The notes under the pieces are model-generated. The model made no database searches. It had not been told where the DNA came from and worked only from the letters and a program-made list of their open reading frames with translations. Source: Psychroserpens ponticola (lineage in GTDB: Bacteria > Bacteroidota > Bacteroidia > Flavobacteriales > Flavobacteriaceae). Taken from it: a stretch of 64,000 nucleotides of DNA. Position 1 is the stretch's first letter, and the number at the start of each line of letters is the position of its first letter. Below are positions 1 to 64,000 of the stretch, piece by piece. A program made the translations under genes and the position numbers. The DNA lies in assembly GCF_023556315.2 (NCBI RefSeq), contig NZ_CP116221.1, positions 3,362,001 through 3,426,000 on the forward strand. The letters run 5' to 3'.

Positions 1-1
1 C

Positions 2-1555
2 GATAAAGGGTTTTCGCTAAGAGATCAAGAACAGAAATTATTAAACTATTGTTCAGTCAATAATTTGAACGTAGTCTTTATTTTCCGTGATGATCATTCA
101 GCTAAAACTTTCAATCGTCCTGAATTCAAAAAACTGATTAATTTTATAAAAAAGAATAAATCCAAAGTTGATGGACTATTATTTACTAAGTGGGATCGGT
201 TTTCTAGGAATACTTCCGAGTCTTATAATAAAATAAAAGACTTTAATGAACTTGGAGTAATTGTGAATGCTATTGAACAGCCTCTAGATCTATCTATTCC
301 TGAACAAGGTCTGATGCTAGCAGTTTATCTTTCCATGCCTGAAGTTGAGAACCACAGACGTTCCTTAAATATTACTGCTGGCATGAGACGTTCTCTGAAG
401 GAAGGGCGTTACTGTGTTTCTCCACCCAAAGGTTATAGCATGGGACGTGATGAGCAAAATAAACCAATACTCATTCCAAATGAGGATGCTAAATTCATTA
501 CAGAAGGATTTAAATTATTAAGTAAGGGATTATATAGTCAAAAAGATGTCTTAACCAAATTGCAAGTGAAAGGGCTTAAAACCAGTAAGCCTGCATTTGG
601 GCGCATCATAAGAAATCCTTTATATAAAGGAGCAATCCGAATTAAAGCCTTTCAAGATGAACCTAAGCAAATTATAAAGGGTATACATGAGCCCTTGATT
701 TCTGAAGCCATATTTGATAAGGTACAAGATCTTATAAATAACAACTCAAAACAGTACAGAGTTACTCACAAAAAAGTAAATATGAAGTTTCCTTTAAAAG
801 GGTTTGTACTATGTCCCAGTTGTCTTAAACCACTTAAAGCAAGTACTTCTAAAGGTAGAACTCAATACTATTCTTATTATCACTGTTACAAACCCTGTAA
901 TACAAGGTACAAAGCTGAAGATGTTGAACTTTGGATGTATTCTTTTTTAAGCGGAATTTCCTTAAATAAAAACGCTCAAAAATTATTAGTCAAAATGATT
1001 GAAAATCGTTTTATGCAGCAAACCAAATCTAAAAAACTCAGCCCAAAGCATTATCAAGAAATTGAATCCCTTGAACTAAAACTTATTAAGTTACAAGATC
1101 TTTATTTGGATGGTGAGTTCAATTCTGATGAATATAAAAGTGCAAAAAAACGTCTTCAGAAAAGATTAAATGAGCTTAAAGAAATTGAAGGGACTTTTAA
1201 AAAATCTAAAGAAATTCTGGGTATTTACAAAAAAGGGATTGAAAAACTTGAATCTTTTGATAAACAGTTTACTCATAGCGATATAGACCGAAAAAGACAG
1301 CTGTTGGGTTCGATTTTTCCTGAAAAGTTCCAATTTGAAAATAATGAAGTTCGAACCGCAGATATCAATCCAATACTCTTAAAGATTGCCAATGTTAATA
1401 AGGTATTGAAAGGGAATAAAAAAAGGGACAAATCAAAAAAAGATGATTTGTCCCAGGATGTACAGGCGGAGAGACTCGAACTCTCACACCTCGCGGCACT
1501 AGATCCTAAGTCTAGCGTGTCTACCAATTCCACCACGCCTGCAACTTTCCAATAA
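2..1555 (+). CDS. Large serine recombinase (site-specific integrase), 5' end cut by the window
   Basis: Site-specific DNA recombinase of a mobile element. The frame is open to the window edge: codons from base 2 continue the resolvase domain (reading DKGFSLRDQEQKL), so the catalytic serine lies outside. Visible in order are the rest of the resolvase domain with the KWDRFSRN motif, a recombinase domain around PPKGYSMG and RNPLYKGAIRI, a zinc ribbon (CPSC then HCYKPC) and a charged coiled coil. The last ~45 codons run antisense through a terminator and the tRNA-Leu gene and stop only beyond it, so the natural C-terminus is shaped by the integration site. The mobile element itself extends to the left, off-window. 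Family call is firm; the target-site role is inferred. Confidence 0.9.
   Translation, partial: DKGFSLRDQEQKLLNYCSVNNLNVVFIFRDDHSAKTFNRPEFKKLINFIKKNKSKVDGLLFTKWDRFSRNTSESYNKIKDFNELGVIVNAIEQPLDLSIPEQGLMLAVYLSMPEVENHRRSLNITAGMRRSLKEGRYCVSPPKGYSMGRDEQNKPILIPNEDAKFITEGFKLLSKGLYSQKDVLTKLQVKGLKTSKPAFGRIIRNPLYKGAIRIKAFQDEPKQIIKGIHEPLISEAIFDKVQDLINNNSKQYRVTHKKVNMKFPLKGFVLCPSCLKPLKASTSKGRTQYYSYYHCYKPCNTRYKAEDVELWMYSFLSGISLNKNAQKLLVKMIENRFMQQTKSKKLSPKHYQEIESLELKLIKLQDLYLDGEFNSDEYKSAKKRLQKRLNELKEIEGTFKKSKEILGIYKKGIEKLESFDKQFTHSDIDRKRQLLGSIFPEKFQFENNEVRTADINPILLKIANVNKVLKGNKKRDKSKKDDLSQDVQAERLELSHLAALDPKSSVSTNSTTPATFQ
1418..1454 (-). terminator. Intrinsic terminator of tRNA-Leu
   Basis: A perfect 11-bp stem (1425-1435 with 1444-1454, 8-base loop) is followed on the minus strand by seven T residues. 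It lies just 3' of the minus-strand tRNA-Leu and inside the reading frame of the recombinase. Confidence 0.8.
1461..1542 (-). tRNA. tRNA-Leu (anticodon TAG)
   Basis: The minus strand folds into a class II tRNA: acceptor GCAGGCG with CGCCTGT, D-arm region GGTGGAATTGGTAGAC, anticodon stem CTAGA/TCTAG around loop CTTAGGA (anticodon TAG), a long variable arm, and T arm GAGAG-TTCGAGT-CTCTC. Discriminator is A and CCA is not encoded. The first acceptor pair is G1-U72, a wobble, on the side facing the integrated recombinase gene. The recombinase frame overlaps the whole gene on the opposite strand. Confidence 0.95.
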
Positions 1556-1631
1556 ATATTGGGATGCAAATATAAACAATACTTTCAATATTCAAATAAC
1601 TTTAATTACTAAAAAATCATCTTCATTTTTG

Positions 1632-1639
1632 TATTTTTG
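1632..1639 (+). promoter_or_regulatory. -7 promoter box of the M20 dipeptidase gene
   Basis: TATTTTTG matches the Bacteroidota sigma-A -7 consensus TAnnTTTG and lies 24 bases before the start codon at 1663. No clear -33 TTG is seen. Confidence 0.5.
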
Positions 1640-1662
1640 AATGAATCTAAAAATAGATACAC

Positions 1663-3051
1663 ATGCAAAACATTCAATCGTATATAAATGACCATAAAGA
1701 CAGATTTCTAAATGAATTAATAGAACTGCTTAAAATCCCTTCTGTTAGTGCAGATCCAGCGTTTAAAGACCATGTTATTAAAACAGCAGATGTCATTAAA
1801 GATAGCTTATTAAAAGCTGGTTGTGACCATGCTGAAATTTGTGAAACTGATGGTTTTCCTATTGTATATGGTGAAAAAATATTTGATGAAAATCTTCCAA
1901 CAGTTCTGGTTTATGGACATTATGATGTTCAGCCTGCAGATCCATTAGAACTATGGGATTCTCCACCTTATGAACCTATCATTAAGAAAACAGACATACA
2001 TCCTGAAGGTGCAATATTTGCTCGTGGTGCTTGTGATGACAAAGGACAAATGTACATGCATGTTAAGGCTATGGAGTTCATGACTAGAACGGATCAATTG
2101 CCTTGTAATGTCAAATTTATGATTGAAGGTGAAGAAGAAGTTGGTAGTGTTAACCTTTCAAAATTTGTAAAAAACAACCAAGAAAAACTAAAAAATGATG
2201 TCATTCTAATTTCAGATACTGGAATGATTGCTCAAGATGTACCTTCAATAACGACAGGTTTACGTGGTTTAAGTTATGTTGAAGTTGAAGTCACAGGACC
2301 AAATAGAGATTTACATTCTGGATTATATGGTGGAGCTGTTGCTAACCCAATCAATATTTTAACAAAAATGATTGCATCACTTCATGATGAAAATAATCAC
2401 ATTACTATTCCAGGTTTTTATGATAAGGTAGAAGATCTTTCCGATGAAGAAAGAGCAGAAATGGCTAAAGCACCTTTTTCTTTAGAAGGTTATAAAAATT
2501 CAATTGATATTGATGCTGTTTATGGTGAGAAAGGGTATTCAACTAACGAACGTAACTCAATAAGACCAACATTAGATGTCAATGGAATTTGGGGAGGATA
2601 TATAGGCGAAGGAGCCAAAACTGTTATCGCTAGTAAGGCTTATGCAAAAATATCGATGCGATTAGTGCCTCATCAAGAATGGGAAGAGGTTACGGAACTT
2701 TTTAAATCTCATTTTGAAAAAATAGCTCCAGCTGGTGTTAGAGTTAAAGTTAAACCACATCATGGTGGACAAGGCTACGTCACTCCTATTGATAGTTTAG
2801 GCTATAAAGCGGCTTCAAAAGCATATAATGACACATTTGGTAAAACACCTATTCCGCAACGCAGTGGAGGAAGTATTCCTATTGTATCGCTGTTTGAACA
2901 AGAATTAAAGAGTAAAACTATTTTAATGGGCTTTGGGTTAAACAGTGATGCAATTCACTCTCCTAACGAACATTTTGGTGTATGGAACTATTTTAAAGGT
3001 ATTGAAACCATTCCTTTATTTTATAAGTACTTTACGGAATTGAGTAAATAA
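1663..3051 (+). CDS. M20 family dipeptidase (metallopeptidase)
   Basis: Cytosolic di-zinc peptidase of the M20 family, dipeptidase (CNDP/PepV-like) branch, expected to hydrolyse dipeptides. The 462 residues show the family motifs in order: VYGHYDVQPA (first metal His and Asp, near residues 86-88), RGACDDKG (bridging Asp, near 125), EGEEEVGS (catalytic Glu pair, near 157) and a late H-SPNE segment near the C-terminus with a zinc His. No signal peptide is present. A lone gene: the tRNA-Leu lies upstream on the other strand and the convergent M28 peptidase ends 3 bases downstream. The substrate is not determinable. Confidence 0.92.
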   Translation: MQNIQSYINDHKDRFLNELIELLKIPSVSADPAFKDHVIKTADVIKDSLLKAGCDHAEICETDGFPIVYGEKIFDENLPTVLVYGHYDVQPADPLELWDSPPYEPIIKKTDIHPEGAIFARGACDDKGQMYMHVKAMEFMTRTDQLPCNVKFMIEGEEEVGSVNLSKFVKNNQEKLKNDVILISDTGMIAQDVPSITTGLRGLSYVEVEVTGPNRDLHSGLYGGAVANPINILTKMIASLHDENNHITIPGFYDKVEDLSDEERAEMAKAPFSLEGYKNSIDIDAVYGEKGYSTNERNSIRPTLDVNGIWGGYIGEGAKTVIASKAYAKISMRLVPHQEWEEVTELFKSHFEKIAPAGVRVKVKPHHGGQGYVTPIDSLGYKAASKAYNDTFGKTPIPQRSGGSIPIVSLFEQELKSKTILMGFGLNSDAIHSPNEHFGVWNYFKGIETIPLFYKYFTELSK

Positions 3052-3054
3052 CTA

Positions 3055-4431
3055 TTACTCTTTTACAATTTTATAAGTTCCTGTTTTTTCAGAAGATGAT
3101 ACCTTTAAGAAATAAACACCTTGAGGTAAGTTCTTCATATGTAATGAAATGGCATCGTTTGTATGGGTCTTTTGTAAAACTAATTTTCCGGACACATCAA
3201 ATAAATCAAGTGCAATCGTTGCGTTGTTATCTACAATTTCAACATTTAGGGTTGTCTTTACAGGATTAGGGAATATTTTAACTTCAGAAGTTAAAAAATC
3301 ATCTAGACCTAAAGTATCAAATACGATACAATCACTGACTTCTGTGCATGTACCAGACGTAATTTCAACAGCATATATTCCATCAACTGTAGGTGTATAA
3401 GATTGTGATGTCGCTCCAGAAATCGGAGAATTTGTATCACAATTAATCCATTGGTATGTTGCCGAGGATTGATCTGATGTTAGTGTCGAACCAGCATTTG
3501 TAATACTATTGTCAACATCAACTAAACCACCAACAGTTGCCATATAAGCAGTAGTTAATTTAGTTAATTCAAGAAAATAAGGTAAATCTATAGTATTAAA
3601 ACGATCTCCAGATGAATGATAAAATGGTGTTTCATCATTGGTTTCCCAAGACTCACCTAACAATACGGCAGAATATCCATTCATCCAGAAGCTAGAATGA
3701 TCACTTGAAAAAGTTCCAGGATTGACCACTATAACGCTCAAATCAAAAGTGTAGCTATTTAACACCGAAACAATATCGTCCTTCACATCTATAGAATTTG
3801 CAAAATTATTAACATCAATATCAAATTCGTTATCACCTGCAGTACCTGGAGCATCACTATCATAACCTATCATGTCTAAATTTAAAACTCCCAAAATATT
3901 ATCGCCATTAGCAGCTGCTTGAGTTGCATAAAAAGCAGATCCATTTAAACCAATTTCTTCTTCATCCCAAAGGGCATAAACAATCGTATTATCTAGACAT
4001 TGAGTAGATAGAATTCTGGCAGCTTCCAAAACTGCTGCAGTACCTGTTGCATTATCATCTGCACAATAATCTGCTACAGTATCATAATGTGCACAAATGA
4101 TATAAATATCATTCGGATTAGTCTTCCCAATTTGTGTTGCTATAATATTCCTTCCATTAGTATTAAAGGATTGATCTGTAATAGTGATATTATTTAATTG
4201 TTCAAGTTTTTCAACTAAATAATCTGCAGCCAAATCATTATTAGCTTGTTGTCTATTTGTAATGGTCACGGTATTGCCATCAACAATGGTACTAACTTCT
4301 CCACTATATTCTTGAAGTATTAATGATAATACATCAATATCAACTTGATTAATAATATCTTGTACAGATTGCGAATAAGAATTAAACACACATAAAAAAA
4401 GGCATAAAATAGTAGCGTTAAAAGTCTTCAT
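3055..4431 (-). CDS. Secreted M28 family zinc peptidase with T9SS sorting domain
   Basis: Exported metallopeptidase. I start at the ATG at 4431, three codons inside the longer TTG frame, because it begins a typical signal peptide ending near NSYSQS. The M28 catalytic domain carries the di-zinc ligands in CAHYDTVADYCADDNATG, WDEEEIGLNGSAFYA, LNLDMIGYD and HSSGDRFNTID. An Ig-like segment of about 70 residues follows, and the last ~75 residues (IFPNPVKTTLNVEI to the end) are a type A T9SS C-terminal sorting domain. The protein is therefore expected to reach the cell surface or medium, where it would release amino acids from peptides. It ends next to the convergent M20 gene, which may be functionally related. 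Confidence 0.93.
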   Translation of the reverse strand: MKTFNATILCLFLCVFNSYSQSVQDIINQVDIDVLSLILQEYSGEVSTIVDGNTVTITNRQQANNDLAADYLVEKLEQLNNITITDQSFNTNGRNIIATQIGKTNPNDIYIICAHYDTVADYCADDNATGTAAVLEAARILSTQCLDNTIVYALWDEEEIGLNGSAFYATQAAANGDNILGVLNLDMIGYDSDAPGTAGDNEFDIDVNNFANSIDVKDDIVSVLNSYTFDLSVIVVNPGTFSSDHSSFWMNGYSAVLLGESWETNDETPFYHSSGDRFNTIDLPYFLELTKLTTAYMATVGGLVDVDNSITNAGSTLTSDQSSATYQWINCDTNSPISGATSQSYTPTVDGIYAVEITSGTCTEVSDCIVFDTLGLDDFLTSEVKIFPNPVKTTLNVEIVDNNATIALDLFDVSGKLVLQKTHTNDAISLHMKNLPQGVYFLKVSSSEKTGTYKIVKE

Positions 4432-4520
4432 TGTGGGCAATTTTTCTTTTAAATTTCATCAAATATAGTTGATTTTAGCAAAATATATGTCGTAGAAATT
4501 TGGAATTTCATTTTTTTACT

Positions 4521-4552
4521 CTACATTTGTAGAACAAACTCTAAACATGTAG
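4521..4552 (+). promoter_or_regulatory. Promoter with two BlaI-type operators
   Basis: CTACATTTGTAG (4521-4532) is a perfect palindrome of the TACA-nn-TGTA type bound by BlaI/MecI repressors, and it contains the -7 box TACATTTG (4522-4529). A second, weaker copy CTAAACATGTAG (4541-4552) starts exactly 20 bases later, two helical turns. Both precede the blaI-like start at 4557, which implies autorepression. Confidence 0.65.
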
Positions 4553-4556
4553 AAGT

Positions 4557-4922
4557 ATGCAATTATCAAAAACGGAAGAACAACTCATGCAACATTTATG
4601 GAAACTAGATAAAGCATTCATGAAAGATTTACTTGAGGCTTATCCAGAACCAAAACCAGCAACAACTACAGTTGCAACTTTATTAAAACGCATGATTGAC
4701 AAAGGTTTTGTTACATACAAACTCTATGGAAAATCTAGAGAATACTCTCCATTGGTTAAGAAAAAAGATTACTTCTCGAAACATGTTAATACATTAATCA
4801 AGACTTTTTTTGATGATAGTGCAAGTCAATTTGCATCGTTCTTTACCAAAGAAACCAATTTAACAAAAGAAGAATTAGAAGATTTAAAAGCCTTAATTGA
4901 TAACGAAATTAAAAACAAGTAA
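4557..4922 (+). CDS. BlaI/MecI/CopY family transcriptional repressor
   Basis: A 121-residue winged-helix repressor with the BlaI signature: N-terminal LSKTEEQLMQHLWKLDKAFM, recognition region KPATTTVATLLKRMIDKGFV, wing GKSREYSPLV, then a C-terminal dimerisation helix. It is expected to bind the palindromes just upstream as a dimer and to be inactivated by the M56 membrane protein encoded 2 bases downstream. The pair is the standard BlaI-BlaR1 arrangement, but nothing nearby encodes a beta-lactamase, so a resistance role is not supported. The signal and the regulon are unknown. Confidence 0.9.
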   Translation: MQLSKTEEQLMQHLWKLDKAFMKDLLEAYPEPKPATTTVATLLKRMIDKGFVTYKLYGKSREYSPLVKKKDYFSKHVNTLIKTFFDDSASQFASFFTKETNLTKEELEDLKALIDNEIKNK

Positions 4923-4924
4923 TC

Positions 4925-6973
4925 ATGTTGATTTACCTTTTAAAATTTAGTGCTTGTCTTGCTATTTTCATGATCTTCTATAAATTGATCTTAGAAAAAA
5001 CAAGCGCGCACATCTTTAAACGTTTTTATCTTTTGAGTACATTGATGCTTGCATTCATAATACCTTCAGTAACATTTATAGAATATATTGAGCCTATAAT
5101 TTTAAACACTAAAGTATTTGTAACACCAGCTTTTGAGATTATTGAAACTCTTCCCGAAGAAACACCAACAGATTATATACCTTTCATCTTATGGAGTATT
5201 TACGGCTTAGGTGTATTTATTTTTCTTCTAAAATTCTGTATTAACTTGTACAGAATAATCTCAAGAATAAGGAATAATCCCAGATATAAATCAGCAAATT
5301 TCATCAATGTGCTTGTTAAAAATTTGAACATACCACATACATTTTTTAATTATATTTTTTTTAATAAAGACAAATTTGAAAATTGCGAAATTCCCAAAGA
5401 AGTCATCCTTCATGAACAAACACATGCCAAACAAAAACATAGTATTGATGTCCTTATTTTAGAAATTTCTCAAATTATATTTTGGTTTAATCCACTAATC
5501 TATTTTCTAAAACAAGACGTCAAACTTAATCATGAATTTCTAGCAGATCAAGCTGTGCTGCATAACGGAATTCAACCATCAACCTATCAACAATTATTAT
5601 TGGCATTCTCATCAAGTGCTAATGAACCTCAATTGGCAAATGCCATCAATTATTCATCCATCAAAAAACGATTTACAGTTATGAAAACAAAAACATCAAG
5701 AACATCTGTATGGCTTAGAACTTTATTAATTCTACCTCTAATTGCATTAACACTTTATGGTTTTAGTGAAAAAGTAGAAGTTGAAAAAGAAGCACCTTTA
5801 CAAGAACCTCATGTTGAAAGCTTAGATTTATATTTAAACGATGACAATGAACTTCTAAAAGACAATGAAGTCATTACATTTGAAATGATTGAAAACTATT
5901 TTAATGAAAACAATAACCTTGAAATAGCCATAAAATATAATTTAAATAATAAATCGATTAGCTCACAAACTTTGATATTAAAACTTAGAGAGATTGGCGT
6001 AAAAAAAATAACGGTTTGTTCTAGTAAAGAAATAGTTCCTAACAGTGCCAAAAAAAACAATCAAAAAGCAACTCAAGAACAAATTGATGAGTATAATAGA
6101 CTCGCAAAACACTACAACAGTCAACCAAAAAACAAACGTATTATAAAAAGAAAAGACCTAGAGCGTCTTGAAACCCTTTATGGCTTAATGAGCGATGAAC
6201 AAAAGAGTAACGCACTATCCTTCCCTGAATGTCCTCCTCCTCCTCCTCCTCCAACAATGGATACCATTTACACATACAAAAGACTTTCTAAACGTATTCA
6301 AACAGTTTCAGAAAACAGAAAAGCTAATCTTATATATCTAAATGATATTTATACTAAGATGAGTCCAAATCAAAAGAACAAAGTAAAGTCTCCTAAAGAT
6401 GTATTAAAGCAACTTGAAGATTCTCTAAATGAAAAAGAATGGCAAAAAGTAAAAGAATATCTCAATACTCAAACCCAAAAGTCTACAGTTTCACTTTTAG
6501 AAGAAAATCAAGTCAAGACTGGATTCATTAACATTAATGGTCTGCCAAATTATTATATAACAATTAATAACGTTACAAAATACTATAACCGAAAAGGATA
6601 CGAAGTCTCTATAAAAGGGCGTTTAATTAGCGAAAATCAGGTCAATGCATCAGACATTATTCCTGGTCAATATATTACTAAAGTGTATAGCGATCATAAA
6701 CTTGTTGCAGAATTTAAAGACAATAAACCTAATAATCAGCAAAGTGTAGTTGACATCCCTTCTCCTCCTAAACCTATATCGCGTTTAGATCATATTATAA
6801 ATATGGCAAAAAAAGATGCAACCTTTTTCTATGAAGGTAAAAATATATCTTCTGATAAAGCCATTGAACTCATTAAAAATAATGATGACCTAAACATATT
6901 CACCAAAGATATTACAACAAACAACCCTAGAGTGTTTTTGACTACAAACACAAAAGCTCCAAATGATAATTAG
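4925..6973 (+). CDS. M56 (BlaR1-like) membrane metallopeptidase
   Basis: Membrane zinc peptidase partner of the BlaI-like repressor, 682 residues. Two to three hydrophobic segments fill the first ~110 residues. The M56 site follows as VILHEQTHAKQKH (HExxH) with the downstream zinc ligand in NHEFLADQAVL, and another membrane segment lies near residue 265. The rest is a large periplasmic part with helical charged stretches, a seven-proline run (bases 6233-6253, a CCT/TCC-rich tract) and repeated segments at its C-terminus. There is no penicillin-binding sensor domain, so it is not a classical BlaR1. Translational coupling to the repressor gene is likely (2-base gap). Confidence 0.88.
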   Translation: MLIYLLKFSACLAIFMIFYKLILEKTSAHIFKRFYLLSTLMLAFIIPSVTFIEYIEPIILNTKVFVTPAFEIIETLPEETPTDYIPFILWSIYGLGVFIFLLKFCINLYRIISRIRNNPRYKSANFINVLVKNLNIPHTFFNYIFFNKDKFENCEIPKEVILHEQTHAKQKHSIDVLILEISQIIFWFNPLIYFLKQDVKLNHEFLADQAVLHNGIQPSTYQQLLLAFSSSANEPQLANAINYSSIKKRFTVMKTKTSRTSVWLRTLLILPLIALTLYGFSEKVEVEKEAPLQEPHVESLDLYLNDDNELLKDNEVITFEMIENYFNENNNLEIAIKYNLNNKSISSQTLILKLREIGVKKITVCSSKEIVPNSAKKNNQKATQEQIDEYNRLAKHYNSQPKNKRIIKRKDLERLETLYGLMSDEQKSNALSFPECPPPPPPPTMDTIYTYKRLSKRIQTVSENRKANLIYLNDIYTKMSPNQKNKVKSPKDVLKQLEDSLNEKEWQKVKEYLNTQTQKSTVSLLEENQVKTGFININGLPNYYITINNVTKYYNRKGYEVSIKGRLISENQVNASDIIPGQYITKVYSDHKLVAEFKDNKPNNQQSVVDIPSPPKPISRLDHIINMAKKDATFFYEGKNISSDKAIELIKNNDDLNIFTKDITTNNPRVFLTTNTKAPNDN

Positions 6974-7053
6974 GATAAAGCAAAAAAGGTTTTAAAACAG
7001 AAAAAAAGCAAAGAGCTTGTTAAAGTTAACGGAAAACACCTGTTGGAGATCAA

Positions 7054-7344
7054 TTGACGTTAAGGAAATATGATTTCAAAAAATTGAAACTAACTTTAAA
7101 AGACACTGATGTAAAGAGTTTTAAATTCAAGGTTCTAGGTAAGCCAACGCAAAGCATCTCCGGAAACACATTAAATGATATTTCAAAGGCATATATAAAA
7201 GAAATTTCTGCAGGTAGTATTGTACAGTTTTTTGATATTAAAGATTCTAAAGGTAATGTTCATCCTACAATAGCAATTAAAATCTCTGACAAACTTGTTG
7301 GCGTAAAAGGACAAGAACTTTACAAAAAAGAATTATTACGATGA
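7054..7344 (+). CDS. Small protein or gene fragment resembling the GldM/PorM C-terminal domain
   Basis: Ninety-six residues with no in-frame ATG near the start, only a TTG. The pattern of beta-strands with FKVLGKPTQSISGN and IVQFFDIKD resembles the small C-terminal beta domain of GldM/PorM-type proteins, where a basic-Gly-Pro-Thr turn is followed by a hydrophobic 'I-FDIK' strand. The coding character seems to continue a few codons upstream (KTPVGDQLTLRK) until an in-frame stop, which suggests a 5'-truncated remnant rather than an intact gene. It follows the M56 gene by 80 bases on the same strand and is closed by a terminator. Homology is by eye and moderate. Confidence 0.4.
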   Translation: MTLRKYDFKKLKLTLKDTDVKSFKFKVLGKPTQSISGNTLNDISKAYIKEISAGSIVQFFDIKDSKGNVHPTIAIKISDKLVGVKGQELYKKELLR

Positions 7345-7351
7345 CACAAAG

Positions 7352-7372
7352 GCCTCAATACTGAGGCTTTTT
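7352..7372 (+). terminator. Intrinsic terminator after the BlaI-M56 module
   Basis: GCCTCA (7352-7357), a 4-base loop, TGAGGC (7362-7367) and five T residues. It closes the plus-strand unit that begins at 4557. Confidence 0.8.
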
Positions 7373-7440
7373 CTGTTAAATAATGTAACAAATTATTGCT
7401 TTTTGCGTTCTAATAGACAATCAATCAAAATCAAATCATC

Positions 7441-8541
7441 ATGTTAAAAAAATTCTTCATCATTTGTTCTGGCTCAGACACAGACATTCTAGACCAATGT
7501 TCTATTGGCGAACAAAACAAATTTGCTGGCATAGGTGCCACAGTATTTTTCACTGCTGTAATGGCATTTATTGCTTGTAGTTATGCGTTATTTACAGTCT
7601 TTGATAATCTTTATGCAGCAATTGGCTTTGGCTTTGTTTGGGCATTACTCATCTTTAATTTAGATCGTTTTATTGTGTCTACAATTAAAAAACGTGATAA
7701 TATCATGGACGAAATCTTACAAGCCTCACCTCGCTTAATTTTAGCAGTGATTATTGCTGTTGTGATTTCGAAGCCTTTAGAATTAAAAATATTTGAAAAG
7801 GAAATCAATCAAGTGCTTTTAGAACAAAAAAACGATTTAACCTTAGCTAACAAAACTCAAATTGCGCAACAATTCACACCTAATGTTGAAGCGCTTGAAG
7901 GTCATATAAAAGCATTACAATCTCAAATTCAAACTAAAGAAACTGAAGTTAATGCGCTTTATGGCACTTATATTTCAGAAGCTGAAGGCACAGCAGGAAC
8001 AAACCTTTTAGGAAAAGGTCCAGTTTATAAAGAAAAAAGAGAAAAACACGATGCTGCTTTAGCCGAATTGCAACAACTCAAATCAGATAATAAAGCAAAA
8101 ATTTTAGTTGCTGAAAACCAAATAGAACAATTAAAAACAGACTACGACACTCAAGTACTAACATCACAACCAGTCATTGATGGTTTTGATGGATTAATGG
8201 CTCGCGTGAATGCTTTAGGGGAATTATCTTGGCTACCATCTTTATTTATTTTATTGTTGTTTTTGGCCATCGAAACGTCTCCAATTTTTGCAAAATTATT
8301 ATCTCCAAAAGGAGAATATGATTATAAGTTAGAAGATGCAGAAACTGCAGTTAAAACGTGGGTAGAACAAAAAGTAAACGAACGCAAGGTTCTTCTGAAA
8401 ACCGATCAAATACTGAATAATAAAATCTATAACGATATTGCAGAAGAAGATGAACTTTATACGTACAAGCGCAAAAAAGCAAGAGAATTAATGCAACTTC
8501 AAGCTGATGCATTTTTTAATCATCAAAAAAACGCATTATAA
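7441..8541 (+). CDS. DUF4407 family membrane protein
   Basis: A 366-residue integral membrane protein of the DUF4407 family, function unknown. It opens with the family's characteristic ICSGSDTDIL segment, has two hydrophobic helices near residues 30-80 and a third near 95-115, then a long charged coiled-coil domain of about 130 residues (heptad-like Leu/Ala/Lys/Glu pattern), and a fourth membrane helix near 265-285 (LSWLPSLFILLLFLAIETSP) before a charged cytoplasmic tail. The topology of paired helices bracketing a coiled coil is typical of the family. It stands alone, convergent with the STAS gene 3 bases away. Confidence 0.85.
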   Translation: MLKKFFIICSGSDTDILDQCSIGEQNKFAGIGATVFFTAVMAFIACSYALFTVFDNLYAAIGFGFVWALLIFNLDRFIVSTIKKRDNIMDEILQASPRLILAVIIAVVISKPLELKIFEKEINQVLLEQKNDLTLANKTQIAQQFTPNVEALEGHIKALQSQIQTKETEVNALYGTYISEAEGTAGTNLLGKGPVYKEKREKHDAALAELQQLKSDNKAKILVAENQIEQLKTDYDTQVLTSQPVIDGFDGLMARVNALGELSWLPSLFILLLFLAIETSPIFAKLLSPKGEYDYKLEDAETAVKTWVEQKVNERKVLLKTDQILNNKIYNDIAEEDELYTYKRKKARELMQLQADAFFNHQKNAL

Positions 8542-8544
8542 TAT

Positions 8545-8847
8545 TTAAGCAGCTGTTGTTGTTGTTGTTGTTTGCTTTTCTTTAGTTTTGAAATGATTAA
8601 ATACCTCCTTGCATCCTAAACCAATAATTGACAAACGTTTTTGTTTTACGATTGATTCATTATGTAATTGAGCAATTGCATTTACACCATATCTATCGAT
8701 ACTTTTTAAATTTTCGATACTAATCGTGATTGCATCTGCTTTTTCAAAAACGTTTCTGAATTTACTTTTAAACAAATAAATGTTGTGTCTATCTAAAGCT
8801 CCTTTTACTGTAAAAAAGTTATTTAAGTTTGTAATTTCTAAGTCCAT
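8545..8847 (-). CDS. STAS domain protein (anti-sigma antagonist-like)
   Basis: A 100-residue single STAS domain, the fold of SpoIIAA-type anti-sigma-factor antagonists: strand-helix pattern FFTVKGALDRHN, then ITISIENLKSIDRYGVNAIAQLH, then LSIIGLGCKEVFNHF. In SpoIIAA the phosphorylated serine sits in a D-S-x-G turn; here the turn reads DRYG, so the usual phosphorylation site is missing. No anti-sigma kinase gene is adjacent. The tail is six threonines from a short ACA repeat. It may act as a non-switching binding module; its partner is unknown. Confidence 0.75.
   Translation of the reverse strand: MDLEITNLNNFFTVKGALDRHNIYLFKSKFRNVFEKADAITISIENLKSIDRYGVNAIAQLHNESIVKQKRLSIIGLGCKEVFNHFKTKEKQTTTTTTAA
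8554..8571. repeat. (GTT)6 microsatellite
   Basis: Six GTT units (ACA on the coding strand) encode the polythreonine tail of the STAS protein just before its stop. A tract of this kind can change length by slippage. Confidence 0.7.
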
Positions 8848-9033
8848 AATAATAGTATTTTGAGGTTAATTTCATTGTAAATTTTGGCGCTAAATCAATG
8901 ATTTCTAACATCAATATCCAAAATTACAAACAACTTATGCTATATTTTCGACTAAATGTATAATTGGTAAGATTAGATTTATGAATGGGATTTTTTATCC
9001 GATAAAACACACGAATACAGTTCTTAAAAAGAT

Positions 9034-10767
9034 TTAATCTGTAGTCGTTTTTTTGATATAATTGTTAATTCTATCCTCTAAAATTGAAAGAGTAACTGTT
9101 CCTTGATTTAAAACCACATCGTGAAACTCTCTAATATCAAACTTAGGACCTAATGTCATTTCTGCCTTTTTTCGAAGCTCTCTAATTTTAAGTTCACCAA
9201 TTTTATAAGATAATGCTTGTCCTGGCCATGAAATATAACGATCAGTTTCAGTATTAATTTCATGAATTGATAATGCTGTGTTTGAAGCCATATAATCTAC
9301 AACCTGTTTACGTGTCCATCCTTTAGCATGAATGCCTGTATCAACCACTAATCTGCAAGCTCTCCACATTTCATACGTAAGCTTACCAAACTGTTCATAA
9401 GGTGTCGTGTACATTCCCATTTCTTCTGCTAAAAACTCACAATATAAACCCCAACCTTCACCATAAGCAGACAGATACATGTTTTTTCTAAATCTAGGAA
9501 TACTATCACCTAACTCATTATTTAAACTCCCTTGTAAATGATGTCCAGGAACAGCTTCATGAACTGTTAAAGAAGGCATTGTATATAAGGTTCTACTTGG
9601 TAAATTATAAGTATTTACCCAATAGTAGCCAGGATCTGTACTTTCTTTAGATGTGCCAATATAGCGACCTGTTGTATATTTTGGCGCAATAGCATCAGGA
9701 ACAGGAGCAACTCCATAAGGTTTACGAGGTAATGTTTTAAAAAAACGAGGTAATTGTGCATCTGCACGTTTTGCCATATCACGAGCAATCATTAATAATT
9801 GTTCAGGCGTTTCAGCATAAAATTGTTTATCTGTTCTTAGAAAATGGAAAAAATCTTCAAAGCTACCTTTAAAATCTAAATCACTAATAATCGTTTCCAT
9901 TTCAGCTTTTATACGAGCGACTTCTTTAAGTCCAATGTGATGAATATCATCCGCAGAATATTGTGTGCTTGTGGTATAATAATTAATTCTATTTTGATAA
10001 TAAGCGTTTCCATTTGGTGTTTCTGAAACTCCTAGAGTTGTTCTTGTCTTCGGAAAATATTCTGTTTCAAAGAATGTTTTAATGCGACTAAATTGAGGTG
10101 TAACACTAGTTTCAATAGCTTTTTTTGCAGCAGTTAAAACAGAATCTTTCTGAATTTCAGTCAGTTCATTAGGAAGGTTTTTAAATGGCGAATAGTAAAA
10201 ACTATCTTTAAAATTAGCGACGATATGTGTATCATAAGTCGATTCATAACCTTCAAAAATAACTCTTGGCTGAGACACACCTTTTTTTAAACCTTCACGT
10301 AAATGCACTAAGTTTTGATTCACAAACTCAGGAATTGCATTTAGTTTTTTTAGGTATTCTCGAACTTGCCAATAATTGGTTAATGGTCTAACTTCATACG
10401 TTAAATTCGTATGAAATCCTGAATCAGACAATAACGGATTCAAATACCCTTCAAACTCATAATAATCAATTTGATCCTGTAACACAAAATTTAAAAGTGT
10501 TAACGAAATTTGTTCCGTTTCAGTTAACGTTTTAGATTCAATTTTAGAAAGTTCATCCAACGTTGTTTGGGCAAATTCAGCTTCAGATTTGTAATAAGCT
10601 TTCGAATAATCACCTAAAGGATATTCATTTCTGTCATACCCTTTGTGATCTTGATAATTGTCAATTATAGCTTGTAATGCTTCCGAAGACGACTCTTTTT
10701 CTGAGGCTTCTTGAAATGAAAACAAACTAAAAAAAGCAATAATTATTAAAGGTTTAAAATTCGACAT
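9034..10767 (-). CDS. DUF885 family secreted putative peptidase
   Basis: A 577-residue protein of the DUF885 family, thought to be zinc-dependent hydrolases because of a thermolysin-like helix; here it is HEAVPGHHLQ. It starts with a hydrophobic export signal (LIIIAFFSLFSFQ) without a lipobox cysteine, so it is probably periplasmic. The all-helical body typical of the family is complete. It is the last gene of an apparent minus-strand operon with the PhnA-like and DUF1272 genes (gaps of 4 bases), though no shared pathway is evident. The substrate is unknown. Confidence 0.88.
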   Translation of the reverse strand: MSNFKPLIIIAFFSLFSFQEASEKESSSEALQAIIDNYQDHKGYDRNEYPLGDYSKAYYKSEAEFAQTTLDELSKIESKTLTETEQISLTLLNFVLQDQIDYYEFEGYLNPLLSDSGFHTNLTYEVRPLTNYWQVREYLKKLNAIPEFVNQNLVHLREGLKKGVSQPRVIFEGYESTYDTHIVANFKDSFYYSPFKNLPNELTEIQKDSVLTAAKKAIETSVTPQFSRIKTFFETEYFPKTRTTLGVSETPNGNAYYQNRINYYTTSTQYSADDIHHIGLKEVARIKAEMETIISDLDFKGSFEDFFHFLRTDKQFYAETPEQLLMIARDMAKRADAQLPRFFKTLPRKPYGVAPVPDAIAPKYTTGRYIGTSKESTDPGYYWVNTYNLPSRTLYTMPSLTVHEAVPGHHLQGSLNNELGDSIPRFRKNMYLSAYGEGWGLYCEFLAEEMGMYTTPYEQFGKLTYEMWRACRLVVDTGIHAKGWTRKQVVDYMASNTALSIHEINTETDRYISWPGQALSYKIGELKIRELRKKAEMTLGPKFDIREFHDVVLNQGTVTLSILEDRINNYIKKTTTD

Positions 10768-10771
10768 AAGT

Positions 10772-11038
10772 TTAGTTTTTATTTAAACGTTCTTGATGCT
10801 TTTTAAGGTCAACAGGTTTGTAGACAATAGTTGTCGAAACCGGATATTTTTCCAACAAATGTTCAGGACGAACAGGACGTTTTTCAAAATCTCCTCCACA
10901 ATTTGGACAGACTTGCTCTAAAACCGAATCTACACAATCCTTACAAAATGTACATTCAAATGTACAAATCATAGCCTCCTTAGAATCGAAAGACAATGCT
11001 TTGTTACAGTTTTCACAGGTTGGTCTTACCTCAAGCAT
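10772..11038 (-). CDS. DUF1272 family small zinc-ribbon protein
   Basis: An 88-residue protein of the DUF1272 family. Cysteine pairs CENCNKAL, CTFECTFCKDC and CPNCGGDF form a RING-like or zinc-ribbon arrangement over the first ~55 residues, followed by the conserved RPVRP and a basic tail. Function is unknown. It sits between the PhnA-like gene (4-base gap) and the DUF885 gene (4-base gap), so it is probably co-transcribed. The annotation rests on the cysteine spacing and the ELRP/EVRPxCE-type N-terminus. Confidence 0.85.
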   Translation of the reverse strand: MLEVRPTCENCNKALSFDSKEAMICTFECTFCKDCVDSVLEQVCPNCGGDFEKRPVRPEHLLEKYPVSTTIVYKPVDLKKHQERLNKN

Positions 11039-11042
11039 GGCA

Positions 11043-11621
11043 TTATATTTTCTTCACGAAATCGGTTATAATAACGGTTAGTGTAGGACCAACTTTACCT
11101 TCAATATACTTTTCGTTTTCGTGGTCTAATCTAATGTTTCTAACTGCAGTTCCTTGCTTTGCAACCAAACTAGATCCTTTCACTTTTAAATCTTTAATAA
11201 GCACTACCGAATCTCCTACTTGTAGCACAACACCATTTACATCTCTATGAATTAGTTGCTCTGGATCTGCTTCACCTTCTCCTGTCGCTTTAGCAAACTC
11301 TAAAACCTCGTCTTCCATATACATCATATCTAACAAATCTTGAGGCCAACCTTCACTTCTCAATCTAGATAACATCCTCCAAGCAGTAACTTGAACAGCT
11401 TGATGTTCGCTCCACATACTATCATTTAAGCATCTCCAATGGTTTGCATCTGTTGTTTCTGGATCTTCAATCTGACTCGTACAGGTTTTACATGCTAATA
11501 TTGACCTATTCAAACTCACTTCTTTTACAGGTGCAAGTGTATAAACTGCTAAATGCTCATTATTACCACATAATTCACATTTACTTTCTGCTCTCTTATT
11601 TAATTCTCTTTCTAAACTCAT
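11043..11621 (-). CDS. PhnA/YjdM-like zinc-ribbon protein
   Basis: A 192-residue protein with an N-terminal zinc ribbon (CELCGNNEHLAVYTLAP and CKTCTSQIE), a middle helical segment, and a C-terminal ~70-residue SH3-like PhnA domain (RDVNGVVLQVGDSVVLIKDLKVKGS, split by the usual Gly-Asp-Ser-Val turn). Despite the name, PhnA/YjdM proteins are not established enzymes of phosphonate breakdown, so no catalytic role is claimed. It is the first gene of the operon with DUF1272 and DUF885, and a -7 box lies 19 bases upstream. Confidence 0.88.
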   Translation of the reverse strand: MSLERELNKRAESKCELCGNNEHLAVYTLAPVKEVSLNRSILACKTCTSQIEDPETTDANHWRCLNDSMWSEHQAVQVTAWRMLSRLRSEGWPQDLLDMMYMEDEVLEFAKATGEGEADPEQLIHRDVNGVVLQVGDSVVLIKDLKVKGSSLVAKQGTAVRNIRLDHENEKYIEGKVGPTLTVIITDFVKKI

Positions 11622-11639
11622 TGTTATATTTTATAATTC

Positions 11640-11647
11640 AAAAGTAC
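11640..11647 (-). promoter_or_regulatory. -7 box upstream of the PhnA-like gene
   Basis: Minus-strand TACTTTTG fits TAnnTTTG and ends 19 bases before the start codon at 11621. It would drive the PhnA-DUF1272-DUF885 operon. Confidence 0.5.
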
Positions 11648-11652
11648 AGTTA

Positions 11653-12015
11653 TTATTTTAAGGTTTCTCTCATTTTTTTAGTCATGCCTTTAACAACCAT
11701 ATCGTAGGAATGATCAATTAGTTCACAAATAAATTTCGGTTGTAATTCGCTAGTATGAATGTACACACTATTCCATTGTAGTTTATGCATGTGATAGCCT
11801 GGTTTTACACTTTCATATTCTGCTCTTAGTTCTTGAGCATATTCTGGGTCACATTTTAAGTTGATAAATCCTTTACCATTTTCCCAACGTTTTAATGAGG
11901 CTAATGCAAACATTTTTCCTAAGACTTTAAATACCAACGTATCTTGGTCAAAAGGAAAATGTTCTGTTACTGCTTTTTTTTTCATGCAGTAGTTTCTGTA
12001 GTCTTCAATATTCAT
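11653..12015 (-). CDS. MmcQ/YjbR family DNA-binding-like protein
   Basis: A 120-residue protein of the YjbR (CyaY-like fold) family: MNIEDYRNYCMKKKAVTEHF at the start, then FPFDQDTLVFKVLGKMFAL, a Lys-Cys-Asp-Pro turn, and the closing HSYDMVVKGMTKK. I chose the ATG at 12015 because it is where family members begin. An in-frame ATG at 12066 would overlap the upstream GNAT stop by ATGA and add 17 unusual residues, so coupling from that start cannot be excluded. It is third in a minus-strand run after DUF4230 and GNAT. Function is poorly known. Confidence 0.85.
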   Translation of the reverse strand: MNIEDYRNYCMKKKAVTEHFPFDQDTLVFKVLGKMFALASLKRWENGKGFINLKCDPEYAQELRAEYESVKPGYHMHKLQWNSVYIHTSELQPKFICELIDHSYDMVVKGMTKKMRETLK

Positions 12016-12062
12016 TCTTCTTATTATTATGGATTCTGCATCAAATGTGGAATGATAAAAAT

Positions 12063-12464
12063 TCATTTCAAAATGCGTTCCATTACTTTTTCTGGATGTC
12101 GCAATTCACTATATCCAAATTGGCTATATAGTTTATGTGCATCTGATGTTTTTAACATCCAAACTTTACACGATTGCAACAATGGTTCTTCATTTACCGC
12201 TTTCATTAACTGTTTGGAATATCCTTTTCCTCTATGCTCTGGAAGAATAAACACATCCATTAAGTAGGCAAAAACCACATAATCTGTGGCAATACGTGCA
12301 AATCCAATTTGCATATTTTCTAAAAAGACTCCAAAACATAAACAATGGTCAATTGATGTTTTAACTTCATCTATTGTTCGACCTTTTGCCCAATAGGTTT
12401 CAGTCAAAAACTCATGAATTAAATTAACATCTAAACGCGATTTATCTTTTGAGATTTCAATCAC
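12063..12464 (-). CDS. GNAT family N-acetyltransferase
   Basis: A 133-residue single-domain acetyltransferase using acetyl-CoA. The acetyl-CoA loop is visible as LPEHRGKGYSKQLM (the Q/RxxGxG/A motif), preceded by the strands YVVFAYLMDVFIL and followed by CKVWMLKTSDAHKLYSQFGY. It resembles the subgroup with a C-terminal HPEKVMER motif. The start overlaps the DUF4230 stop by 4 bases (ATGA), a sign of translational coupling. The acceptor substrate cannot be told from sequence. Confidence 0.9.
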   Translation of the reverse strand: MIEISKDKSRLDVNLIHEFLTETYWAKGRTIDEVKTSIDHCLCFGVFLENMQIGFARIATDYVVFAYLMDVFILPEHRGKGYSKQLMKAVNEEPLLQSCKVWMLKTSDAHKLYSQFGYSELRHPEKVMERILK

Positions 12465-13072
12465 TCTTGAAGGTTTTTAGGTGTTTTATCTTCTATCTTT
12501 AAAGCTGAATAATCCAGTTTCCAACCAATGGTCTCAACAATGGTTTCAATAAGTAACACCGAATCTAACGCTTCTTTTTTAGCAATTTCGTACAAACCAC
12601 TTTCTGGAACTTTATTCATGATATGAAGCTTAGCCTCATTGTGTAATTCGGTTAAATCTGAAGCTTCAAATTTATTAAACATGCCATCAGACTTATCGTA
12701 ATAATTTAAATCGGTTTCAATAGATAATACTTCAGGCTGTGGAAAATGAAAAAGCTTAACTGTTTTAGTTTTTATATCAGACTCTAACTGAATCTTAGAC
12801 AAATCAAAACCTACATGTGCTTTTGCATTGATGACTACTAATGCTTTTTTACGACTAGTTACTAGTTTCAAAAAACGTTCTTTTACGTCTTCGTAATGAT
12901 AAATCTCAGCAAAATCGCCTTCAACAGTAATAAATTTACAAACTTTCTTAATCTTATCTAGCAAGATCACAGATTGGGAATTGGTTCGTTTTTTTAAACT
13001 GAATTGTTTAATCAAAGTAACAATACCTAAGGTTACTAAGATGCTTATTATAATTATAAAAAATGTTTCCAT
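12461..13072 (-). CDS. DUF4230 family membrane-anchored protein
   Basis: A 203-residue protein with one N-terminal membrane helix (FFIIIISILVTLGIVTLI) and a DUF4230 domain: FAEIYHYEDVKE, KKALVVINAKAHVGFDLSKI and a long amphipathic C-terminal helix. I start at the second Met (13072) because it sits directly before the membrane helix; the ATG at 13090 adds six polar residues. The function is unknown. It leads a unit with the GNAT and YjbR genes. One copy of the 12-base-core hairpin repeat lies 24 bases upstream. Confidence 0.85.
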   Translation of the reverse strand: METFFIIIISILVTLGIVTLIKQFSLKKRTNSQSVILLDKIKKVCKFITVEGDFAEIYHYEDVKERFLKLVTSRKKALVVINAKAHVGFDLSKIQLESDIKTKTVKLFHFPQPEVLSIETDLNYYDKSDGMFNKFEASDLTELHNEAKLHIMNKVPESGLYEIAKKEALDSVLLIETIVETIGWKLDYSALKIEDKTPKNLQE

Positions 13073-13095
13073 ATGTAATTTTTCTGTCATAATAG

Positions 13096-13117
13096 ACTTC
13101 TCGACTGCGCTCGAAGT
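13096..13117 (+). repeat. Dispersed hairpin repeat, copy 1
   Basis: Arms ACTTC and GAAGT flank the invariant core TCGACTGCGCTC, followed by GACA. It lies between the cyclase and DUF4230 genes. Other copies are at 14712, 31787 (minus) and 32693; their arms differ but always stay complementary. Confidence 0.75.
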
Positions 13118-13133
13118 GACAGAGTTATTTGAT

Positions 13134-13883
13134 TTATTCTAATACTTTAAATAAAATAGGCTTACTTGGTGTGGCATCATTTTCAAATGGAGCGATTTGC
13201 AAATTCAATAGATACTCACCATCATCTACATTATTTGGAACGTATATAAACTCGGTTATCGTACAATCCTTCCGAAGCTTTCCATTATAATTCCAAAAGG
13301 CTTTATGTGCTTTGAGTTCGCCTTCATCTTCTTCTTTATCAACACTTGGCAAATCAATTAACAAATGTTTGATGCCTTTACTCACCAAATACTGAACGGC
13401 ATCTTCATGTAAATATGTCCAATTGGTTTTAGAATATTGCTTAGACAATTTATCTTTCATGTTTGGCATTGTTCTTATTACAATCGCATCACGTTTTTTA
13501 TTACCTAAAGCAAACTGCAATTGTGTTTTAGAAATTACTGTGTCTTCACCTTCTTGTTCAGGAGCAACAGTAACAACTTCTGCTAAAAAGAAAAACTGTT
13601 TTAAGTTTTTGTTTACCGAATGAAATTCTTTTGTAATATGACCTACACATTCGGTATGTGTACCATGTGCATGCGGATTAAACTGAATGTTATTAAAATT
13701 GACAAATGCACCTTCAGAAACTTTCCCTATCCAACCATCTAATTCAACGGGTTCTATTTTTGGCTCATCAATATACCATGCGTTCACATTAGATTTTGAA
13801 GCTCTCATTGGAATTGAAATATCCAACGGTTTTGATAAATCTATTTGTAATTTTCTAGAATTGTATTGTATTGTTGTAATCAA
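13134..13883 (-). CDS. Cyclase family protein (kynurenine formamidase-like metal hydrolase)
   Basis: A 249-residue member of the cyclase (KynB-like) amidohydrolase family. The metal-binding motif is HAHGTHTECVGH (HxGTHxD-type, with Glu in place of Asp), and the later segments AIVIRTMPN, KHLLIDLPSVDKEEDEG and HKAFW match the family's second metal site. KynB hydrolyses N-formylkynurenine, but no tryptophan-degradation genes are near, so the substrate is open. Its start overlaps the hemW stop by 4 bases (ATGA), so the two are coupled. Confidence 0.85.
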   Translation of the reverse strand: MITTIQYNSRKLQIDLSKPLDISIPMRASKSNVNAWYIDEPKIEPVELDGWIGKVSEGAFVNFNNIQFNPHAHGTHTECVGHITKEFHSVNKNLKQFFFLAEVVTVAPEQEGEDTVISKTQLQFALGNKKRDAIVIRTMPNMKDKLSKQYSKTNWTYLHEDAVQYLVSKGIKHLLIDLPSVDKEEDEGELKAHKAFWNYNGKLRKDCTITEFIYVPNNVDDGEYLLNLQIAPFENDATPSKPILFKVLE

Positions 13884-15055
13884 GATTCATTAAGTTTAAA
13901 CAGTTCTGAAGCAATTCCATCACAGAGAAATTGTCCCTTTTTCGTAACTTTCAAATGTCCATCATCAATATACAATAAATGTTGGTGTATAAAAATTTTG
14001 GATTGTTCAATTAAGTAATCCTTAAAAACTATGCCAAAGTCATTTTCTACTTTATGAAATGAAATTCCCCAAATCGTACGCAAACCTGTCATTACATATT
14101 CGTTGTATTGATCTATAATGGTTAAAGTCTCTGTTTCTATTGGAAGTATTTTACTTTGAATAGCCTTAATGTATTTTGAATTATTACGCACATTCCAACC
14201 ACGTTCTTTTCCGTTAAACGAATGCGCTGAAGGCCCAATGCCTATATAAGATTTCCCTTGCCAATAGGCTGAATTATTTTTACTGAAGTAACCGTCTTTT
14301 CCGAAGTTAGACAATTCATAATGCACAAAACCTGAAGCTTCCAAAATATCTTTTAACATATGAAATTGCTCATGTGCTTGATTATCATCTACATTCTCAA
14401 TGAGTCCTTTTTTTATAAAACTAGCCAATGCCGTTTTTGGCTCAACAGTAAGTGCATAACTTGAAATATGCGGAATGTTATAGGACAATGCCGTTTCTAT
14501 ATTTTGTTTCCAATGGTCATTACTCAAACCTGGAATTCCATAAATTAAATCAACTGAAATATTATCGAAGTATTGTGTCGCTTCTTCTAAACAACTTTTT
14601 GCTTCTTCAGCATTATGAGCACGATTCATGAGCTTTAAATCCGACTCGAAAAAAGATTGGATTCCTATTGATAAGCGGTTGATTCCAATGCTTCTATAGT
14701 CTTCAAAAACAGTTCTCGACTGCGCTCGAACAGACAAATTCTGATTTGATTGCGCTTTTATTAAATCATCAGGATTGGCTTCGAGTGTAATTTCAGGATT
14801 TGAAACCACGTCATAAGCACTATATACCGCATCGATTAAGAACTGAAGCTCTTTAATTGTTAATACACTTGGTGTTCCACCACCAAAATAAATAGTTTGA
14901 ACTGTCGTGTTTTTAAATTCTTCTTTTCTAAATTGAATTTCATTAGCCAAAGCAACAACCATTTCATCTCGTTTCTTCAAACTTGTTGAAAAATGAAAAT
15001 CACAATAGTGACACGCTTGTTTGCAAAATGGTATGTGAATGTAAATGCCTGACAT
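13880..15055 (-). CDS. hemW: HemW, radical SAM heme chaperone, with an in-frame insert
   Basis: Radical SAM protein of the HemW (HemN-like) family, which carries heme to acceptor proteins rather than oxidising coproporphyrinogen. The iron-sulfur motif CKQACHYCDF is at residues ~11-20, then YFGGGTPS, EANPDDL, INRLSIGIQSF and DLIYGIPG. The 391 residues are slightly long. Between EANPDDL and INRLSIG there are about 26 residues, where family members usually have about a dozen; the surplus is encoded by a palindromic repeat (14712-14731) and flanking bases. The frame is intact, so the protein is probably made. The gene overlaps the cyclase gene. Confidence 0.92.
   Translation of the reverse strand: MSGIYIHIPFCKQACHYCDFHFSTSLKKRDEMVVALANEIQFRKEEFKNTTVQTIYFGGGTPSVLTIKELQFLIDAVYSAYDVVSNPEITLEANPDDLIKAQSNQNLSVRAQSRTVFEDYRSIGINRLSIGIQSFFESDLKLMNRAHNAEEAKSCLEEATQYFDNISVDLIYGIPGLSNDHWKQNIETALSYNIPHISSYALTVEPKTALASFIKKGLIENVDDNQAHEQFHMLKDILEASGFVHYELSNFGKDGYFSKNNSAYWQGKSYIGIGPSAHSFNGKERGWNVRNNSKYIKAIQSKILPIETETLTIIDQYNEYVMTGLRTIWGISFHKVENDFGIVFKDYLIEQSKIFIHQHLLYIDDGHLKVTKKGQFLCDGIASELFKLNES
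14712..14731 (+). repeat. Dispersed hairpin repeat, copy 2, inside hemW
   Basis: GTTC and GAAC flank the invariant core TCGACTGCGCTC. It lies in the hemW coding region and is translated in the reverse direction as part of an insert containing SVRAQSRTVF. Confidence 0.75.
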
Positions 15056-15104
15056 TAATTTTAATATTTGCTAAAAAATAAATCTTTCAAATTCATAAAA
15101 ATAA

Positions 15105-15125
15105 ATTCCGCATCAAGTGCGGAAT
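15105..15125. repeat. Palindromic element between ruvC and hemW
   Basis: ATTCCGCA and TGCGGAAT form a perfect 8-bp stem around TCAAG. It has no T run, so it is more likely a short palindromic repeat than a terminator. No second copy with this stem was noticed in the window. Confidence 0.5.
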
Positions 15126-15167
15126 AACAAACCAACGGTTAAACGAATAAACAGTTAAACAATTTTT

Positions 15168-15722
15168 CTACTTTTTCACACGATCTTCATTCTGCTTTAC
15201 AAAACTTGCCCAACCAGAATAACTTTTACCAACTTCAATACGACCTTCATTATAAAAATGACAAACTGCTGCAGCCAAACCATCCATAGAATCTAAATTT
15301 TTAGGCAAGGTTTTTAAACCTAACATACTTTGAAGCATTTTGGCCACTTGCTCTTTGCTGGCATTTCCGTTTCCTGTAATTGCCATTTTAATTTTTTTAG
15401 GCGCATACTCTGTAATTGGAACTTCGCGAGATAAACCAGCTGCCATTGCAACACCTTGTGCTCTTCCTAATTTTAACATACTTTGAACGTTCTTACCAAA
15501 GAAAGGTGCTTCAATTGCAATTTCATCAGGATGATGTGTGTCAATCAATTCAATAGTGCGTTCAAAAATGAGTTTTAGCTTGAGGTAATGATCACTATAT
15601 TTTTTCAAATCTAGTTCATTAAGTTGCAGGAATGTCATTTTCTTTCCTTCCACTTTTATGAGTCCGAAACCCATAATTGTTGTACCTGGATCAATACCTA
15701 ATATGATTTTTTCTTTAGCCAT
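15168..15722 (-). CDS. ruvC: RuvC, Holliday junction resolvase
   Basis: Crossover junction endodeoxyribonuclease that cleaves Holliday junctions with RuvAB during recombinational repair. The 184 residues contain the RNase H-like active site: Asp in ILGIDPGTTIMGFG (residue ~10), Glu in EIAIEAPFFG, and the Asp pair in NLDSMDGLAAAVCHF. Length is normal. It ends with 3 bases to the beta-barrel gene upstream on the same strand (15726-16352), so the two may share a transcript, although ruvA and ruvB are not here. Confidence 0.95.
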   Translation of the reverse strand: MAKEKIILGIDPGTTIMGFGLIKVEGKKMTFLQLNELDLKKYSDHYLKLKLIFERTIELIDTHHPDEIAIEAPFFGKNVQSMLKLGRAQGVAMAAGLSREVPITEYAPKKIKMAITGNGNASKEQVAKMLQSMLGLKTLPKNLDSMDGLAAAVCHFYNEGRIEVGKSYSGWASFVKQNEDRVKK

Positions 15723-15725
15723 TAA

Positions 15726-16352
15726 TTAGCAATATTGACATCCACTTAATGAGAATGTGATTCCGAAGGTAATGGTCATCAAATTGCCATTAAATGAACC
15801 AAAGCCTTCTGTTATTGGATCAAAATCACTTCCTAATCCAAGAATATACGACACATCAGTATATAAAGACATGCGTTTACTCATGGCGTAATGAATTTCA
15901 AGACCAGCCATTACATTTAAAAATGACGTCTTATTATTTGCAAAATCACCTAAAGGCTTTACAATACTATAACCTGGTCCTGCATGAGTTACTAAACCAA
16001 TTCGTTCTGGCAAAAACGTAATTGTAGGATCATAGACAAACTGCACATTTATTCTAGTGTAATTTATTTTAAATTCTGGTGATTCGCCATCACTTGAAAA
16101 TCTATTAAACCCAAAATCGAGTTTTGCTCCAAATTGTGGTTTAAACATGCGTTGGAATCCTGCATTAATTGTCGGAAAATTCATTGCCTTTGATTCAAAT
16201 CCTTCAACAAAACCTGATTGAGATGGACTATTTAAACCTAAAGCAATTTGAGCTTTCCATTTGTTGGAATCTCTTTGAGCATATGAAAACATTGTAATCA
16301 ATAAGGTTACAGCTACTATTTTATGCTTTTGAATTTTAAAAATCGAAGTCAT
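15726..16352 (-). CDS. Outer membrane beta-barrel protein, hypothetical
   Basis: A 208-residue exported protein: signal peptide IVAVTLLITMFSYAQ, then alternating short amphipathic strands with Gly turns (WKAQIALGLNSPSQ, FGAKLDFGFNRF, TRINVQFVYDP, FLNVMAGLEIHYAMS) and an aromatic final strand, typical of an 8-stranded OmpX/OmpA-like barrel. It resembles the barrel part of Bacteroidota OmpA-type proteins, but no peptidoglycan-binding domain follows. The last residues are an odd CQYC. It precedes ruvC by 3 bases. No specific function is recognised. Confidence 0.7.
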   Translation of the reverse strand: MTSIFKIQKHKIVAVTLLITMFSYAQRDSNKWKAQIALGLNSPSQSGFVEGFESKAMNFPTINAGFQRMFKPQFGAKLDFGFNRFSSDGESPEFKINYTRINVQFVYDPTITFLPERIGLVTHAGPGYSIVKPLGDFANNKTSFLNVMAGLEIHYAMSKRMSLYTDVSYILGLGSDFDPITEGFGSFNGNLMTITFGITFSLSGCQYC

Positions 16353-16399
16353 GTTATTATAATGGTTTATTTTTACTTGAGAAACTTACATTAAGTGCT

Positions 16400-17374
16400 A
16401 TGCATTTAGGAAGCCTTCCTTACAAAACTAAACAATTCTTTCTTTTACTTATTAAATTAAGTATTGTTGTTGGTGCATTTTATTTTATTTACAAAAAACT
16501 CATTGAACACGAAGAACTAGATTTTCATGTTTTTCTTCAATTTTTGAAAGAAAACAACATTTTTTCAACCAAAACCACACTTTTCTTACTATTTCTAACC
16601 CTTTTTAATTGGTTTTTAGAAATCTTAAAATGGAAAATCCTAGTTACAACAATAGAAAAAATAAGTTTTAAAAATGCACTTGAACAAAGTTTAGGATCCT
16701 TAACAGCTTCATTATTTACACCAAATCGAATCGGTGAATATGGTGCCAAAGCTATTTACTATCCGTCAGGAAAAAGAAAAAAAATTGTGTTACTTAACTT
16801 TTTAGGCAATATGATGCAAATGAGTACTACTATTATATTTGGCAGTATTGGTTTATATCTTTTAAATTCTAAATATGAACTAGATATTAATTATTTAAAA
16901 GTCTCTCGGTTTTTAGTCGTAATAATTGTTATTGCACTCTTTACTGCTTTTGGACTTAAACAAAATAACTTTAAAATTAAAGGAGTTTCTATAGAACGTT
17001 TGATAGCGTTTTTTAAAAGCATTTCTGCTAAAACAAAAATCTTAGGTCTCGTTTTATCTATTGTTAGGTATCTTGTATTTTCCTTTCAATTTTATTATTT
17101 ACTAACTATTTTTGGAGTGAATGTGAGTTATTATAATGCTATGATTGTGATTACTTCAATGTATGTTTTAGCTTCGGTAATTCCTTCCGTTTTTATTTTT
17201 GATGTGGTTATAAAAAGTAGCGTCGCAGTATATTTATTTACTATTGTTGGCGTAAACGATTTTACGACACTTTGTATAATAACTTTAATGTGGCTACTTA
17301 ATTTTGTTTTGCCTAGTTTGTTTGGAAGTTACTACGTACTAAATTTTAATTTATCAAAAGACACTAACCTGTAA
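16400..17374 (+). CDS. Flippase-like (UPF0104/LPG synthase TM) membrane protein
   Basis: A 324-residue polytopic membrane protein with about eight hydrophobic helices, of the lysylphosphatidylglycerol synthase transmembrane/flippase-like family. Visible family features are the LNWFLEILKWKIL helix, the TPNRIGEYGAKAIYY motif and the late helix pairs. Only the membrane part is present, with no aminoacyl transferase domain. Its stop overlaps the start of the glycosyltransferase by one base (TAATG), so both are coupled; a role in moving a lipid-linked sugar or lipid is inferred from this pairing. Confidence 0.85.
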   Translation: MHLGSLPYKTKQFFLLLIKLSIVVGAFYFIYKKLIEHEELDFHVFLQFLKENNIFSTKTTLFLLFLTLFNWFLEILKWKILVTTIEKISFKNALEQSLGSLTASLFTPNRIGEYGAKAIYYPSGKRKKIVLLNFLGNMMQMSTTIIFGSIGLYLLNSKYELDINYLKVSRFLVVIIVIALFTAFGLKQNNFKIKGVSIERLIAFFKSISAKTKILGLVLSIVRYLVFSFQFYYLLTIFGVNVSYYNAMIVITSMYVLASVIPSVFIFDVVIKSSVAVYLFTIVGVNDFTTLCIITLMWLLNFVLPSLFGSYYVLNFNLSKDTNL

Positions 17375-18498
17375 TGTTAATCATCACTATCGTTATCATC
17401 ATTTTATATCTGCTTCTAATTGGCTGCTTTACTATTGGATTTGATAAAGTAAAATCAATGCCTCTAGAGGATATAAAACCTAAAATTGACTTTAGTATTG
17501 TTATTCCGTTTAGGAATGAAGCTGAAAATTTACCAGATTTATTAAATTCTATTTTAGAATTGAAATACGTAAAACACAAATTTGAAATTTTATTTATTGA
17601 TGACGATTCTGAAGATGAATCGGTAAAACTCATCAGAAGCAAACTTAGCAACACTAAGATCGATTTCACGATACTTACAAATGATGGTAAATCAAATTCT
17701 CCAAAAAAGGATGCCATTACAAAAGCCATTTCTAAATCTAAATTTGAATGGATTATTACTACAGATGCCGATTGTAAATTACCCAAATATTGGTTAGATG
17801 CTTTTGATTGTTGTATTCAAAAAAATGACACAAAATTTATTATCGCTCCAGTCACTTATGATCAAGTGACTTCATTCTTAAAACGTTTTCAGTTGCTTGA
17901 TTTTTTAAGCCTTCAAGGCATTGGTATTGGTGGTTTTGGAATACATAAACCCATTTTATGTAATGGAGCAAACCTAGCATATACAAAAACACTTTTTTTA
18001 GAATTGGATGGTTTTAATGGCAATTCTCACATTTCGAGTGGTGATGACATCTTCTTATTGCAGAAAATAATAGGAAAAAATTCAAAGCAAATTCATTATT
18101 TAAAAAGTGAAAGTGCTATAGTGCAAACTGCACCTCAACCCAACTTTAAAAGTTTAGTTTCACAACGCGTAAGATGGGCTGCAAAAACGTCAAGTTATAA
18201 TAGTCTTTTTGGAAAACTTACAGGACTGATTGCTTTTTTAATGAATGGCTTTTTGGTGTGTTCTCCACTATTAGTTCTTGCCAATTTCATATCATTAAAA
18301 ACTCTGCTATATACATTTATAATTAAGTTTAGTATTGATTTTCTATTGCTATTCAAAACAAGTCGGTTTTTTAATCAGGAATCGCACTTGACCTCTTTCT
18401 TTTTCTCTAGTTTCATATACCCATTCTTTTCAGTTTACATCGTTTTCCTATCGGTTTTTAAAGGTTATAAATGGAAAGATCGAGCATATTCCAAATAG
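17374..18498 (+). CDS. Family 2 glycosyltransferase, membrane-anchored
   Basis: Processive-type GT2 enzyme, 374 residues. A single N-terminal membrane helix precedes the GT-A domain with IVIPFRNEAENLP, the nucleotide-sugar and metal-binding FIDDDSEDES and TTDADCKLP (DxD-like), and a QRVRWAAK acceptor-site motif (Q-x-x-R-W). Two or three membrane helices close the protein. Such enzymes act on the cytoplasmic face and add sugars to lipid or polysaccharide acceptors. It is translationally coupled to the flippase-like gene. Donor and acceptor are not determinable. Confidence 0.9.
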   Translation: MLIITIVIIILYLLLIGCFTIGFDKVKSMPLEDIKPKIDFSIVIPFRNEAENLPDLLNSILELKYVKHKFEILFIDDDSEDESVKLIRSKLSNTKIDFTILTNDGKSNSPKKDAITKAISKSKFEWIITTDADCKLPKYWLDAFDCCIQKNDTKFIIAPVTYDQVTSFLKRFQLLDFLSLQGIGIGGFGIHKPILCNGANLAYTKTLFLELDGFNGNSHISSGDDIFLLQKIIGKNSKQIHYLKSESAIVQTAPQPNFKSLVSQRVRWAAKTSSYNSLFGKLTGLIAFLMNGFLVCSPLLVLANFISLKTLLYTFIIKFSIDFLLLFKTSRFFNQESHLTSFFFSSFIYPFFSVYIVFLSVFKGYKWKDRAYSK

Positions 18499-18510
18499 TG
18501 CTTTGTCATT

Positions 18511-18518
18511 TATTTTTG
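18511..18518 (+). promoter_or_regulatory. -7 promoter box of the 18552 operon
   Basis: TATTTTTG matches TAnnTTTG and lies 33 bases before the start at 18552. It would serve the beta-barrel and Bax-inhibitor-like genes. Confidence 0.45.
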
Positions 18519-18551
18519 TTAGTTTTACAGGAATAACAATACCATGTCCTG

Positions 18552-19424
18552 ATGAAAAAAATAATCTGTATTTTAAGCTTTATTCTTAGTGTCTCATTTC
18601 TTCAAGCACAAGAGAGTTATACAATAAATGGTGAAACTTTAGAATTAAAAACTGAAGTTGATGGTAAATTAGATTTACTTTGGAATATCATAGATAGTAA
18701 ATATCGCTATTTCGTAAGAACAGAAGACAATACCATAACTGAGCTCACTAACACTAAAACAGACCGTAAATTCCAAGAAGAATATAAGACCTTACTTAAT
18801 GACTTGACAGGAAACTCCATGTCTACAAAACGTCTTAATCTCACATTGTTTAGTTTAAAAGAATTTATAGACAACTATAATATTTCTGTAGATAGCAACT
18901 ATGAATCTAATGTGAGTAGAAGTAAATTTCAATTTAGACTTGGTGTTTTTGGAGGTATGACTAATAGTCCGTTTGTGACCAATCCGAATAATGAAAAAAC
19001 GCCCTTATTTGGTGCAGAGCTTGAAATTTTAGAGACGGAACGTATTTCTAGACATGCTATTTTTATGCAACTAAAACATGTGACTGAACAAGATGACATT
19101 AAATATTCAACTACAGAATTATCATTAGGCTATCGTTTTAGAGTTATTAATAAAGAAGCGTTTAGTTTATATGGAAATATGAAATTTGCAACACTTAATT
19201 TTTCAAATGCCACAATTGTAACAGATAAAGGTGGTACCATTACTACTGAAAAATCAAACGAAACAGCTTTTGATGTGCCTTTTATTTTTGGAGTTGGAGC
19301 AGATATTAATGTTAGTAAAAATAGTTTCATCACCTTAGCTTATAATGAACTCTTTGCATTGCTTTTAGATAATCAAGGTAATTTTTCAACAGACTTTTCT
19401 ATAGGATACAAGTTTAAATTATAA
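18552..19424 (+). CDS. Exported protein with a C-terminal beta-barrel, hypothetical
   Basis: A 290-residue protein with a signal peptide (IICILSFILSVSFLQAQ). The N-terminal ~100 residues are helical and polar; from FQFRLGVFGGMTNSPF onward the sequence alternates amphipathic strands (AIFMQLKHVTE, TTELSLGYRFRVI, FSLYGNMKFATLNFS, FSIGYKFKL), suggesting an outer membrane barrel ending in an aromatic-rich strand. I do not recognise the family. The stop overlaps the start of the next gene (19424) by one base, so the two are coupled. Confidence 0.65.
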   Translation: MKKIICILSFILSVSFLQAQESYTINGETLELKTEVDGKLDLLWNIIDSKYRYFVRTEDNTITELTNTKTDRKFQEEYKTLLNDLTGNSMSTKRLNLTLFSLKEFIDNYNISVDSNYESNVSRSKFQFRLGVFGGMTNSPFVTNPNNEKTPLFGAELEILETERISRHAIFMQLKHVTEQDDIKYSTTELSLGYRFRVINKEAFSLYGNMKFATLNFSNATIVTDKGGTITTEKSNETAFDVPFIFGVGADINVSKNSFITLAYNELFALLLDNQGNFSTDFSIGYKFKL

Positions 19425-20161
19425 TGCGCTTATCTAATTACAAAACCAACAATCCAGTATTTTCAGAATACTTTTGGGAAGACCAGAATGATTCAAATAA
19501 GAAAATGACTGTATCTGGTATTTTGATTAAATCAATAGTATGTATTATCGTTATAGCTGCTATCACCTCTTATATCTGGAAACTTAATGAAGAAGGTATG
19601 TCTGTAAAATGGCTTACCATTGGTGGCATGTTGGCTTCAGTAATTATAAGTGTAATCATTTCAGTTAGACATCATTGGGCTCCTTTTTTAGTACCTCTTT
19701 ATACTATTGCTAAAGGTGTTTTTCTTGGTGGATTTTCAGCTTTTGCTCATAAAAACTTTCCTGAATTACCATACCAAGCAATTGGTGTTACTATTGTGAC
19801 ATTATTTGTGATGCTCCTATTATATCAAACAAGAATTATTGTAGTTACAAAAAAACTAAGAAGTGTCATTATTACATCTGCTGTAAGTATAATGGTTGTA
19901 TATATAATCTCATTGATACTAAGTTTTTTTGGTATCAAGTCTTACATTTGGGGAACTTCTTGGTTTGCTATTGTCTTTAATTGTATTGCTGCAATGGTTG
20001 CTTCTTTTGCGCTTCTTTTAGACTTTGATTACATTGAGCGTTATAAAAACAAGGCGCCTAAGTATAAAGAATGGTTTGCAACTTGGGGACTTTTAGCAAC
20101 ACTCATTTGGCTCTATGTAGAGATCTTAAGATTAATGCAAAAATTAGCTATTCGATTTTAA
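19424..20161 (+). CDS. Bax inhibitor-1/YccA family membrane protein
   Basis: A 245-residue integral membrane protein with seven hydrophobic helices and the BI-1 pattern: an N-terminal soluble NPVFSEYFW segment, GVFLGGFSAFAHKNFP after the third helix, and the closing DFDYIERYKNKAPKYKEWFA then LLATLIWLYVEILRL. Bacterial BI-1 (YccA/YetJ) proteins modulate FtsH or act as proton-sensitive calcium channels; which applies here is unknown. It shares a start-stop overlap with the gene upstream. Its last 14 bases overlap the convergent lipoprotein gene. Confidence 0.88.
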   Translation: MRLSNYKTNNPVFSEYFWEDQNDSNKKMTVSGILIKSIVCIIVIAAITSYIWKLNEEGMSVKWLTIGGMLASVIISVIISVRHHWAPFLVPLYTIAKGVFLGGFSAFAHKNFPELPYQAIGVTIVTLFVMLLLYQTRIIVVTKKLRSVIITSAVSIMVVYIISLILSFFGIKSYIWGTSWFAIVFNCIAAMVASFALLLDFDYIERYKNKAPKYKEWFATWGLLATLIWLYVEILRLMQKLAIRF

Positions 20162-20624
20162 TAATAACAGGCAAACTAAATTGAGTAGTCACTTGTTGGC
20201 TACGCTTTATTGCAGGAAATATTTTAGGTAATGAATCTAAACTTTGACGTAATAAACTATCTAATTGTGGAATTTGCTGCTTTGTCAATGTACTACTCTC
20301 AATAGAATTAATTGAAAACTCACCTTTATTATCAATTGTAATTTTTAGTTGAACCGTATCTTCAATAGATTCTAAAACAACAATGTGATATTGCGACAAA
20401 TTGGTATTTAAAATATCTCTTAGCGTATTTTCAAAACACTGTTTTTTATTAGCCTTTCCTATGGTCGAATCACAAGACGAAAACGTTGGATATTCATCGA
20501 CATCATTCCATGTAAATAGTTCCATTTCATTTTCTAATAATTCTTCAGAATACACTTTTTTCTTCTCGAAAAATTCACAAGACATTACATTGATAAGTAA
20601 TAAGAAAATGAATATGCGTTTCAT
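20148..20624 (-). CDS. Lipoprotein with a TonB C-terminal-like domain
   Basis: A 158-residue predicted lipoprotein: MKRIFIFLLLINVMSC is a signal peptide with lipobox cysteine 16. The mature part follows the layout of the TonB-like domains of the neighbouring M56 protein: FSSC...QC cysteine pair, helix, strand LKITIDNKGEFSINSI, helix LDSLLRQSLDSLPKIFPAI, and final strands ending in FSLPVIIKIE. It is therefore a free-standing, lipid-anchored version of that domain. It lies 51 bases downstream of the TPR gene on the same strand and may be read with the BlaI-M56-TPR operon. Confidence 0.65.
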   Translation of the reverse strand: MKRIFIFLLLINVMSCEFFEKKKVYSEELLENEMELFTWNDVDEYPTFSSCDSTIGKANKKQCFENTLRDILNTNLSQYHIVVLESIEDTVQLKITIDNKGEFSINSIESSTLTKQQIPQLDSLLRQSLDSLPKIFPAIKRSQQVTTQFSLPVIIKIE

Positions 20625-20675
20625 GTGTGTATAACTGAACGCGAAAAGTACAATTTTTTTAGATATTATATGTAT

Positions 20676-21812
20676 TTACTCCTTTACCTTAAGAAATTTT
20701 TCTTGTTCTAATTCTGCTAAACGAAGCTTAACAAAGCTCAAAAATGTTGCTTTAGGGTAACTATCAATAAAATCTTGATAGGCTTTAATTTTTGAATCAA
20801 TATCAGCATAGTAATGATCTTTAGTCGTCACAATAAAAAATGCAGAAGAGATGTTTTCTGGATTTTCTTTTAAAGACACTTTGAAGGCTTCGATGGCTTC
20901 TTTATAACGTTGTTGTCTGTTGAGTACAATTCCAAGTTTTTGGTATTCATGATCCAAAGGAACATCCTTAAGTTTTATAGCTCTTAACATGTACTTTTCT
21001 GCATTATCAAAATCATTAAGTCGCTCATAATAAGTGCCTATAACAAAAAGGGAATTAGAATCATATGGATTATAATTTAATACTAATTTACGCTGTGCAA
21101 TCGCTTGTTCATATTCTGAAAACTCAGCATAAAGGATGCTTAATTTTTCATGTATAAATTCTGAAGACTCACCTAAGTCAATCAGTTTTTGAAACCAAAC
21201 TTTAGCATCCTTATAATAATCTTGATAATAATAGTTCTGTGCTTTTAAACTGATCAATTCAACATTGTTTTCATAAGTCTCTAAGCCTTTATCTATATAA
21301 CGATGTGAAATTTCATGCTTGCGCTTTATTAAAAAATACTTCGCTATTTTGAAGATGGCTTTTTGGTGAGTGTCATTTAAATCATAAGCAGTTCTAAATC
21401 GATTTATAGCTGTAGAATCATTTATTTTTTCTAAAGCCAAACCCATTTCGTAATGGTAATTTGGGTTGCGATAATCAATATTCATCAATTCATTAAAGAC
21501 TTCAATAGACGCTTCGAATTGTTTTGTTTTTGATAAGAGTTTTGCATATTCATATTTGGTTAAAGCATCATCAGGATAAGATTCAATATTTAGTTTATAA
21601 AAATGAAGCGCTTGGTCGTAATTACCTAAAGCTACATACGATTTTGCTATTTTATCATAAACCTCATCTTGATTAGTATACGATTGATATGCTGATATGG
21701 CCTTGCTATAATTTCCATTAAGATATAAACTATCTGCAACAGTTAAAACCGAAGATTGCGCTTCGGTTTTAAACATGATAATTACAAGTAATAGAGTTAG
21801 TACTATTCTCAT
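20676..21812 (-). CDS. Periplasmic tetratricopeptide repeat protein
   Basis: A 378-residue exported protein: signal peptide VLTLLLVIIMFKTEAQ, followed by about nine TPR units of 34 residues (for example NYDQALHFYKLNIESYPDD and RYKEAIEAFKVSLKENPEN), filling the rest of the chain. TPR arrays bind other proteins. It starts 11 bases after the M56-TonB gene and so belongs to the BlaI-M56 operon, where it may scaffold or sense a periplasmic partner; that role is inference from position only. Confidence 0.85.
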   Translation of the reverse strand: MRIVLTLLLVIIMFKTEAQSSVLTVADSLYLNGNYSKAISAYQSYTNQDEVYDKIAKSYVALGNYDQALHFYKLNIESYPDDALTKYEYAKLLSKTKQFEASIEVFNELMNIDYRNPNYHYEMGLALEKINDSTAINRFRTAYDLNDTHQKAIFKIAKYFLIKRKHEISHRYIDKGLETYENNVELISLKAQNYYYQDYYKDAKVWFQKLIDLGESSEFIHEKLSILYAEFSEYEQAIAQRKLVLNYNPYDSNSLFVIGTYYERLNDFDNAEKYMLRAIKLKDVPLDHEYQKLGIVLNRQQRYKEAIEAFKVSLKENPENISSAFFIVTTKDHYYADIDSKIKAYQDFIDSYPKATFLSFVKLRLAELEQEKFLKVKE

Positions 21813-21823
21813 TAATGTGTTTT

Positions 21824-24091
21824 TTAATGTACTTGAAAAACTATAGGTAAGCTATAAGGAACAATAATCAATTTACCATCATGCCTTCCAGGAATAAACT
21901 GTGGTAATCGTTTCATTACGCGTTTAGCTTCTTCTTCTAATTTTGGGTGTGGTGCTCTCGCTCTAACATCAGTTACATTACCTTCTTTGTCAATTTTAAA
22001 AACAACAGAAACACGTTGTAAGCCTTTTATATTTAATTGTTTCGCTAAGTCTGTATTAAAATTTTTATTAACAAAAGAGGATACTTTATCACTTGTACAC
22101 GATTTGCGTTCCTTTTCTGAACTTAAGTCTTGACATGAAGAAAAAACAGGCGTTTGATCGACAATAGCATAAGGAATTTCGGTTAGTACTAAATCTTCAC
22201 CTTTTGTTTCTTGTTCTATAATTTCTTCAACCACTTCTTCATCAGATAAGTTAGAATCTCCATTAACTTGAAATAAAATTGGCAAACTATAAGGTACAGT
22301 AACGTCTATCCCTTTTTGTTTTCCAGGTTTAAACTGAGGTAATAAATTTATAACACGTCTGGCCTCAACTTCTAATTTTGGATGAGGTGCTCTAGCTTTT
22401 ACATCAATAACTTCTCCTTGAGTATCAATTTTAAAAATCACTGAAATGCGTTGTTTTCCAATTAAACCTAACTCCTTAGCTAAATCAACATTGAAATTTT
22501 CACTAACATGAATCGCAATGTTTTTACTCATACAAGCTTTACGCTCTTCATTAGTGGTAAGATCTTGACATGTCACCATTATTGGCACTTGATCTACAAC
22601 AGCAAAAGGCACTTCAATAGATTCTTCAATTTCTTCAACTTTAATTTCTTCAGTAATGTTAGAATTACTTTTATAATCATCAATAACTAATTTAGAACCT
22701 CCAACAATCGAAGACACAACTAACTTATTGAAATATACATCTCTTTCCATCATGTCTAATTTATGTTTCATTTTCTGCTTTTCATCCTCTGTCATGTTTC
22801 CTAAATCATTCACTAGCAATCGTAATACACCATTTCTACTATTATTTTCCCAGATATCCTTTGCTTCATCTGTTTGTTTCCAGGCTACATATTTATCATA
22901 GGTTCGATTAAATTTAGAATTTAATGATTCATAGGACTCAATATCTTCTTGAGTAAGGTTATTATTCTCAACCTTGCTTTCCTTTGAGGTATTATAGATA
23001 TATTGAAAATAAGTAACCTTTTTATAATAATTTGTTTTAGTCTCAATATAATTACCAAGATCCTTCATGAAAAAATCGTTTATCTCCATAAATGACTTAC
23101 CATTCTTTTTCATCTCAACAATTTGGTTATAATATTTCTGTCTAAGCTCCTTATCGCTTAATTCAGAATCTTCAATTTGCATAGTTTCATCAATAACTTC
23201 TAACTTTTCTTGAGCATAAGAAGATGTGTATATAAGCATTGTACATACTAATGGAAGTAGCAAAGCATATTTTAAAATATGAATCTGTTTTGATTTTGTT
23301 TTACTTAACATAAGGATTCGTTTTTTGATTAATGAGTGTTTGAAAAATGGATTTACAAATGAAAACTGTTGTGTTTCAAAAACTTGAGCTAACAAATTGT
23401 TATAGTATTCAGATTTACTTTGATGCTTCACAGCTTTTGCATCTGCTATATATTCATGTAAGGTTGCAATTCGATTTTGATACATATATACCAACGGATT
23501 GAACCAAAATACAACTCTCAATACTTCGAAAAATAGTAAGTCTAAAGTGTGTTTTTGCTTGACATGAACTATTTCGTGTTCTAGAATCGAAGATCGATCT
23601 TTTGGATTTATATGTTCACCCAAAAACACATAATGAAAAAATGAAAATGCAGCAGTGCTGTTAATCAATTTAATGATTAACAGATTATTACTCCAACGTT
23701 TAGGATGCTTTGAAACTAATATTACCAACTTAATAATTTTGAAAGCTAGTATTAGTAAAGCTATAGACATTCCGCTAAAAAGTAGGATATACCAAAAAGA
23801 AACTGGTTCTGACTGAACTGTAATTCCTGCAAGGTTAGCAACATCTGGAGGAATAGCATTCGTTTCAGTTATCTTTCCAATAATAACTTCTGGCAACCGA
23901 ATTACAAATTTTTCAGGTATGATTGTTTTTATGCTTTCTATTTTAATAAATGGAATTATAATCGATAATATCGCTGTTGCTAAAAGGTAAACTCGATTCC
24001 AATTGAAGAAGGTTTCCTTCCGAAGAAACACATCGTAAATAATTAAAAACCCAAGTTGAAATGCAGCGACTTGTAATATATAGTGTAGCAT
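21824..24091 (-). CDS. M56 (BlaR1-like) metallopeptidase with two TonB-like C-terminal domains
   Basis: A 755-residue membrane protein. The N-terminus has about three membrane helices and an M56 zinc site, ILEHEIVHVKQKH (HExxH) plus LHEYIADAKAV, then another helix near residue 280. After a helical linker come two tandem domains of ~125 residues sharing CQDL...C, ISVIFKIDTQGEV/VSVVFKIDKEGNV, RARAPHPKLE, LPQF.PG and PYSLPI.FQV. These have the pattern of TonB C-terminal (energy-transducer) domains. The M56 part would cleave or inactivate the BlaI repressor; the TonB-like domains suggest sensing at outer-membrane receptors. It ends 2 bases after blaI and is followed by the TPR gene. Confidence 0.88.
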   Translation of the reverse strand: MLHYILQVAAFQLGFLIIYDVFLRKETFFNWNRVYLLATAILSIIIPFIKIESIKTIIPEKFVIRLPEVIIGKITETNAIPPDVANLAGITVQSEPVSFWYILLFSGMSIALLILAFKIIKLVILVSKHPKRWSNNLLIIKLINSTAAFSFFHYVFLGEHINPKDRSSILEHEIVHVKQKHTLDLLFFEVLRVVFWFNPLVYMYQNRIATLHEYIADAKAVKHQSKSEYYNNLLAQVFETQQFSFVNPFFKHSLIKKRILMLSKTKSKQIHILKYALLLPLVCTMLIYTSSYAQEKLEVIDETMQIEDSELSDKELRQKYYNQIVEMKKNGKSFMEINDFFMKDLGNYIETKTNYYKKVTYFQYIYNTSKESKVENNNLTQEDIESYESLNSKFNRTYDKYVAWKQTDEAKDIWENNSRNGVLRLLVNDLGNMTEDEKQKMKHKLDMMERDVYFNKLVVSSIVGGSKLVIDDYKSNSNITEEIKVEEIEESIEVPFAVVDQVPIMVTCQDLTTNEERKACMSKNIAIHVSENFNVDLAKELGLIGKQRISVIFKIDTQGEVIDVKARAPHPKLEVEARRVINLLPQFKPGKQKGIDVTVPYSLPILFQVNGDSNLSDEEVVEEIIEQETKGEDLVLTEIPYAIVDQTPVFSSCQDLSSEKERKSCTSDKVSSFVNKNFNTDLAKQLNIKGLQRVSVVFKIDKEGNVTDVRARAPHPKLEEEAKRVMKRLPQFIPGRHDGKLIIVPYSLPIVFQVH

Positions 24092-24092
24092 A

Positions 24093-24455
24093 TTATGAGT
24101 TGTTTTTATTAATTTCTTTTAAAATAGACTCCATATCTTTAAGATCAACATCGTTTTTCTTTACAAAAAAAGACACCATACTTTTGAAAGAGCCTTGAAA
24201 ATAATTATCAACCAATGTGTTTATTGACTGATTGCTATACTCGTGTTTTTGAACAATTGGAAAATACAAATGGCCTTTTCCTTGCTTTTCGTAATCAACA
24301 AATCCTTTGGTTTCAAGAATTCTAACTATCGTTGAAACCGTATTATATGCTGGTTTTGGTTCAGGAAGTTCTGCAATTATATCTTTCACATTAGTTTTTT
24401 GGAGTTGCCAAAGGATGTGCATAATTTCCTCTTCTGCTTTTGTTAGTTGCTTCAT
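24093..24455 (-). CDS. BlaI/MecI/CopY family transcriptional repressor, second copy
   Basis: A 120-residue winged-helix repressor: LTKAEEEIMHILWQL, recognition region KPAYNTVSTIVRILETKGFV, wing GKGHLYFPIV and a C-terminal dimerisation helix. It heads the operon with the M56-TonB and TPR genes. A perfect 34-bp palindrome abuts the promoter -7 box upstream, a different operator from that of the first BlaI module at 4521, so the two repressors probably do not cross-regulate. No beta-lactamase is nearby. Confidence 0.9.
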   Translation of the reverse strand: MKQLTKAEEEIMHILWQLQKTNVKDIIAELPEPKPAYNTVSTIVRILETKGFVDYEKQGKGHLYFPIVQKHEYSNQSINTLVDNYFQGSFKSMVSFFVKKNDVDLKDMESILKEINKNNS

Positions 24456-24474
24456 ATTTAAAAGATTGAATACA

Positions 24475-24515
24475 CAAATATAACTAAAAAGTTAGTTTAA
24501 ACTAACTTTTTAGTT
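24475..24515 (-). promoter_or_regulatory. Promoter and 34-bp palindromic operator of the second BlaI operon
   Basis: Minus-strand TATATTTG (24475-24482) fits TAnnTTTG, 19 bases before the blaI-like start. Directly upstream, bases 24482-24515 are a perfect palindrome of two 17-base arms, each reading AACTAAAAAGTTAGTTT inward, so the operator would cover the -10 to -40 region. Confidence 0.65.
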
Positions 24516-24573
24516 TGAAATGTAACAAATTAGTTAGTATTGCGTCTAATTAATTGAATTTTAATACTATTAA

Positions 24574-25071
24574 ATGGATATATTTTTAACCATACTTGCT
24601 GCCATATTTGTTGTTTTAGGAATTATTGGCAGTTTTTTACCAGTCTTACCTGGCCCTTTAACTGGTTGGATTGGATTGCTTATTTTTCATCTTACTGATG
24701 TTGTTCCAATGAATTGGACATTTTTAATGATCACACTTTTGATAGCCATTACCATATGGGTACTAGATTATATTATTCCCGCTATGGGAACTAAACGTTT
24801 TGGTGGTAGTCGAGCTGGTATGATAGGAACATCTTTGGGATTAATTGTTGGATTATTATCACCTATTCCTGGTGGTATAATCATTGGTCCTTTTGTTGGT
24901 GCTTTAGTAGGTGAACTACTTAATAAAAGTGATTTTGATAAAGCACTTAAAGCTGCATTTGGTTCTTTCTTGGGCTTTTTAGCATCAACCTTTATTAAAT
25001 TTATTGTCGCTCTAGTTTTTTTAGGACTCTTTATTGTGAAGATTGCTGAATACCAAGATGTACTCTTTTAA
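24574..25071 (+). CDS. DUF456 family small membrane protein
   Basis: A 165-residue very hydrophobic protein of the DUF456 family, with five membrane helices separated by glycine-rich loops: GIIGSFLPVLPGPLTGWIG, then MGTKRFGGSRAGMIGTSLG, then PIPGGIIIGPFVGALVGELL. The PGP and GGSRxG patterns are typical. Function is unknown. It is transcribed divergently from the second BlaI operon, so the 34-bp palindrome between them could influence both. It is closed by a terminator. Confidence 0.85.
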   Translation: MDIFLTILAAIFVVLGIIGSFLPVLPGPLTGWIGLLIFHLTDVVPMNWTFLMITLLIAITIWVLDYIIPAMGTKRFGGSRAGMIGTSLGLIVGLLSPIPGGIIIGPFVGALVGELLNKSDFDKALKAAFGSFLGFLASTFIKFIVALVFLGLFIVKIAEYQDVLF

Positions 25072-25094
25072 TCAAAAATTTAAAAAAAAGAAAA

Positions 25095-25128
25095 CCTAAC
25101 AACTAATGAGAATTGTTAGGCTTTTTTT
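25095..25128 (+). terminator. Intrinsic terminator after the DUF456 gene
   Basis: CCTAACAA (25095-25102) pairs with TTGTTAGG (25113-25120), followed by C and seven T residues. Confidence 0.8.
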
Positions 25129-25219
25129 GTTATTGCTATTAATTCAACAAATTACTTAGAGGGATTAATTAATTCTGTTGACATTACAAATATAACTTTA
25201 GCTAATAACTTTTTGTTAC

Positions 25220-25253
25220 GGAAAAACCGTAAACTTGATGTGGAAAAACCGTA
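25220..25253. repeat. Pair of direct repeats between convergent genes
   Basis: GGAAAAACCGTA occurs at 25220-25231 and 25242-25253, 22 bases apart (about two helical turns); a related AAAAAACCGCAAA lies near 25300. The region is 3' of both neighbouring genes, so a promoter role is not obvious. Confidence 0.4.
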
Positions 25254-25321
25254 GTTTTCAGTATTTATAGGGTATTGAAGGTGTTTTTTTAAGACAAAAA
25301 ACCGCAAATAAAATTGTTTTA

Positions 25322-25990
25322 CTACAAAAACCCTTTTTTTCTTGCTTCCATAATTAAGGATTCGTCTTTTCCATCTGAAATAGAAAACAACAATTTGAGC
25401 TGTTTTTTTCGTTTTTCAATCGCACTCATTGATAGATTAATATGCTCTGGAAGACTTCTAGTTTTCATGCCTTGTGCCAACAGATGTAGAATTTTTCTAT
25501 TAACTTCATCTACATATATTTCATTAATTATCGATTTGTTTAAAAAGTTGGATACTGTACTACTATAATAAGGTGGATCAACTAGTATGTGATGAAATGC
25601 CTCAGCCAGTTCACTAGAAGTTAGATCGCTTTTAATTAAAAATCCATCTGGATTAATTTCTTTAACAATACTATGAATACGATAGGATTCATTAAACATG
25701 GTTAGGATTATAATTTTAGCATTAGGCAAAATATTCTTAGCAATTTTAGCCAAGTCTTCACCAGAAGTAATTTTTCCATCGGAAGAAGGCGGTAAACTTA
25801 TGTCAAAAAAACAAACATCATATGGTCGTTCATCGGCTGCTCTTTCCATTAGCAAATTTGCAGCATCACAAGTATTAGCCGTATCGATAACTAATGTTTG
25901 ATCATCTCTTTTTGTAGCCATTAAAGTGTTTTGGTATCCTTCGATAATGATAGGATGATCGTCAACCATTAAAATATGAATGTGCTGCAT
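25322..25990 (-). CDS. Response regulator with a LuxR-like output domain
   Basis: A 222-residue two-component regulator. The receiver domain has the acidic pair in ILMVDDHPI and the phospho-acceptor Asp in VCFFDISLPP, with the conserved Thr in IIILTMF and Lys in LIKSDLT. After a linker, LHLLAQGMKTRSLPEH and LSMSAIEKRKKQLKLLF form a helix-turn-helix of the NarL/LuxR type. Its start overlaps the stop of the kinase gene by one base (TAATG on the minus strand), so the two are a cognate pair. The target genes are unknown. Confidence 0.88.
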   Translation of the reverse strand: MQHIHILMVDDHPIIIEGYQNTLMATKRDDQTLVIDTANTCDAANLLMERAADERPYDVCFFDISLPPSSDGKITSGEDLAKIAKNILPNAKIIILTMFNESYRIHSIVKEINPDGFLIKSDLTSSELAEAFHHILVDPPYYSSTVSNFLNKSIINEIYVDEVNRKILHLLAQGMKTRSLPEHINLSMSAIEKRKKQLKLLFSISDGKDESLIMEARKKGFL

Positions 25991-28026
25991 TATGAGTTGG
26001 TTTTATATGGAATTTCTATAGTTATGGTTGTGCCTTTATTTATTTCAGAAATAAAATCTACTGTGCCTTCTAATTCAATGACTCTAGCGTTTATGTTTTT
26101 GATACCAATTCCTTTTTTACTTTTATTGACATCAAATCCTTGACCATCATCAGAAATTGATAATAAAATTACATTATTTTTTAATTGAAAGCTAATTTTT
26201 ACAGCGTCAGCTTTTGCATGTTTATAGATGTTTTGAAGTGATTCCTGAATAATTCTATAAATATTAATTTTATTTTTATTTGAAACGATCTCCCAACTCA
26301 CATCATCAGTAAAATCAAATTGATGTTTGAGTTGATATGCATTGGTTTGCTTTTCTATCATCTCAGAAACAATATCCATAAATCCAGATCCAGAAACAAA
26401 ATCGGTATTAAGATCATGAGAAATTTTACGAATATCATTCTCTATAGTCATGAGTTCTTTAATATAGGTTGCTCTATTTTGAATGGCTTCTTTACCTTCG
26501 GAAAAATTCAAACTATCTAAGCTCAATCGGGTTCCAAATAAGCGTCCTAAAATACCATCGTGCATTTCTTGTGAGATTCGTTTTTTCTCATTAGCTCTTG
26601 CTTCATCAACTTTGTCTTGTTGAGACAACATGAGATTATAAATTTCCTCATTGGCTTTTTGCTGATCTTTTTCAAACTGAAGCTCCTTGTTTTTTGTACG
26701 TTGTGAAATGATAATATATAATAAAAACAAGGTGATTAACAATACAGTTGAGACAATAATTAACCACATTCTCTGAATTGAAATACGTGCATTTTCCTCT
26801 TCTATCTTGTCGGTTTCAAATTCTATTCGCGCAAATTTGTTGCGCACGTTACGTTCAATGTTTAGTAAACTATCGCTTAATTTTATATGTTCGTTTAGAT
26901 AAGCTTTACCGTTTTCACCTTCCTTTAATTTAGAAAGGACTTTCAATACTTCTAACAAAATTTCATTTGATGATATATCTTTAGAAATTTTATAGGCAGT
27001 AGTAGCGTATTTTAATGACGAATCATATTCTTTTTGATGCAAGTAAAATTTAGAAAAATCAATACTTACAGCCAATTTGGTTACGTCATCTTGTAAACTG
27101 TCGCTAATTCGGTAAGCTTCTTGAAAAAGGTTTGCTATCGTATTATAATCTGAATGCTCAGCAACAAATTTTGTATAAGCAATATTGTCAATGACTAAAG
27201 GATAGAATGTAGGATCATATTCATCATATCTATCTTTAATCTCTACAAGGCCATAATATAATTCTAAAGCTTCATCATACTTTTTTTGTTTATGTAAAAC
27301 AAATGCTTTATTATTCAATGTAAAAACTTCATTGTAAAAGCCATTACTCATTTTTTTACTATTGATTTTAGCTTTTTCATGATATTCTAAAGATTGTTCT
27401 AATTGCCCTAACTTAAGAGATATTTCTCCAAGCAGAGTATTTAGCACCCAAAGTTTATCTAAGTTTTCATCGTTTTGCGGTAGATTAATTAAAATTTTGG
27501 TAGCTCTAATAGCATTTTTTTCACTACCTATATAATCCTTTTCATTCTTTTGAATATTTGCCATATTCAAAAGAGCATTTACTTGATTGCTTTTTTCTTT
27601 AAGTTTATCATAAATTTTAACGGCGTCCAAATAATAACCATAAGCGCTATCATTTTTAAAATTATAGTCATAATAAAATCCTAAGTTATTATATGCAACA
27701 GCCAATGCAACAGAATCATGATTTTTTTTAGCTAGTCCTAAGTTTTCAAAATTTATTTGTTTAAACGGTTCTAATTGGTCATTATTAAGATAAACAAATG
27801 ACAGAACGCGATTGCTCATAAGTAAAGTAGAGTCTATGTCTAATTGTTGTGATAATACTCGAGCACGTTTAGCAAATTTTAATTGATCTAAATATTCTAT
27901 TTTATTATTTCTAGCATATTCTCTATAAATAAATATACTATCTAATAGTGCTTCATTTTTATTTTGAGCCCTCAATGAAGTAACAGAAAAAAAGAAAATT
28001 ATTGAACAAAATATTATTCGAACCAC
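25990..28026 (-). CDS. TPR-containing sensor histidine kinase (HisKA_3 type)
   Basis: A kinase of about 678 residues: signal peptide or N-terminal helix (IIFCSIIFFFSVTSLRAQ), about eight degenerate TPR units as a periplasmic sensor, a membrane helix (WLIIVSTVLLITLFLLYII), a coiled coil, then the HisKA_3 phosphoacceptor KRISQEMHDGILGRLFG and the ATPase domain with DDGQGFD and GIGIKNINARV. No ATG is available at the start. I prefer the GTG at 28026, because the longer TTG at 28053 lies inside a -7 promoter box. It is coupled to the LuxR-type regulator downstream. Confidence 0.87.
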   Translation of the reverse strand: MVRIIFCSIIFFFSVTSLRAQNKNEALLDSIFIYREYARNNKIEYLDQLKFAKRARVLSQQLDIDSTLLMSNRVLSFVYLNNDQLEPFKQINFENLGLAKKNHDSVALAVAYNNLGFYYDYNFKNDSAYGYYLDAVKIYDKLKEKSNQVNALLNMANIQKNEKDYIGSEKNAIRATKILINLPQNDENLDKLWVLNTLLGEISLKLGQLEQSLEYHEKAKINSKKMSNGFYNEVFTLNNKAFVLHKQKKYDEALELYYGLVEIKDRYDEYDPTFYPLVIDNIAYTKFVAEHSDYNTIANLFQEAYRISDSLQDDVTKLAVSIDFSKFYLHQKEYDSSLKYATTAYKISKDISSNEILLEVLKVLSKLKEGENGKAYLNEHIKLSDSLLNIERNVRNKFARIEFETDKIEEENARISIQRMWLIIVSTVLLITLFLLYIIISQRTKNKELQFEKDQQKANEEIYNLMLSQQDKVDEARANEKKRISQEMHDGILGRLFGTRLSLDSLNFSEGKEAIQNRATYIKELMTIENDIRKISHDLNTDFVSGSGFMDIVSEMIEKQTNAYQLKHQFDFTDDVSWEIVSNKNKINIYRIIQESLQNIYKHAKADAVKISFQLKNNVILLSISDDGQGFDVNKSKKGIGIKNINARVIELEGTVDFISEINKGTTITIEIPYKTNS

Positions 28027-28050
28027 AAAATCAAAAATTGATATTAGACT

Positions 28051-28058
28051 CAAATTTA
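28051..28058 (-). promoter_or_regulatory. -7 box of the kinase-regulator operon
   Basis: Minus-strand TAAATTTG fits TAnnTTTG. Transcription would begin near 28044, leaving a short leader before the GTG at 28026 and excluding the TTG at 28053 as a start. Confidence 0.45.
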
Positions 28059-28120
28059 TGATATTTTATTCAATACATTTAAAAAAAGATTAAAAGAGAA
28101 ATACATCTAGCAAATAGGCT

Positions 28121-28153
28121 AAAAACAAAAAGCCCTTATTATACATAAGAGCT
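28121..28153 (-). terminator. Intrinsic terminator after the small secreted peptide gene
   Basis: On the minus strand AGCTCTTAT pairs with ATAAGGGCT (one U-G pair, 5-base loop) and is followed by a T-rich tract, just 3' of the small gene ending at 28178. Confidence 0.7.
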
Positions 28154-28177
28154 TTTTGTAAATTCTATAAAAAGAGC

Positions 28178-28351
28178 CTAGTTACCTGAAGGCTTTAGTT
28201 TTTTTGTTTTTACATGAGCTAACAAATCATATTGACTTTGTGTCTTGTAAGTAGGTTGATCATTATCTGCAATAACAGTATCACTACTCTGTCCTGAAAC
28301 AGTTAACAATACTACGGCTAATAATAAAAATGCGATTTTTAGGGTTTTCAT
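28178..28351 (-). CDS. Small exported peptide, 57 residues, hypothetical
   Basis: A short gene read directly from the minus strand: ATG at 28351, stop TAG at 28178-28180. The first ~20 residues (MKTLKIAFLLLAVVLLTVSG) are a clean signal sequence, followed by a polar 37-residue mature part including QPTYKTQSQYDLLAHV and a basic C-terminus KTKKLKPSGN. There is no lipobox cysteine and no cysteine at all. A terminator follows 25 bases after the stop, which supports an independent transcript. I do not recognise the family. It lies between the kinase operon and a broken gene. Confidence 0.6.
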   Translation of the reverse strand: MKTLKIAFLLLAVVLLTVSGQSSDTVIADNDQPTYKTQSQYDLLAHVKTKKLKPSGN

Positions 28352-28688
28352 TGGTTTTAATATTTAGGGTTATATAAAAATTCTTAGTTGTTAATAATTA
28401 AACAGCATCAAAAAATGCCAGTCGAGGGAAGAATGGATTATTAACTTAAACACAGGAGTACCTGTCAAAAAATTTAAAACTTCTGAGGGAATTTAAACGC
28501 ACAAATGCATTTAAAAATAAAATGGATTATTAAAATTACCTTGATAAGTGATTTAGGGGCTTAAGAAGGACTGTAAACATACTGCAATTTTATCTATCAA
28601 CAAAAATAAATCAGTTTAAATGTATCATTTTACCGATTAAATGCATTTTTTGACATAAAAATTGCTGATTAAGTGTTAATAAGTCCGA
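28352..28688. other. Gene-free stretch of about 340 bases
   Basis: AT-rich, no open frame that looks coding. A minus-strand TATTTTTG at 28601-28608 fits the -7 consensus and could start a long leader or a small RNA ahead of the small peptide gene, but nothing else supports this. Confidence 0.4.
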
Positions 28689-29294
28689 TTATTGGATATT
28701 TGAATTAAAAGGAGCTGCGTCTTGATTATCTGGAGTACCATCTAAATCTGAATCCCTAACATCATCAGAAATAACCATAAGTTGCCAATGGATAGGCAAA
28801 AAAGTATTCATAACTAATTTATTGTATTCAGCAGTAAGCCCAGAAGCTGAACTAACAGACACAAATGTATTTCCCAAACCTGACATAAAATGAGTTTGTA
28901 TGATAACAACTGCTGTGAAATCACCAAATTCAATGAGTCTTGAGCTAAAAGTAGTTTGAAACCCAAACTCATTTGAAACAAAATCTTCTCCACAAATAAT
29001 TTGTCCAGGAGCATTAAAACCATGAGCTGACTTTATGCGAGTGACCTCAAAATCAATAATATTACCAATAGGAACTAATCCTTGAAAAGAAGCTGAAGGT
29101 ATATATCTCCATGTAGCATTTCCATCCATTCGAGTAACATCTACTCCTATTGCAGTAGTTTGTGGATCAGTAATTTCTAGGGCAGTATAACCTTCTGGCA
29201 TCGTAAACCCTAAAGCAGGATATTGTGGATGAATAAACTGAAGTCCTGGATTTGCTATAGTTGGAATTTCAGTTAAAGGTGTTGATGAATTGTT
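28689..29294 (-). pseudogene. 5'-truncated gene ending in a calcium-repeat motif
   Basis: The frame is open from a TAA at 29295-29297 to a stop at 28689, about 200 residues. Only one ATG (29201) lies in frame, yet coding-like sequence (TEIPTIANPGLQF then IHPQYPALGFT) continues upstream of it to the stop codon, without a signal peptide or start. The C-terminus DSDLDGTPDNQDAAP is a TSP3-like calcium repeat, as on surface proteins of this group. I therefore read it as the 3' remnant of a larger exported protein. The body is not recognised. If the ATG is used, a 170-residue cytosolic product would result. Confidence 0.5.
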
Positions 29295-29469
29295 TTAAAT
29301 TACATCGGAATGATCTAGAAATGTCATCTCAAAATTGCCATAAAACAAAAAAGCATCCCAATTTTCAATTAAGAAAAAAGGAAAGCTTCTCATCGGTAAG
29401 AACTCAACAACATTGAGTTTCTCACAACGTCTCAGATTTCTCTGAGAACAACACAACTTCTTTTTATTG

Positions 29470-29500
29470 CTTAAAAAAAGCTTCAATTTCTTGAAGCTTT
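29470..29500 (-). terminator. Intrinsic terminator of tRNA-Asp
   Basis: AAAGCTTCAA (29477-29486) pairs perfectly with TTGAAGCTTT (29491-29500) around a 4-base loop. On the minus strand it ends in a T run and lies 18 bases 3' of the tRNA. Confidence 0.75.
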
Positions 29501-29517
29501 AGTTTTGCAATTTTTAG

Positions 29518-29591
29518 CGGTCTGGACGGGACTCGAACCCGCGACCTTCGCCGTGACAGGGCGACATTCTAACCAACTGAACTACCAGACC
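29518..29591 (-). tRNA. tRNA-Asp (anticodon GTC)
   Basis: The minus strand folds as a standard tRNA: acceptor GGTCTGG with CCAGACC, anticodon stem TCGCC/GGCGA around loop CTGTCAC (anticodon GTC), T arm GCGGG-TTCGAGT-CCCGT, discriminator G, no encoded CCA. It has its own downstream terminator. Confidence 0.96.
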
Positions 29592-29668
29592 GTTGCTTTA
29601 TTGCGAGGGCAAATATACATTGCATTTTTAATATCACAAACCTTTTTTTAAGATTTTTGATAAAATTT

Positions 29669-30598
29669 TTAAATAAATTTTTGACGCTCTACCATGTAAG
29701 TCGTTAGGATCTTATCAAATGGTTGATTGATGTCTGCCTCTACATATTTAATTTGATACTGTAAACACTTTAGCCTAATGGATTTAAAATAATCATTCAC
29801 AGCGGTTTCATAACCATCCTTAACAGTATCTGGATATAAATTGATGTACTCATTAGTTTCAACATCAATAAAGCGTTTAGGTGCATTATCAAAATCAAAC
29901 TTTAATTCTTTCTCCTTATCAATCACATGAAATAAGACAACTTCATGCTTATTATGCTTTAAATGTCTCAAAGCTTCAAATATTTTTACATCATCTGTAG
30001 ACGTTTGAAACATATCTGTAAAAAAGAAGATTAAAGAACGTCTATGTATGTTTTCTGCTATCTGATGTAAATAGGTGTATGTTTCTGTTTGTTTATTAAT
30101 TGGTTTAGAAACTACTGTATTACTTAATTGACTTAATAACATTTGGTGATGACGCTCGCTTCCTTTTTCAGGCGCATAATAATCATAAGCATCACTATAA
30201 ATACTCAATCCTACTGCATCACGTTGCTTTTTTAAGATATGCATTAGCGATGCTGATGCTAAAGCAGAAAAAGCAATCTTATTCAAACTTGAAATACTGA
30301 AATTGCTCATTTCAGGATAATGCATCGAGCTACTATTATCTATAATAAGATGACAACGTAAATTGGTTTCATCATCATAACGTTTGGTATAAAGCTTATC
30401 GGTTTTGGCATATAGTTTCCAATCAATATGACGCGTACTTTCGCCTTGGTTGTATATTTTATGTTCAGCAAACTCTGCAGAAAATCCATGAAACGGACTC
30501 TTATGCATTCCAGCAATAAACCCTTCAACAACTTGTTTTGCAAGAAGCTCCAAATTTTTAAAACCTCCAGCCTTATTGAGTTCTGCTTGTAAATTCAT
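29669..30598 (-). CDS. DUF58 domain protein (MoxR-associated vWA-like)
   Basis: A 309-residue DUF58 protein. The family motif region FAEHKIYNQGESTRHIDWK is followed by YAKTDKLYTKRYDDE and a von Willebrand A-like fold with the metal-site pattern IIDNSSSMHYP. DUF58 proteins usually accompany a MoxR AAA ATPase and vWA proteins; none is in this window, and clpP follows upstream by 4 bases. Here the protein has no membrane helices, unlike longer DUF58 members, so it is probably cytoplasmic. A chaperone-like role with MoxR is the family expectation, not shown here. Confidence 0.87.
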   Translation of the reverse strand: MNLQAELNKAGGFKNLELLAKQVVEGFIAGMHKSPFHGFSAEFAEHKIYNQGESTRHIDWKLYAKTDKLYTKRYDDETNLRCHLIIDNSSSMHYPEMSNFSISSLNKIAFSALASASLMHILKKQRDAVGLSIYSDAYDYYAPEKGSERHHQMLLSQLSNTVVSKPINKQTETYTYLHQIAENIHRRSLIFFFTDMFQTSTDDVKIFEALRHLKHNKHEVVLFHVIDKEKELKFDFDNAPKRFIDVETNEYINLYPDTVKDGYETAVNDYFKSIRLKCLQYQIKYVEADINQPFDKILTTYMVERQKFI

Positions 30599-30602
30599 TG
30601 GT

Positions 30603-31148
30603 TTATTCTAAAATACCATCAACAATTCCATAAGCTTTAGATTCCTCAGCTCCCATCCAATGGTCACGATTAAAATCTTTGATCACCTTATCAAAATCTT
30701 GTCCGCAATTATCAGCCAAAATCTTTGCACTTAATTCTTTTGTTTTTAAAATTTCTTGAGCTGTAATTTCAATATCACTTGCTTGACCACGAGCGCCTCC
30801 ACTTGGCTGATGAATCATCACACGAGCATGAGGCTGTATAAAACGCTTTCCTTTTGTTCCAACGGATAATAATATCGATCCCATTGATGCTGCCAATCCT
30901 GTACAGATTGTTGAAACATCACTATTTAAAGATTGTATACAATCGTACATCGCAAATCCAGATGTTACATAACCTCCTGGACTGTTAATATATAACTGAA
31001 TATCTTTTGTTTCTAATGCATCTAAATACATCAATCTATCAATGACGTGCTTTGCAGATTTATCATCTACCATTCCCCAAAGAAATACTTTTCGGTCTTC
31101 TAATAACTTACTATCTATTTTATCTTGTGCTTTTGCTTGCTTGCTCAT
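30603..31148 (-). CDS. clpP: ClpP, ATP-dependent protease proteolytic subunit
   Basis: Serine protease subunit that degrades unfolded and tagged proteins with a Clp ATPase. The 181 residues keep the catalytic triad: Ser in LAASMGSILLS, His in MIHQPSGG and Asp in FNRDHWM, with the usual YINSPGG loop. It is shorter than the commonest ClpP and lacks a long N-terminus. No clpX or tig is adjacent, so it may be a second ClpP paralogue; the window cannot decide. It lies between trxA (terminator between them) and the DUF58 gene, 4 bases downstream. Confidence 0.93.
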   Translation of the reverse strand: MSKQAKAQDKIDSKLLEDRKVFLWGMVDDKSAKHVIDRLMYLDALETKDIQLYINSPGGYVTSGFAMYDCIQSLNSDVSTICTGLAASMGSILLSVGTKGKRFIQPHARVMIHQPSGGARGQASDIEITAQEILKTKELSAKILADNCGQDFDKVIKDFNRDHWMGAEESKAYGIVDGILE

Positions 31149-31184
31149 ATCTATTTTTTCTTAGACTTAATATTAGCTAAAAAT

Positions 31185-31216
31185 AAAAAAAGGTTTACCA
31201 CAATGGCAAACCTTTT
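31185..31216 (-). terminator. Intrinsic terminator after trxA
   Basis: On the minus strand AAAAGGTTTGCCA pairs with TGGTAAACCTTTT across a 3-base loop and runs into a T tract. It separates trxA from clpP. Confidence 0.8.
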
Positions 31217-31238
31217 ATCATTTCTTTTAGATTATATC

Positions 31239-31556
31239 TTACAATAAAGCATCGATAGCTTCAGTATAAGCATTTTTAGGTGCTACGCCTACTTGACGTC
31301 CTACAACCTCTCCGTTTTGAAATACCAAAACTGTTGGGATATTACGTACACCATACTTAGCAGCAAACTCTTGATTTGCATCAACATCTACTTTACCTAC
31401 AACAGCTTTACCATCGTATTCTGTACTTATTTCGTCAATGATTGGTCCAACCATTCTACATGGTCCACACCAAGCAGCCCAAAAATCAACCACTACTGGT
31501 TTATCACTCTTTAATACTGTTTCTTCAAACGTTGCATCTGTTATTTCTAATGCCAT
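31239..31556 (-). CDS. trxA: Thioredoxin
   Basis: A 105-residue cytosolic thioredoxin, the dithiol reductant for ribonucleotide reductase, peroxiredoxins and others. The redox site is FWAAWCGPCRMVGP (WCGPC), with the buried Asp in VVVDFW, the cis-proline in RNIPTVLVF and the glycine in VVGRQVG. Length and motifs are canonical. It has its own promoter -7 box and terminator, so it is monocistronic. Confidence 0.96.
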   Translation of the reverse strand: MALEITDATFEETVLKSDKPVVVDFWAAWCGPCRMVGPIIDEISTEYDGKAVVGKVDVDANQEFAAKYGVRNIPTVLVFQNGEVVGRQVGVAPKNAYTEAIDALL

Positions 31557-31596
31557 AATTATATGTTCTAAATGTGTTTAACTTCGTTTTAATACA

Positions 31597-31604
31597 CAAA
31601 ATTA
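31597..31604 (-). promoter_or_regulatory. -7 promoter box of trxA
   Basis: Minus-strand TAATTTTG fits TAnnTTTG, 41 bases before the trxA start. Confidence 0.5.
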
Positions 31605-31702
31605 GTCATTTTTTTTACTAAACCTTACAATCACAGTATTCGTTTTTATTATGAAGTTATTGAATGCTTGTATAGTTAAGGACTTGGGCACATCTCTTAA
31701 TA

Positions 31703-31729
31703 CCTACAAGGTTTTCAAAACCTTGCAGG
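31703..31729. repeat. Palindromic repeat in a repeat-rich intergenic region
   Basis: CCTACAAGGTTTT and AAAACCTTGCAGG form a near-perfect 13-bp hairpin around one base. The half CCTGCAAGGT recurs at the last ten bases of the window (63991-64000). It lies in the 358-base gap between trxA and the AHSA1 gene, together with the repeat at 31787 and the operator at 31830. Confidence 0.55.
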
Positions 31730-31786
31730 AAACGAGACCAGGCTTTCACTACTCGCTCTCTTCGAGGAGCTCAAACATATAGCCTG

Positions 31787-31806
31787 CGCTGAGCGCAGTC
31801 GAAGCG
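31787..31806 (-). repeat. Dispersed hairpin repeat, copy 4
   Basis: On the minus strand CGCT and AGCG flank the invariant core TCGACTGCGCTC shared with copies at 13096, 14712 and 32693. Confidence 0.75.
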
Positions 31807-31829
31807 TTCAATCCTTTGTGCAAATTCAA

Positions 31830-31851
31830 TATGCAACCAAAAAGTTGCGTG
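31830..31851 (+). promoter_or_regulatory. Candidate ArsR-type operator
   Basis: TATGCAAC and GTTGCGTG form an inverted repeat over a 6-base spacer, 63 bases before the AHSA1-like gene. An autoregulatory site for the ArsR-type repressor of the same operon is the likely reading. Confidence 0.45.
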
Positions 31852-31914
31852 TTAAAATAATTTACTTTACTTTAGCACTCACAAAACTAAGTATTAATCA
31901 AAAATCGAACAATT

Positions 31915-32328
31915 ATGAGGGACACAATCACAAAAGAAAAAATCTTTAATCATCCAATAGAGAAAGTTTGGGATGCCATTTCAAAAGCGGAAGAAATCTC
32001 AACATGGTTTATTCAAGCCGATTTCAAAGCCGAAAAAGGCTATCAATATACTTTTACTTCAGAAGTGAATGAAAAAGGTTGCACAACGATTAGCGGAACC
32101 ATTAAAGAAGCAACTCCTTATGTTTTAGTATACACTTGGATTGTTGCAGATACTAACGTAGAAACAACAGTCACTTGGACTTTAGAAACTGTTGCAGAAG
32201 GCACAAAATTACATTTAGAACATTCAGGGATTTCAAACTATGCTGGAGATACAGCCATTGCAATGTTTGAAAGTTTTAATGGTGGATGGAATGGTTGTAT
32301 CAATCAACTAACAGACTATTTAAAATAA
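31915..32328 (+). CDS. SRPBCC (AHSA1-like) domain protein
   Basis: A 137-residue single SRPBCC/AHSA1 domain, a helix-grip fold that binds hydrophobic ligands: FNHPIEKVWDAISKAEEIS, TWFIQADFKAEKGY, VTWTLETVAEGTKLHLEHSG and the closing helix GGWNGCINQLTDYL. Pairing of an AHSA1-like protein with an ArsR-type repressor in one operon is a recurrent arrangement in bacteria; the repressor follows here by 7 bases. Its ligand is unknown. Confidence 0.9.
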   Translation: MRDTITKEKIFNHPIEKVWDAISKAEEISTWFIQADFKAEKGYQYTFTSEVNEKGCTTISGTIKEATPYVLVYTWIVADTNVETTVTWTLETVAEGTKLHLEHSGISNYAGDTAIAMFESFNGGWNGCINQLTDYLK

Positions 32329-32335
32329 AAGCTTG

Positions 32336-32662
32336 ATGCAAGATAGAATCACACAATTATTTAAAGCTATTGCAGATCCAACAAGGCGTGACATTTTTCA
32401 CGCCTTAGTGATTGCGAGTTCGGCATTATCTATTACTCAAATTTCAAATCAGTTTGAAATTAGCCGACAAGGTGTCACCAAACACATCAAGACTTTAGAA
32501 GACGCTGGCTTAATTCATTTAGACAATCAAGGTCGAGAACGCTTTTGTTATGCGAATGCAAAACCGCTTAAAGAACTCAACAAATGGATGAAATTCTACG
32601 AGCAATTCTGGGATGATTCACTTGATAATTTAGACAGTTATCTAGATAATAAAACAGTTTAG
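32336..32662 (+). CDS. ArsR/SmtB-type winged-helix repressor
   Basis: A 108-residue repressor: IADPTRRDIFHAL, ALSITQISNQFEISRQGVTKHIKTLEDAGLI (helix-turn-helix) and the wing NQGRERFCYANAKPL. It lacks the CxC metal motif of arsenic or cadmium sensors, fitting the non-metal AHSA1-linked subgroup. The ATG at 32336 is taken; the TTG immediately before adds one residue. It is the second gene of the operon with the SRPBCC protein and probably represses it through the inverted repeat upstream. Confidence 0.88.
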   Translation: MQDRITQLFKAIADPTRRDIFHALVIASSALSITQISNQFEISRQGVTKHIKTLEDAGLIHLDNQGRERFCYANAKPLKELNKWMKFYEQFWDDSLDNLDSYLDNKTV

Positions 32663-32692
32663 ATACTAATTGTAGAAATTTAACTAAAAAAA

Positions 32693-32714
32693 ACCTTTCG
32701 ACTGCGCTCAAGGT
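32693..32714 (+). repeat. Dispersed hairpin repeat, copy 3
   Basis: ACCTT and AAGGT flank the invariant core TCGACTGCGCTC, followed by GACA as in copy 1. It lies between the ArsR gene and dnaE. Confidence 0.75.
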
Positions 32715-32762
32715 GACATTGTTATGTATTTGAATGTGTTTAACAACTAGATAAATGTTACA

Positions 32763-35700
32763 TTAATTCAACTTATAGTAAACATCATCATTCTCTAGTT
32801 CTTGTAAAAGTTCTTGAGAAATCTTGACTTTTTGTTTTCTACTTGGTAAGTTCAATTTTATTTCCTCTTCATTATCGTAGATTACAAAATTAAGTGCATG
32901 ATTGCCTTCATGAATTCTAAACAACTCTTGAAGTTTTGTAATTCGTTGTTCTTTTAAGTCATTAATATTAAGCTGAATTGACAACTTCTTAGCATAAGTA
33001 TCCATGACATCATGTAGTAATTGAAAACTATTAAATTGCAATCTTGGATCACTCTTTTTACCTGTATCACGATTTACCCAACCTTCTCTAACATAAGACT
33101 TCACATAAACAAAACTATTCTTTACCAAGAAATGACGATACTTTAGATAGTCTTCTCCAAAAATTCTAAACTCGTAATTATCTGTATAATCTTCAACCAT
33201 AAATAGTGCCCAACCTTTACCTTGCTTGCTCACACGATGTTGCACATCTGTAACGACACCTCCAAAGGTTATTTCACGATTCACATAATTTTCCATTTCA
33301 TTAAAAAGTGCCAAACTACCATTACAAAATGTTTTCATCTCCACTTTAAAATCATCTAATGGATGTCCAGAAATATAAACACCTACAACTTCCTTTTCCT
33401 GAGCCAATTTTTCCATAGTTCCCCATTCTTCACAAGGTGGAACTATAGGCTCATCAATTTGAACTTCGCTAGTTGCTCCAAACAAACTGACTTGTGCTGA
33501 ATTTTCATTCTCTTGATGTTTTGCTCCATACTTAATCGCCTTTTCTAAGAAGGTAATTCCGTCACCATCATCATGAAAATATTGTGCACGATGCGCTTCT
33601 CCAAATCCATCAAAACCACCAGCTAAGGCTAAATTTTCAAAGGCTTTTTTATTTGCAGCACGAAGATCAATACGTTTTGATAAGTCAAAAATGGATTTAA
33701 AATGACCATCTTTTTTCCTGTTTTCAACAATGGTCATTACTGCACCATGACCAACACCTTTGATGGCTCCCATTCCGAAGCGAACAGCATAATCTTGATT
33801 TACCGAAAACTTATAATACGATTCATTAACATCTGGACCTAAAACATCCAATCGCATACGTTTGCATTCTTCCATAAAGAAGGTGACTTGCTTGATATCA
33901 TTCATATTATTAGACAATACAGCTGCCATATATTCTGCAGGATAATGTGCTTTTAAATAGGCTGTTTGATAAGCAATCCATGCATAACATGTAGAGTGCG
34001 ATTTATTAAAAGCATAACTCGCAAAGGCTTCCCAATCTTTCCAAACTTTTTCAAGAACCTTAGCATCATGACCTTTTGCACTTGCTTGCTCAATAAATTT
34101 TGGCTTCATTTTATCCAGAACCGCAATTTGCTTTTTACCCATCGCTTTACGAAGTACATCGGCTTCACCTTTGGTAAAATCAGCCAACTTTTGCGACAAG
34201 AGCATTACTTGCTCTTGGTAGACTGTAATTCCGTAAGTTTCTTTGAGGTATTCTTCCATTGCTGGCAAGTCATACTCAATGTCTTCATCACCATGTTTAC
34301 GTCTTGTAAAACTTGGAATATACTCCATAGGACCAGGACGATACAAAGCGTTCATAGCAATTAAATCTTCAAACACTGTAGGTTTTAATTCTTTTAAATG
34401 CTTTTGCATTCCAGGAGATTCATATTGGAACACACCAACCGTTTCACCTTTTTGGAATAACTCATAGGTTTTCTCATCATCTAACGGAAAACTATCAGGA
34501 TCTAATAAAATATCGTGTTTTGCTTTTACAATTTTAACCGTATCCTTGATTAATGTCAAGGTTTTCAGTCCTAAGAAATCCATTTTCAGTAAACCAGCAT
34601 CTTCAACCACAGAGTTATCAAACTGAGTGACGTATAAATCGGAATCTTTTGCCAATGCAACAGGAACAAATTTAGTAATATCATCTGGAGTAATAATCAC
34701 ACCACAAGCATGAATACCAGTATTTCTGACTGAACCTTCAAGCGATCTTGCAAGGTTTACTGTTTCAGCATCTAGACCTTCTCCATCTGCAATATTGAGT
34801 AACTCATTGACTTTTTCTAAATCTTCAGCTCTAAACTTCTTACCTAATTCTTTTTCATCAAGTCCAAAAATCTTATTCAGTTTGGACATCGTTGGAATCA
34901 ACTTCGCAATACGATCAGCTTCAAATAATGGCAAATCTAAAACTCTAGCAGTATCTCGAATAGATGACTTTGCGGCCATCGTTCCGTAAGTAATAATTTG
35001 TGCTACTTGACTGCTTCCATATTTTTCAATCACATAATCCATGACGCGACTTCGACCTTCATCATCAAAATCAATATCAATATCAGGCATACTTACACGA
35101 TCAGGATTTAAGAAGCGCTCAAAAAGCAAATCATACTTTAAAGGATCAATATTTGTAATCCAAAGACAATACGCGACGACAGATCCTGCAGCCGAACCAC
35201 GACCTGGACCAACCGAAACATCCATCTTTCTAGCTTCGCGAATAAAATCTTCAACAATTAAAAAGTAACCAGGATACCCTGTATTTTCAATAACGCTCAA
35301 CTCAAAATCGAGACGTTCTACAACCTCTTCAGAAAGGTCTTCACCATAACGCTTTTTTGCCCCTTGAAACGTTAAGTGTTTAAGGAATTTATTTTCACCT
35401 CGCTTTCCTCCATCTGCTATATCGGCATCATCTTTAAACTCCTCTGGAATATCAAACGCAGGCAATAATACATCACGAGCCAATTGGAAAGCTTCAACCT
35501 TATCTACAACCTCTTGAATATTTTTTATTGCCTCTGGAATATCTCGAAACAGAGCTTTCATCTCTTCCGAAGATTTGAAGTAATATTCTTGATTGGGCAA
35601 ACCAAAACGATAACCTCTTCCTCGACCAATTGGAGTGGCTTGTTTTTCCCCTTCTTTTACACACAATAAAATATCATGTGCATTTGCATCTTCTTGTTTA

Positions 35701-37151
35701 CAGTAATATGTATTATTAGTCGCAACTAACTTTACATCATGTTTTTTGGCCAGTTTTATTAAAACTGGGTTAACTCTATTTTCATCTTCTTGAGTATGTC
35801 GCATAAGCTCCACATACAAATCATCTCCAAATTCTTGTTTCCACCAAATTAAGGCTTCTTCAGCTTGATTTTCTCCAACATTTAATACTTTACTTGGCAC
35901 TTCTCCATACAAGTTTCCTGTTAAGCAAATAAGATCTTCTTTGTATTGTTGAATGAGTTTTTTATCAATTCGTGGCAAGTAGTAAAATCCGTCAACAAAG
36001 GCATGAGAAGATAACTTTGCCAAGTTATGGTAGCCCTTTTTATTTTTAGCAATTAATACAATTTGATAACCGTTATCTTTTCGAGTTTTATCTGAATGAT
36101 CTTCACACACAAAAAACTCACAACCAATAATAGGTTTCATTTCTTTTAAATCTGAAACTTCACCTTTCTCTTCAGCTTCAGCTACTTTAGTTTTTACAGA
36201 TTTATTATAATTATTGACCGCTTTTACAAAATGGAAAGCTCCCATCATATTAGCATGATCTGTCAACGCAACTGCAGGCATATTTTGTTCGGCAGCTACA
36301 GCGACTAAATCTGAAACACTAATAGTCGATTGTAATACTGAAAACTGAGAATGGTTATGAAGGTGTACAAAATCGACATCTGCTAGACCTGAAATATTCT
36401 GGCTTATTTCTGCTTCGGAAATATCTGAAGTTTGTGACTTTTGTAGTCTGTCATTAATTTTAGCACTTTCCTTTTTGAGGTTGATGTGCTTTAATCCAAT
36501 GAGTTGAATGGCTTGTGGATTATTCTCATTAAAATTCTGAAAATAATCAGGCTGAACATCTAACTGTTCCTTTGTATATTCTCCTAGACGAAGTAATTCA
36601 AAAAAGCAACGCGTTGTTGCCTCTACATCTGCAGTTGCATTGTGAGCTTCAGCAAAAGGCTTGTTGAATAAAAACTGATGCAACTCAGTTAAAGTCGGTA
36701 ATTTAAACTTTCCGTAACGACCTCCAGGAATTTGACAAAGTGATGCTGTGTGTTCTGTACACGTATCTAAAACAGGAAGCTCTTGAAGTTGATTTGCAGT
36801 CGCTGAACGTACAAATTCAGCTCCCATTATATTAAGGTCGAATTTCACATTCTGACCAACAACAAATTTTGTTTTAGACAATGCACTGTTGAATTTCTCA
36901 AGAACGTCCTGAAGAGAAACACCTTGCTCTTGAGCTAGCTCAGTCGAAATTCCGTGAATCTTTTCAGCGTCATAAGGAATATTAAATCCATCTGGTTGCA
37001 CTAAATAATCTTGATGATCAATACAGTTGCCCATTTCGTCATGGAGTTGCCAAGCAATTTGAATACATCTAGGCCAATTATCAACATCTGTAATTGGTGC
37101 ATCCCAACGCTTTGGTAATCCTGTAGTTTCGGTATCGAAGATTAAATACAT
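32763..37151 (-). CDS. dnaE: DNA polymerase III alpha subunit with fused N-terminal exonuclease
   Basis: Replicative DNA polymerase, 1462 residues. The first ~190 residues are a DEDDh 3'-5' exonuclease: FDTETTGLPKRW (ExoI), GQNVKFDLNIMGAEF (ExoII) and HNATADVEAT (ExoIII), the proofreading function held in a separate DnaQ in E. coli. The PHP domain follows (VHLHNHSQFSVLQ), then the polymerase core with VGPGRGSAAGS and the catalytic aspartates in MPDIDIDFDD, the beta-binding and HhH regions, and a C-terminal OB fold (ITFGGVVTDVQHRVS). The exonuclease fusion is usual in Bacteroidota. The gene appears monocistronic, with copy 3 of the hairpin repeat 49 bases past its stop. Confidence 0.97.
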   Translation of the reverse strand: MYLIFDTETTGLPKRWDAPITDVDNWPRCIQIAWQLHDEMGNCIDHQDYLVQPDGFNIPYDAEKIHGISTELAQEQGVSLQDVLEKFNSALSKTKFVVGQNVKFDLNIMGAEFVRSATANQLQELPVLDTCTEHTASLCQIPGGRYGKFKLPTLTELHQFLFNKPFAEAHNATADVEATTRCFFELLRLGEYTKEQLDVQPDYFQNFNENNPQAIQLIGLKHINLKKESAKINDRLQKSQTSDISEAEISQNISGLADVDFVHLHNHSQFSVLQSTISVSDLVAVAAEQNMPAVALTDHANMMGAFHFVKAVNNYNKSVKTKVAEAEEKGEVSDLKEMKPIIGCEFFVCEDHSDKTRKDNGYQIVLIAKNKKGYHNLAKLSSHAFVDGFYYLPRIDKKLIQQYKEDLICLTGNLYGEVPSKVLNVGENQAEEALIWWKQEFGDDLYVELMRHTQEDENRVNPVLIKLAKKHDVKLVATNNTYYCKQEDANAHDILLCVKEGEKQATPIGRGRGYRFGLPNQEYYFKSSEEMKALFRDIPEAIKNIQEVVDKVEAFQLARDVLLPAFDIPEEFKDDADIADGGKRGENKFLKHLTFQGAKKRYGEDLSEEVVERLDFELSVIENTGYPGYFLIVEDFIREARKMDVSVGPGRGSAAGSVVAYCLWITNIDPLKYDLLFERFLNPDRVSMPDIDIDFDDEGRSRVMDYVIEKYGSSQVAQIITYGTMAAKSSIRDTARVLDLPLFEADRIAKLIPTMSKLNKIFGLDEKELGKKFRAEDLEKVNELLNIADGEGLDAETVNLARSLEGSVRNTGIHACGVIITPDDITKFVPVALAKDSDLYVTQFDNSVVEDAGLLKMDFLGLKTLTLIKDTVKIVKAKHDILLDPDSFPLDDEKTYELFQKGETVGVFQYESPGMQKHLKELKPTVFEDLIAMNALYRPGPMEYIPSFTRRKHGDEDIEYDLPAMEEYLKETYGITVYQEQVMLLSQKLADFTKGEADVLRKAMGKKQIAVLDKMKPKFIEQASAKGHDAKVLEKVWKDWEAFASYAFNKSHSTCYAWIAYQTAYLKAHYPAEYMAAVLSNNMNDIKQVTFFMEECKRMRLDVLGPDVNESYYKFSVNQDYAVRFGMGAIKGVGHGAVMTIVENRKKDGHFKSIFDLSKRIDLRAANKKAFENLALAGGFDGFGEAHRAQYFHDDGDGITFLEKAIKYGAKHQENENSAQVSLFGATSEVQIDEPIVPPCEEWGTMEKLAQEKEVVGVYISGHPLDDFKVEMKTFCNGSLALFNEMENYVNREITFGGVVTDVQHRVSKQGKGWALFMVEDYTDNYEFRIFGEDYLKYRHFLVKNSFVYVKSYVREGWVNRDTGKKSDPRLQFNSFQLLHDVMDTYAKKLSIQLNINDLKEQRITKLQELFRIHEGNHALNFVIYDNEEEIKLNLPSRKQKVKISQELLQELENDDVYYKLN

Positions 37152-37264
37152 GTATTTTTATTTCAATTTAGATCTAAACTTTCCGAAGAAAAACTTGAAA
37201 AGTTAGTCCATAAAAATACAAAGAAACTCCACTTGGATAAAGGGAAAGTTATGAACAGTTTTAA

Positions 37265-37298
37265 ACAAAAAAGGTCAGCTTAAGAAAGCTGACCTTTT
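37265..37298 (-). terminator. Intrinsic terminator after the calcium-repeat lipoprotein
   Basis: AAGGTCAGCTT (37271-37281) pairs with AAGCTGACCTT (37286-37296) around a 4-base loop; the minus strand continues in a T run. It separates the lipoprotein gene from dnaE. Confidence 0.8.
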
Positions 37299-37318
37299 AT
37301 ATTATTCTATAAGAAAAT

Positions 37319-38737
37319 CTATATGTTATCTAAATAATCTGGAACACCATCCATATCAGTATCAACAGCATCATTAGGATCGCCATCCATATTAGGATCT
37401 GCATTTTCATTTGCAGTTAATAGTCCGTCACCATCATCATCATCATCTAAATAATCATCCTGACCATTTGCATCTGTATCTCCAAATCCAGTTTCATACA
37501 GCGTAAATATGCCATCGCCATCATCGTCGTTATCTAAGTAATTAGATATGCCATCGCCATCTGTATCACCAACTTCATTTTGTGTTAATATGCCATCACC
37601 ATCATCATCATTGTCTAAATAATCAACATCCATATCACCATCTGTATCTAATGGGTTTCCATCTACATCTTTAGCTTCGTCGATAGTTAAAATACCATCA
37701 CCATCGTCATCTTCGTCTAAATAATTAAAAATACCGTCGCCATCTGTATCATCGTCAAATACACCATCTCCATTAAAATCTTCAAAAATATTTGGCACAC
37801 CATCTCCATCATCATCTCCACAATTTAATTCATCCAATTCTAATTGTATACTTCCGTCTGGATCTCCACAAAAATCAATCTGTTCTTGCAAATACAATTG
37901 GTAATTTATGCATGCTAATATGTAATTTCCAATAGTAGCATTTTCTTCTTCGGCTTCTGCAGTATTTCTATTATCTTCTGCAATTTCACATGGAAAAACA
38001 CAACCATTCAAAGCATCTATTCTACTTTGTAAAGCTCCATCGATATCTCCACAATATGACCTTTGTGTTTCTAATGCTAAAGCTAGAATATTACAAGCAT
38101 TAATATAATCAGTGCTATTTATATACATTAATTCTGAAGCAGTAGTGCTATTAAAAGCAGCTTGAGCTAAATCCGTTTGTTCTTCTGCATCAATACATGT
38201 AAAAACTACAGAAGGAATATTTCCAGAAGTTAAAGGCACTCTATAAAATATACCACCATTAACAGGATCATCAGTAGGTGTATCGGGATTTTGATTTGTA
38301 ACACCTCCAAAATTCACCACTTTCAAACCAGTAGGATCAAAAGCATTAAATCTAAACGTACCTGTAAATGTCCTATTTGCAATCTTATCCAAATTAATTT
38401 CACCATATTCAGGATATAATGTTACACTTGGATCTGGTCTATTATTTGTTGAATACACGGTTCCATCTCCAGCTGTAAATCGCGCTTCCATTGAATCCAC
38501 ATCTCCTAAAGTATAAGTTCCTACTGCAACCGAAGGAATTCTAAGTTCTAAAGTCTCAACATTATTTCCTCCAGTGATCGTTAAATATCCATTGATATCT
38601 ATTGAAGCATTAAAATATTCAGCTCTCCAGAGCACATAATCTTTATTTCCCTGTATTGATGGTGAATTAAATTCAACCTCATCTCCACAACTTGCAAAGG
38701 TTAATATTGTTATGAGAAGTATAGATAGTCTTTTCAT
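37319..38737 (-). CDS. Lipoprotein with cysteine-repeat region and TSP3 calcium repeats
   Basis: A 472-residue predicted lipoprotein. I start at the ATG at 38737, because it begins the signal peptide MKRLSILLITILTFASC with a lipobox; the longer frame adds 25 implausible residues. An N-terminal ~150-residue beta domain resembles the DUF6252-type segment of similar proteins. Two tandem ~60-residue units each have four cysteines in the order C...AC...CGDxDG...LNxC (37819-38196). The last ~150 residues are TSP3-like Asp-rich calcium repeats (DDDGDGIL and variants, about ten). Surface display with calcium-stabilised stalk is inferred. Transcribed alone, closed by a terminator. Confidence 0.85.
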   Translation of the reverse strand: MKRLSILLITILTFASCGDEVEFNSPSIQGNKDYVLWRAEYFNASIDINGYLTITGGNNVETLELRIPSVAVGTYTLGDVDSMEARFTAGDGTVYSTNNRPDPSVTLYPEYGEINLDKIANRTFTGTFRFNAFDPTGLKVVNFGGVTNQNPDTPTDDPVNGGIFYRVPLTSGNIPSVVFTCIDAEEQTDLAQAAFNSTTASELMYINSTDYINACNILALALETQRSYCGDIDGALQSRIDALNGCVFPCEIAEDNRNTAEAEEENATIGNYILACINYQLYLQEQIDFCGDPDGSIQLELDELNCGDDDGDGVPNIFEDFNGDGVFDDDTDGDGIFNYLDEDDDGDGILTIDEAKDVDGNPLDTDGDMDVDYLDNDDDGDGILTQNEVGDTDGDGISNYLDNDDDGDGIFTLYETGFGDTDANGQDDYLDDDDDGDGLLTANENADPNMDGDPNDAVDTDMDGVPDYLDNI

Positions 38738-38876
38738 CGATTTTAATTTTTCTTCCTCTAAAATAAAAATGAGGCACATTTTTGGGTAAATATAACGTTT
38801 TAGAACTTCCAAAAGTATAATAAAATTTCAATATTACTTAATTTCAAATAAAATGTTCTAAATAAAATAATTGTAT

Positions 38877-38884
38877 TATCTTTG
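38877..38884 (+). promoter_or_regulatory. -7 promoter box of rpsP
   Basis: TATCTTTG fits TAnnTTTG, 47 bases before the rpsP start. Confidence 0.5.
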
Positions 38885-38931
38885 CGCTCTCATTAATAAT
38901 AGAGGTCGCGAACCTCACTAATTAATTAAAT

Positions 38932-39453
38932 ATGTCAGTTAAAATTAGATTACAAAGACACGGTAAAAAAGGAAAACCTTACTACTGGATCGTAGCAGCA
39001 GATGCAAGATCAAAAAGAGATGGTAAATACTTAGAAAAATTAGGTGCTTACAATCCAAACACGAATCCAGCAACTGTTGAATTAAACGTTGATGGTGCAG
39101 TACAATGGTTACAGAATGGTGCACAACCAACTGATACAGCCAGAGCAATTTTATCTTACAAAGGTGCGATGCTTAAAAATCACCTAGCTGGTGGTGTTGC
39201 AAAAGGTGCTTTAACTGAAGAGCAAGCTGAAGCTAAATTCAACGCTTGGTTAGATGAAAAAGCAACTAAAGTAATGGCTAAAGAAGCTGGTTTATCTGAA
39301 GCTCAAGCGAAAGCAAAAGCGGATGCATTAGCAGCTGAAAAAGCAGTTAATGAAGCAAGAATAGCAGCTGCAACTCCTATTGTTGAAGAAGAAGTAGCTG
39401 AAGAAGCAAAAGCTGAAGGTGAAGAAGTAACAGCTTCAAACGAAGAAGAATAG
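38932..39453 (+). CDS. rpsP: Ribosomal protein S16, with long C-terminal extension
   Basis: Small-subunit ribosomal protein. The first ~80 residues are the canonical S16 ([32 protein letters not shown]). The protein is 173 residues, about twice the E. coli length; the extra part is helical, Ala/Glu/Lys-rich and ends in a very acidic tail. Such extensions are common in Bacteroidota. It is followed by a strong terminator and then rimM, the S16-associated maturation factor, so the two may be partly co-transcribed. Confidence 0.97.
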
Positions 39454-39474
39454 AAATTTATTTTTTATACTTTT

Positions 39475-39507
39475 AAACTCCGATACTATGTGTCGGAGTT
39501 TTTTTAT
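39475..39507 (+). terminator. Intrinsic terminator between rpsP and rimM
   Basis: AAACTCCGATAC (39475-39486) pairs with GTGTCGGAGTTT (39490-39501, one U-G pair) around a 3-base loop, followed by a T run. RimM expression would then depend on readthrough or an own promoter. Confidence 0.85.
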
Positions 39508-39526
39508 GAAATAAATCAATTATAGT

Positions 39527-40060
39527 ATGAATAAAAAAGATTGCTTCTTTCTTGGTAAAATTGTCAAAAAATACAGCTTTAAAGGTGAATTATTGGTCAA
39601 ATTAGACACTGACGACCCTCAGTTATATGAAAACATGGAATCTGTTTTTATAGAAGTGCGGAATAACCTTGTACCGTTTTTTATTGAATCATCCCAACTT
39701 CACAAATCTGAATTATTACGAATTAAATTTGAAGATGTAGATACTGAAGAAGATGCAGACGCTCTTATGAAAAGTGGATTGTATTTACCTCTTGAATTTT
39801 TACCAAAATTAGAGGATGATAAATTCTACTTTCATGAAATCATCGGTTTTAAAGTTGAAGATAAAAATTTTGGTTATGTAGGCATCATTACTTCGGTGAA
39901 TGACTCTACTGCGCAATCCTTATTCGAAATAGATAGAGAAGGTACAGAAATATTAATTCCAATGAATGATGAATTTATTTCTAAAGTTGATAAGATCAAT
40001 AAAACCATTTTTGTGGATACTCCTGAAGGTTTGATAGATTTGTATTTAGAAGAAGACTAG
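39527..40060 (+). CDS. rimM: RimM, 16S rRNA processing protein
   Basis: Ribosome maturation factor that binds S19 and helps 30S head assembly. The 177 residues contain the N-terminal barrel (LGKIVKKYSFKGELLVKLDT), and the C-terminal PRC barrel (YFHEIIGFKVEDKNFGYVG, ILIPMNDEFISKVDK). Length is normal. In most bacteria rpsP, rimM and trmD sit together; here trmD is absent and a tRNA methyltransferase of another kind follows. Separated from rpsP by a terminator. Confidence 0.95.
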   Translation: MNKKDCFFLGKIVKKYSFKGELLVKLDTDDPQLYENMESVFIEVRNNLVPFFIESSQLHKSELLRIKFEDVDTEEDADALMKSGLYLPLEFLPKLEDDKFYFHEIIGFKVEDKNFGYVGIITSVNDSTAQSLFEIDREGTEILIPMNDEFISKVDKINKTIFVDTPEGLIDLYLEED

Positions 40061-40069
40061 TTATTCTTC

Positions 40070-40130
40070 ATGCTAAATTCATTTCAGCATCACACATAAA
40101 ATAATGAGATCCTTAAAACAAATTCAGGAT
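40070..40130. repeat. Inverted pair of short palindromic repeats
   Basis: ATGCT...AGCAT (40070-40090) and ATCCT...AGGAT (40109-40130) are related 21-22-base hairpins in opposite orientation, with the third base pair switched from G-C to C-G. They fill the gap between rimM and the methyltransferase gene; the second ends at the ATG at 40129, which argues for the later start. Confidence 0.5.
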
Positions 40131-40140
40131 GACCAAACAG

Positions 40141-40854
40141 ATGAACAAACCTTTCCAATTCAAACAGTTCTCAGTCAACCAAAATCAATGTGCCATGAAA
40201 ATTGGTACTGATGGTGTATTATTGGGTTCTTGGACTTCAATTGAAACCAATCCATTTTCAGTATTAGATATTGGAGCTGGAACTGGAATTTTATCATTAA
40301 TGCTAGCACAACGAAGTCATGCTCAAGTTATAGAAGCCATAGAAATTGATGATTCAGCTTATGAGCAATGCGTAGACAACTTTGAACAATCCCCTTGGAA
40401 TGATCGACTGTTTTGTTATCATGCTTCACTTGAAGAATTTGCGGAAGAAATCGAAGATAAATACGACTTGATTATTTGCAATCCGCCTTTTTATGCTGAA
40501 GATTATAGAACCGAAAACTCACAACGTGATTTGGCTCGATTTCAAGATGCAATGCCTTTTGAGCATATACTAGAAAGTGTATTAACGTTACTTGATCAAG
40601 ATGGTATATTTTCTGTAGTTATTCCTTATTCAGAAGAAACAAAATTCATTGCATTAGCTTCAAAAATATCACTTTTCCCAAAGCGAATTACACAGGTAAA
40701 AGGTTCGCCTTCTTCAGAAACTAAACGCAGCCTTTTAGAGTTTTCATTTTTACAAACTAACACTGAAATTTCAGAATTGATTATTGAAACCTCACGTCAC
40801 AACTACACAGAAGATTACATCAATTTGACGAAGGATTTTTATTTGAAAATGTAG
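40141..40854 (+). CDS. tRNA1(Val) adenine(37)-N6-methyltransferase (TrmN6-like)
   Basis: SAM-dependent methyltransferase expected to form m6A37 in tRNA-Val. The 237 residues show FKQFSVNQNQCAMKIGTDG, the SAM loop LDIGAGTGILSLMLAQ and the catalytic NPPFY in LIICNPPFYAED. I start at 40141 because the earlier in-frame ATG (40129) forms the end of a palindromic repeat. It follows rimM by 80 bases on the same strand. The YfiC/TrmN6 family assignment is by motif and length. Confidence 0.9.
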   Translation: MNKPFQFKQFSVNQNQCAMKIGTDGVLLGSWTSIETNPFSVLDIGAGTGILSLMLAQRSHAQVIEAIEIDDSAYEQCVDNFEQSPWNDRLFCYHASLEEFAEEIEDKYDLIICNPPFYAEDYRTENSQRDLARFQDAMPFEHILESVLTLLDQDGIFSVVIPYSEETKFIALASKISLFPKRITQVKGSPSSETKRSLLEFSFLQTNTEISELIIETSRHNYTEDYINLTKDFYLKM

Positions 40855-40860
40855 TTTTAA

Positions 40861-40882
40861 GAAAACGTTTTCGTTATTTTTG
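40861..40882 (+). promoter_or_regulatory. Palindrome plus -7 box upstream of the acyl-CoA dehydrogenase
   Basis: GAAAACGTTTTC (40861-40872) is a perfect 12-base palindrome, three bases before TATTTTTG (40875-40882), which fits TAnnTTTG. A repressor on the palindrome would sit in the promoter spacer. The leader to 41011 would be ~120 bases. Confidence 0.45.
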
Positions 40883-40921
40883 ACACATAATGGTATTTTA
40901 AAAAACTAATTGACAATTTTA

Positions 40922-40936
40922 GTGTTATTGTAACAC
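40922..40936 (+). promoter_or_regulatory. Second palindrome in the acyl-CoA dehydrogenase leader
   Basis: GTGTTA-TTG-TAACAC is a perfect 15-base inverted repeat, downstream of the proposed start of transcription and 74 bases before the gene. An operator of a TetR- or GntR-like repressor is possible. Confidence 0.4.
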
Positions 40937-41010
40937 ATCTAAAAACATTTCATAATGACTTGAGCGTAAGCGACAGCATTTGATAGTTAAAAAATAATAA
41001 AACATAACAG

Positions 41011-42189
41011 ATGAAACCAGATTTATTCGAAGCACCAGATTATTACAATCTTGACGAATTACTTTCCGAAGAACATAAATTAGTGCGTGATGCAGCCAGA
41101 GATTGGGTAAAACGTGATGTTTCTCCAATTATTGAAGAGTATGCTCAAAAAGCAGAATTCCCAACACAGATTGTTAGTGGTTTAGCTGAAATAGGAGCTT
41201 TCGGACCTTATATTCCTGTTGAATATGGAGGTGCTGGATTGGACCAAATTTCTTACGGATTAATCATGCAAGAAATTGAACGTGGCGACTCAGGTGTTAG
41301 AAGTACAGCTTCAGTACAATCGTCTTTAGTCATGTATCCTATTTGGAAATATGGTAGCGAAGAACAACGTCAAAAATACTTACCAAAACTAGCTTCTGGA
41401 GAATGGATTGGTTCTTTTGGATTAACGGAACCTGATCATGGTTCTAATCCAGGAGGCATGGTAACCAACTTTAAAGATATGGGAGATCATTATCTTTTAA
41501 ATGGTGCTAAAATGTGGATTTCAAATTCACCTTTTTGTCAAGTCGCAGTGGTTTGGGCAAAAAATGAAGAAGGACGTATTCACGGACTAATTGTTGAACG
41601 TGGTATGGAAGGCTTCTCTACACCAGAAACACATAATAAATGGTCGCTTAGAGCTTCTGCTACAGGTGAGCTTATCTTTGATAATGTCAAAGTACCTAAA
41701 GAAAACTTATTACCAAACAAATCAGGTCTTGGAGCTCCTTTAGGTTGTTTAGATTCTGCACGTTTTGGTATTGCTTGGGGAGCGATTGGAGCTGCAATGG
41801 ATTGCTACGATACTGCTCTTAGATATAGTAAAGAACGTATGCAATTTGGAAAACCTATTGGACAATTTCAATTGCAACAAAAGAAATTAGCTGAGATGAT
41901 TACCGAAATTACCAAAGCTCAATTATTAGCGTGGAGACTTGGTGTAATGCGTGAAAATGGAACAGCAACCTCTGCTCAAATTTCAATGGCGAAACGAAAC
42001 AATGTCGATATGGCTTTAAAAATTGCTCGTGACTCAAGACAAATGCTAGGTGGTATGGGAATTTCTGGTGAATATTCAATCATGAGACATATGATGAACC
42101 TTGAAAGTGTAGTCACTTACGAAGGTACTCACGATATTCATTTATTGATTACTGGTTTAGATGTTACTGGCCTAAACGCCTTCAAATGA
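41011..42189 (+). CDS. Acyl-CoA dehydrogenase, glutaryl-CoA dehydrogenase type
   Basis: FAD-dependent dehydrogenase, 392 residues. Glutaryl-CoA dehydrogenases oxidise and decarboxylate glutaryl-CoA to crotonyl-CoA in lysine and tryptophan breakdown; this protein has their hallmarks: RSTASVQSSL (substrate-binding Arg), WIGSFGLTEPDHGSNPGGM, KMWISNSPF, and the catalytic base Glu in SVVTYEGTHDIH. The C-terminus is complete (GLNAFK). The gene is monocistronic, with a long leader holding two palindromes and a terminator directly after its stop. Substrate specificity is by resemblance. Confidence 0.9.
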   Translation: MKPDLFEAPDYYNLDELLSEEHKLVRDAARDWVKRDVSPIIEEYAQKAEFPTQIVSGLAEIGAFGPYIPVEYGGAGLDQISYGLIMQEIERGDSGVRSTASVQSSLVMYPIWKYGSEEQRQKYLPKLASGEWIGSFGLTEPDHGSNPGGMVTNFKDMGDHYLLNGAKMWISNSPFCQVAVVWAKNEEGRIHGLIVERGMEGFSTPETHNKWSLRASATGELIFDNVKVPKENLLPNKSGLGAPLGCLDSARFGIAWGAIGAAMDCYDTALRYSKERMQFGKPIGQFQLQQKKLAEMITEITKAQLLAWRLGVMRENGTATSAQISMAKRNNVDMALKIARDSRQMLGGMGISGEYSIMRHMMNLESVVTYEGTHDIHLLITGLDVTGLNAFK

Positions 42190-42205
42190 GCCTAAGGCTC
42201 TTTTT
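42188..42205 (+). terminator. Intrinsic terminator overlapping the dehydrogenase stop
   Basis: GAGCC (42188-42192) pairs with GGCTC (42196-42200) around TAA and is followed by five T residues. The stem begins within the stop codon. Confidence 0.65.
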
Positions 42206-42257
42206 GGTATCTCACTCAAACGAAATCGTTACAAGAGTTATTTAAACAAAAATCAAG

Positions 42258-42286
42258 AAATGCCTTTCTATAGAGAGGCATTTTTT
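42258..42286 (+). terminator. Second terminator before the phosphoesterase gene
   Basis: AAATGCCTTTC (42258-42268) pairs with GAGAGGCATTT (42273-42283, one wobble) around TATA, followed by T residues. It excludes the ATG at 42260 as the start of the next gene. Confidence 0.75.
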
Positions 42287-42301
42287 GTTTACATTTACTT
42301 C

Positions 42302-43195
42302 ATGTCTTCAAAATCTAGATTAGATCGTGCTTACAATAATGCAAAAGTTGTTCCTTTTGATAATTCTAGTAAGATTGTTCTATTTAGTGATTGTCATAGA
42401 GGTGATAATAGTTTTGCTGATGACTTTGCAAATAATCGAAATATTTATTTTCATGCCTTAAAGCATTATTACGCTGAAGGTTTCAACTATTGTGAACTTG
42501 GTGATGGTGATGAATTATGGGAAAATCTATCGTTTGATTCTATTTTGAATGCACATAAAAATGTGTATATGTTAATGAAGTTATTTCATGAACAGGAACG
42601 ATTGCATATGATATGGGGAAACCACGATATGGTGTATCGTGACCCTAAACAAGTAGAAAAGAATTTATCATACTATTTTGACGCAAAAATAGGTGAAGAT
42701 GTCGAGCTATTTTGTGACATAAAATATCACGAAGGCATTATTTTAAAACATTCAGAAACTAAACAAGAATTATTTTTAACTCATGGTCATCAAGCTGATT
42801 GGTGGAATTATACCTTTTGGAAATGGAGTCGATTTTTAGTTAGAGCACTTTGGAAACCTCTCAATGTTATGGGAATTGCTGATCCTACAAGTCCTGCAAA
42901 AAATTACAAAGAATTGATAAAAATAGAACGTAGGACCAAAAAATGGATTACTGAAAACAACAACCTAATTACAGTTGTTGGCCATACACATAGGCCTCGT
43001 TTTCCTGAACCTGGTGACATTGCTTTTTTTAACGATGGAAGTTGTGTACATCCACGAAGTATAACAGGCATTGAAATTGAAAATAATGAAATATCACTCA
43101 TTAAATGGCAAATTGCTACAACTGATGATGGTACATTAAAAATTGTTAGAGTATTACTCGAAGGTCCTCGAAAATTAGCCGATTATAAAACCTAA
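42302..43195 (+). CDS. Calcineurin-like metallophosphoesterase
   Basis: A 297-residue metallophosphoesterase with a di-metal site: LFSDCHRGD (D-x-H), ELGDGDELWENL (GDxxE), IWGNHDMVY (GNHD), LTHGHQADWW and VVGHTHRPRF (GH-x-H). The ATG at 42302 is chosen since the earlier one lies in a terminator stem. The layout resembles the LpxH/UDP-diacylglucosamine hydrolase group, but the substrate cannot be assigned. It converges on the diheme oxidoreductase gene, 5 bases apart. Confidence 0.88.
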   Translation: MSSKSRLDRAYNNAKVVPFDNSSKIVLFSDCHRGDNSFADDFANNRNIYFHALKHYYAEGFNYCELGDGDELWENLSFDSILNAHKNVYMLMKLFHEQERLHMIWGNHDMVYRDPKQVEKNLSYYFDAKIGEDVELFCDIKYHEGIILKHSETKQELFLTHGHQADWWNYTFWKWSRFLVRALWKPLNVMGIADPTSPAKNYKELIKIERRTKKWITENNNLITVVGHTHRPRFPEPGDIAFFNDGSCVHPRSITGIEIENNEISLIKWQIATTDDGTLKIVRVLLEGPRKLADYKT

Positions 43196-43200
43196 CTACC

Positions 43201-44592
43201 TTATAAAGAGTTTATAAAATCTAATAAATCTCTTCTATCACGTGTAGATAATTCTTTAAAACTATCTTTAGAAGTTAAGGCTTCTCCTCCATGCCACAAA
43301 ATAGCTTCAGTAATATTTTTTGCTCTTCCGTCATGTAAAAAATCGGTATGACCATTAACGACTTGAGTTAATCCAATTCCCCAAAGTGGTCTTGTTTTCC
43401 ATTCGTTTCCATTCGCTAAAAAGTCAGGTCTATTATCTGCTAAATCATCTCCCATATCATGCAATAACATATCAGTATAGGCGTAAATCGTTTGATTAGA
43501 AATTGCTGAAATCGAATTACTACTTGTTGTCATACTTGGCACATGGCAAGAAGCACATTGTATGTCTTCAAAAATTTGAGCACCTCGTCTAACAGACTCT
43601 TTTTCTATATCTCTAGGCGCTGGCACAGCAAGAGTTTGGCAATAAAAAGCAACTTGATTTAAAATCTCTTCTGTGATTTCTGGATCGTCTTCAAAACCAT
43701 CACTTCCATTCGTCTGTCCAAAACCAGTTTCTTGTGGAAATATATAACTTGTAATTCCCATATCTCCGAGGTAAGCTCCAGCACATTGCTCTAATATTGT
43801 TGCTGTATTAGCTTTCCAACCAAAACGCCCTAACTGAGTTGTCCCAGAAATGATGTCATGAACATAGTTCGCTTTACCAGAAATTCCATCATCATCTATA
43901 TCATTAATATCTTGATGCATTAAAATTTCAGATTCAGAAATGGCTTCTAACAACCCTAACCCAAAAACTGGAGGTGCTAATCTTGGTGATAATAATATAG
44001 AACTCGGAACTGCAACATAAGTATCTATCAAATCGTAATTTGGCTTTTGTAAGGTTACTTGGGTTCCATCTGCTAAAGTTTCAACAATAGTAGTATAATT
44101 AACTTGAAATTTAGCTTCTGGCTCATAGCCAAAAATTGCTTGATTCTGAATTTGTAATCCGTAATTTGGTACAGGAACTGGCCCTCCATTTTCAGTAATT
44201 CCAGAAATACTAGATCTTAGAAAGAATCCACTTAATCCATTAATATTATCAGGAAAAGGAGCTCTTCCGTCTTTTGGATGACAAGAGATACAAGAACTAT
44301 TATTAAAAATTGGCCCAATGCCTCCATTGACATTTGCTGGCGCAGTAACAAAAGCAGCTTCAAATTGAAAATCACCATCTAGATGCATGTCTAAATCATT
44401 TCCATTAAGATTTGCTGCAGGTGTACTAAATGAATTACTAGACGTTAAAAACACAGTAGTATCTCCACCTGCTAACAACCGTTCTTGAAGACTTGGCAAT
44501 TCAACATAATCACTATTTTCATCAGACTGACAAGAGGTTAACGTTGTAATTACCAATAAGAAAAAAAAGTAAGAAGAAAATTTAAATTTCAT
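43201..44592 (-). CDS. Diheme c-type oxidoreductase lipoprotein (DHOR/thiol oxidoreductase-like)
   Basis: A 463-residue lipoprotein (LVITTLTSC lipobox) of the di-heme oxidoreductase family related to bacterial cytochrome c peroxidases. Two heme c sites are visible: CISCHPKDGRAPF (near residue 102) and CASCHVPSM (near 337), with candidate distal Met and His ligands. It is the third gene of the unit porin-imelysin-DHOR, an arrangement seen in iron-linked loci. A candidate attenuator (44613-44645) separates it from imelysin. The electron donor and substrate are unknown. Confidence 0.9.
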   Translation of the reverse strand: MKFKFSSYFFFLLVITTLTSCQSDENSDYVELPSLQERLLAGGDTTVFLTSSNSFSTPAANLNGNDLDMHLDGDFQFEAAFVTAPANVNGGIGPIFNNSSCISCHPKDGRAPFPDNINGLSGFFLRSSISGITENGGPVPVPNYGLQIQNQAIFGYEPEAKFQVNYTTIVETLADGTQVTLQKPNYDLIDTYVAVPSSILLSPRLAPPVFGLGLLEAISESEILMHQDINDIDDDGISGKANYVHDIISGTTQLGRFGWKANTATILEQCAGAYLGDMGITSYIFPQETGFGQTNGSDGFEDDPEITEEILNQVAFYCQTLAVPAPRDIEKESVRRGAQIFEDIQCASCHVPSMTTSSNSISAISNQTIYAYTDMLLHDMGDDLADNRPDFLANGNEWKTRPLWGIGLTQVVNGHTDFLHDGRAKNITEAILWHGGEALTSKDSFKELSTRDRRDLLDFINSL

Positions 44593-44612
44593 TAGACCTT
44601 ATTTTATATGAG

Positions 44613-44645
44613 AAAAAGAACACCAAACAAGTTGGTATTCTTTTT
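44613..44645 (-). terminator. Candidate attenuator between the imelysin and diheme genes
   Basis: The minus strand pairs AAAAAGAATACCAA with TTGGTGTTCTTTTT (one U-G) around a 5-base loop with a T-rich end. It could reduce expression of the last gene relative to the first two. Confidence 0.6.
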
Positions 44646-44669
44646 CATGATTTTAAGTGTGTGAAAGTA

Positions 44670-45743
44670 TTATAAATTAGATATAAATGGCATTAAACTC
44701 GTTTCTAAAACCGTTAATAAATCAGCAACTTTCGTTTGTGCATTTTGAACTGCATTTCTATTATCTTCGATAGCTTCAGTAAACGTTCCTGGTATGGCTT
44801 CTATTGCAAAAATTGCATCAGAAATGGCTAATTTAATTTGAGCATCTAAAGTTGTATTTGACAAGGCAACAACGTTTGCAATTCCGTTTCCACTATTTCC
44901 ATTATATTCTCCTAAATAAATATTTTGAATACTTCTAATATTATTAGCAAAATCTAATTTAGAATTATTACTAAAACGAGACTCTTCAGCTTCAGGTTTA
45001 GCGCCTCCATTATTCCCATTTAATGGCTCTTCAATTTTACCATTTGCAACCTCATCAGCAATAATTACAAGCCCTTCAACGATTTCTTGTAAAGCACCTT
45101 TTTGAGATGTATAAATTGATCCAGATTGTCCTGCATTAATAAAGTTTGACACAAAATCGCCTTCCGAAGCTAACCAACCATAATACAACTCTTGAGTTTG
45201 AGATTTCAAATTTTGAGTTGCAGCAACTAAATATTCAAGTTCTCTCGAAGTTAAATCTGAAGCAGATTTATTTCCGTTTAAACCCCAAACAAAATATTCT
45301 ATGGTATGAAATCCTCTAGCTTCGTTATTACTTTCAAGTAGTGTTGAGGTAATATTATTTCCACTGTTTAAAACATTATTAATCGCATTGACATCTACAG
45401 GCCAAGAATCGATAGCTGGATCAATTCCTTCTGTATCAACAGGTCCATATAAAAACCCTTCAGATTTCTCCCAAGGCGCTCTTGTATTTTGCCATGCCGT
45501 TTTTACTGTTTGTAATGCAGTTTCATCTCCAATTGTTAAGTTACTAACTGCTGTTTCTAATGTACCTGCATTTGTATATAAACTGTTATAGGTTTCTGTA
45601 ATAACATCAACTGATAAATTTGTTAATACTTGCGTGTATAAACTTGCATTTGGATCAACAGTTTCAGAACTATCATCATTATTACTACAGCTTGCCAGTG
45701 TAAATACTGTAAATATGCTTAAAAAAAATGTACGTGTTTTCAT
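44670..45743 (-). CDS. Imelysin (insulin-cleaving M75) family lipoprotein
   Basis: A 357-residue lipoprotein (FTVFTLASC lipobox) of the imelysin family. The GxHxxE motif is ARGFHTIEYFVWG, and the second repeat of the two four-helix bundles ends in the closing helix region. The family was named for insulin-cleaving activity, but many members, including EfeO-like proteins, are periplasmic iron-uptake components, and peptidase activity is disputed. Its partner genes (porin upstream, 24-base gap; diheme protein downstream) favour an iron-related role. Confidence 0.9.
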   Translation of the reverse strand: MKTRTFFLSIFTVFTLASCSNNDDSSETVDPNASLYTQVLTNLSVDVITETYNSLYTNAGTLETAVSNLTIGDETALQTVKTAWQNTRAPWEKSEGFLYGPVDTEGIDPAIDSWPVDVNAINNVLNSGNNITSTLLESNNEARGFHTIEYFVWGLNGNKSASDLTSRELEYLVAATQNLKSQTQELYYGWLASEGDFVSNFINAGQSGSIYTSQKGALQEIVEGLVIIADEVANGKIEEPLNGNNGGAKPEAEESRFSNNSKLDFANNIRSIQNIYLGEYNGNSGNGIANVVALSNTTLDAQIKLAISDAIFAIEAIPGTFTEAIEDNRNAVQNAQTKVADLLTVLETSLMPFISNL

Positions 45744-45767
45744 GGGTATTGTTTTATATGTGGTTTA

Positions 45768-47111
45768 TTAAAATTTGAATCCGATTCCTGCTGAAAATGT
45801 TTTATCATGTTGTTTTTCTCCAGTAAATTCTAAAGTCGATAGGTTATAATTTTCTGAACCTAAACGACGATCAGAATATTGTGCTTTCACAACAATTTGA
45901 GGATGTACAAACCAGTTGACACCACCTGTGATTGTCGTGCGCTCCCAACGTGGATTATCGACAATACTTCCTTCAACATCTTGCATTGTATCATAATAAT
46001 CGTAACGAACAAAAGGATATAACTGCTGTTTGCTTTCTGCATTAATTAGGTGTAAAATATTGTATCCAATTTCTGCTGATATGCCTAATGCATTTTTACC
46101 AACAGGTGTTCTTTTTACACCTAAATTATTCGATAGATTTGCGTTTCGAAGAGAGACGATATTTGAGTTTTCTAAGTTTCCAAAAAGTCCGATAGCATTA
46201 AATCTCAAGTTATTTTCGTTATAAGTAACATGACCCTCTACGATAGTTACATATGCGCTCTCCTCCATATCCTCTTTTGGTCTGTTTGCTGCGGAATCAT
46301 TTATATAAGCCGCAACACCAAAATAAGTATCTTTATGCGTACCAAACTTATAATCTAATCGTGCAGAAAATGCGAAAGATTGTGCATTAGCCATTTCAAA
46401 ACGTTGTTGGTAACCATCTTTTATCCAACCTCTTGACGAAAATCCCGAAGCATCTAAACCACTCACAACATAAGCTCTATAGTTGAATTTTTTTGCGAAA
46501 GTTCCGTAGAATTCAATACCTGTTTCGTACCATCCTAAAGGCAGAATGGCATTTTCCATCTCTTGACGTGTTGTTGTAAAATACTGAACAGGAGTATCTA
46601 AACTTTGATGCAGTCCAAAATACATTTTCATTTTACCTGCACGAATATTAAAATAAGGTTTGATTTTAAAGTTGATATGAACTTGTTCTAACTTTACACC
46701 TCCACCAGTTTCAATCTCATCTTCAAATTCACCAAATTCTTCTTGAGTATCTAAATCGATCGCAGAAGCAGTTCCACCATGTTCGTATTCAATTTCGGTT
46801 TTTAAACTTATTTTATCTGTAAAAAAGTATTCTAGGTATAAGTTTAAACGCTCAGCATCAAACTTGTCTTTTAAAGTAGGATCTGTATCGTAATCGTTAT
46901 TGTAGTAATTTATAACGCCGTAACCTCTTAAACTGAAGTTATTCCATTTTAATAATGGTTCATTTTTAGAAGCTTGTTCAGCTCTAAACTCTTCTCGAAG
47001 TTCTTCCTTAATTTCTTCTTTAAGTAGGCTTAAAGTAATTGAATCGTTTTGAACTTGTGAATTCATTTTTACAGAAACAAATACTAGAAGAATAACTATA
47101 ACTCTTTTCAT
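45768..47111 (-). CDS. Outer membrane porin (OprP/OprO-like)
   Basis: A 447-residue outer membrane porin: signal peptide VIVILLVFVSVKMNSQ, a helical coiled segment rich in Glu/Lys (EEIKEELREEFRAEQ), then the barrel with many alternating strands (LRGYGVINYYNND, FFTDKISLKTEIEYEHGG, AYVVSGLDASGFSSRG) ending in aromatic-terminated FSAGIGFKF. The pattern matches phosphate-selective porin-type proteins, but substrate choice is not readable. It is first in the operon with imelysin and the diheme protein, under a promoter with three symmetric half-sites. Confidence 0.85.
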   Translation of the reverse strand: MKRVIVILLVFVSVKMNSQVQNDSITLSLLKEEIKEELREEFRAEQASKNEPLLKWNNFSLRGYGVINYYNNDYDTDPTLKDKFDAERLNLYLEYFFTDKISLKTEIEYEHGGTASAIDLDTQEEFGEFEDEIETGGGVKLEQVHINFKIKPYFNIRAGKMKMYFGLHQSLDTPVQYFTTTRQEMENAILPLGWYETGIEFYGTFAKKFNYRAYVVSGLDASGFSSRGWIKDGYQQRFEMANAQSFAFSARLDYKFGTHKDTYFGVAAYINDSAANRPKEDMEESAYVTIVEGHVTYNENNLRFNAIGLFGNLENSNIVSLRNANLSNNLGVKRTPVGKNALGISAEIGYNILHLINAESKQQLYPFVRYDYYDTMQDVEGSIVDNPRWERTTITGGVNWFVHPQIVVKAQYSDRRLGSENYNLSTLEFTGEKQHDKTFSAGIGFKF

Positions 47112-47116
47112 TTTAA

Positions 47117-47157
47117 TCTAAATAAGAGTGCAAATTTATCCTTATTTAGACTAAATA
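47117..47157 (-). promoter_or_regulatory. Promoter with three-half-site operator of the porin-imelysin operon
   Basis: Minus-strand TAAATTTG (47131-47138) fits TAnnTTTG. TCTAAATAAG (47117-47126) and CTTATTTAGA (47141-47150) are perfect inverted arms around it. TATTTAGACTAAATA (47143-47157) is itself a 15-base palindrome of the DtxR/MntR-like kind. A metal-responsive repressor is suggested but not shown. Confidence 0.6.
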
Positions 47158-47218
47158 CAAATAAAAAGTAAATAAAATTTAGACTTTTTTTAATCTACTG
47201 AATTACAACACATAAGCA

Positions 47219-47551
47219 TTAACTTTCGGGTGCTAACTCTACCTCCAAACCTTCCATTTCAGGTGTGATTTGAATTTGACAACCTAAACGAGAGTTGTCT
47301 TTAACATTAAACGCTTCACTTAACATGGCTTCTTCATCATCTTGCATTTCTGGCAATTCGGTTTTACTTAACACATAGCATTGACATGATGCACACATGG
47401 CCATTCCACCACAAATTCCGATAGTACCTTCTGGAGCTAGTTCATAAGAACGTACAACTTCCATAAGGTTCATTGCCATATCTGTTGGTGCTAAAACTTC
47501 ATGTGTTACACCATCTCTATCGGTTATTTTTATAGTTATATCTTGTTCCAC
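47219..47551 (-). CDS. 2Fe-2S ferredoxin (adrenodoxin type)
   Basis: A 110-residue [2Fe-2S] ferredoxin. The cluster cysteines are visible as CGGMAMCASCQCYVL and a fourth in NSRLGCQIQITPEM, with the C-terminal acidic tail. The start codon is GTG, overlapping the TAG stop of the reductase gene (TAGTG), so translation is coupled. It is the natural electron acceptor of the FAD reductase encoded just upstream. The recipient of its electrons is not in the window; NifU and Mrp genes nearby point to Fe-S work. Confidence 0.93.
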   Translation of the reverse strand: MEQDITIKITDRDGVTHEVLAPTDMAMNLMEVVRSYELAPEGTIGICGGMAMCASCQCYVLSKTELPEMQDDEEAMLSEAFNVKDNSRLGCQIQITPEMEGLEVELAPES

Positions 47552-48606
47552 TACTCTATTGCTTTTACTACTGCTTTTGGTGCTTCCTTACGTGTACCAT
47601 CAAAACCATTAACACCAGCTACTGTCGTATATTTTAATACATACCGTTTACCAGGATTTATAATTTGATAAGCAGATTGACACATTAATGTCGCTTCATG
47701 AAAACCACATAGAATTAGTTTTAATTTTCCTGGATAAGTGTTAACATCACCAATAGCATATATACCAGGTATGTTGGTCTGATAATCTAAAGCATTGTTA
47801 ACCTTAATAGCATTTTTTTCAATTTCAAGTCCCCAATTTGCAATTGGTCCCAACTTTGGTGATAAACCAAAAAGAGGAATAAAATGATCAGTTTCTACAA
47901 TAATAGGCGTTTCATCTTTTTTAGTTACCTCAACACTTTCAACTTTACCGTTTCCATTAATTGCAGTGATTTCGGCTGGAGTAATGAGATTTATTTTTCC
48001 TAAGTTTTTTAATTCCTGAACTTTTTCAACAGAATCTAAATGTCCACGAAATTCATTTCGTCTATGAATTAAAGTTACACTAGAAGCGATATCACTTAAA
48101 AAGATACTCCAATCTAGAGCCGAATCTCCTCCTCCTGCAATCACTACTTTTTTATCGCGATATAACTCAGGCTCTTTAATCATATACTCAACACCACAAT
48201 CCTCGAAATCTGTAATATTATCTAAAAGTGGTTTACGAGGTTCAAAACTTCCTAAACCGCCAGCAATAGCAATTATTGGAGCTTGATGCTGTGTACCTTT
48301 ATTGGTAGTGACAATGAATGAACCATCTTCTTGCTTATCAATTGTTTCAGCACGTTCTCCAAGTGTAAATCCTGGTTCGAACTGCTTACATTGCTCTATT
48401 AATTTCTGGGTTAAATCTCCTGCTAAAATCTCAGGATATGCAGGAATATCGTATATAGGTTTTTTAGGATAAAGTTCAGAACATTGTCCACCTGCTTGTG
48501 GCAGTGCATCAATTAAATGGCATTTTAATTTCAGCAAACCTGCTTCAAAAACGGTAAACAAACCTGTTGGACCTGCTCCAATAATGAGTATATCTGTTTT
48601 AATCAT
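47551..48606 (-). CDS. FAD-dependent ferredoxin-NADP reductase (thioredoxin-reductase-like)
   Basis: A 351-residue pyridine-nucleotide flavoprotein of the type 2 (thioredoxin-reductase-like) ferredoxin-NADP reductase group: FAD loop IIGAGPTGLFTVFEAG, NADPH loop VVIAGGGDSALDWS and the C-terminal FAD motif GIYAIGDVNTYPGK. The redox-active CxxC of thioredoxin reductase is absent. Start-stop overlap with the ferredoxin gene supports electron transfer between NADPH and the [2Fe-2S] protein. A Crp/Fnr-like palindrome lies 49 bases upstream of the start. Confidence 0.9.
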   Translation of the reverse strand: MIKTDILIIGAGPTGLFTVFEAGLLKLKCHLIDALPQAGGQCSELYPKKPIYDIPAYPEILAGDLTQKLIEQCKQFEPGFTLGERAETIDKQEDGSFIVTTNKGTQHQAPIIAIAGGLGSFEPRKPLLDNITDFEDCGVEYMIKEPELYRDKKVVIAGGGDSALDWSIFLSDIASSVTLIHRRNEFRGHLDSVEKVQELKNLGKINLITPAEITAINGNGKVESVEVTKKDETPIIVETDHFIPLFGLSPKLGPIANWGLEIEKNAIKVNNALDYQTNIPGIYAIGDVNTYPGKLKLILCGFHEATLMCQSAYQIINPGKRYVLKYTTVAGVNGFDGTRKEAPKAVVKAIE

Positions 48607-48654
48607 GAATCTAAATTTCGAAACGTAAAATTAATTGAAAAACAAGACAAATTA

Positions 48655-48670
48655 TGTGACAAAAGTCACC
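48655..48670 (-). promoter_or_regulatory. Candidate Crp/Fnr-type binding site
   Basis: TGTGA-CAAAAG-TCACC matches TGTGAn6TCACA in nine of ten positions. It lies 49 bases before the reductase-ferredoxin operon. A Crp/Fnr or HcpR-type regulator is possible. The spacing suits activation. Confidence 0.45.
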
Positions 48671-48671
48671 T

Positions 48672-48914
48672 TTAGACTTCAATATTAATAACTTGTTCTA
48701 TTTGCGGAGCATATTTTTTAATGGTCATTTCAACACCAGACTTTAGCGTCATTTGATTTACGCTACAGCCAACGCAAGCGCCTTGTAATTGCACCTTAAC
48801 TAAGGTATCGTTTTCGATAGATAATAATGAAATATCACCACCATCACTTTGTAAAAACGGGCGAATTTCGTCTAATGCTTTTTCGACATTCAGTCTAAGT
48901 TCTTCTGTACTCAT
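48672..48914 (-). CDS. NifU-like Fe-S scaffold protein
   Basis: An 80-residue NifU C-terminal domain (Nfu type), which assembles and hands over [4Fe-4S] clusters. The conserved pair is in GACVGCSVNQMTLKSGVE (CxxC), preceded by EIRPFLQSDGGDISLLSI. Length fits a free-standing Nfu domain. It follows the Mrp gene by 3 bases, forming an Fe-S assembly pair, and precedes the ferredoxin operon. Confidence 0.94.
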   Translation of the reverse strand: MSTEELRLNVEKALDEIRPFLQSDGGDISLLSIENDTLVKVQLQGACVGCSVNQMTLKSGVEMTIKKYAPQIEQVINIEV

Positions 48915-48917
48915 ATA

Positions 48918-50054
48918 TTATTTCTTTACTGCTGAACATCCAGCCATAGTCGTTATTTTAATAGCTTCAGTTGGAGGTAAATCATCATTTCGCTTAACCA
49001 CTTCTTCAACAACATTTTGCGTTAACTCCTCGAAAGATTTCTCTAAAGCTGTTGCTGTTTGCAAGGCAGCTGGACGGCCAATATCTCCTGCTTCTCTTAT
49101 GCTTTGAACTAATGGTAATTCACCCAAAAATGGAACTCCTAAATCTTCTGCAAGATTTTGAGCGCCTTGCTTTCCGAAGATATAATATTTATTATCTGGA
49201 AGCTCATCAGGTGTAAAGTAAGCCATATTTTCGATAATACCTAACACAGGCACGTTGATACTTTCTTGTTGAAACATTGCAACACCTTTTTTAGCATCTG
49301 CCAAGGCTACATTTTGAGGCGTACTTACCACAACTGCTCCTGTAATTGGAAGCGATTGCATAATGCTTAAGTGAATATCTCCTGTTCCTGGTGGTAAATC
49401 GATTAATAAAAAATCGAGTTCTCCCCAAGCCGCATCAAAAATCATTTGATTTAATGCTTTTGCTGCCATTGGCCCTCTCCAAACGACTGCTTGATCTGGT
49501 TTTGTAAAAAAGCCTATCGATAACATTTTAACACCATAGTTTTCTACAGGTCTCATTTTAGATTTTCCATCAACATTAGCAGCCAAAGGTCTTTCTAATT
49601 CTACATCAAACATAATTGGCATTGAAGGTCCATAAATATCGGCATCTAAAACACCAACTTTAAATCCCATTTTTGCTAAAGTCACAGCCATATTTGCCGT
49701 TACAGTAGATTTACCAACACCACCTTTTCCTGAAGCTACAGCTACAATATTTTGAATGCCTGGAATCTTTTTCCCTTTAATCACATTAGGAGCAGATTTA
49801 GCAGGTGCATCAACTTTTACATTGACTGTTATTTTAGCCTTTTCATACACGATGTCATGAATGGTTTTCATGATTTCTACCTCAGTTTTCTTTTTGGCTT
49901 GTAAACTCGGATTCGTAATTGTGATATCCACAATAACCTCATCAGCAAAAGTGACCACATTTTTTACGGCTCCACTCTCGACCATGTTTCGCCCTTCTCC
50001 AGGTGCAGAAATAGTTTCGAGTGCTTTAAGTATGTCTTGTTTGTTTAGTTTCAT
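48918..50054 (-). CDS. Mrp/ApbC family Fe-S cluster carrier ATPase
   Basis: P-loop ATPase that binds and transfers Fe-S clusters. The 378 residues start with a MIP18/DUF59 domain (ILKALETISAP, IVDITITNPSL), then the deviant Walker A VASGKGGVGKSTVTANMA, switch DADIYGPS, DLPPGTGD and the PLVQSIREAGDIG segment. A C-terminal TMAGCSAVKK holds one cysteine; the family CxxC is not obvious in the C-terminal part. The ATG at 50054 is preferred over that at 50066. It overlaps in function with nfu directly downstream. Confidence 0.92.
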   Translation of the reverse strand: MKLNKQDILKALETISAPGEGRNMVESGAVKNVVTFADEVIVDITITNPSLQAKKKTEVEIMKTIHDIVYEKAKITVNVKVDAPAKSAPNVIKGKKIPGIQNIVAVASGKGGVGKSTVTANMAVTLAKMGFKVGVLDADIYGPSMPIMFDVELERPLAANVDGKSKMRPVENYGVKMLSIGFFTKPDQAVVWRGPMAAKALNQMIFDAAWGELDFLLIDLPPGTGDIHLSIMQSLPITGAVVVSTPQNVALADAKKGVAMFQQESINVPVLGIIENMAYFTPDELPDNKYYIFGKQGAQNLAEDLGVPFLGELPLVQSIREAGDIGRPAALQTATALEKSFEELTQNVVEEVVKRNDDLPPTEAIKITTMAGCSAVKK

Positions 50055-50224
50055 AGTTGTTTTCAAATCGAGATTCTATGTAGAATCATTCTAAATGCAA
50101 AGATACAGTGAATTGTTTAGAATTTGAAACCCTTTTTATTGAAATGAGTTATAACAGAAGTGAGTACGATTATACTTGCACTTTAACAAAAAAATGTATC
50201 TTTAAGGTACTGAATACCAACTTT

Positions 50225-53080
50225 ATGAAAAATTACTACATATTACTCATTACCCTTTTAATTTCATTTACGATTAATGCTCAGATTGTTGACATACCTG
50301 ACCCTGTTTTTAAAGACAGATTAGTTAACGGTTATTGTGTTGATTCAGATGGTAATGGTAGTGCAGACACAAATGCAGACACAAATAATGATGGTGAAAT
50401 TCAAGTCACAGAAGCATTAGCTGTTACTAATCTTTATCTTTACTGTTTTAACTCATCTTGCCAATTTTCTTCAGTGGAAGGATTAGAAGCTTTTACAAAC
50501 CTTGAATACTTAGAACTTTCTAACCATAACATTACTTCATTAAACGTAACTACGCTAACCAATCTTAATACATTTATTTGTAGATCCAATAATTCATTAA
50601 CTACAATAGAGTTAGGATCTTTACCTAACCTAAGCTCTCTAGAATGTGGTGGTAGTCAATTGACCTCACTAGATGTAAGTTTACTTACAAACCTTACTTC
50701 TTTAAAGTGTACTGGTACTCAATTAAGCACGTTAGATGTAAGCGGATTATCTAATCTCTCAACGTTAGAATGTCGATATAATCAAATAAACACGTTAACT
50801 CTTGGCACACTATCAAATCTCAATTATTTGGATTGTAGTGATAATCTATTAAGCACAATAGACCTAAGTGGCTTGACAATTACAACAACATTAAACTGTG
50901 TTAATAATCAACTAAACTCACTAAATATAAGTGGGTTAACAATTTTGGAGCGATTGTATTGTAATAATAATCAAATAACCAATTTAGACGCAAGTAATTT
51001 GTTAAACTTGGATGTTTTGGCTTGCAATGATAATGAATTAACCAATTTAAAGATTAGTGGCTTAACAAGTTTAACATCTCTGTCATGTAATAATAATCAA
51101 TTAAGTACATTAGAGCTAAGTTCTCTTGTGAATCTTGAAGGATTAGCATGTTCAAATAATCAATTAACCTCTTTAAATTTAGATTCTGCACCATATTTAG
51201 TATCTCTTAATTGTGGTTTTAATCAAATCGCAACTTTAGATCTCAGTTTACAAACTAATCTTAATTCTTTATCCTGCGGTTCAAATCAATTAACAGAATT
51301 AGACATAAGCCCTTTAGTAAATCTCAATACCTTGGATTGTAGTTCTAATCAAATAAGCGAATTAGATTTTACTAATGTGTCTTTAAGCAATCTCTATTGC
51401 CAAAATAATTTATTAACCTCTATAGATGCTAGCAATATGACTGCGCAATTTTTGAATTGCGCAAACAATCAACTAATAACTTTAAACATTAAAAACGGTT
51501 ATATTAATAAAAATGGCGAAATACTTAGTCCATATGACTTACGCCTTCTTGACTTCAGTAATAATCCTGATTTAATAAATGTTTGTGCTGATGATGAACC
51601 CATCTATGCAGGAAATTGGCCCTATTATGAATTGAATATTGTTCAGAATTTAATTAATCAATATGGATACACGACTTGTGCTGTTAATGGATATTGTTCC
51701 TTTACACCAGGTGGTGAATTTTATACTATAGAAGGAACTGTAATTCTTGATAGTGACGATAATGGTTGTGATAATAATGATTCTGGTTTTCCTAATTTAA
51801 ATTTTGGTATTACTGATGGAACAGAAACTGGTAATTTTATTGCAAATAGTTCTGGAGCCTATATGATTCCTGTTCAAGAAGGGTCTCACACCATAACTCC
51901 AACTTTTGAAACCACAAGTTACTTTACTATTTCACCATCTAATGTTAGTATATCGTTTCCCACAGATGCAAGTCCGTATATGCAGGATTTCTGTATCACA
52001 CCAAATGGTGAGTTTAATGATTTAGAAATTACCATCATTCCTTTAGGAGTTGCTCGTCCTGGTTTTGATGCTAATTATAAAGTGATTTATAAAAATAAAG
52101 GAACTACTAGTTTGACTGGTGATATCGATTTTGATTTTGCAGATAACCTTATGGATTTTGTTTCTGCTTCTCCTACTGAAGACACGCAATCTCTAAACCT
52201 ATTAACTTGGAATTTTAATGATTTAGAGCCATTTGAAAGTCGTGAGATTCTATTAACAATGAATATCAATTCACCAATGGAAACACCTCCTGTAAATGGT
52301 GATGACGTTTTGGTTTTTGATGCTTCTGTAAATTCTTCGGAAACTGATGAAACACCAGATGATAATACCTTTGAACTTCAACAAACTGTAGTCAATTCTT
52401 ATGACCCAAATGATAAAACGTGTTTAGAAGGTGCTTTTATCACACCTGAAATGGTTGGCGATTATGTACACTATATGATTCGTTTTGAAAATACTGGATC
52501 TGCTAATGCTATAAATATTGTAGTTAAAGATGATATTGATAGACTTACCTATGATTTGTCGTCACTCATTCCTTTACATGCAAGTCATGATTATGTTGCA
52601 AGAATTAAAGACAATGCATCAGACCATTATGTAGAATTCATTTTTGAAAACATCAACTTACCTTTTGATGATGCCAATAATGATGGTTATATCGTTTTTA
52701 AAATTAGAACACTTAACACTTTAGAATTAAATGACACTTTTGAAAATGATGCCGAAATTTATTTCGATTTTAATTTCCCAATCATTACTAATAATGAACA
52801 AACTACAATTGCGACTTTAAGTACTGAAGACTTTGAGTTGGCAAATAACTCGATTTCGCTGTATCCTAATCCGGCGACCAATCATCTAACTTTAGAATCG
52901 AAGCAAGCTATTAAACATATATCTATTTACGATATTTCTGGTAGACTCATAAATGAGGTTGCTTTTATTGGCACAAAAACAGAATTGACAATTTCTACTG
53001 AAGCGCTTTCAGCAGGCACTTATTTCTTAAAAATTAAAACGGAAACTGGTGACATTGTGAAACAATTAATAAAAGATTAA
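50225..53080 (+). CDS. Secreted leucine-rich-repeat protein with T9SS sorting domain, copy 1
   Basis: A 951-residue exported protein. The ATG at 50225 begins the signal peptide (ITLLISFTINAQ); the 39-residue upstream extension is not credible. After IPDPVFKDRLV come about 18 bacterial LRRs of ~21 residues, consensus NQLTSLDLSGLTNLxxLxC, with a recurrent C and N at the turn. Then two Ig/beta domains with DxNGCD motifs, a DUF7619-like domain ending in IYFDFNFPIITNNEQTT, and the type A sorting domain from LYPNPATNHLTLE. It is likely surface-bound adhesin-like material. The neighbour 3 bases downstream is a paralogue. Confidence 0.9.
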   Translation: MKNYYILLITLLISFTINAQIVDIPDPVFKDRLVNGYCVDSDGNGSADTNADTNNDGEIQVTEALAVTNLYLYCFNSSCQFSSVEGLEAFTNLEYLELSNHNITSLNVTTLTNLNTFICRSNNSLTTIELGSLPNLSSLECGGSQLTSLDVSLLTNLTSLKCTGTQLSTLDVSGLSNLSTLECRYNQINTLTLGTLSNLNYLDCSDNLLSTIDLSGLTITTTLNCVNNQLNSLNISGLTILERLYCNNNQITNLDASNLLNLDVLACNDNELTNLKISGLTSLTSLSCNNNQLSTLELSSLVNLEGLACSNNQLTSLNLDSAPYLVSLNCGFNQIATLDLSLQTNLNSLSCGSNQLTELDISPLVNLNTLDCSSNQISELDFTNVSLSNLYCQNNLLTSIDASNMTAQFLNCANNQLITLNIKNGYINKNGEILSPYDLRLLDFSNNPDLINVCADDEPIYAGNWPYYELNIVQNLINQYGYTTCAVNGYCSFTPGGEFYTIEGTVILDSDDNGCDNNDSGFPNLNFGITDGTETGNFIANSSGAYMIPVQEGSHTITPTFETTSYFTISPSNVSISFPTDASPYMQDFCITPNGEFNDLEITIIPLGVARPGFDANYKVIYKNKGTTSLTGDIDFDFADNLMDFVSASPTEDTQSLNLLTWNFNDLEPFESREILLTMNINSPMETPPVNGDDVLVFDASVNSSETDETPDDNTFELQQTVVNSYDPNDKTCLEGAFITPEMVGDYVHYMIRFENTGSANAINIVVKDDIDRLTYDLSSLIPLHASHDYVARIKDNASDHYVEFIFENINLPFDDANNDGYIVFKIRTLNTLELNDTFENDAEIYFDFNFPIITNNEQTTIATLSTEDFELANNSISLYPNPATNHLTLESKQAIKHISIYDISGRLINEVAFIGTKTELTISTEALSAGTYFLKIKTETGDIVKQLIKD

Positions 53081-53083
53081 ACT

Positions 53084-55492
53084 ATGAAAAATTACTACAT
53101 ATCTCTCGTTGCCCTTTTTATCTCTTTTACTTTAAATGCACAGATTATTGATATTCCTGACCCATTATTTAAAAATTTATTGGTAAATGGCAATTGTGCA
53201 ATTTTAAATAATTCAGGTACTTATGAGGATGTTGATACTAATAATGATAATGAAATTCAAATTAATGAAGCACTAGCCGTAACAAAGTTAAGACTATCTT
53301 GGCAACAAGGTTTTTCTTCAGTCGAAGGAATAGAATATTTCACAAACCTTGAGGAGTTAATTTTTATTGATACGACTAATTTAACTTCAATTGATTTAAC
53401 AAATAATACTAGCCTTGAAACCATAAAAATTGAAAATTGTCCAGCTTTAACTTCTTTTAATATTAATGGCTTAGTTAATCTAGACTTCCTCTCCTGTACA
53501 ATAAACAACCTTACAGAAATAGACTTGAGCACTAATATTAATTTGACTGAAGTATATATTACAGACACTTGGGTTAATCCTGATTCGATTTCAACTTTAA
53601 CTAATATAATTATCAATCCTTCGAATGTGATTGAGACATTTGTACTATACAATTCTTTAATTTCAGATTTTGATTTTAGTATTATGCCTGAATTACAAAC
53701 TTTAGATTGCAGATACAATCAATTTACCGAATTAGATATTAGTTCAAATCCATTATTACAAGTAGTAAATTGTAGTAATAATATGATTTCTAATCTAGAT
53801 TTAAGTTCAAATCCATTACTTGAAACACTTTATTGCAATTTTAATATGTTAACATCATTAGATATTAGCAACACACTAATTAAAGAACTTCAATGTTCTT
53901 TTAATCAGCTTGAAACTTTAAATTTGAAAAACGATGTATATAATAAGGAATATTGTTTTAGTTCTGATTGCTATGGATGGATTAATTATAATCCGAACTT
54001 GGCATATATTTGTGTAGATGATGAACTTTTCAATGGTAATAGTGAGTTTGAACAAGTTCTAAGTTATATTGATTATTTTGGTTATAATTGTGTAGTTAAT
54101 TCGTATTGCTCTTTTGAACTAGGTGGAGAATTCTATACCATAAATGGTAATACAAAAATTGATTTAGATTACAATGGCTGTGATATAAACGATACTGTTT
54201 TACCACATGTAAATTTTGAAATTACAAATGGATCTGAAACTGGGAATTTCATTTCTAACACTTCTGGAGATTATTCTATTCCTTTGGGAAATGGTTCTCA
54301 TACCATAACTCCTATCCTTGAAAATCCGAGTTATTTTACAGTAACTCCTTCAAGTCTTACAGTTGATTTTCCAACAGATGCAAGTCCGTTTATGCAAGAT
54401 TTTTGCATCACGCCAAATGGTACATTTAACGATTTAGAAATCACTATCATTCCCTTAGGTGTTGCTCGTTCTGGTTTTGATGCCAATTATAAAATCATCT
54501 ATAAAAACAAAGGGAATACTTCGCTTTCAGGAGATATCAATTTTAATTTTCAAGATGACCTTATGAATTTTATTTTGGCTACTCCTACTGAAAATTCTCA
54601 ATCTCCAAATACCTTAACTTGGACATTCAATGACTTAACACCATTTGAAATTCGTGAGATTGAATTGACCTTGAATTTAAATACACCAATGGATCCAGTT
54701 CCTTTAAACGATGGAGATGTGTTGTCATTTATTTGTTCTATCAATTTTTCGGAAACTGATGAAACACCAGATGATAATACCTTTGAACTTCAACAAACTG
54801 TAGTCAATTCTTATGACCCAAATGATAAAACCTGTTTAGAAGGTGCTTTTATTACACCTGAAATGGTTGGTGATTATGTACACTATATGATTCGTTTTGA
54901 AAATACAGGATCTGCTGAAGCTGTAAACATAGTGGTAAAAGATGATATTGATAGAACCAAGTATGACTTATCGTCACTTGTTCCAATTACTGCTAGTCAT
55001 GACTATGTTGCTAGAATTAAAGATAATGCTGTATTCCATTATGTAGAGTTCATTTTTGAAAATATCAACTTACCTTTTGATGATGCCAATAATGATGGTT
55101 ATATCGTTTTTAAAATTAGAACATTGGATACTTTAGTGTTAAATGACACTTTTGAAAATGATGCTGAAATTTATTTCGATTTTAATTTTCCAATCATTAC
55201 TAATAACGAACAAACGACAATTGCCACTTTAAGTACTGAAGACTTTGAGTTGGCAAATAATTCAATTTCACTATATCCTAATCCGACGACCAATCATCTT
55301 ACTTTAGAGTCAAAGCAAGCTATAAAGCAAATCACGATTTATGATATTTCTGGCAGATTGATAAATGAGGTTGCTGTTATTGGTACAAAAACAGAGTTAA
55401 CCATATCTACTGAAATGCTTTCAACTGGGACTTATTTTGTAAACATTAAAACGGAAACGAGTGAAGTTGTGAAGAAAATTATTAAAGAATAA
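53084..55492 (+). CDS. Secreted leucine-rich-repeat protein with T9SS sorting domain, copy 2
   Basis: An 802-residue paralogue of the gene before it, starting 3 bases after its stop. Signal peptide LVALFISFTLNAQ, then IPDPLFKNLLV and a shorter LRR block with about nine recognisable units (for example LLQVVNCSNNMISNLDLSS). The Ig-like, DUF7619-like and sorting domains (LYPNPTTNHLTLE) are close to copy 1, and stretches of the DNA in the C-terminal half are almost identical. It was probably produced by tandem duplication, followed by LRR divergence. Same expected destination. Confidence 0.9.
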   Translation: MKNYYISLVALFISFTLNAQIIDIPDPLFKNLLVNGNCAILNNSGTYEDVDTNNDNEIQINEALAVTKLRLSWQQGFSSVEGIEYFTNLEELIFIDTTNLTSIDLTNNTSLETIKIENCPALTSFNINGLVNLDFLSCTINNLTEIDLSTNINLTEVYITDTWVNPDSISTLTNIIINPSNVIETFVLYNSLISDFDFSIMPELQTLDCRYNQFTELDISSNPLLQVVNCSNNMISNLDLSSNPLLETLYCNFNMLTSLDISNTLIKELQCSFNQLETLNLKNDVYNKEYCFSSDCYGWINYNPNLAYICVDDELFNGNSEFEQVLSYIDYFGYNCVVNSYCSFELGGEFYTINGNTKIDLDYNGCDINDTVLPHVNFEITNGSETGNFISNTSGDYSIPLGNGSHTITPILENPSYFTVTPSSLTVDFPTDASPFMQDFCITPNGTFNDLEITIIPLGVARSGFDANYKIIYKNKGNTSLSGDINFNFQDDLMNFILATPTENSQSPNTLTWTFNDLTPFEIREIELTLNLNTPMDPVPLNDGDVLSFICSINFSETDETPDDNTFELQQTVVNSYDPNDKTCLEGAFITPEMVGDYVHYMIRFENTGSAEAVNIVVKDDIDRTKYDLSSLVPITASHDYVARIKDNAVFHYVEFIFENINLPFDDANNDGYIVFKIRTLDTLVLNDTFENDAEIYFDFNFPIITNNEQTTIATLSTEDFELANNSISLYPNPTTNHLTLESKQAIKQITIYDISGRLINEVAVIGTKTELTISTEMLSTGTYFVNIKTETSEVVKKIIKE

Positions 55493-55822
55493 TTACAACT
55501 CTTTAGAAGGGTCCCAATACACCTTGTCTAAATCTTGAATTTGATTTTCAATAACAACAATACCTTCGCTTTCTAGCAATTGTTGCATAAGGTTAGTGCC
55601 ATCAAAATGATGCTTTCCTGTTAATAATCCTTTTCTATTTACAACACGATGTGCAGGTACATCTTTTCCATGAGAACCATTCATCGCATAACCTACCATT
55701 CTGGCGCTTCGTTTTGCACCTAAATAATTAGCAATCGCTCCATAACTTGTTACTCTTCCAAAGGGAATTAGTTTTGCAACCTCATAAACTTTATCGAAGA
55801 AGTTTAAAGTCTCAGGTTTCAT
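55493..55822 (-). CDS. Alkyltransferase-like protein (ATL, MGMT-related)
   Basis: A 109-residue member of the MGMT/Ada DNA-binding domain family. The helix-turn-helix region IPFGRVTSYGAIANYLG and the flip-site region are present, but the catalytic PCHR motif is PAHRVVN, with Ala instead of Cys. That is the hallmark of alkyltransferase-like proteins, which bind O6-alkylguanine and recruit nucleotide excision repair rather than repairing it themselves. It is 4 bases downstream of the LysE-like gene, in the minus-strand run trmB-lysE-atl. Confidence 0.93.
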   Translation of the reverse strand: MKPETLNFFDKVYEVAKLIPFGRVTSYGAIANYLGAKRSARMVGYAMNGSHGKDVPAHRVVNRKGLLTGKHHFDGTNLMQQLLESEGIVVIENQIQDLDKVYWDPSKEL

Positions 55823-55823
55823 A

Positions 55824-56453
55824 TTAAAGATCTAATAAAATATTAATCAATGTTGCTGCTGCTACTATTGCTGTAATGATCCCAATACTTTTATTCATGT
55901 TTTTTTGAGATGTGAACTTTTTATTATTTATTTTATCAAAAAAGAAAATATAAACATAGAGCATTACAAAGGTTCCCATTGCAGCTCCTGAGCAATAGGT
56001 TAAAATACTCATAGGATCAAATGCAAACCAACCAAATCCTGCAATAGAAATAGTCATGTAAGCTTGATATGGTATTGGAAACACATTAATAGCAGATAAA
56101 AAGACACCTTGAAAAAATCGGCTTTCTTTACTTTTACTATCTGGTTCAATATCTGGTTTTGGAGATGTTTTTGCTATGAACAAAAAATAAATTGTAATTA
56201 ATACAAAAATGACTAGAGCGACTTGCCTTAAGATTTCGACTGTGTGTGGATGATTACTTAAATAACGAGCAAACATGGCAGCAATATAGGTTTGTAAAAA
56301 AACGACTAAACATACTCCAATTGAAAACACTATTCCTCTATTATAGCCTTCTTTCAAACTGATTTTTGCAGCAGTCATATTTAATAATCCTGGAGGAATA
56401 ACACCCATTAATGCGATAACTAATCCAAGAAAAAAAATGACAGTAATATTCAA
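55824..56453 (-). CDS. LysE family transporter
   Basis: A 209-residue inner membrane protein with six hydrophobic helices of the LysE/RhtB exporter superfamily: FLGLVIALMGVIPPGLLNM with the GxxPPG-like loop, SLKEGYNRGIVFSIG, and the middle cytoplasmic loop with basic residues. Substrates in the family are amino acids such as lysine or homoserine, and others; this one is not assigned. It lies 3 bases downstream of trmB in the same direction and 1-2 bases before the ATL gene. Confidence 0.85.
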   Translation of the reverse strand: MNITVIFFLGLVIALMGVIPPGLLNMTAAKISLKEGYNRGIVFSIGVCLVVFLQTYIAAMFARYLSNHPHTVEILRQVALVIFVLITIYFLFIAKTSPKPDIEPDSKSKESRFFQGVFLSAINVFPIPYQAYMTISIAGFGWFAFDPMSILTYCSGAAMGTFVMLYVYIFFFDKINNKKFTSQKNMNKSIGIITAIVAAATLINILLDL

Positions 56454-56456
56454 AAT

Positions 56457-57131
56457 CTAATTAATTTTAAACCTAATATACGTAATTGGTTTGTTATGCT
56501 CTAAATATTGCGATTCATAAAAGGTTTGAATGCTTGTAACATCTTCAGGACTACCTTCTTGTTTATACACATCATGATTAGCATAAAGCACTTCATGACC
56601 TTCGCCATGTAAGAGTCCAAGCGTGTAACCATGCATAAACTCACTATCAGTTTTTAAGTTCACAATTCCATCAGATTTTAAGATGGTTTTGTATCGTTTT
56701 AAAAACTGAGCGTTTGTCATTCTATGTTTGGTACGTTTATATTTTATTTGTGGATCTGGAAATGTAATCCAAATTTCATCTACTTCATTTTCACCAAAGG
56801 CAAAATCTACAAGTTCAATTTGAGTTCTTATAAATCCAACGTTTGGAATTTCTTCTTCAATAGCTGTTTTTGCGCCTCTCCAAAATCGTGCGCCTTTAAT
56901 ATCGATACCAATAAAATTCTTTTCTGGATATTTTTTAGCTAAAGCAACAGAATACTCTCCTTTACCACATCCTAATTCTAATACCAACGGATTTGAATTC
57001 TTGAAAAATTTAGATGTCCAGTGTCCTTTATATTCAAAATTATTGGTTACCAATTCATCTCGCGATGGCTGAATCACATTAGCAAACGTTGCGTTTTCAT
57101 TAAAACGCTTTAATTTATTTTTACTTCCCAC
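56457..57131 (-). CDS. trmB: tRNA (guanine-N7-)-methyltransferase
   Basis: SAM-dependent enzyme that forms m7G46 in tRNA. The 224 residues carry the SAM loop LELGCGKGEYSVALA, the IGIDIKGARFWRGAK strand, the substrate motif FPDPQIKYKRTKHRM and the C-terminal TYIRFKIN. The FPDPxxKxxHxxxR-like motif is present in the Bacteroidota variant. It heads a minus-strand unit with the LysE-like and ATL genes. Its own promoter box is at 57151. Confidence 0.95.
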   Translation of the reverse strand: MGSKNKLKRFNENATFANVIQPSRDELVTNNFEYKGHWTSKFFKNSNPLVLELGCGKGEYSVALAKKYPEKNFIGIDIKGARFWRGAKTAIEEEIPNVGFIRTQIELVDFAFGENEVDEIWITFPDPQIKYKRTKHRMTNAQFLKRYKTILKSDGIVNLKTDSEFMHGYTLGLLHGEGHEVLYANHDVYKQEGSPEDVTSIQTFYESQYLEHNKPITYIRFKIN

Positions 57132-57150
57132 AATTAATTTAATATTTAGA

Positions 57151-57182
57151 CAAAATTAAGGAAACATATTAGTTTATCTTTG
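57151..57182. promoter_or_regulatory. Divergent promoter pair for trmB and the glycosyltransferase
   Basis: Minus-strand TAATTTTG (57151-57158) and plus-strand TATCTTTG (57175-57182) both fit TAnnTTTG and point in opposite directions, 16 bases apart. Confidence 0.5.
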
Positions 57183-57240
57183 TTTTTATCTGTCATGTTT
57201 AAAATAGAATAGCATTGATTTACCAAAACAAATTCTGCAC

Positions 57241-58308
57241 ATGCAATATCAACCAAAAAAGCGAATATTAGTAGCGCCATTAAATTGGGGTTTAGGACAT
57301 GCTACCAGATGCATTCCGTTAATACGTGCTTTGCTAACAAATAATTTTGAAGTTGTCATTGCAAGTGACGGAATTGCCTTAAAATTATTACAAAAAGAAT
57401 TCCCGAAACTAGAATCTATTGAATTGCCTTCATACAATATATCGTATGCAAAAAATGGACAGTTCTTCAAATTAAAGATGCTTCAGAATTCTCCAAAACT
57501 AATCCAAGCCATTAAAGCCGAAAAGAAGGCAACTAAAACTATTATTAAAGATTATCGCATAGATGGTATACTTTCAGATAACAGATTAGGTGTTCATAGT
57601 AAACTTATTCCTTGTGTTTTTATGACACATCAACTAAAAGTGTTAAGCGGAAATACAACGTGGTTAAGCACAAAAATGCATCAAAAAATAATTAAACGTT
57701 TTGATGAATGTTGGGTACCTGACACTATTGGTCTAGATAATTTAAGTGGAAAACTTGGTCATACAGACGTATTTGATATTCCTATAAAATATATTGGACC
57801 ACTTAGTCGCTTCAAAAAAACAGATTGTAAAATAAAATATGACCTTATGGTTTTACTTTCTGGACCAGAACCGCAACGCACACTTCTACAAGATTTACTA
57901 TTAAAAGAACTAAATACTTATAAAAGGAAAGTTTTATTTGTAAAAGGCATTGTTGATGGTGAACAAAAACCATCTATTAAAGATCACATAACAAGTTATA
58001 ATTTTATGACTAGCGAAGCTTTAGAACACGCAATAAATGAAAGTGACATTGTGTTATCTAGATCTGGCTATACAACAGTTATGGATTTAGCCAAACTTGA
58101 AAAAAAAGCATTTTTTATTCCTACTCCTGGTCAATTTGAACAGGAATACCTTGCAGAACGATTAACAAAACTTGGATATGTACCAAGTTGCAAACAAAAG
58201 GAATTTAAAATTGAAATGCTTAATTCTATTGAAGGTTTTAGTGGTATAAAAACCACAAATTACAATACGAATTACAAAAAATTATTCCGACTTTTCAAGG
58301 GTAAATGA
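57241..58308 (+). CDS. Glycosyltransferase of the MurG/GT28-like superfamily
   Basis: A 355-residue GT-B protein. The N-terminal motif NWGLGHATRCIPLIRAL is typical of MurG-type sugar-nucleotide transferases; the C-terminal donor domain shows LSRSGYTTVMDLAKL and FIPTPGQFEQEYLAERL. A UDP-sugar:lipid acceptor reaction is expected, but neither is identified. It has no membrane segments. Its 3' end overlaps the convergent histidine kinase gene by 27 bases. It stands alone and divergent from trmB. Confidence 0.85.
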   Translation: MQYQPKKRILVAPLNWGLGHATRCIPLIRALLTNNFEVVIASDGIALKLLQKEFPKLESIELPSYNISYAKNGQFFKLKMLQNSPKLIQAIKAEKKATKTIIKDYRIDGILSDNRLGVHSKLIPCVFMTHQLKVLSGNTTWLSTKMHQKIIKRFDECWVPDTIGLDNLSGKLGHTDVFDIPIKYIGPLSRFKKTDCKIKYDLMVLLSGPEPQRTLLQDLLLKELNTYKRKVLFVKGIVDGEQKPSIKDHITSYNFMTSEALEHAINESDIVLSRSGYTTVMDLAKLEKKAFFIPTPGQFEQEYLAERLTKLGYVPSCKQKEFKIEMLNSIEGFSGIKTTNYNTNYKKLFRLFKGK

Positions 58309-59325
58309 AAACTCACTTCCAACACCTAAATCACTTTCGACATAGATTTTCTCATCATGAGCTTCAATAATGTGTTTAACGATTGAAAGTCCGAGACCAG
58401 AACCTCCTTCTTTACGAGAACCACTTTTATCAACTCTAAAAAATCGCTCAAAAAGTCGTGTCAGGTTTTCTTTAGAGATTCCTTCACCATTATCTGTGAC
58501 TCGAACAATCACTTTGTTTTTGATTAAATTTTCCACGCTAATTTCTGTAGTACCTTTTTCTCTTCCGTATTTGATAGAATTAACAACGAGATTTGTGAGT
58601 ACTTGTTGAATTCGTTCTTTATCGGCAGAAACCATAATTGGACTATTATAATCCATATCAAAAGTCAAAGTGATTTTCTTTTTAGAAGCTTTCATTTCTA
58701 ATAAATCAAAAACACTTTCAACCAACTCAACAATATCAAAAGTTTCAACATTTAACCTCAAATCGCCTACTTCTAGCTTAGTAATCATGTCCAAATCTCT
58801 AACGATATAAATAAGACGTTCTAGACCTTTACTAGCTCTATTCAAATATTTTTCGCTAACATTTTTATCGTTGATTGCTCCATCAAGCAAGGTTAATAAA
58901 TAGCCTTGAACAGTAAACAAAGGTGTTTTAAGTTCGTGAGATACATTACCCAAAAACTCTTTACGATATTCTTCTCTAACTTTTAACGTTTCAATTTCAA
59001 CCTTTTTATTACGAGCATACTTATCAATTTCTTGAGTAAGCGTTGCCATGTCTGTCGTGATAGGCTGTTTTCGTAAGGTTGAAGATTCTAAAAGCGTCAA
59101 ATCGTCGTAGATTTTTTTAACGCGTCTATAAATAAAACGTTCTACTCTATATTGAATAACAATAAAAGAAATAAGGAATGTGAACACTGCAAAAGAAAGT
59201 AAATACAGTACATCAATTGAATGTAATACATACAAAAAAACACTCGATAAGAGCGTTAAAAAAATTGTGATATACAATGACGTTTTAAAAGCAAACTTGT
59301 ACGTTTTTTTTATTTTATTTTGCAT
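58282..59325 (-). CDS. PhoR-type sensor histidine kinase
   Basis: A 347-residue kinase: two membrane helices near residues 13-60 with almost no periplasmic loop, a HAMP-like linker, the phosphoacceptor FLGNVSHELKTPLFTV, and the ATPase domain with N box NLVVNSIKYG, DNGEGISKENL, FFRVDKSGSRKEGGSGLGLSIV. I take the ATG at 59325, which overlaps the regulator stop as TGATG; the preceding TTG adds one residue. With the OmpR-type regulator it forms a pair like PhoR-PhoB. The missing sensor loop means the signal is probably read inside the membrane or by a partner. Confidence 0.92.
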   Translation of the reverse strand: MQNKIKKTYKFAFKTSLYITIFLTLLSSVFLYVLHSIDVLYLLSFAVFTFLISFIVIQYRVERFIYRRVKKIYDDLTLLESSTLRKQPITTDMATLTQEIDKYARNKKVEIETLKVREEYRKEFLGNVSHELKTPLFTVQGYLLTLLDGAINDKNVSEKYLNRASKGLERLIYIVRDLDMITKLEVGDLRLNVETFDIVELVESVFDLLEMKASKKKITLTFDMDYNSPIMVSADKERIQQVLTNLVVNSIKYGREKGTTEISVENLIKNKVIVRVTDNGEGISKENLTRLFERFFRVDKSGSRKEGGSGLGLSIVKHIIEAHDEKIYVESDLGVGSEFSFTLEKSE

Positions 59326-60008
59326 CAATCTACAAACTTATAACCAACACCTTTAACAGTTTTAAAGCTTTTGTCTCCAATTTTTTCACGAAGTTTTCTA
59401 ATATGAACATCAATAGTTCTTCCACCAACAATAACTTCATTACCCCAAACTTTATCTAAGATTTCTTCACGTTTAAAGACCTTACCTGGTTTTGTTGCTA
59501 ACAAAGATAACAATTCGAATTCTTTTCGAGGTAAAATGATTTCTTTGCCTTTAAGAGATATTTTATATTCTTCTCTATTAATAATTAAATTACCAATTTT
59601 AATAATGTCTTCTGAAGCTTCTTCTTCTTTAAGTCGTCTTAATAACGCTTTAACTTTACTAACCAAAACTTTAGGCTTAATTGGTTTTGTAATGTAATCA
59701 TCAGCTCCTGCGTCAAATCCTGCCATTTGAGAATAGTCTTCACCTCTAGCCGTTAGAAATGTAATGATCGTATTGCTCAAATCTGGAACTTTTCTAATTT
59801 GTTCACATGCTTCAATGCCATCCATTTCTGGCATCATCACATCCAAAATAATTAACTGAGGCTTTTCTTTTTTTGCCATTTTAACCGCTTTGAAACCGTT
59901 TTCAGCAGTAATTATCTGATAGCCTTCTGTAGATAAATTGTAACCAACAATCTCTAAAATATCTGGTTCGTCATCAACTAATAAAATTTTAATATCTTTT
60001 TTTTTCAT
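59325..60008 (-). CDS. OmpR/PhoB-type response regulator
   Basis: A 227-residue regulator. The receiver domain has VDDEPDI, phospho-acceptor Asp in LIILDVMMPEMDG, the conserved Thr in FLTARGED and Lys in YITKPIKP. The C-terminal winged helix has LPRKEFELLSLLATKPGKVF, RTIDVHIRKLREKIG and the wing TVKGVGYKF. It is the first gene of the pair, with the kinase start overlapping its stop. The regulon is unknown, although the pair matches the phosphate-response (PhoB-PhoR) type. Confidence 0.93.
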   Translation of the reverse strand: MKKKDIKILLVDDEPDILEIVGYNLSTEGYQIITAENGFKAVKMAKKEKPQLIILDVMMPEMDGIEACEQIRKVPDLSNTIITFLTARGEDYSQMAGFDAGADDYITKPIKPKVLVSKVKALLRRLKEEEASEDIIKIGNLIINREEYKISLKGKEIILPRKEFELLSLLATKPGKVFKREEILDKVWGNEVIVGGRTIDVHIRKLREKIGDKSFKTVKGVGYKFVD

Positions 60009-60223
60009 ATTTAACTTAGTATTAAAAGTCGATTGACTTAAATTTTAGGTTTTAAAAATCCTATGTAAAGATATGATATATATCAAAAAATTTACAAACC
60101 TCATTCCATTAATAACATTAAGTTAACCTTCTTATGACGCTCTAGAAACATTTAGAAGAAAATATTTAGTTTAACATGTTTTTGGTATAAAAATTGGTGA
60201 TTTATTACTAAATTATAGCTGTG

Positions 60224-60556
60224 ATGAAAAATTACCTGTTTATTTTTTTAGTTTTCAGTATCATGAGCATGCCACATATAGGTCATGCTCAATTTATAGA
60301 TACTACCAAAACCTCATCAACTACTATTGAAGAATTAATGATTTTTCCAAATCCAGTAATTGATGGTATCCTTAATATTTCTTCAAAACACAATTTACCC
60401 AAAACTATAGAAATTTACGATGTTTTGGGCAAGAGAATAATGGCAGCTTCAATCTTAGGAAAGACATTTAACATTTCAAGATTGTCTCCAGGAGTTTACA
60501 TTCTCAAAATAAAAGAGAACGCAATATCTGCGACTAGAAAACTGGTTGTAAAGTGA
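60224..60556 (+). CDS. Short T9SS sorting-domain protein
   Basis: A 110-residue exported protein: signal peptide LFIFLVFSIMSMPHIGHAQ, then almost nothing but a type A sorting domain, starting at MIFPNPVIDGILNIS and ending in GVYILKIKENAISATRKLVVK. A sorting domain without cargo is unusual; about 20 residues separate it from the signal. It may be a remnant of a larger T9SS cargo or a small secreted product. The ATG at 60224 is preferred over the preceding GTG. Confidence 0.8.
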   Translation: MKNYLFIFLVFSIMSMPHIGHAQFIDTTKTSSTTIEELMIFPNPVIDGILNISSKHNLPKTIEIYDVLGKRIMAASILGKTFNISRLSPGVYILKIKENAISATRKLVVK

Positions 60557-60631
60557 TTAGGTCTTAATATTATCATATTGTAAAATAGCGGTTTATAACG
60601 CAATTAATTAGTGAAAATGCCTAAATCTTGC

Positions 60632-60639
60632 TATATTTG
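60632..60639 (+). promoter_or_regulatory. -7 promoter box of the T9SS cargo gene at 60680
   Basis: TATATTTG fits TAnnTTTG, 40 bases before the start. Confidence 0.5.
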
Positions 60640-60679
60640 TTATTGCAATTTTATTATCAATCTAAATATTATATAAATT

Positions 60680-62782
60680 ATGAAAAAACTTTACTTTTTA
60701 ATGGTAACTCTTTTAGTTACTAGTCTAACCTTTGGACAAGATTTAGTTATTACTGGAATTATTGATGGGCCTCTTCCAGGAGGTTACCCAAAAGGGCTTG
60801 AATTATATGTAGTAAATGACATAGCTGATTTAAGTGTTTATGGAATTGAAAGAGCTGGAAATGGAGATGCACCAACAGGTACGCAAACTTATACTTTTCC
60901 TGCAGATTCATATACTGCTGGTGATTTCATTTATATTTCAGCTGAAATACCTTATTTTACTCAATACTTAGGTATAGCACCTACTTACGCTGATACGGCA
61001 AATGGAGAATTAAACAATAATGGTGATGATGTCGTTATGCTTTATTCTAATGGCTCTCTTTCTGATGCTATTGGTTTTGGTGATGGTACAGGAACAACAT
61101 GGGAATACCTAGATGGTTGGGCTTACCGAATTGATGGACAAGGACCAAATGCTACTTTTACTGATACAGAGTGGACTTATAGTGGAATTAATGCATTAGA
61201 TGGTTGTGACCTAGGAGATGATACTGGAACAAATGCAGGTTGTGCCTCTGTGTTTCCAATAGGAACATATTCTCCAACAGTTAACACAAACCCAACTATT
61301 TCTATTACATCTCCTAACGATGGACAAGCACTTGATTCTGGAACAACTGATGTTGATGTAGAATTTACAGTTGCAAATGCTCCAGGAGCAACAGTTAACA
61401 TTATTGTAATTGTTAACGGAGGAACTCCAGATGTAAACAATGGTGCAACTAGTCCTTTTACAATTAGCTCATTAGTTGATGGTGATTCTGTAACTGTTAC
61501 TGCTGATTTGGTTGATGGAGGTAATTTAGATTCTGATATGATCACTTTCTCAATAGCTTACCCTTGTGACTTACAAGTTGGAACTATTACTGAAACATGC
61601 GATGCTATTACACCTGCAACTGATGACACTTATACTGCAACAATAGAATATACTGGTGGAGGAACTACAACTTATACAATTGACACTAGCGGAATTGGAA
61701 CAGTTGGTGGTGACGATCCTTCAAGTGTTACCGATGGCACAATAACAATATCAGATATTCCTGAAGGAACAGATTTTTCTGTGTCTTTCAATGGTAATCC
61801 TGCAGACAGTAGCTGTTCTTTTTCAAGAAACATAAATAGTCCTGATTGTGATCCTACTTTACCATTACCTCTTTATGAAGGATTTGATTACACAGAAGGT
61901 TCTCAATTAATTGATGCTGCAAATTGGGCAAATATCTCTGATAGTTCTGATGAAGTATTAGTTGCTGGACCTGGAGGACTTACTTATCCTAATTTAGCTG
62001 ATTCTAACCAATTAGGAAATCATGTAACTTTTGATGGAGGAGGTAGTGATCCTGAAATACAGTTTACTCCAGTAACTTCTGGAGCAATATATGCGTCTTT
62101 TCTAATAAATATTACTGACAATGCATCTGTTGACACACCTGGTTACTTTGCCGTATTAGGTGGTTTTGATGCTAGATTATGGACTGTTCCTGGAACAAAT
62201 CCTGGTGAATATCAAATAGGTATTTCTAATGTAAACACAGCTCCAACTGCTGGTGAACTTGACTCAACTGTTCTTACTACTGGAACTACAGCATTTATAG
62301 TTATGAGTTATGATTTAACTACAGGTACAATTAGTGCTTGGGTTAATCCTAGTGATGCAACTTTTGGAGGTTCTGCTCCCACAGCTAGTGCTTCATCTAC
62401 TGAGAGTGGTGATGTTGTAACAAGTTTTAACCAATTTGCAATTAGACAAGATTCAACTAATGAAACAGCATTTACACTTTTTGATGAGTTACGTATAGGA
62501 ACATCTTGGGCTGATGTTACTCCAACTACACTTTCAATTGATGATTTTAGCTCAAATAGATTTAAAGTATATCCAAACCCAACATCTTTAGGATATGTAA
62601 ATATTGCAAGTGCTAATAGCGAAGCTATTTCTGTTACTGTTTTTGACATTTTAGGAAAACAAGTCATTAATGAAACATTAAGCAATAACCGTTTAAATGT
62701 ATCTGCTCTTAATACTGGAGTTTACATTATGAAGGTAACGCAAAATAATGCTTCAGTTACTAAAAAATTAATCATTAAGTAA
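60680..62782 (+). CDS. Secreted lamin-tail-like domain protein with T9SS sorting domain
   Basis: A 700-residue exported protein: signal LYFLMVTLLVTSLTFGQ, an N-terminal ~160-residue lamin-tail-like beta domain (ITGIIDGPLPGGYPKGLELY, NNGDDVVMLY), a Gly/Thr-rich beta domain, a segment with several cysteine pairs, a ~210-residue jelly-roll-like region (LPLYEGFDYTEGSQLIDAANW), and a type A sorting domain from VYPNPTSLGYVNI to KKLIIK. It is expected on the surface or in the medium. Ser/Thr-rich composition is typical of secreted proteins of this group. It has its own promoter box and terminator. Confidence 0.88.
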   Translation: MKKLYFLMVTLLVTSLTFGQDLVITGIIDGPLPGGYPKGLELYVVNDIADLSVYGIERAGNGDAPTGTQTYTFPADSYTAGDFIYISAEIPYFTQYLGIAPTYADTANGELNNNGDDVVMLYSNGSLSDAIGFGDGTGTTWEYLDGWAYRIDGQGPNATFTDTEWTYSGINALDGCDLGDDTGTNAGCASVFPIGTYSPTVNTNPTISITSPNDGQALDSGTTDVDVEFTVANAPGATVNIIVIVNGGTPDVNNGATSPFTISSLVDGDSVTVTADLVDGGNLDSDMITFSIAYPCDLQVGTITETCDAITPATDDTYTATIEYTGGGTTTYTIDTSGIGTVGGDDPSSVTDGTITISDIPEGTDFSVSFNGNPADSSCSFSRNINSPDCDPTLPLPLYEGFDYTEGSQLIDAANWANISDSSDEVLVAGPGGLTYPNLADSNQLGNHVTFDGGGSDPEIQFTPVTSGAIYASFLINITDNASVDTPGYFAVLGGFDARLWTVPGTNPGEYQIGISNVNTAPTAGELDSTVLTTGTTAFIVMSYDLTTGTISAWVNPSDATFGGSAPTASASSTESGDVVTSFNQFAIRQDSTNETAFTLFDELRIGTSWADVTPTTLSIDDFSSNRFKVYPNPTSLGYVNIASANSEAISVTVFDILGKQVINETLSNNRLNVSALNTGVYIMKVTQNNASVTKKLIIK

Positions 62783-62806
62783 TTACTTAATTTTTAAAAC
62801 ACATTT

Positions 62807-62836
62807 AAAAGCGTTGTCTATTGGCAACGCTTTTTC
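62807..62836 (+). terminator. Intrinsic terminator after the lamin-tail-like gene
   Basis: AAAAGCGTTG (62807-62816) pairs with CAACGCTTTT (62825-62834) around an 8-base loop, with a T run. Confidence 0.8.
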
Positions 62837-62857
62837 TTTTTGTCTACTTTTGCTATA

Positions 62858-63838
62858 ATGATAAACATTCAGGATATCTTTTCAATGTCTTCGGAAGACA
62901 GATTCAATGCTATGGCATTGGATGTTTTTAAATTTCAGTTTGATAACAATCCTGTGTATCGTTCTTTTTGTGATTTGTTATACAAGCACCCAAGCGATAT
63001 CAAACGTATTGAAGACATTCCATTTTTACCCATTCAGTTTTTCAAAAGCCATGAGGTTTTAAGTTCTAAAAATTCAATTGAAACTACATTTTCAAGTAGT
63101 GGTACTACTGGAAGTTTAACAAGCAAGCATCATGTAACCGATTTAAACATTTACGAAAAAAGCTTCAGAAAAGGGTTTCAAGAGTTTTATGGAAACATTG
63201 AAGACTATGTCATCTTAGCTTTATTGCCTAGTTATTTAGAACGACAAGGCTCGTCTTTGATTTATATGGTGAATGATATGATAGAACACTCTAAACATCC
63301 TGAAAGTGGGTTTTATTTAGATAGTATTTCAGAATTAAAAGAACAGCTTATCACTTTAGATTCAAAAGGACAAAAAGTACTTCTGATAGGTGTTTCATTT
63401 GCTTTGTTAGATGTGGTTGAAACCTATCAATTTCAGCTTAAAAATACGATTGTCATGGAAACTGGTGGCATGAAAGGTCGCAGAAAAGAATTGGTTCGTG
63501 CTGAATTACATTCTATCTTAAAAGAAGGCTTTGGTGTTTCAAATATTCATAGTGAATATGGCATGACCGAATTATTAAGTCAAGGATATTCTAAAGGAAA
63601 CGGCGTTTTCGAATGTCCAAATTGGATGCGAATACTAACACGAGATCCAGAAGATGCACTTACACTTCAACAACATCAAAAAACTGGTGGAATTAATGTC
63701 ATTGACTTAGCAAACATCAATTCTTGTTCATTTATCGCAACTCAAGATTTAGGCAGAGTTGAAAAAGATGGTTCATTTGAAATTATTGGTCGATTTGATT
63801 CTAGTGATATTAGAGGCTGTAATTTAATGGTGTTGTAA
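62858..63838 (+). CDS. LuxE/PaaK-like acyl-protein synthetase
   Basis: A 326-residue member of the acyl-protein synthetase (LuxE)/PaaK-like adenylating family. The ATP-binding motif TTFSSSGTTGSLTSKHHV is visible near residue 74, then LLPSYLERQGSSLIYMVNDM, and ETGGMKGRRKEL and EYGMTELLSQGYS near the C-terminus (adenylation-type TGGxxG and YGxTE). LuxE activates fatty acids as acyl-AMP and forms acyl-enzyme. No luxC, luxD or luciferase genes follow in the window, so the role may be in lipid or siderophore assembly. The ATG at 62858 is used, not the TTG at 62840. Confidence 0.85.
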   Translation: MINIQDIFSMSSEDRFNAMALDVFKFQFDNNPVYRSFCDLLYKHPSDIKRIEDIPFLPIQFFKSHEVLSSKNSIETTFSSSGTTGSLTSKHHVTDLNIYEKSFRKGFQEFYGNIEDYVILALLPSYLERQGSSLIYMVNDMIEHSKHPESGFYLDSISELKEQLITLDSKGQKVLLIGVSFALLDVVETYQFQLKNTIVMETGGMKGRRKELVRAELHSILKEGFGVSNIHSEYGMTELLSQGYSKGNGVFECPNWMRILTRDPEDALTLQQHQKTGGINVIDLANINSCSFIATQDLGRVEKDGSFEIIGRFDSSDIRGCNLMVL

Positions 63839-63956
63839 AATACTTTGTAAGGTTTCAAAATAAAGTGAGACAAATGATAATGAAGCTATAATTCAAGAAT
63901 AGTTTAGAGTTCTATGAAAAAGAAAAATTAGCTTCAACCGTTGGTTGGTTAATGTT

Positions 63957-63986
63957 AAACGCCTCATCAAATGATGAGGCGTTTTT
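63957..63986 (+). terminator. Intrinsic terminator at the window end
   Basis: AAACGCCTCAT (63957-63967) pairs with ATGAGGCGTTT (63974-63984) around a 6-base loop, followed by T residues. It lies 119 bases past the LuxE-like stop. Confidence 0.8.
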
Positions 63987-63990
63987 CTTT

Positions 63991-64000
63991 CCTGCAAGGT
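63991..64000. repeat. Edge of a palindromic repeat
   Basis: CCTGCAAGGT matches (inverted) one half of the repeat at 31703-31729. The rest would lie beyond the window. Confidence 0.3.

Follow-up and report, generated by a model that had tools for sequence, protein, structure and literature searches.

A 23-bp inverted repeat at the promoter of a porin-imelysin-DHOR operon of Psychroserpens ponticola, a candidate Fur box

From its sequence, the porin-imelysin-DHOR operon of Psychroserpens ponticola is predicted to be an iron-acquisition operon repressed by Fur and probably switched on when iron is scarce, a reading to which we assign a probability of about three in four. The conserved element of its promoter is a 23-bp inverted repeat rather than the 15-base palindrome emphasized in a first-pass annotation. 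That annotation had also proposed a metal-responsive envelope system, which is supported in an iron-linked form by recurrence of the 23-bp box at iron genes, both in the genome itself and in those of relatives. Coordinates refer to the analysed 64,000-nucleotide stretch, hereafter the window.

Genes and protein families of the operon

The gene calls of the first-pass annotation hold: porin (45768..47111), imelysin-like protein (44670..45743) and DHOR/DUF1111 protein (43201..44592) all lie on the minus strand, and this order is kept in 17 of 17 related loci. The porin was assigned by the Porin_O_P profile (21.8 bits at a cut-off of 20.9, the best stretch covering only 50 residues), an AlphaFold model and Foldseek. 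The model, of moderate quality (pLDDT 65.6), shows a long N-terminal helix besides its 16 beta strands; Foldseek returned general porins and OprP, with TMq values of 0.41-0.53 among the 50 matches listed. OprP (2o4v) ranked 48th by E-value, yet its TMq of 0.53 was among the highest of the matches listed.

The second protein has a lipoprotein-like start and belongs to the imelysin superfamily (M75) on two grounds, a Peptidase_M75 match of 198.7 bits and a GxHxxE motif, GFHTIE, at residue 144; its PDB relatives include 3n8u, 4ecg and 7xrx. The third, also with a lipoprotein-like start, shows both features of DHOR/DUF1111 proteins, a profile match (DHOR, 397.2 bits) together with CxxCH heme sites at two positions, residues 101 and 346; the Cys and His residues of these sites are invariant across 13 aligned orthologues. 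Since its structure prediction was unusable (pLDDT 37.2), a redox role rests on the family assignment. PDB sequence searches with the DHOR and porin queries gave no matches.

The promoter element and its recurrence

The 23-bp inverted repeat TTATTTGTATTTAGTCTAAATAA (47142..47164, minus strand), the proposed Fur box 1, stands out by conservation and matrix score. It is odd-centred with a spacing of 7, overlaps the 15-mer and spans the spacer and a TTTG (47158..47161, minus strand) that lies in its left arm, 19 bp from the -7 element, and is called -33-like after the -33 consensus. Conservation was determined in 18 orthologous promoters, namely that of the operon itself, those of 16 of the 17 named loci and that of G018; L016 was left out as its contig begins within the porin. 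Columns of the box are 83% identical in this set, against 28-48% for the flanks, although the boxes of L032 and L124 are poor. A strict TAnnTTTG follows the box by 2-5 bp in 16 of the 18. With a matrix built from 16 sites at other genes, 47142-47164 is the top match in the whole window at 25.9 bits, the runner-up reaching 8.0; this score is not fully independent because the 16 sites were collected with a pattern derived from porin promoters.

All the promoter letters pointed out earlier are present as written: TCTAAATAAG at 47117-47126, CTTATTTAGA at 47141-47150, between them the -7 element TAAATTTG (TAnnTTTG; 47131..47138, minus strand), which agrees with the sigma-A consensus as given in PMC9723704, and TATTTAGACTAAATA at 47143-47157, a 7+1+7 palindrome with perfect arms. 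What did not stand is the 15-mer as operator or functional unit. The 4.03-Mb genome contains TTTAGNCTAAA 7 times, compared to 34 for a reversed-pattern control; allowing up to two mismatches gave 27 forward matches, below the 44 of the control, and the exact 15-mer is found in only 2 of the 18 promoters. Of the places with TTTAGNCTAAA, inspected by eye in line with the search proposed in the first-pass annotation, none but the porin promoter stands upstream of an iron gene. The 15-mer was rejected as a regulon motif. The supposed three half-sites are better read as one full box plus a second, weaker one that lies over the start codon (47103..47125, minus strand; half-site TTATTTAGATT) and has a matrix score of 6.7, the fifth in the window. 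Some relatives, for instance L019, have a similar half-site close to their start codon.

The 23-bp box occurs at nine places in the P. ponticola genome (up to three mismatches), compared to two per strand in the control. Six precede genes, namely the porin operon, feoAB, a TonB receptor/DUF6607-like pair, a sufA-like gene, an AraC gene flanked by a hemA-like and a hemH-like gene, and a Cys-rich ORF that lies behind ferritin; the other three (L037, L038 and L041) are non-promoter sites. Absence of a box from other metal genes had been named as a finding that would count against metal control; with the 23-bp box, sites were found at feoAB and other iron genes, so that this check favours the metal-responsive reading. 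Across the genus we obtained 43 forward matches against 5 in the control, distributed over 16 of 17 genomes; beyond it there were 15, in 12 genomes, with 4 in the control. The box stands upstream of the first gene in 12 of 13 imelysin operons of 12 genomes. The imelysin operon of G021 has no upstream box, even with up to six mismatches, and none is found upstream of fur, where the best candidate has nine mismatches.

Candidate regulators of the box

A candidate Fur gene precedes purA (G000:C1:2645589-2646038). Its product aligns best to solved Fur proteins, including the HDH and VIEF segments of the sensing site; no NCBIfam Fur model scored above its cut-off. The genome combines what a Fur regulon is expected to show: an odd-centred repeat overlapping the promoter, boxes at iron genes and an encoded Fur with the sensing-site segments.

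The published Fur box of Riemerella is likewise odd-centred, with 19 bp (ATTTAGAATTATTCTAAAT; PMC5609570), and Riemerella Fur shifts promoters carrying such boxes in EMSA (PMC5609570, PMC10986502). Its consensus matches the 18 promoters with a mean of 14.78 of 19 positions; shuffled sets, which ignore common descent, averaged 12.12 and none of 200 reached the observed mean. Single promoters gave p values of 0.005-0.33, and the box in the window matches at 15 of 19 positions, differing in the bases adjoining the centre. A relaxed 19-bp pattern with three mismatches did not discriminate (94 matches versus 84 in the control). Expression data point in the same direction, as the Riemerella imelysin gene RAYM_09789 goes up 3.07-fold when iron is low and, in a fur deletion mutant with iron, 1.93-fold (PMC5609570). 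Its promoter appears neither in the published box table nor among the four EMSA promoters, and feoAB is likewise missing from the Fur table (PMC5609570).

Fur is not the only iron control of that imelysin gene, since in the fur deletion mutant it is still up 2.92-fold on iron loss (PMC5609570). Another regulator of iron state, acting alone or together with Fur, might govern the operon, either an MliR-like activator of the MerR family or one of two further Fur-family proteins encoded in the genome (L044 and L045). An imelysin-like transcript of Bizionia argentinensis drops upon deletion of mliR (PMC9478572). We consider this rather unlikely: the 23-bp box lies over the core promoter, where a repressor is expected, and resembles the EMSA-tested Riemerella box (PMC5609570, PMC10986502); the part of PMC9478572 that was covered provides no MliR DNA motif, and both L044 and L045 appear Zur-like by eye, given their CxxC pairs.

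The first-pass annotation had labelled the box DtxR/MntR-type, in which case a feo-linked repressor of that family (L033:6694-7350) would read it and the operon would answer to manganese or iron. This is the sole DtxR-family gene and adjoins feoAB and a cluster of TonB receptor and metal ABC genes; in G019, dtxR has a DHOR-Rieske-porin-like cluster divergent from it. The palindrome upstream of the P. ponticola gene, TTTAG-N6-CTAAA, shares the half-site TTTAG/CTAAA with the porin box, and the window promoter alone matches it at 12 of 16 positions (p 0.05). That palindrome is, however, even and 16 bp long, whereas the porin box is odd with a spacing of 7, like the published Fur box. Of 25 homologues examined, the ten closest share it (28 matches were obtained, of which L112-L114, partial and with frames of >430 residues, were left out, and the 15 regions without palindrome, L097-L111, are counted among the 25). 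At the 18 porin promoters it does not rise clearly over shuffled sets, scoring a mean of 10.28 of 16 against 9.90, with 12 of 200 sets as high. Moreover, Fur is nearly invariant across the genus while DtxR is swapped, being only 33-36% identical in 12 of 16 congeners, and yet 11 of those 12 keep the box. Spacing, upstream palindrome and phylogeny led us to reject DtxR/MntR as reader of the box, a role it is very unlikely to have. That the repeats are chance AT-rich motifs at an ordinary promoter agrees with the lack of enrichment of the 15-mer by itself but is contradicted by conservation and enrichment of the 23-bp box, and is hardly credible.

Proposed mechanism and relation to known systems

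Under Fur control, Fe(II)-loaded Fur would occupy the 23-bp box when iron is ample, covering the -33-like element and spacer and blocking RNA polymerase. Under iron shortage Fur would leave the box, and porin, imelysin and DHOR protein would be made. Box conservation and the Riemerella Fur data indicate that this cycle probably operates. By analogy with Efe-like systems we infer that the porin may pass small iron complexes across the outer membrane, that imelysin may handle iron or an iron complex and that the two-heme DHOR protein may perform a redox step, perhaps from Fe(III) to Fe(II), which would then enter via FeoAB, whose gene pair bears the same box. A bolder and rather doubtful version has the porin as working part of a TonB-independent iron entry across the outer membrane. 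Together with an imelysin, possibly exposed at the surface, and a two-heme ferric reductase, it would pass Fe(II) on to the co-regulated FeoAB, and this entry would replace the DUF4856-imelysin-HTTM system in the genus.

Fur-regulated imelysin operons have been described as PA4370-PA4373 in Pseudomonas aeruginosa and VC1264/VC1266 in Vibrio cholerae (PMC3143127). The present operon shares with these an imelysin, the lack of EfeU and, by prediction, Fur control, and with P. aeruginosa also a DUF1111-type two-heme protein (PMC3143127); it differs by a porin, modelled with 16 strands, in first position, one imelysin instead of two and a box of flavobacterial type. The Fur regulon of Riemerella anatipestifer has a similar odd-centred box, and its target table lists an imelysin as well as RAYM_09824, an outer-membrane protein of iron type, but the imelysin cluster there also includes a TonB receptor gene and one for a gamma-carboxylase (HTTM-type) (PMC5609570). 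Unlike the 19-bp Riemerella box, the one described here has 23 bp, with TTA/TAA conserved at its ends and a centre that resembles ATT-N-AAT. EfeUOB and EfeUOB-M are iron-uptake operons that likewise pair an M75-domain protein with a heme protein (PMC9174327, PMC3577903). Here a DHOR protein with two c-type hemes takes the place of DyP-type EfeB and a porin is added; the operon, consisting of porin, imelysin and DHOR only, has no EfeU (Ftr1-type) permease, and a Pfam search of imelysin and DHOR protein gave only Peptidase_M75 and DHOR/cytochrome c matches, hence neither EfeO cupredoxin nor DyP-type EfeB. The operon may work like Efe systems; it is not an EfeUOB member. In eight congeners a DUF4856-imelysin(-HTTM) operon has the same upstream box and an imelysin lipoprotein, but its partners are DUF4856 and mostly HTTM (assigned by eye, one DUF4856 by Pfam); no DHOR was found in these eight.

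The porin can fairly be called little characterised, as the earlier description had it for the system, but clusters of imelysin with DUF1111 and the regulation of certain imelysins by Fur have been published (PMC3143127, PMC5609570). None of the papers listed by our literature searches describes a porin-imelysin-DHOR operon, a possible case being locus FP1487, by its prefix of F. psychrophilum, which is named in the Figure 8 legend of PMC3143127. The operon refines the picture of known imelysin clusters and does not represent a new kind of system. It ties a porin to the imelysin/two-heme pair, in which the iron chemistry would follow the analogy drawn above. The only flavobacterial Fur sites that we found in the literature are those of Riemerella; for flavobacteria related to Lacinutrix the 23-bp repeat provides a candidate Fur box, along with a predicted iron regulon of small size that comprises feoAB, the sufA-like gene, the AraC gene beside heme genes, TonB/DUF6607, the imelysin operons and mrp.

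The porin operon and its promoter

Three head-to-tail genes on the minus strand encode a porin (45768-47111, the first gene), an imelysin-like protein (44670-45743) with the GxHxxE motif present as GFHTIE, and a DHOR/DUF1111 protein (43201-44592) with two CxxCH heme sites. The closest named porin is that of Lacinutrix sp. C3R15 (88% identity), which suggests that the window comes from a flavobacterium close to Lacinutrix. The gene order is kept in 17/17 loci of named genomes. Both the imelysin and the DHOR protein have a cysteine after a signal-like stretch at their start and, in our reading of the sequences, would start like lipoproteins. Structural matches of the predicted porin model (16 strands; pLDDT 65.6, moderate confidence) were general porins, hence the model points to no substrate.

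The sequences described in the first-pass annotation were recovered at their positions, among them a 15-base palindrome (47143-47157) likened there to DtxR/MntR-type metal boxes. As an operator this element did not hold, since it is exact in only 2/18 orthologous promoters (the window and L029) and is not enriched across the 4.03-Mb genome. The 18 promoters come from the window, from 16 named loci (all but L016, which lacks upstream DNA) and from genome G018 (L124). The conserved unit obtained by aligning them is a 23-bp inverted repeat, TTATTTGKATTNARTCTAAATAA, with a single unpaired base at its centre (47142-47164 in the window); in Mangrovimonas (L027) both arms make the perfect palindrome TTATTTGGATTAAATCCAAATAA. 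Pairwise identity of the box-anchored promoters (n=18) was 0.83 for the box, 0.28 and 0.48 for two upstream blocks and 0.42 for two downstream blocks.

Strict TAnnTTTG is found 2-5 bp after the box in 16/18 promoters, with L028 one base off and L032 without it. The motif has been described in F. psychrophilum as the -7 element of sigma-A (PMC9723704). TTTG also occurs inside the left box arm in most promoters; in the window, 19 bp separate it from the -7 box. In view of the -33 consensus, this left-arm TTTG could act as a -33 element, which may be why the left arm departs from TTTAG.

A matrix built from 16 sites of other genes, without any site of the porin operon, ranked 47142-47164 first in the 64-kb window (25.9 bits, second 8.0 bits at 50076), a test that is only partly independent since the 16 sites came from a pattern based on porin promoters. 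The 23-bp consensus is likewise only partly independent in the promoter scan. The matrix scan also gave a weaker second box at 47103-47125, over the start codon.

Elsewhere in the window, a second Fur-type box, ATTTAGAATGATTCTACAT (50078-50096, minus), lies shortly before an mrp/apbC Fe-S carrier gene (48918-50066, minus), and 4/7 examined mrp upstream regions of relatives (L017, L022, L029, L030) have a similar box behind a TTTG element. Two adjoining paralogues occupy 50108-55492, by eye surface proteins with leucine-rich repeats and a sorting-type domain at the C-terminus.

Genes that carry the box

The own genome contains 9 places that fit the 23-bp pattern with up to 3 mismatches, whereas the reversed control gave 2 per strand. 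Six precede genes, namely the porin operon; feoAB; a TonB receptor and a DUF6607-like gene in divergent orientation; a sufA-like gene, assigned to Fe-S_biosyn by Pfam, with a sufB-like gene behind it; an AraC-family gene that has a hemA-like gene on one side and a hemH-like gene on the other and whose start is overlapped by the box; and a short Cys-rich ORF immediately behind ferritin. The names feoA, feoB, sufB, hemA, hemH, ferritin and, for the own gene, DUF6607-like were given by eye from translations. The remaining three precede no gene: L037 and L038 fall inside a coding sequence or at its end, and L041 lies between convergent genes.

The box is present with up to 2 mismatches in 25/29 genomes. 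Within the genus it was found in 16/17 genomes (43 forward matches, control 5) and the 12 genomes from other families gave 15 matches (control 4), although many cross-genome matches represent the same promoter in different species and hence are not independent events. Loci were fetched for 26 of the best matches (L061-L086), which correspond to 24 distinct promoters because L063/L085 and L065/L086 are pairs. By our reading the box adjoins genes of the following kinds in 23/26: porin-like (7), DUF4856 (7), TonB receptor (4), feoAB (2), AraC/hemA (1), DUF6607/TonB (1) and an AraC gene as at L035 (1); L078, L079 and L081 have a box without such neighbours. Pfam searches of ten representatives confirmed DUF4856, DUF6607, TonB plugs, AraC HTH and Fe-S_biosyn. 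Of the porin-like proteins, those of L065 and L061 were among the ten; neither had a Pfam match, and they show 24-26% identity to the window porin.

The imelysin genes form the strongest single case for a box regulon. M75 matches were found in 12/29 genomes (14 matches, 13 operons), and 12/13 operons, including that of the window, have boxes upstream. Eight congeners (L131-L138) share a DUF4856-imelysin order, with an HTTM-like gene (by eye) coming next in seven of them. In each of the eight a box with no more than 2 mismatches directly precedes the DUF4856 gene, and a second box lies 73-74 bp from the first. Both imelysin operons of genome G028 have boxes with 3 mismatches and that of G018 has a weak box (18/22 consensus bases). 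For the G021 operon no box was found in 1.2 kb beyond its first gene even when 6 mismatches were allowed; the Fur of this genome is only 46% identical. At a limit of 4 mismatches, 15 loci, those of the DUF4856-imelysin and G028 operons among them (58,552 bases, some overlapping and thus repeating places), gave 15 places versus 3 for the reversed pattern. DHOR was not found in the 16 congeners searched, the eight DUF4856-imelysin genomes included, so the window genome has its own imelysin operon type within the genus.

Fur and DtxR as candidate regulators

We consider the operon to be under Fur control with a probability of about 0.75-0.8. The 19-bp consensus of Riemerella Fur, ATTTAGAATTATTCTAAAT, is supported by EMSA for four promoters (PMC5609570), Fur binds rhuB, with ATTTAGAATTATCCTAAAT, in EMSA (PMC10986502), and rhuH is derepressed by chromosomal mutation of its Fur box (PMC11967795). 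On average, the best match of the 18 promoters to the 19-bp consensus, which is independent of them, is 14.78 of 19, a value reached by 0/200 shuffle sets; single promoters gave p values from 0.005 to 0.33, and the shuffles ignore common descent. The Riemerella imelysin gene is reported to be 3.07-fold up on iron loss and 1.93-fold up in delta-fur with iron (PMC5609570). Riemerella support is partial, since in the same source the gene retains a 2.92-fold iron response in delta-fur, and neither its promoter appears in the box table nor feoAB in the Fur table.

The gene of the best Fur candidate precedes a purA-like gene, an arrangement also described in F. psychrophilum (PMC9331221), and its product has its best alignments with solved Fur proteins; no NCBIfam Fur model scored above cut-off, and no box precedes the gene (best, 9 mismatches).

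An unlikely alternative is that a DtxR-family protein reads the porin box. The own genome has a single such gene, between feoAB and a TonB-receptor/metal-binding-protein/ABC cluster, and MntR models are nearest to its product in NCBIfam, but below their cut-offs. Among 25 dtxR homologues, the ten closest share an even palindrome, TTTAG-N6-CTAAA, in their upstream regions. Taken alone the window promoter matches this DtxR-type palindrome at 12/16 (p 0.05), as does L028 (p 0.025), but over the porin promoters it is not clearly enriched (mean 10.28 versus 9.90, with 12/200 shuffle sets equally high). DtxR identity is only 33-36% in 12/16 congeners, whereas every one of the 16 has a Fur with 93-99% identity; the box is kept in 11 of the 12.

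Upstream of the 33-36% identical DtxR genes (L100-L111) a different motif occurs, of the TTTAAG-N4-CTTAAA kind in most among those listed. The dtxR/TonB-receptor intergenic region of the own genome (L033:7351-7454, G000:C1 about 3630350-3630453) contains a separate even palindrome, TTTAGATTGATCTAAA, a likely MntR/DtxR site for a manganese-type ABC cluster. At L145 of genome G019 a DHOR-Rieske-porin-like cluster without imelysin is divergent from a dtxR gene with a ZIP-type transporter gene behind it (all named by eye); this cousin cluster could be under DtxR control.

Possible role of the operon

Under Fur control, and judging by the position of the box, Fe(II)-Fur would repress by occupying the core promoter. 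According to PMC3143127, imelysin-like proteins nearly always occur together with two-heme peroxidase-like proteins, and P. aeruginosa has Fur-regulated imelysin clusters that lack EfeU. EfeM, an M75-only protein, is reported to prefer copper, iron and zinc (PMC9174327). In the thermofluor assays described in PMC3143127 two imelysins showed no specific binding of ferric ion or heme, an outcome that argues against plain iron binding as their role. By analogy the operon probably serves iron uptake; a route in which DHOR would act as a reductase ahead of FeoAB seems less likely than not. Earlier publications cover imelysin-DUF1111 clusters, the control of imelysins by Fur and a flavobacterial Fur box; to these the present analysis adds a porin as first gene and the regulon outlined above.
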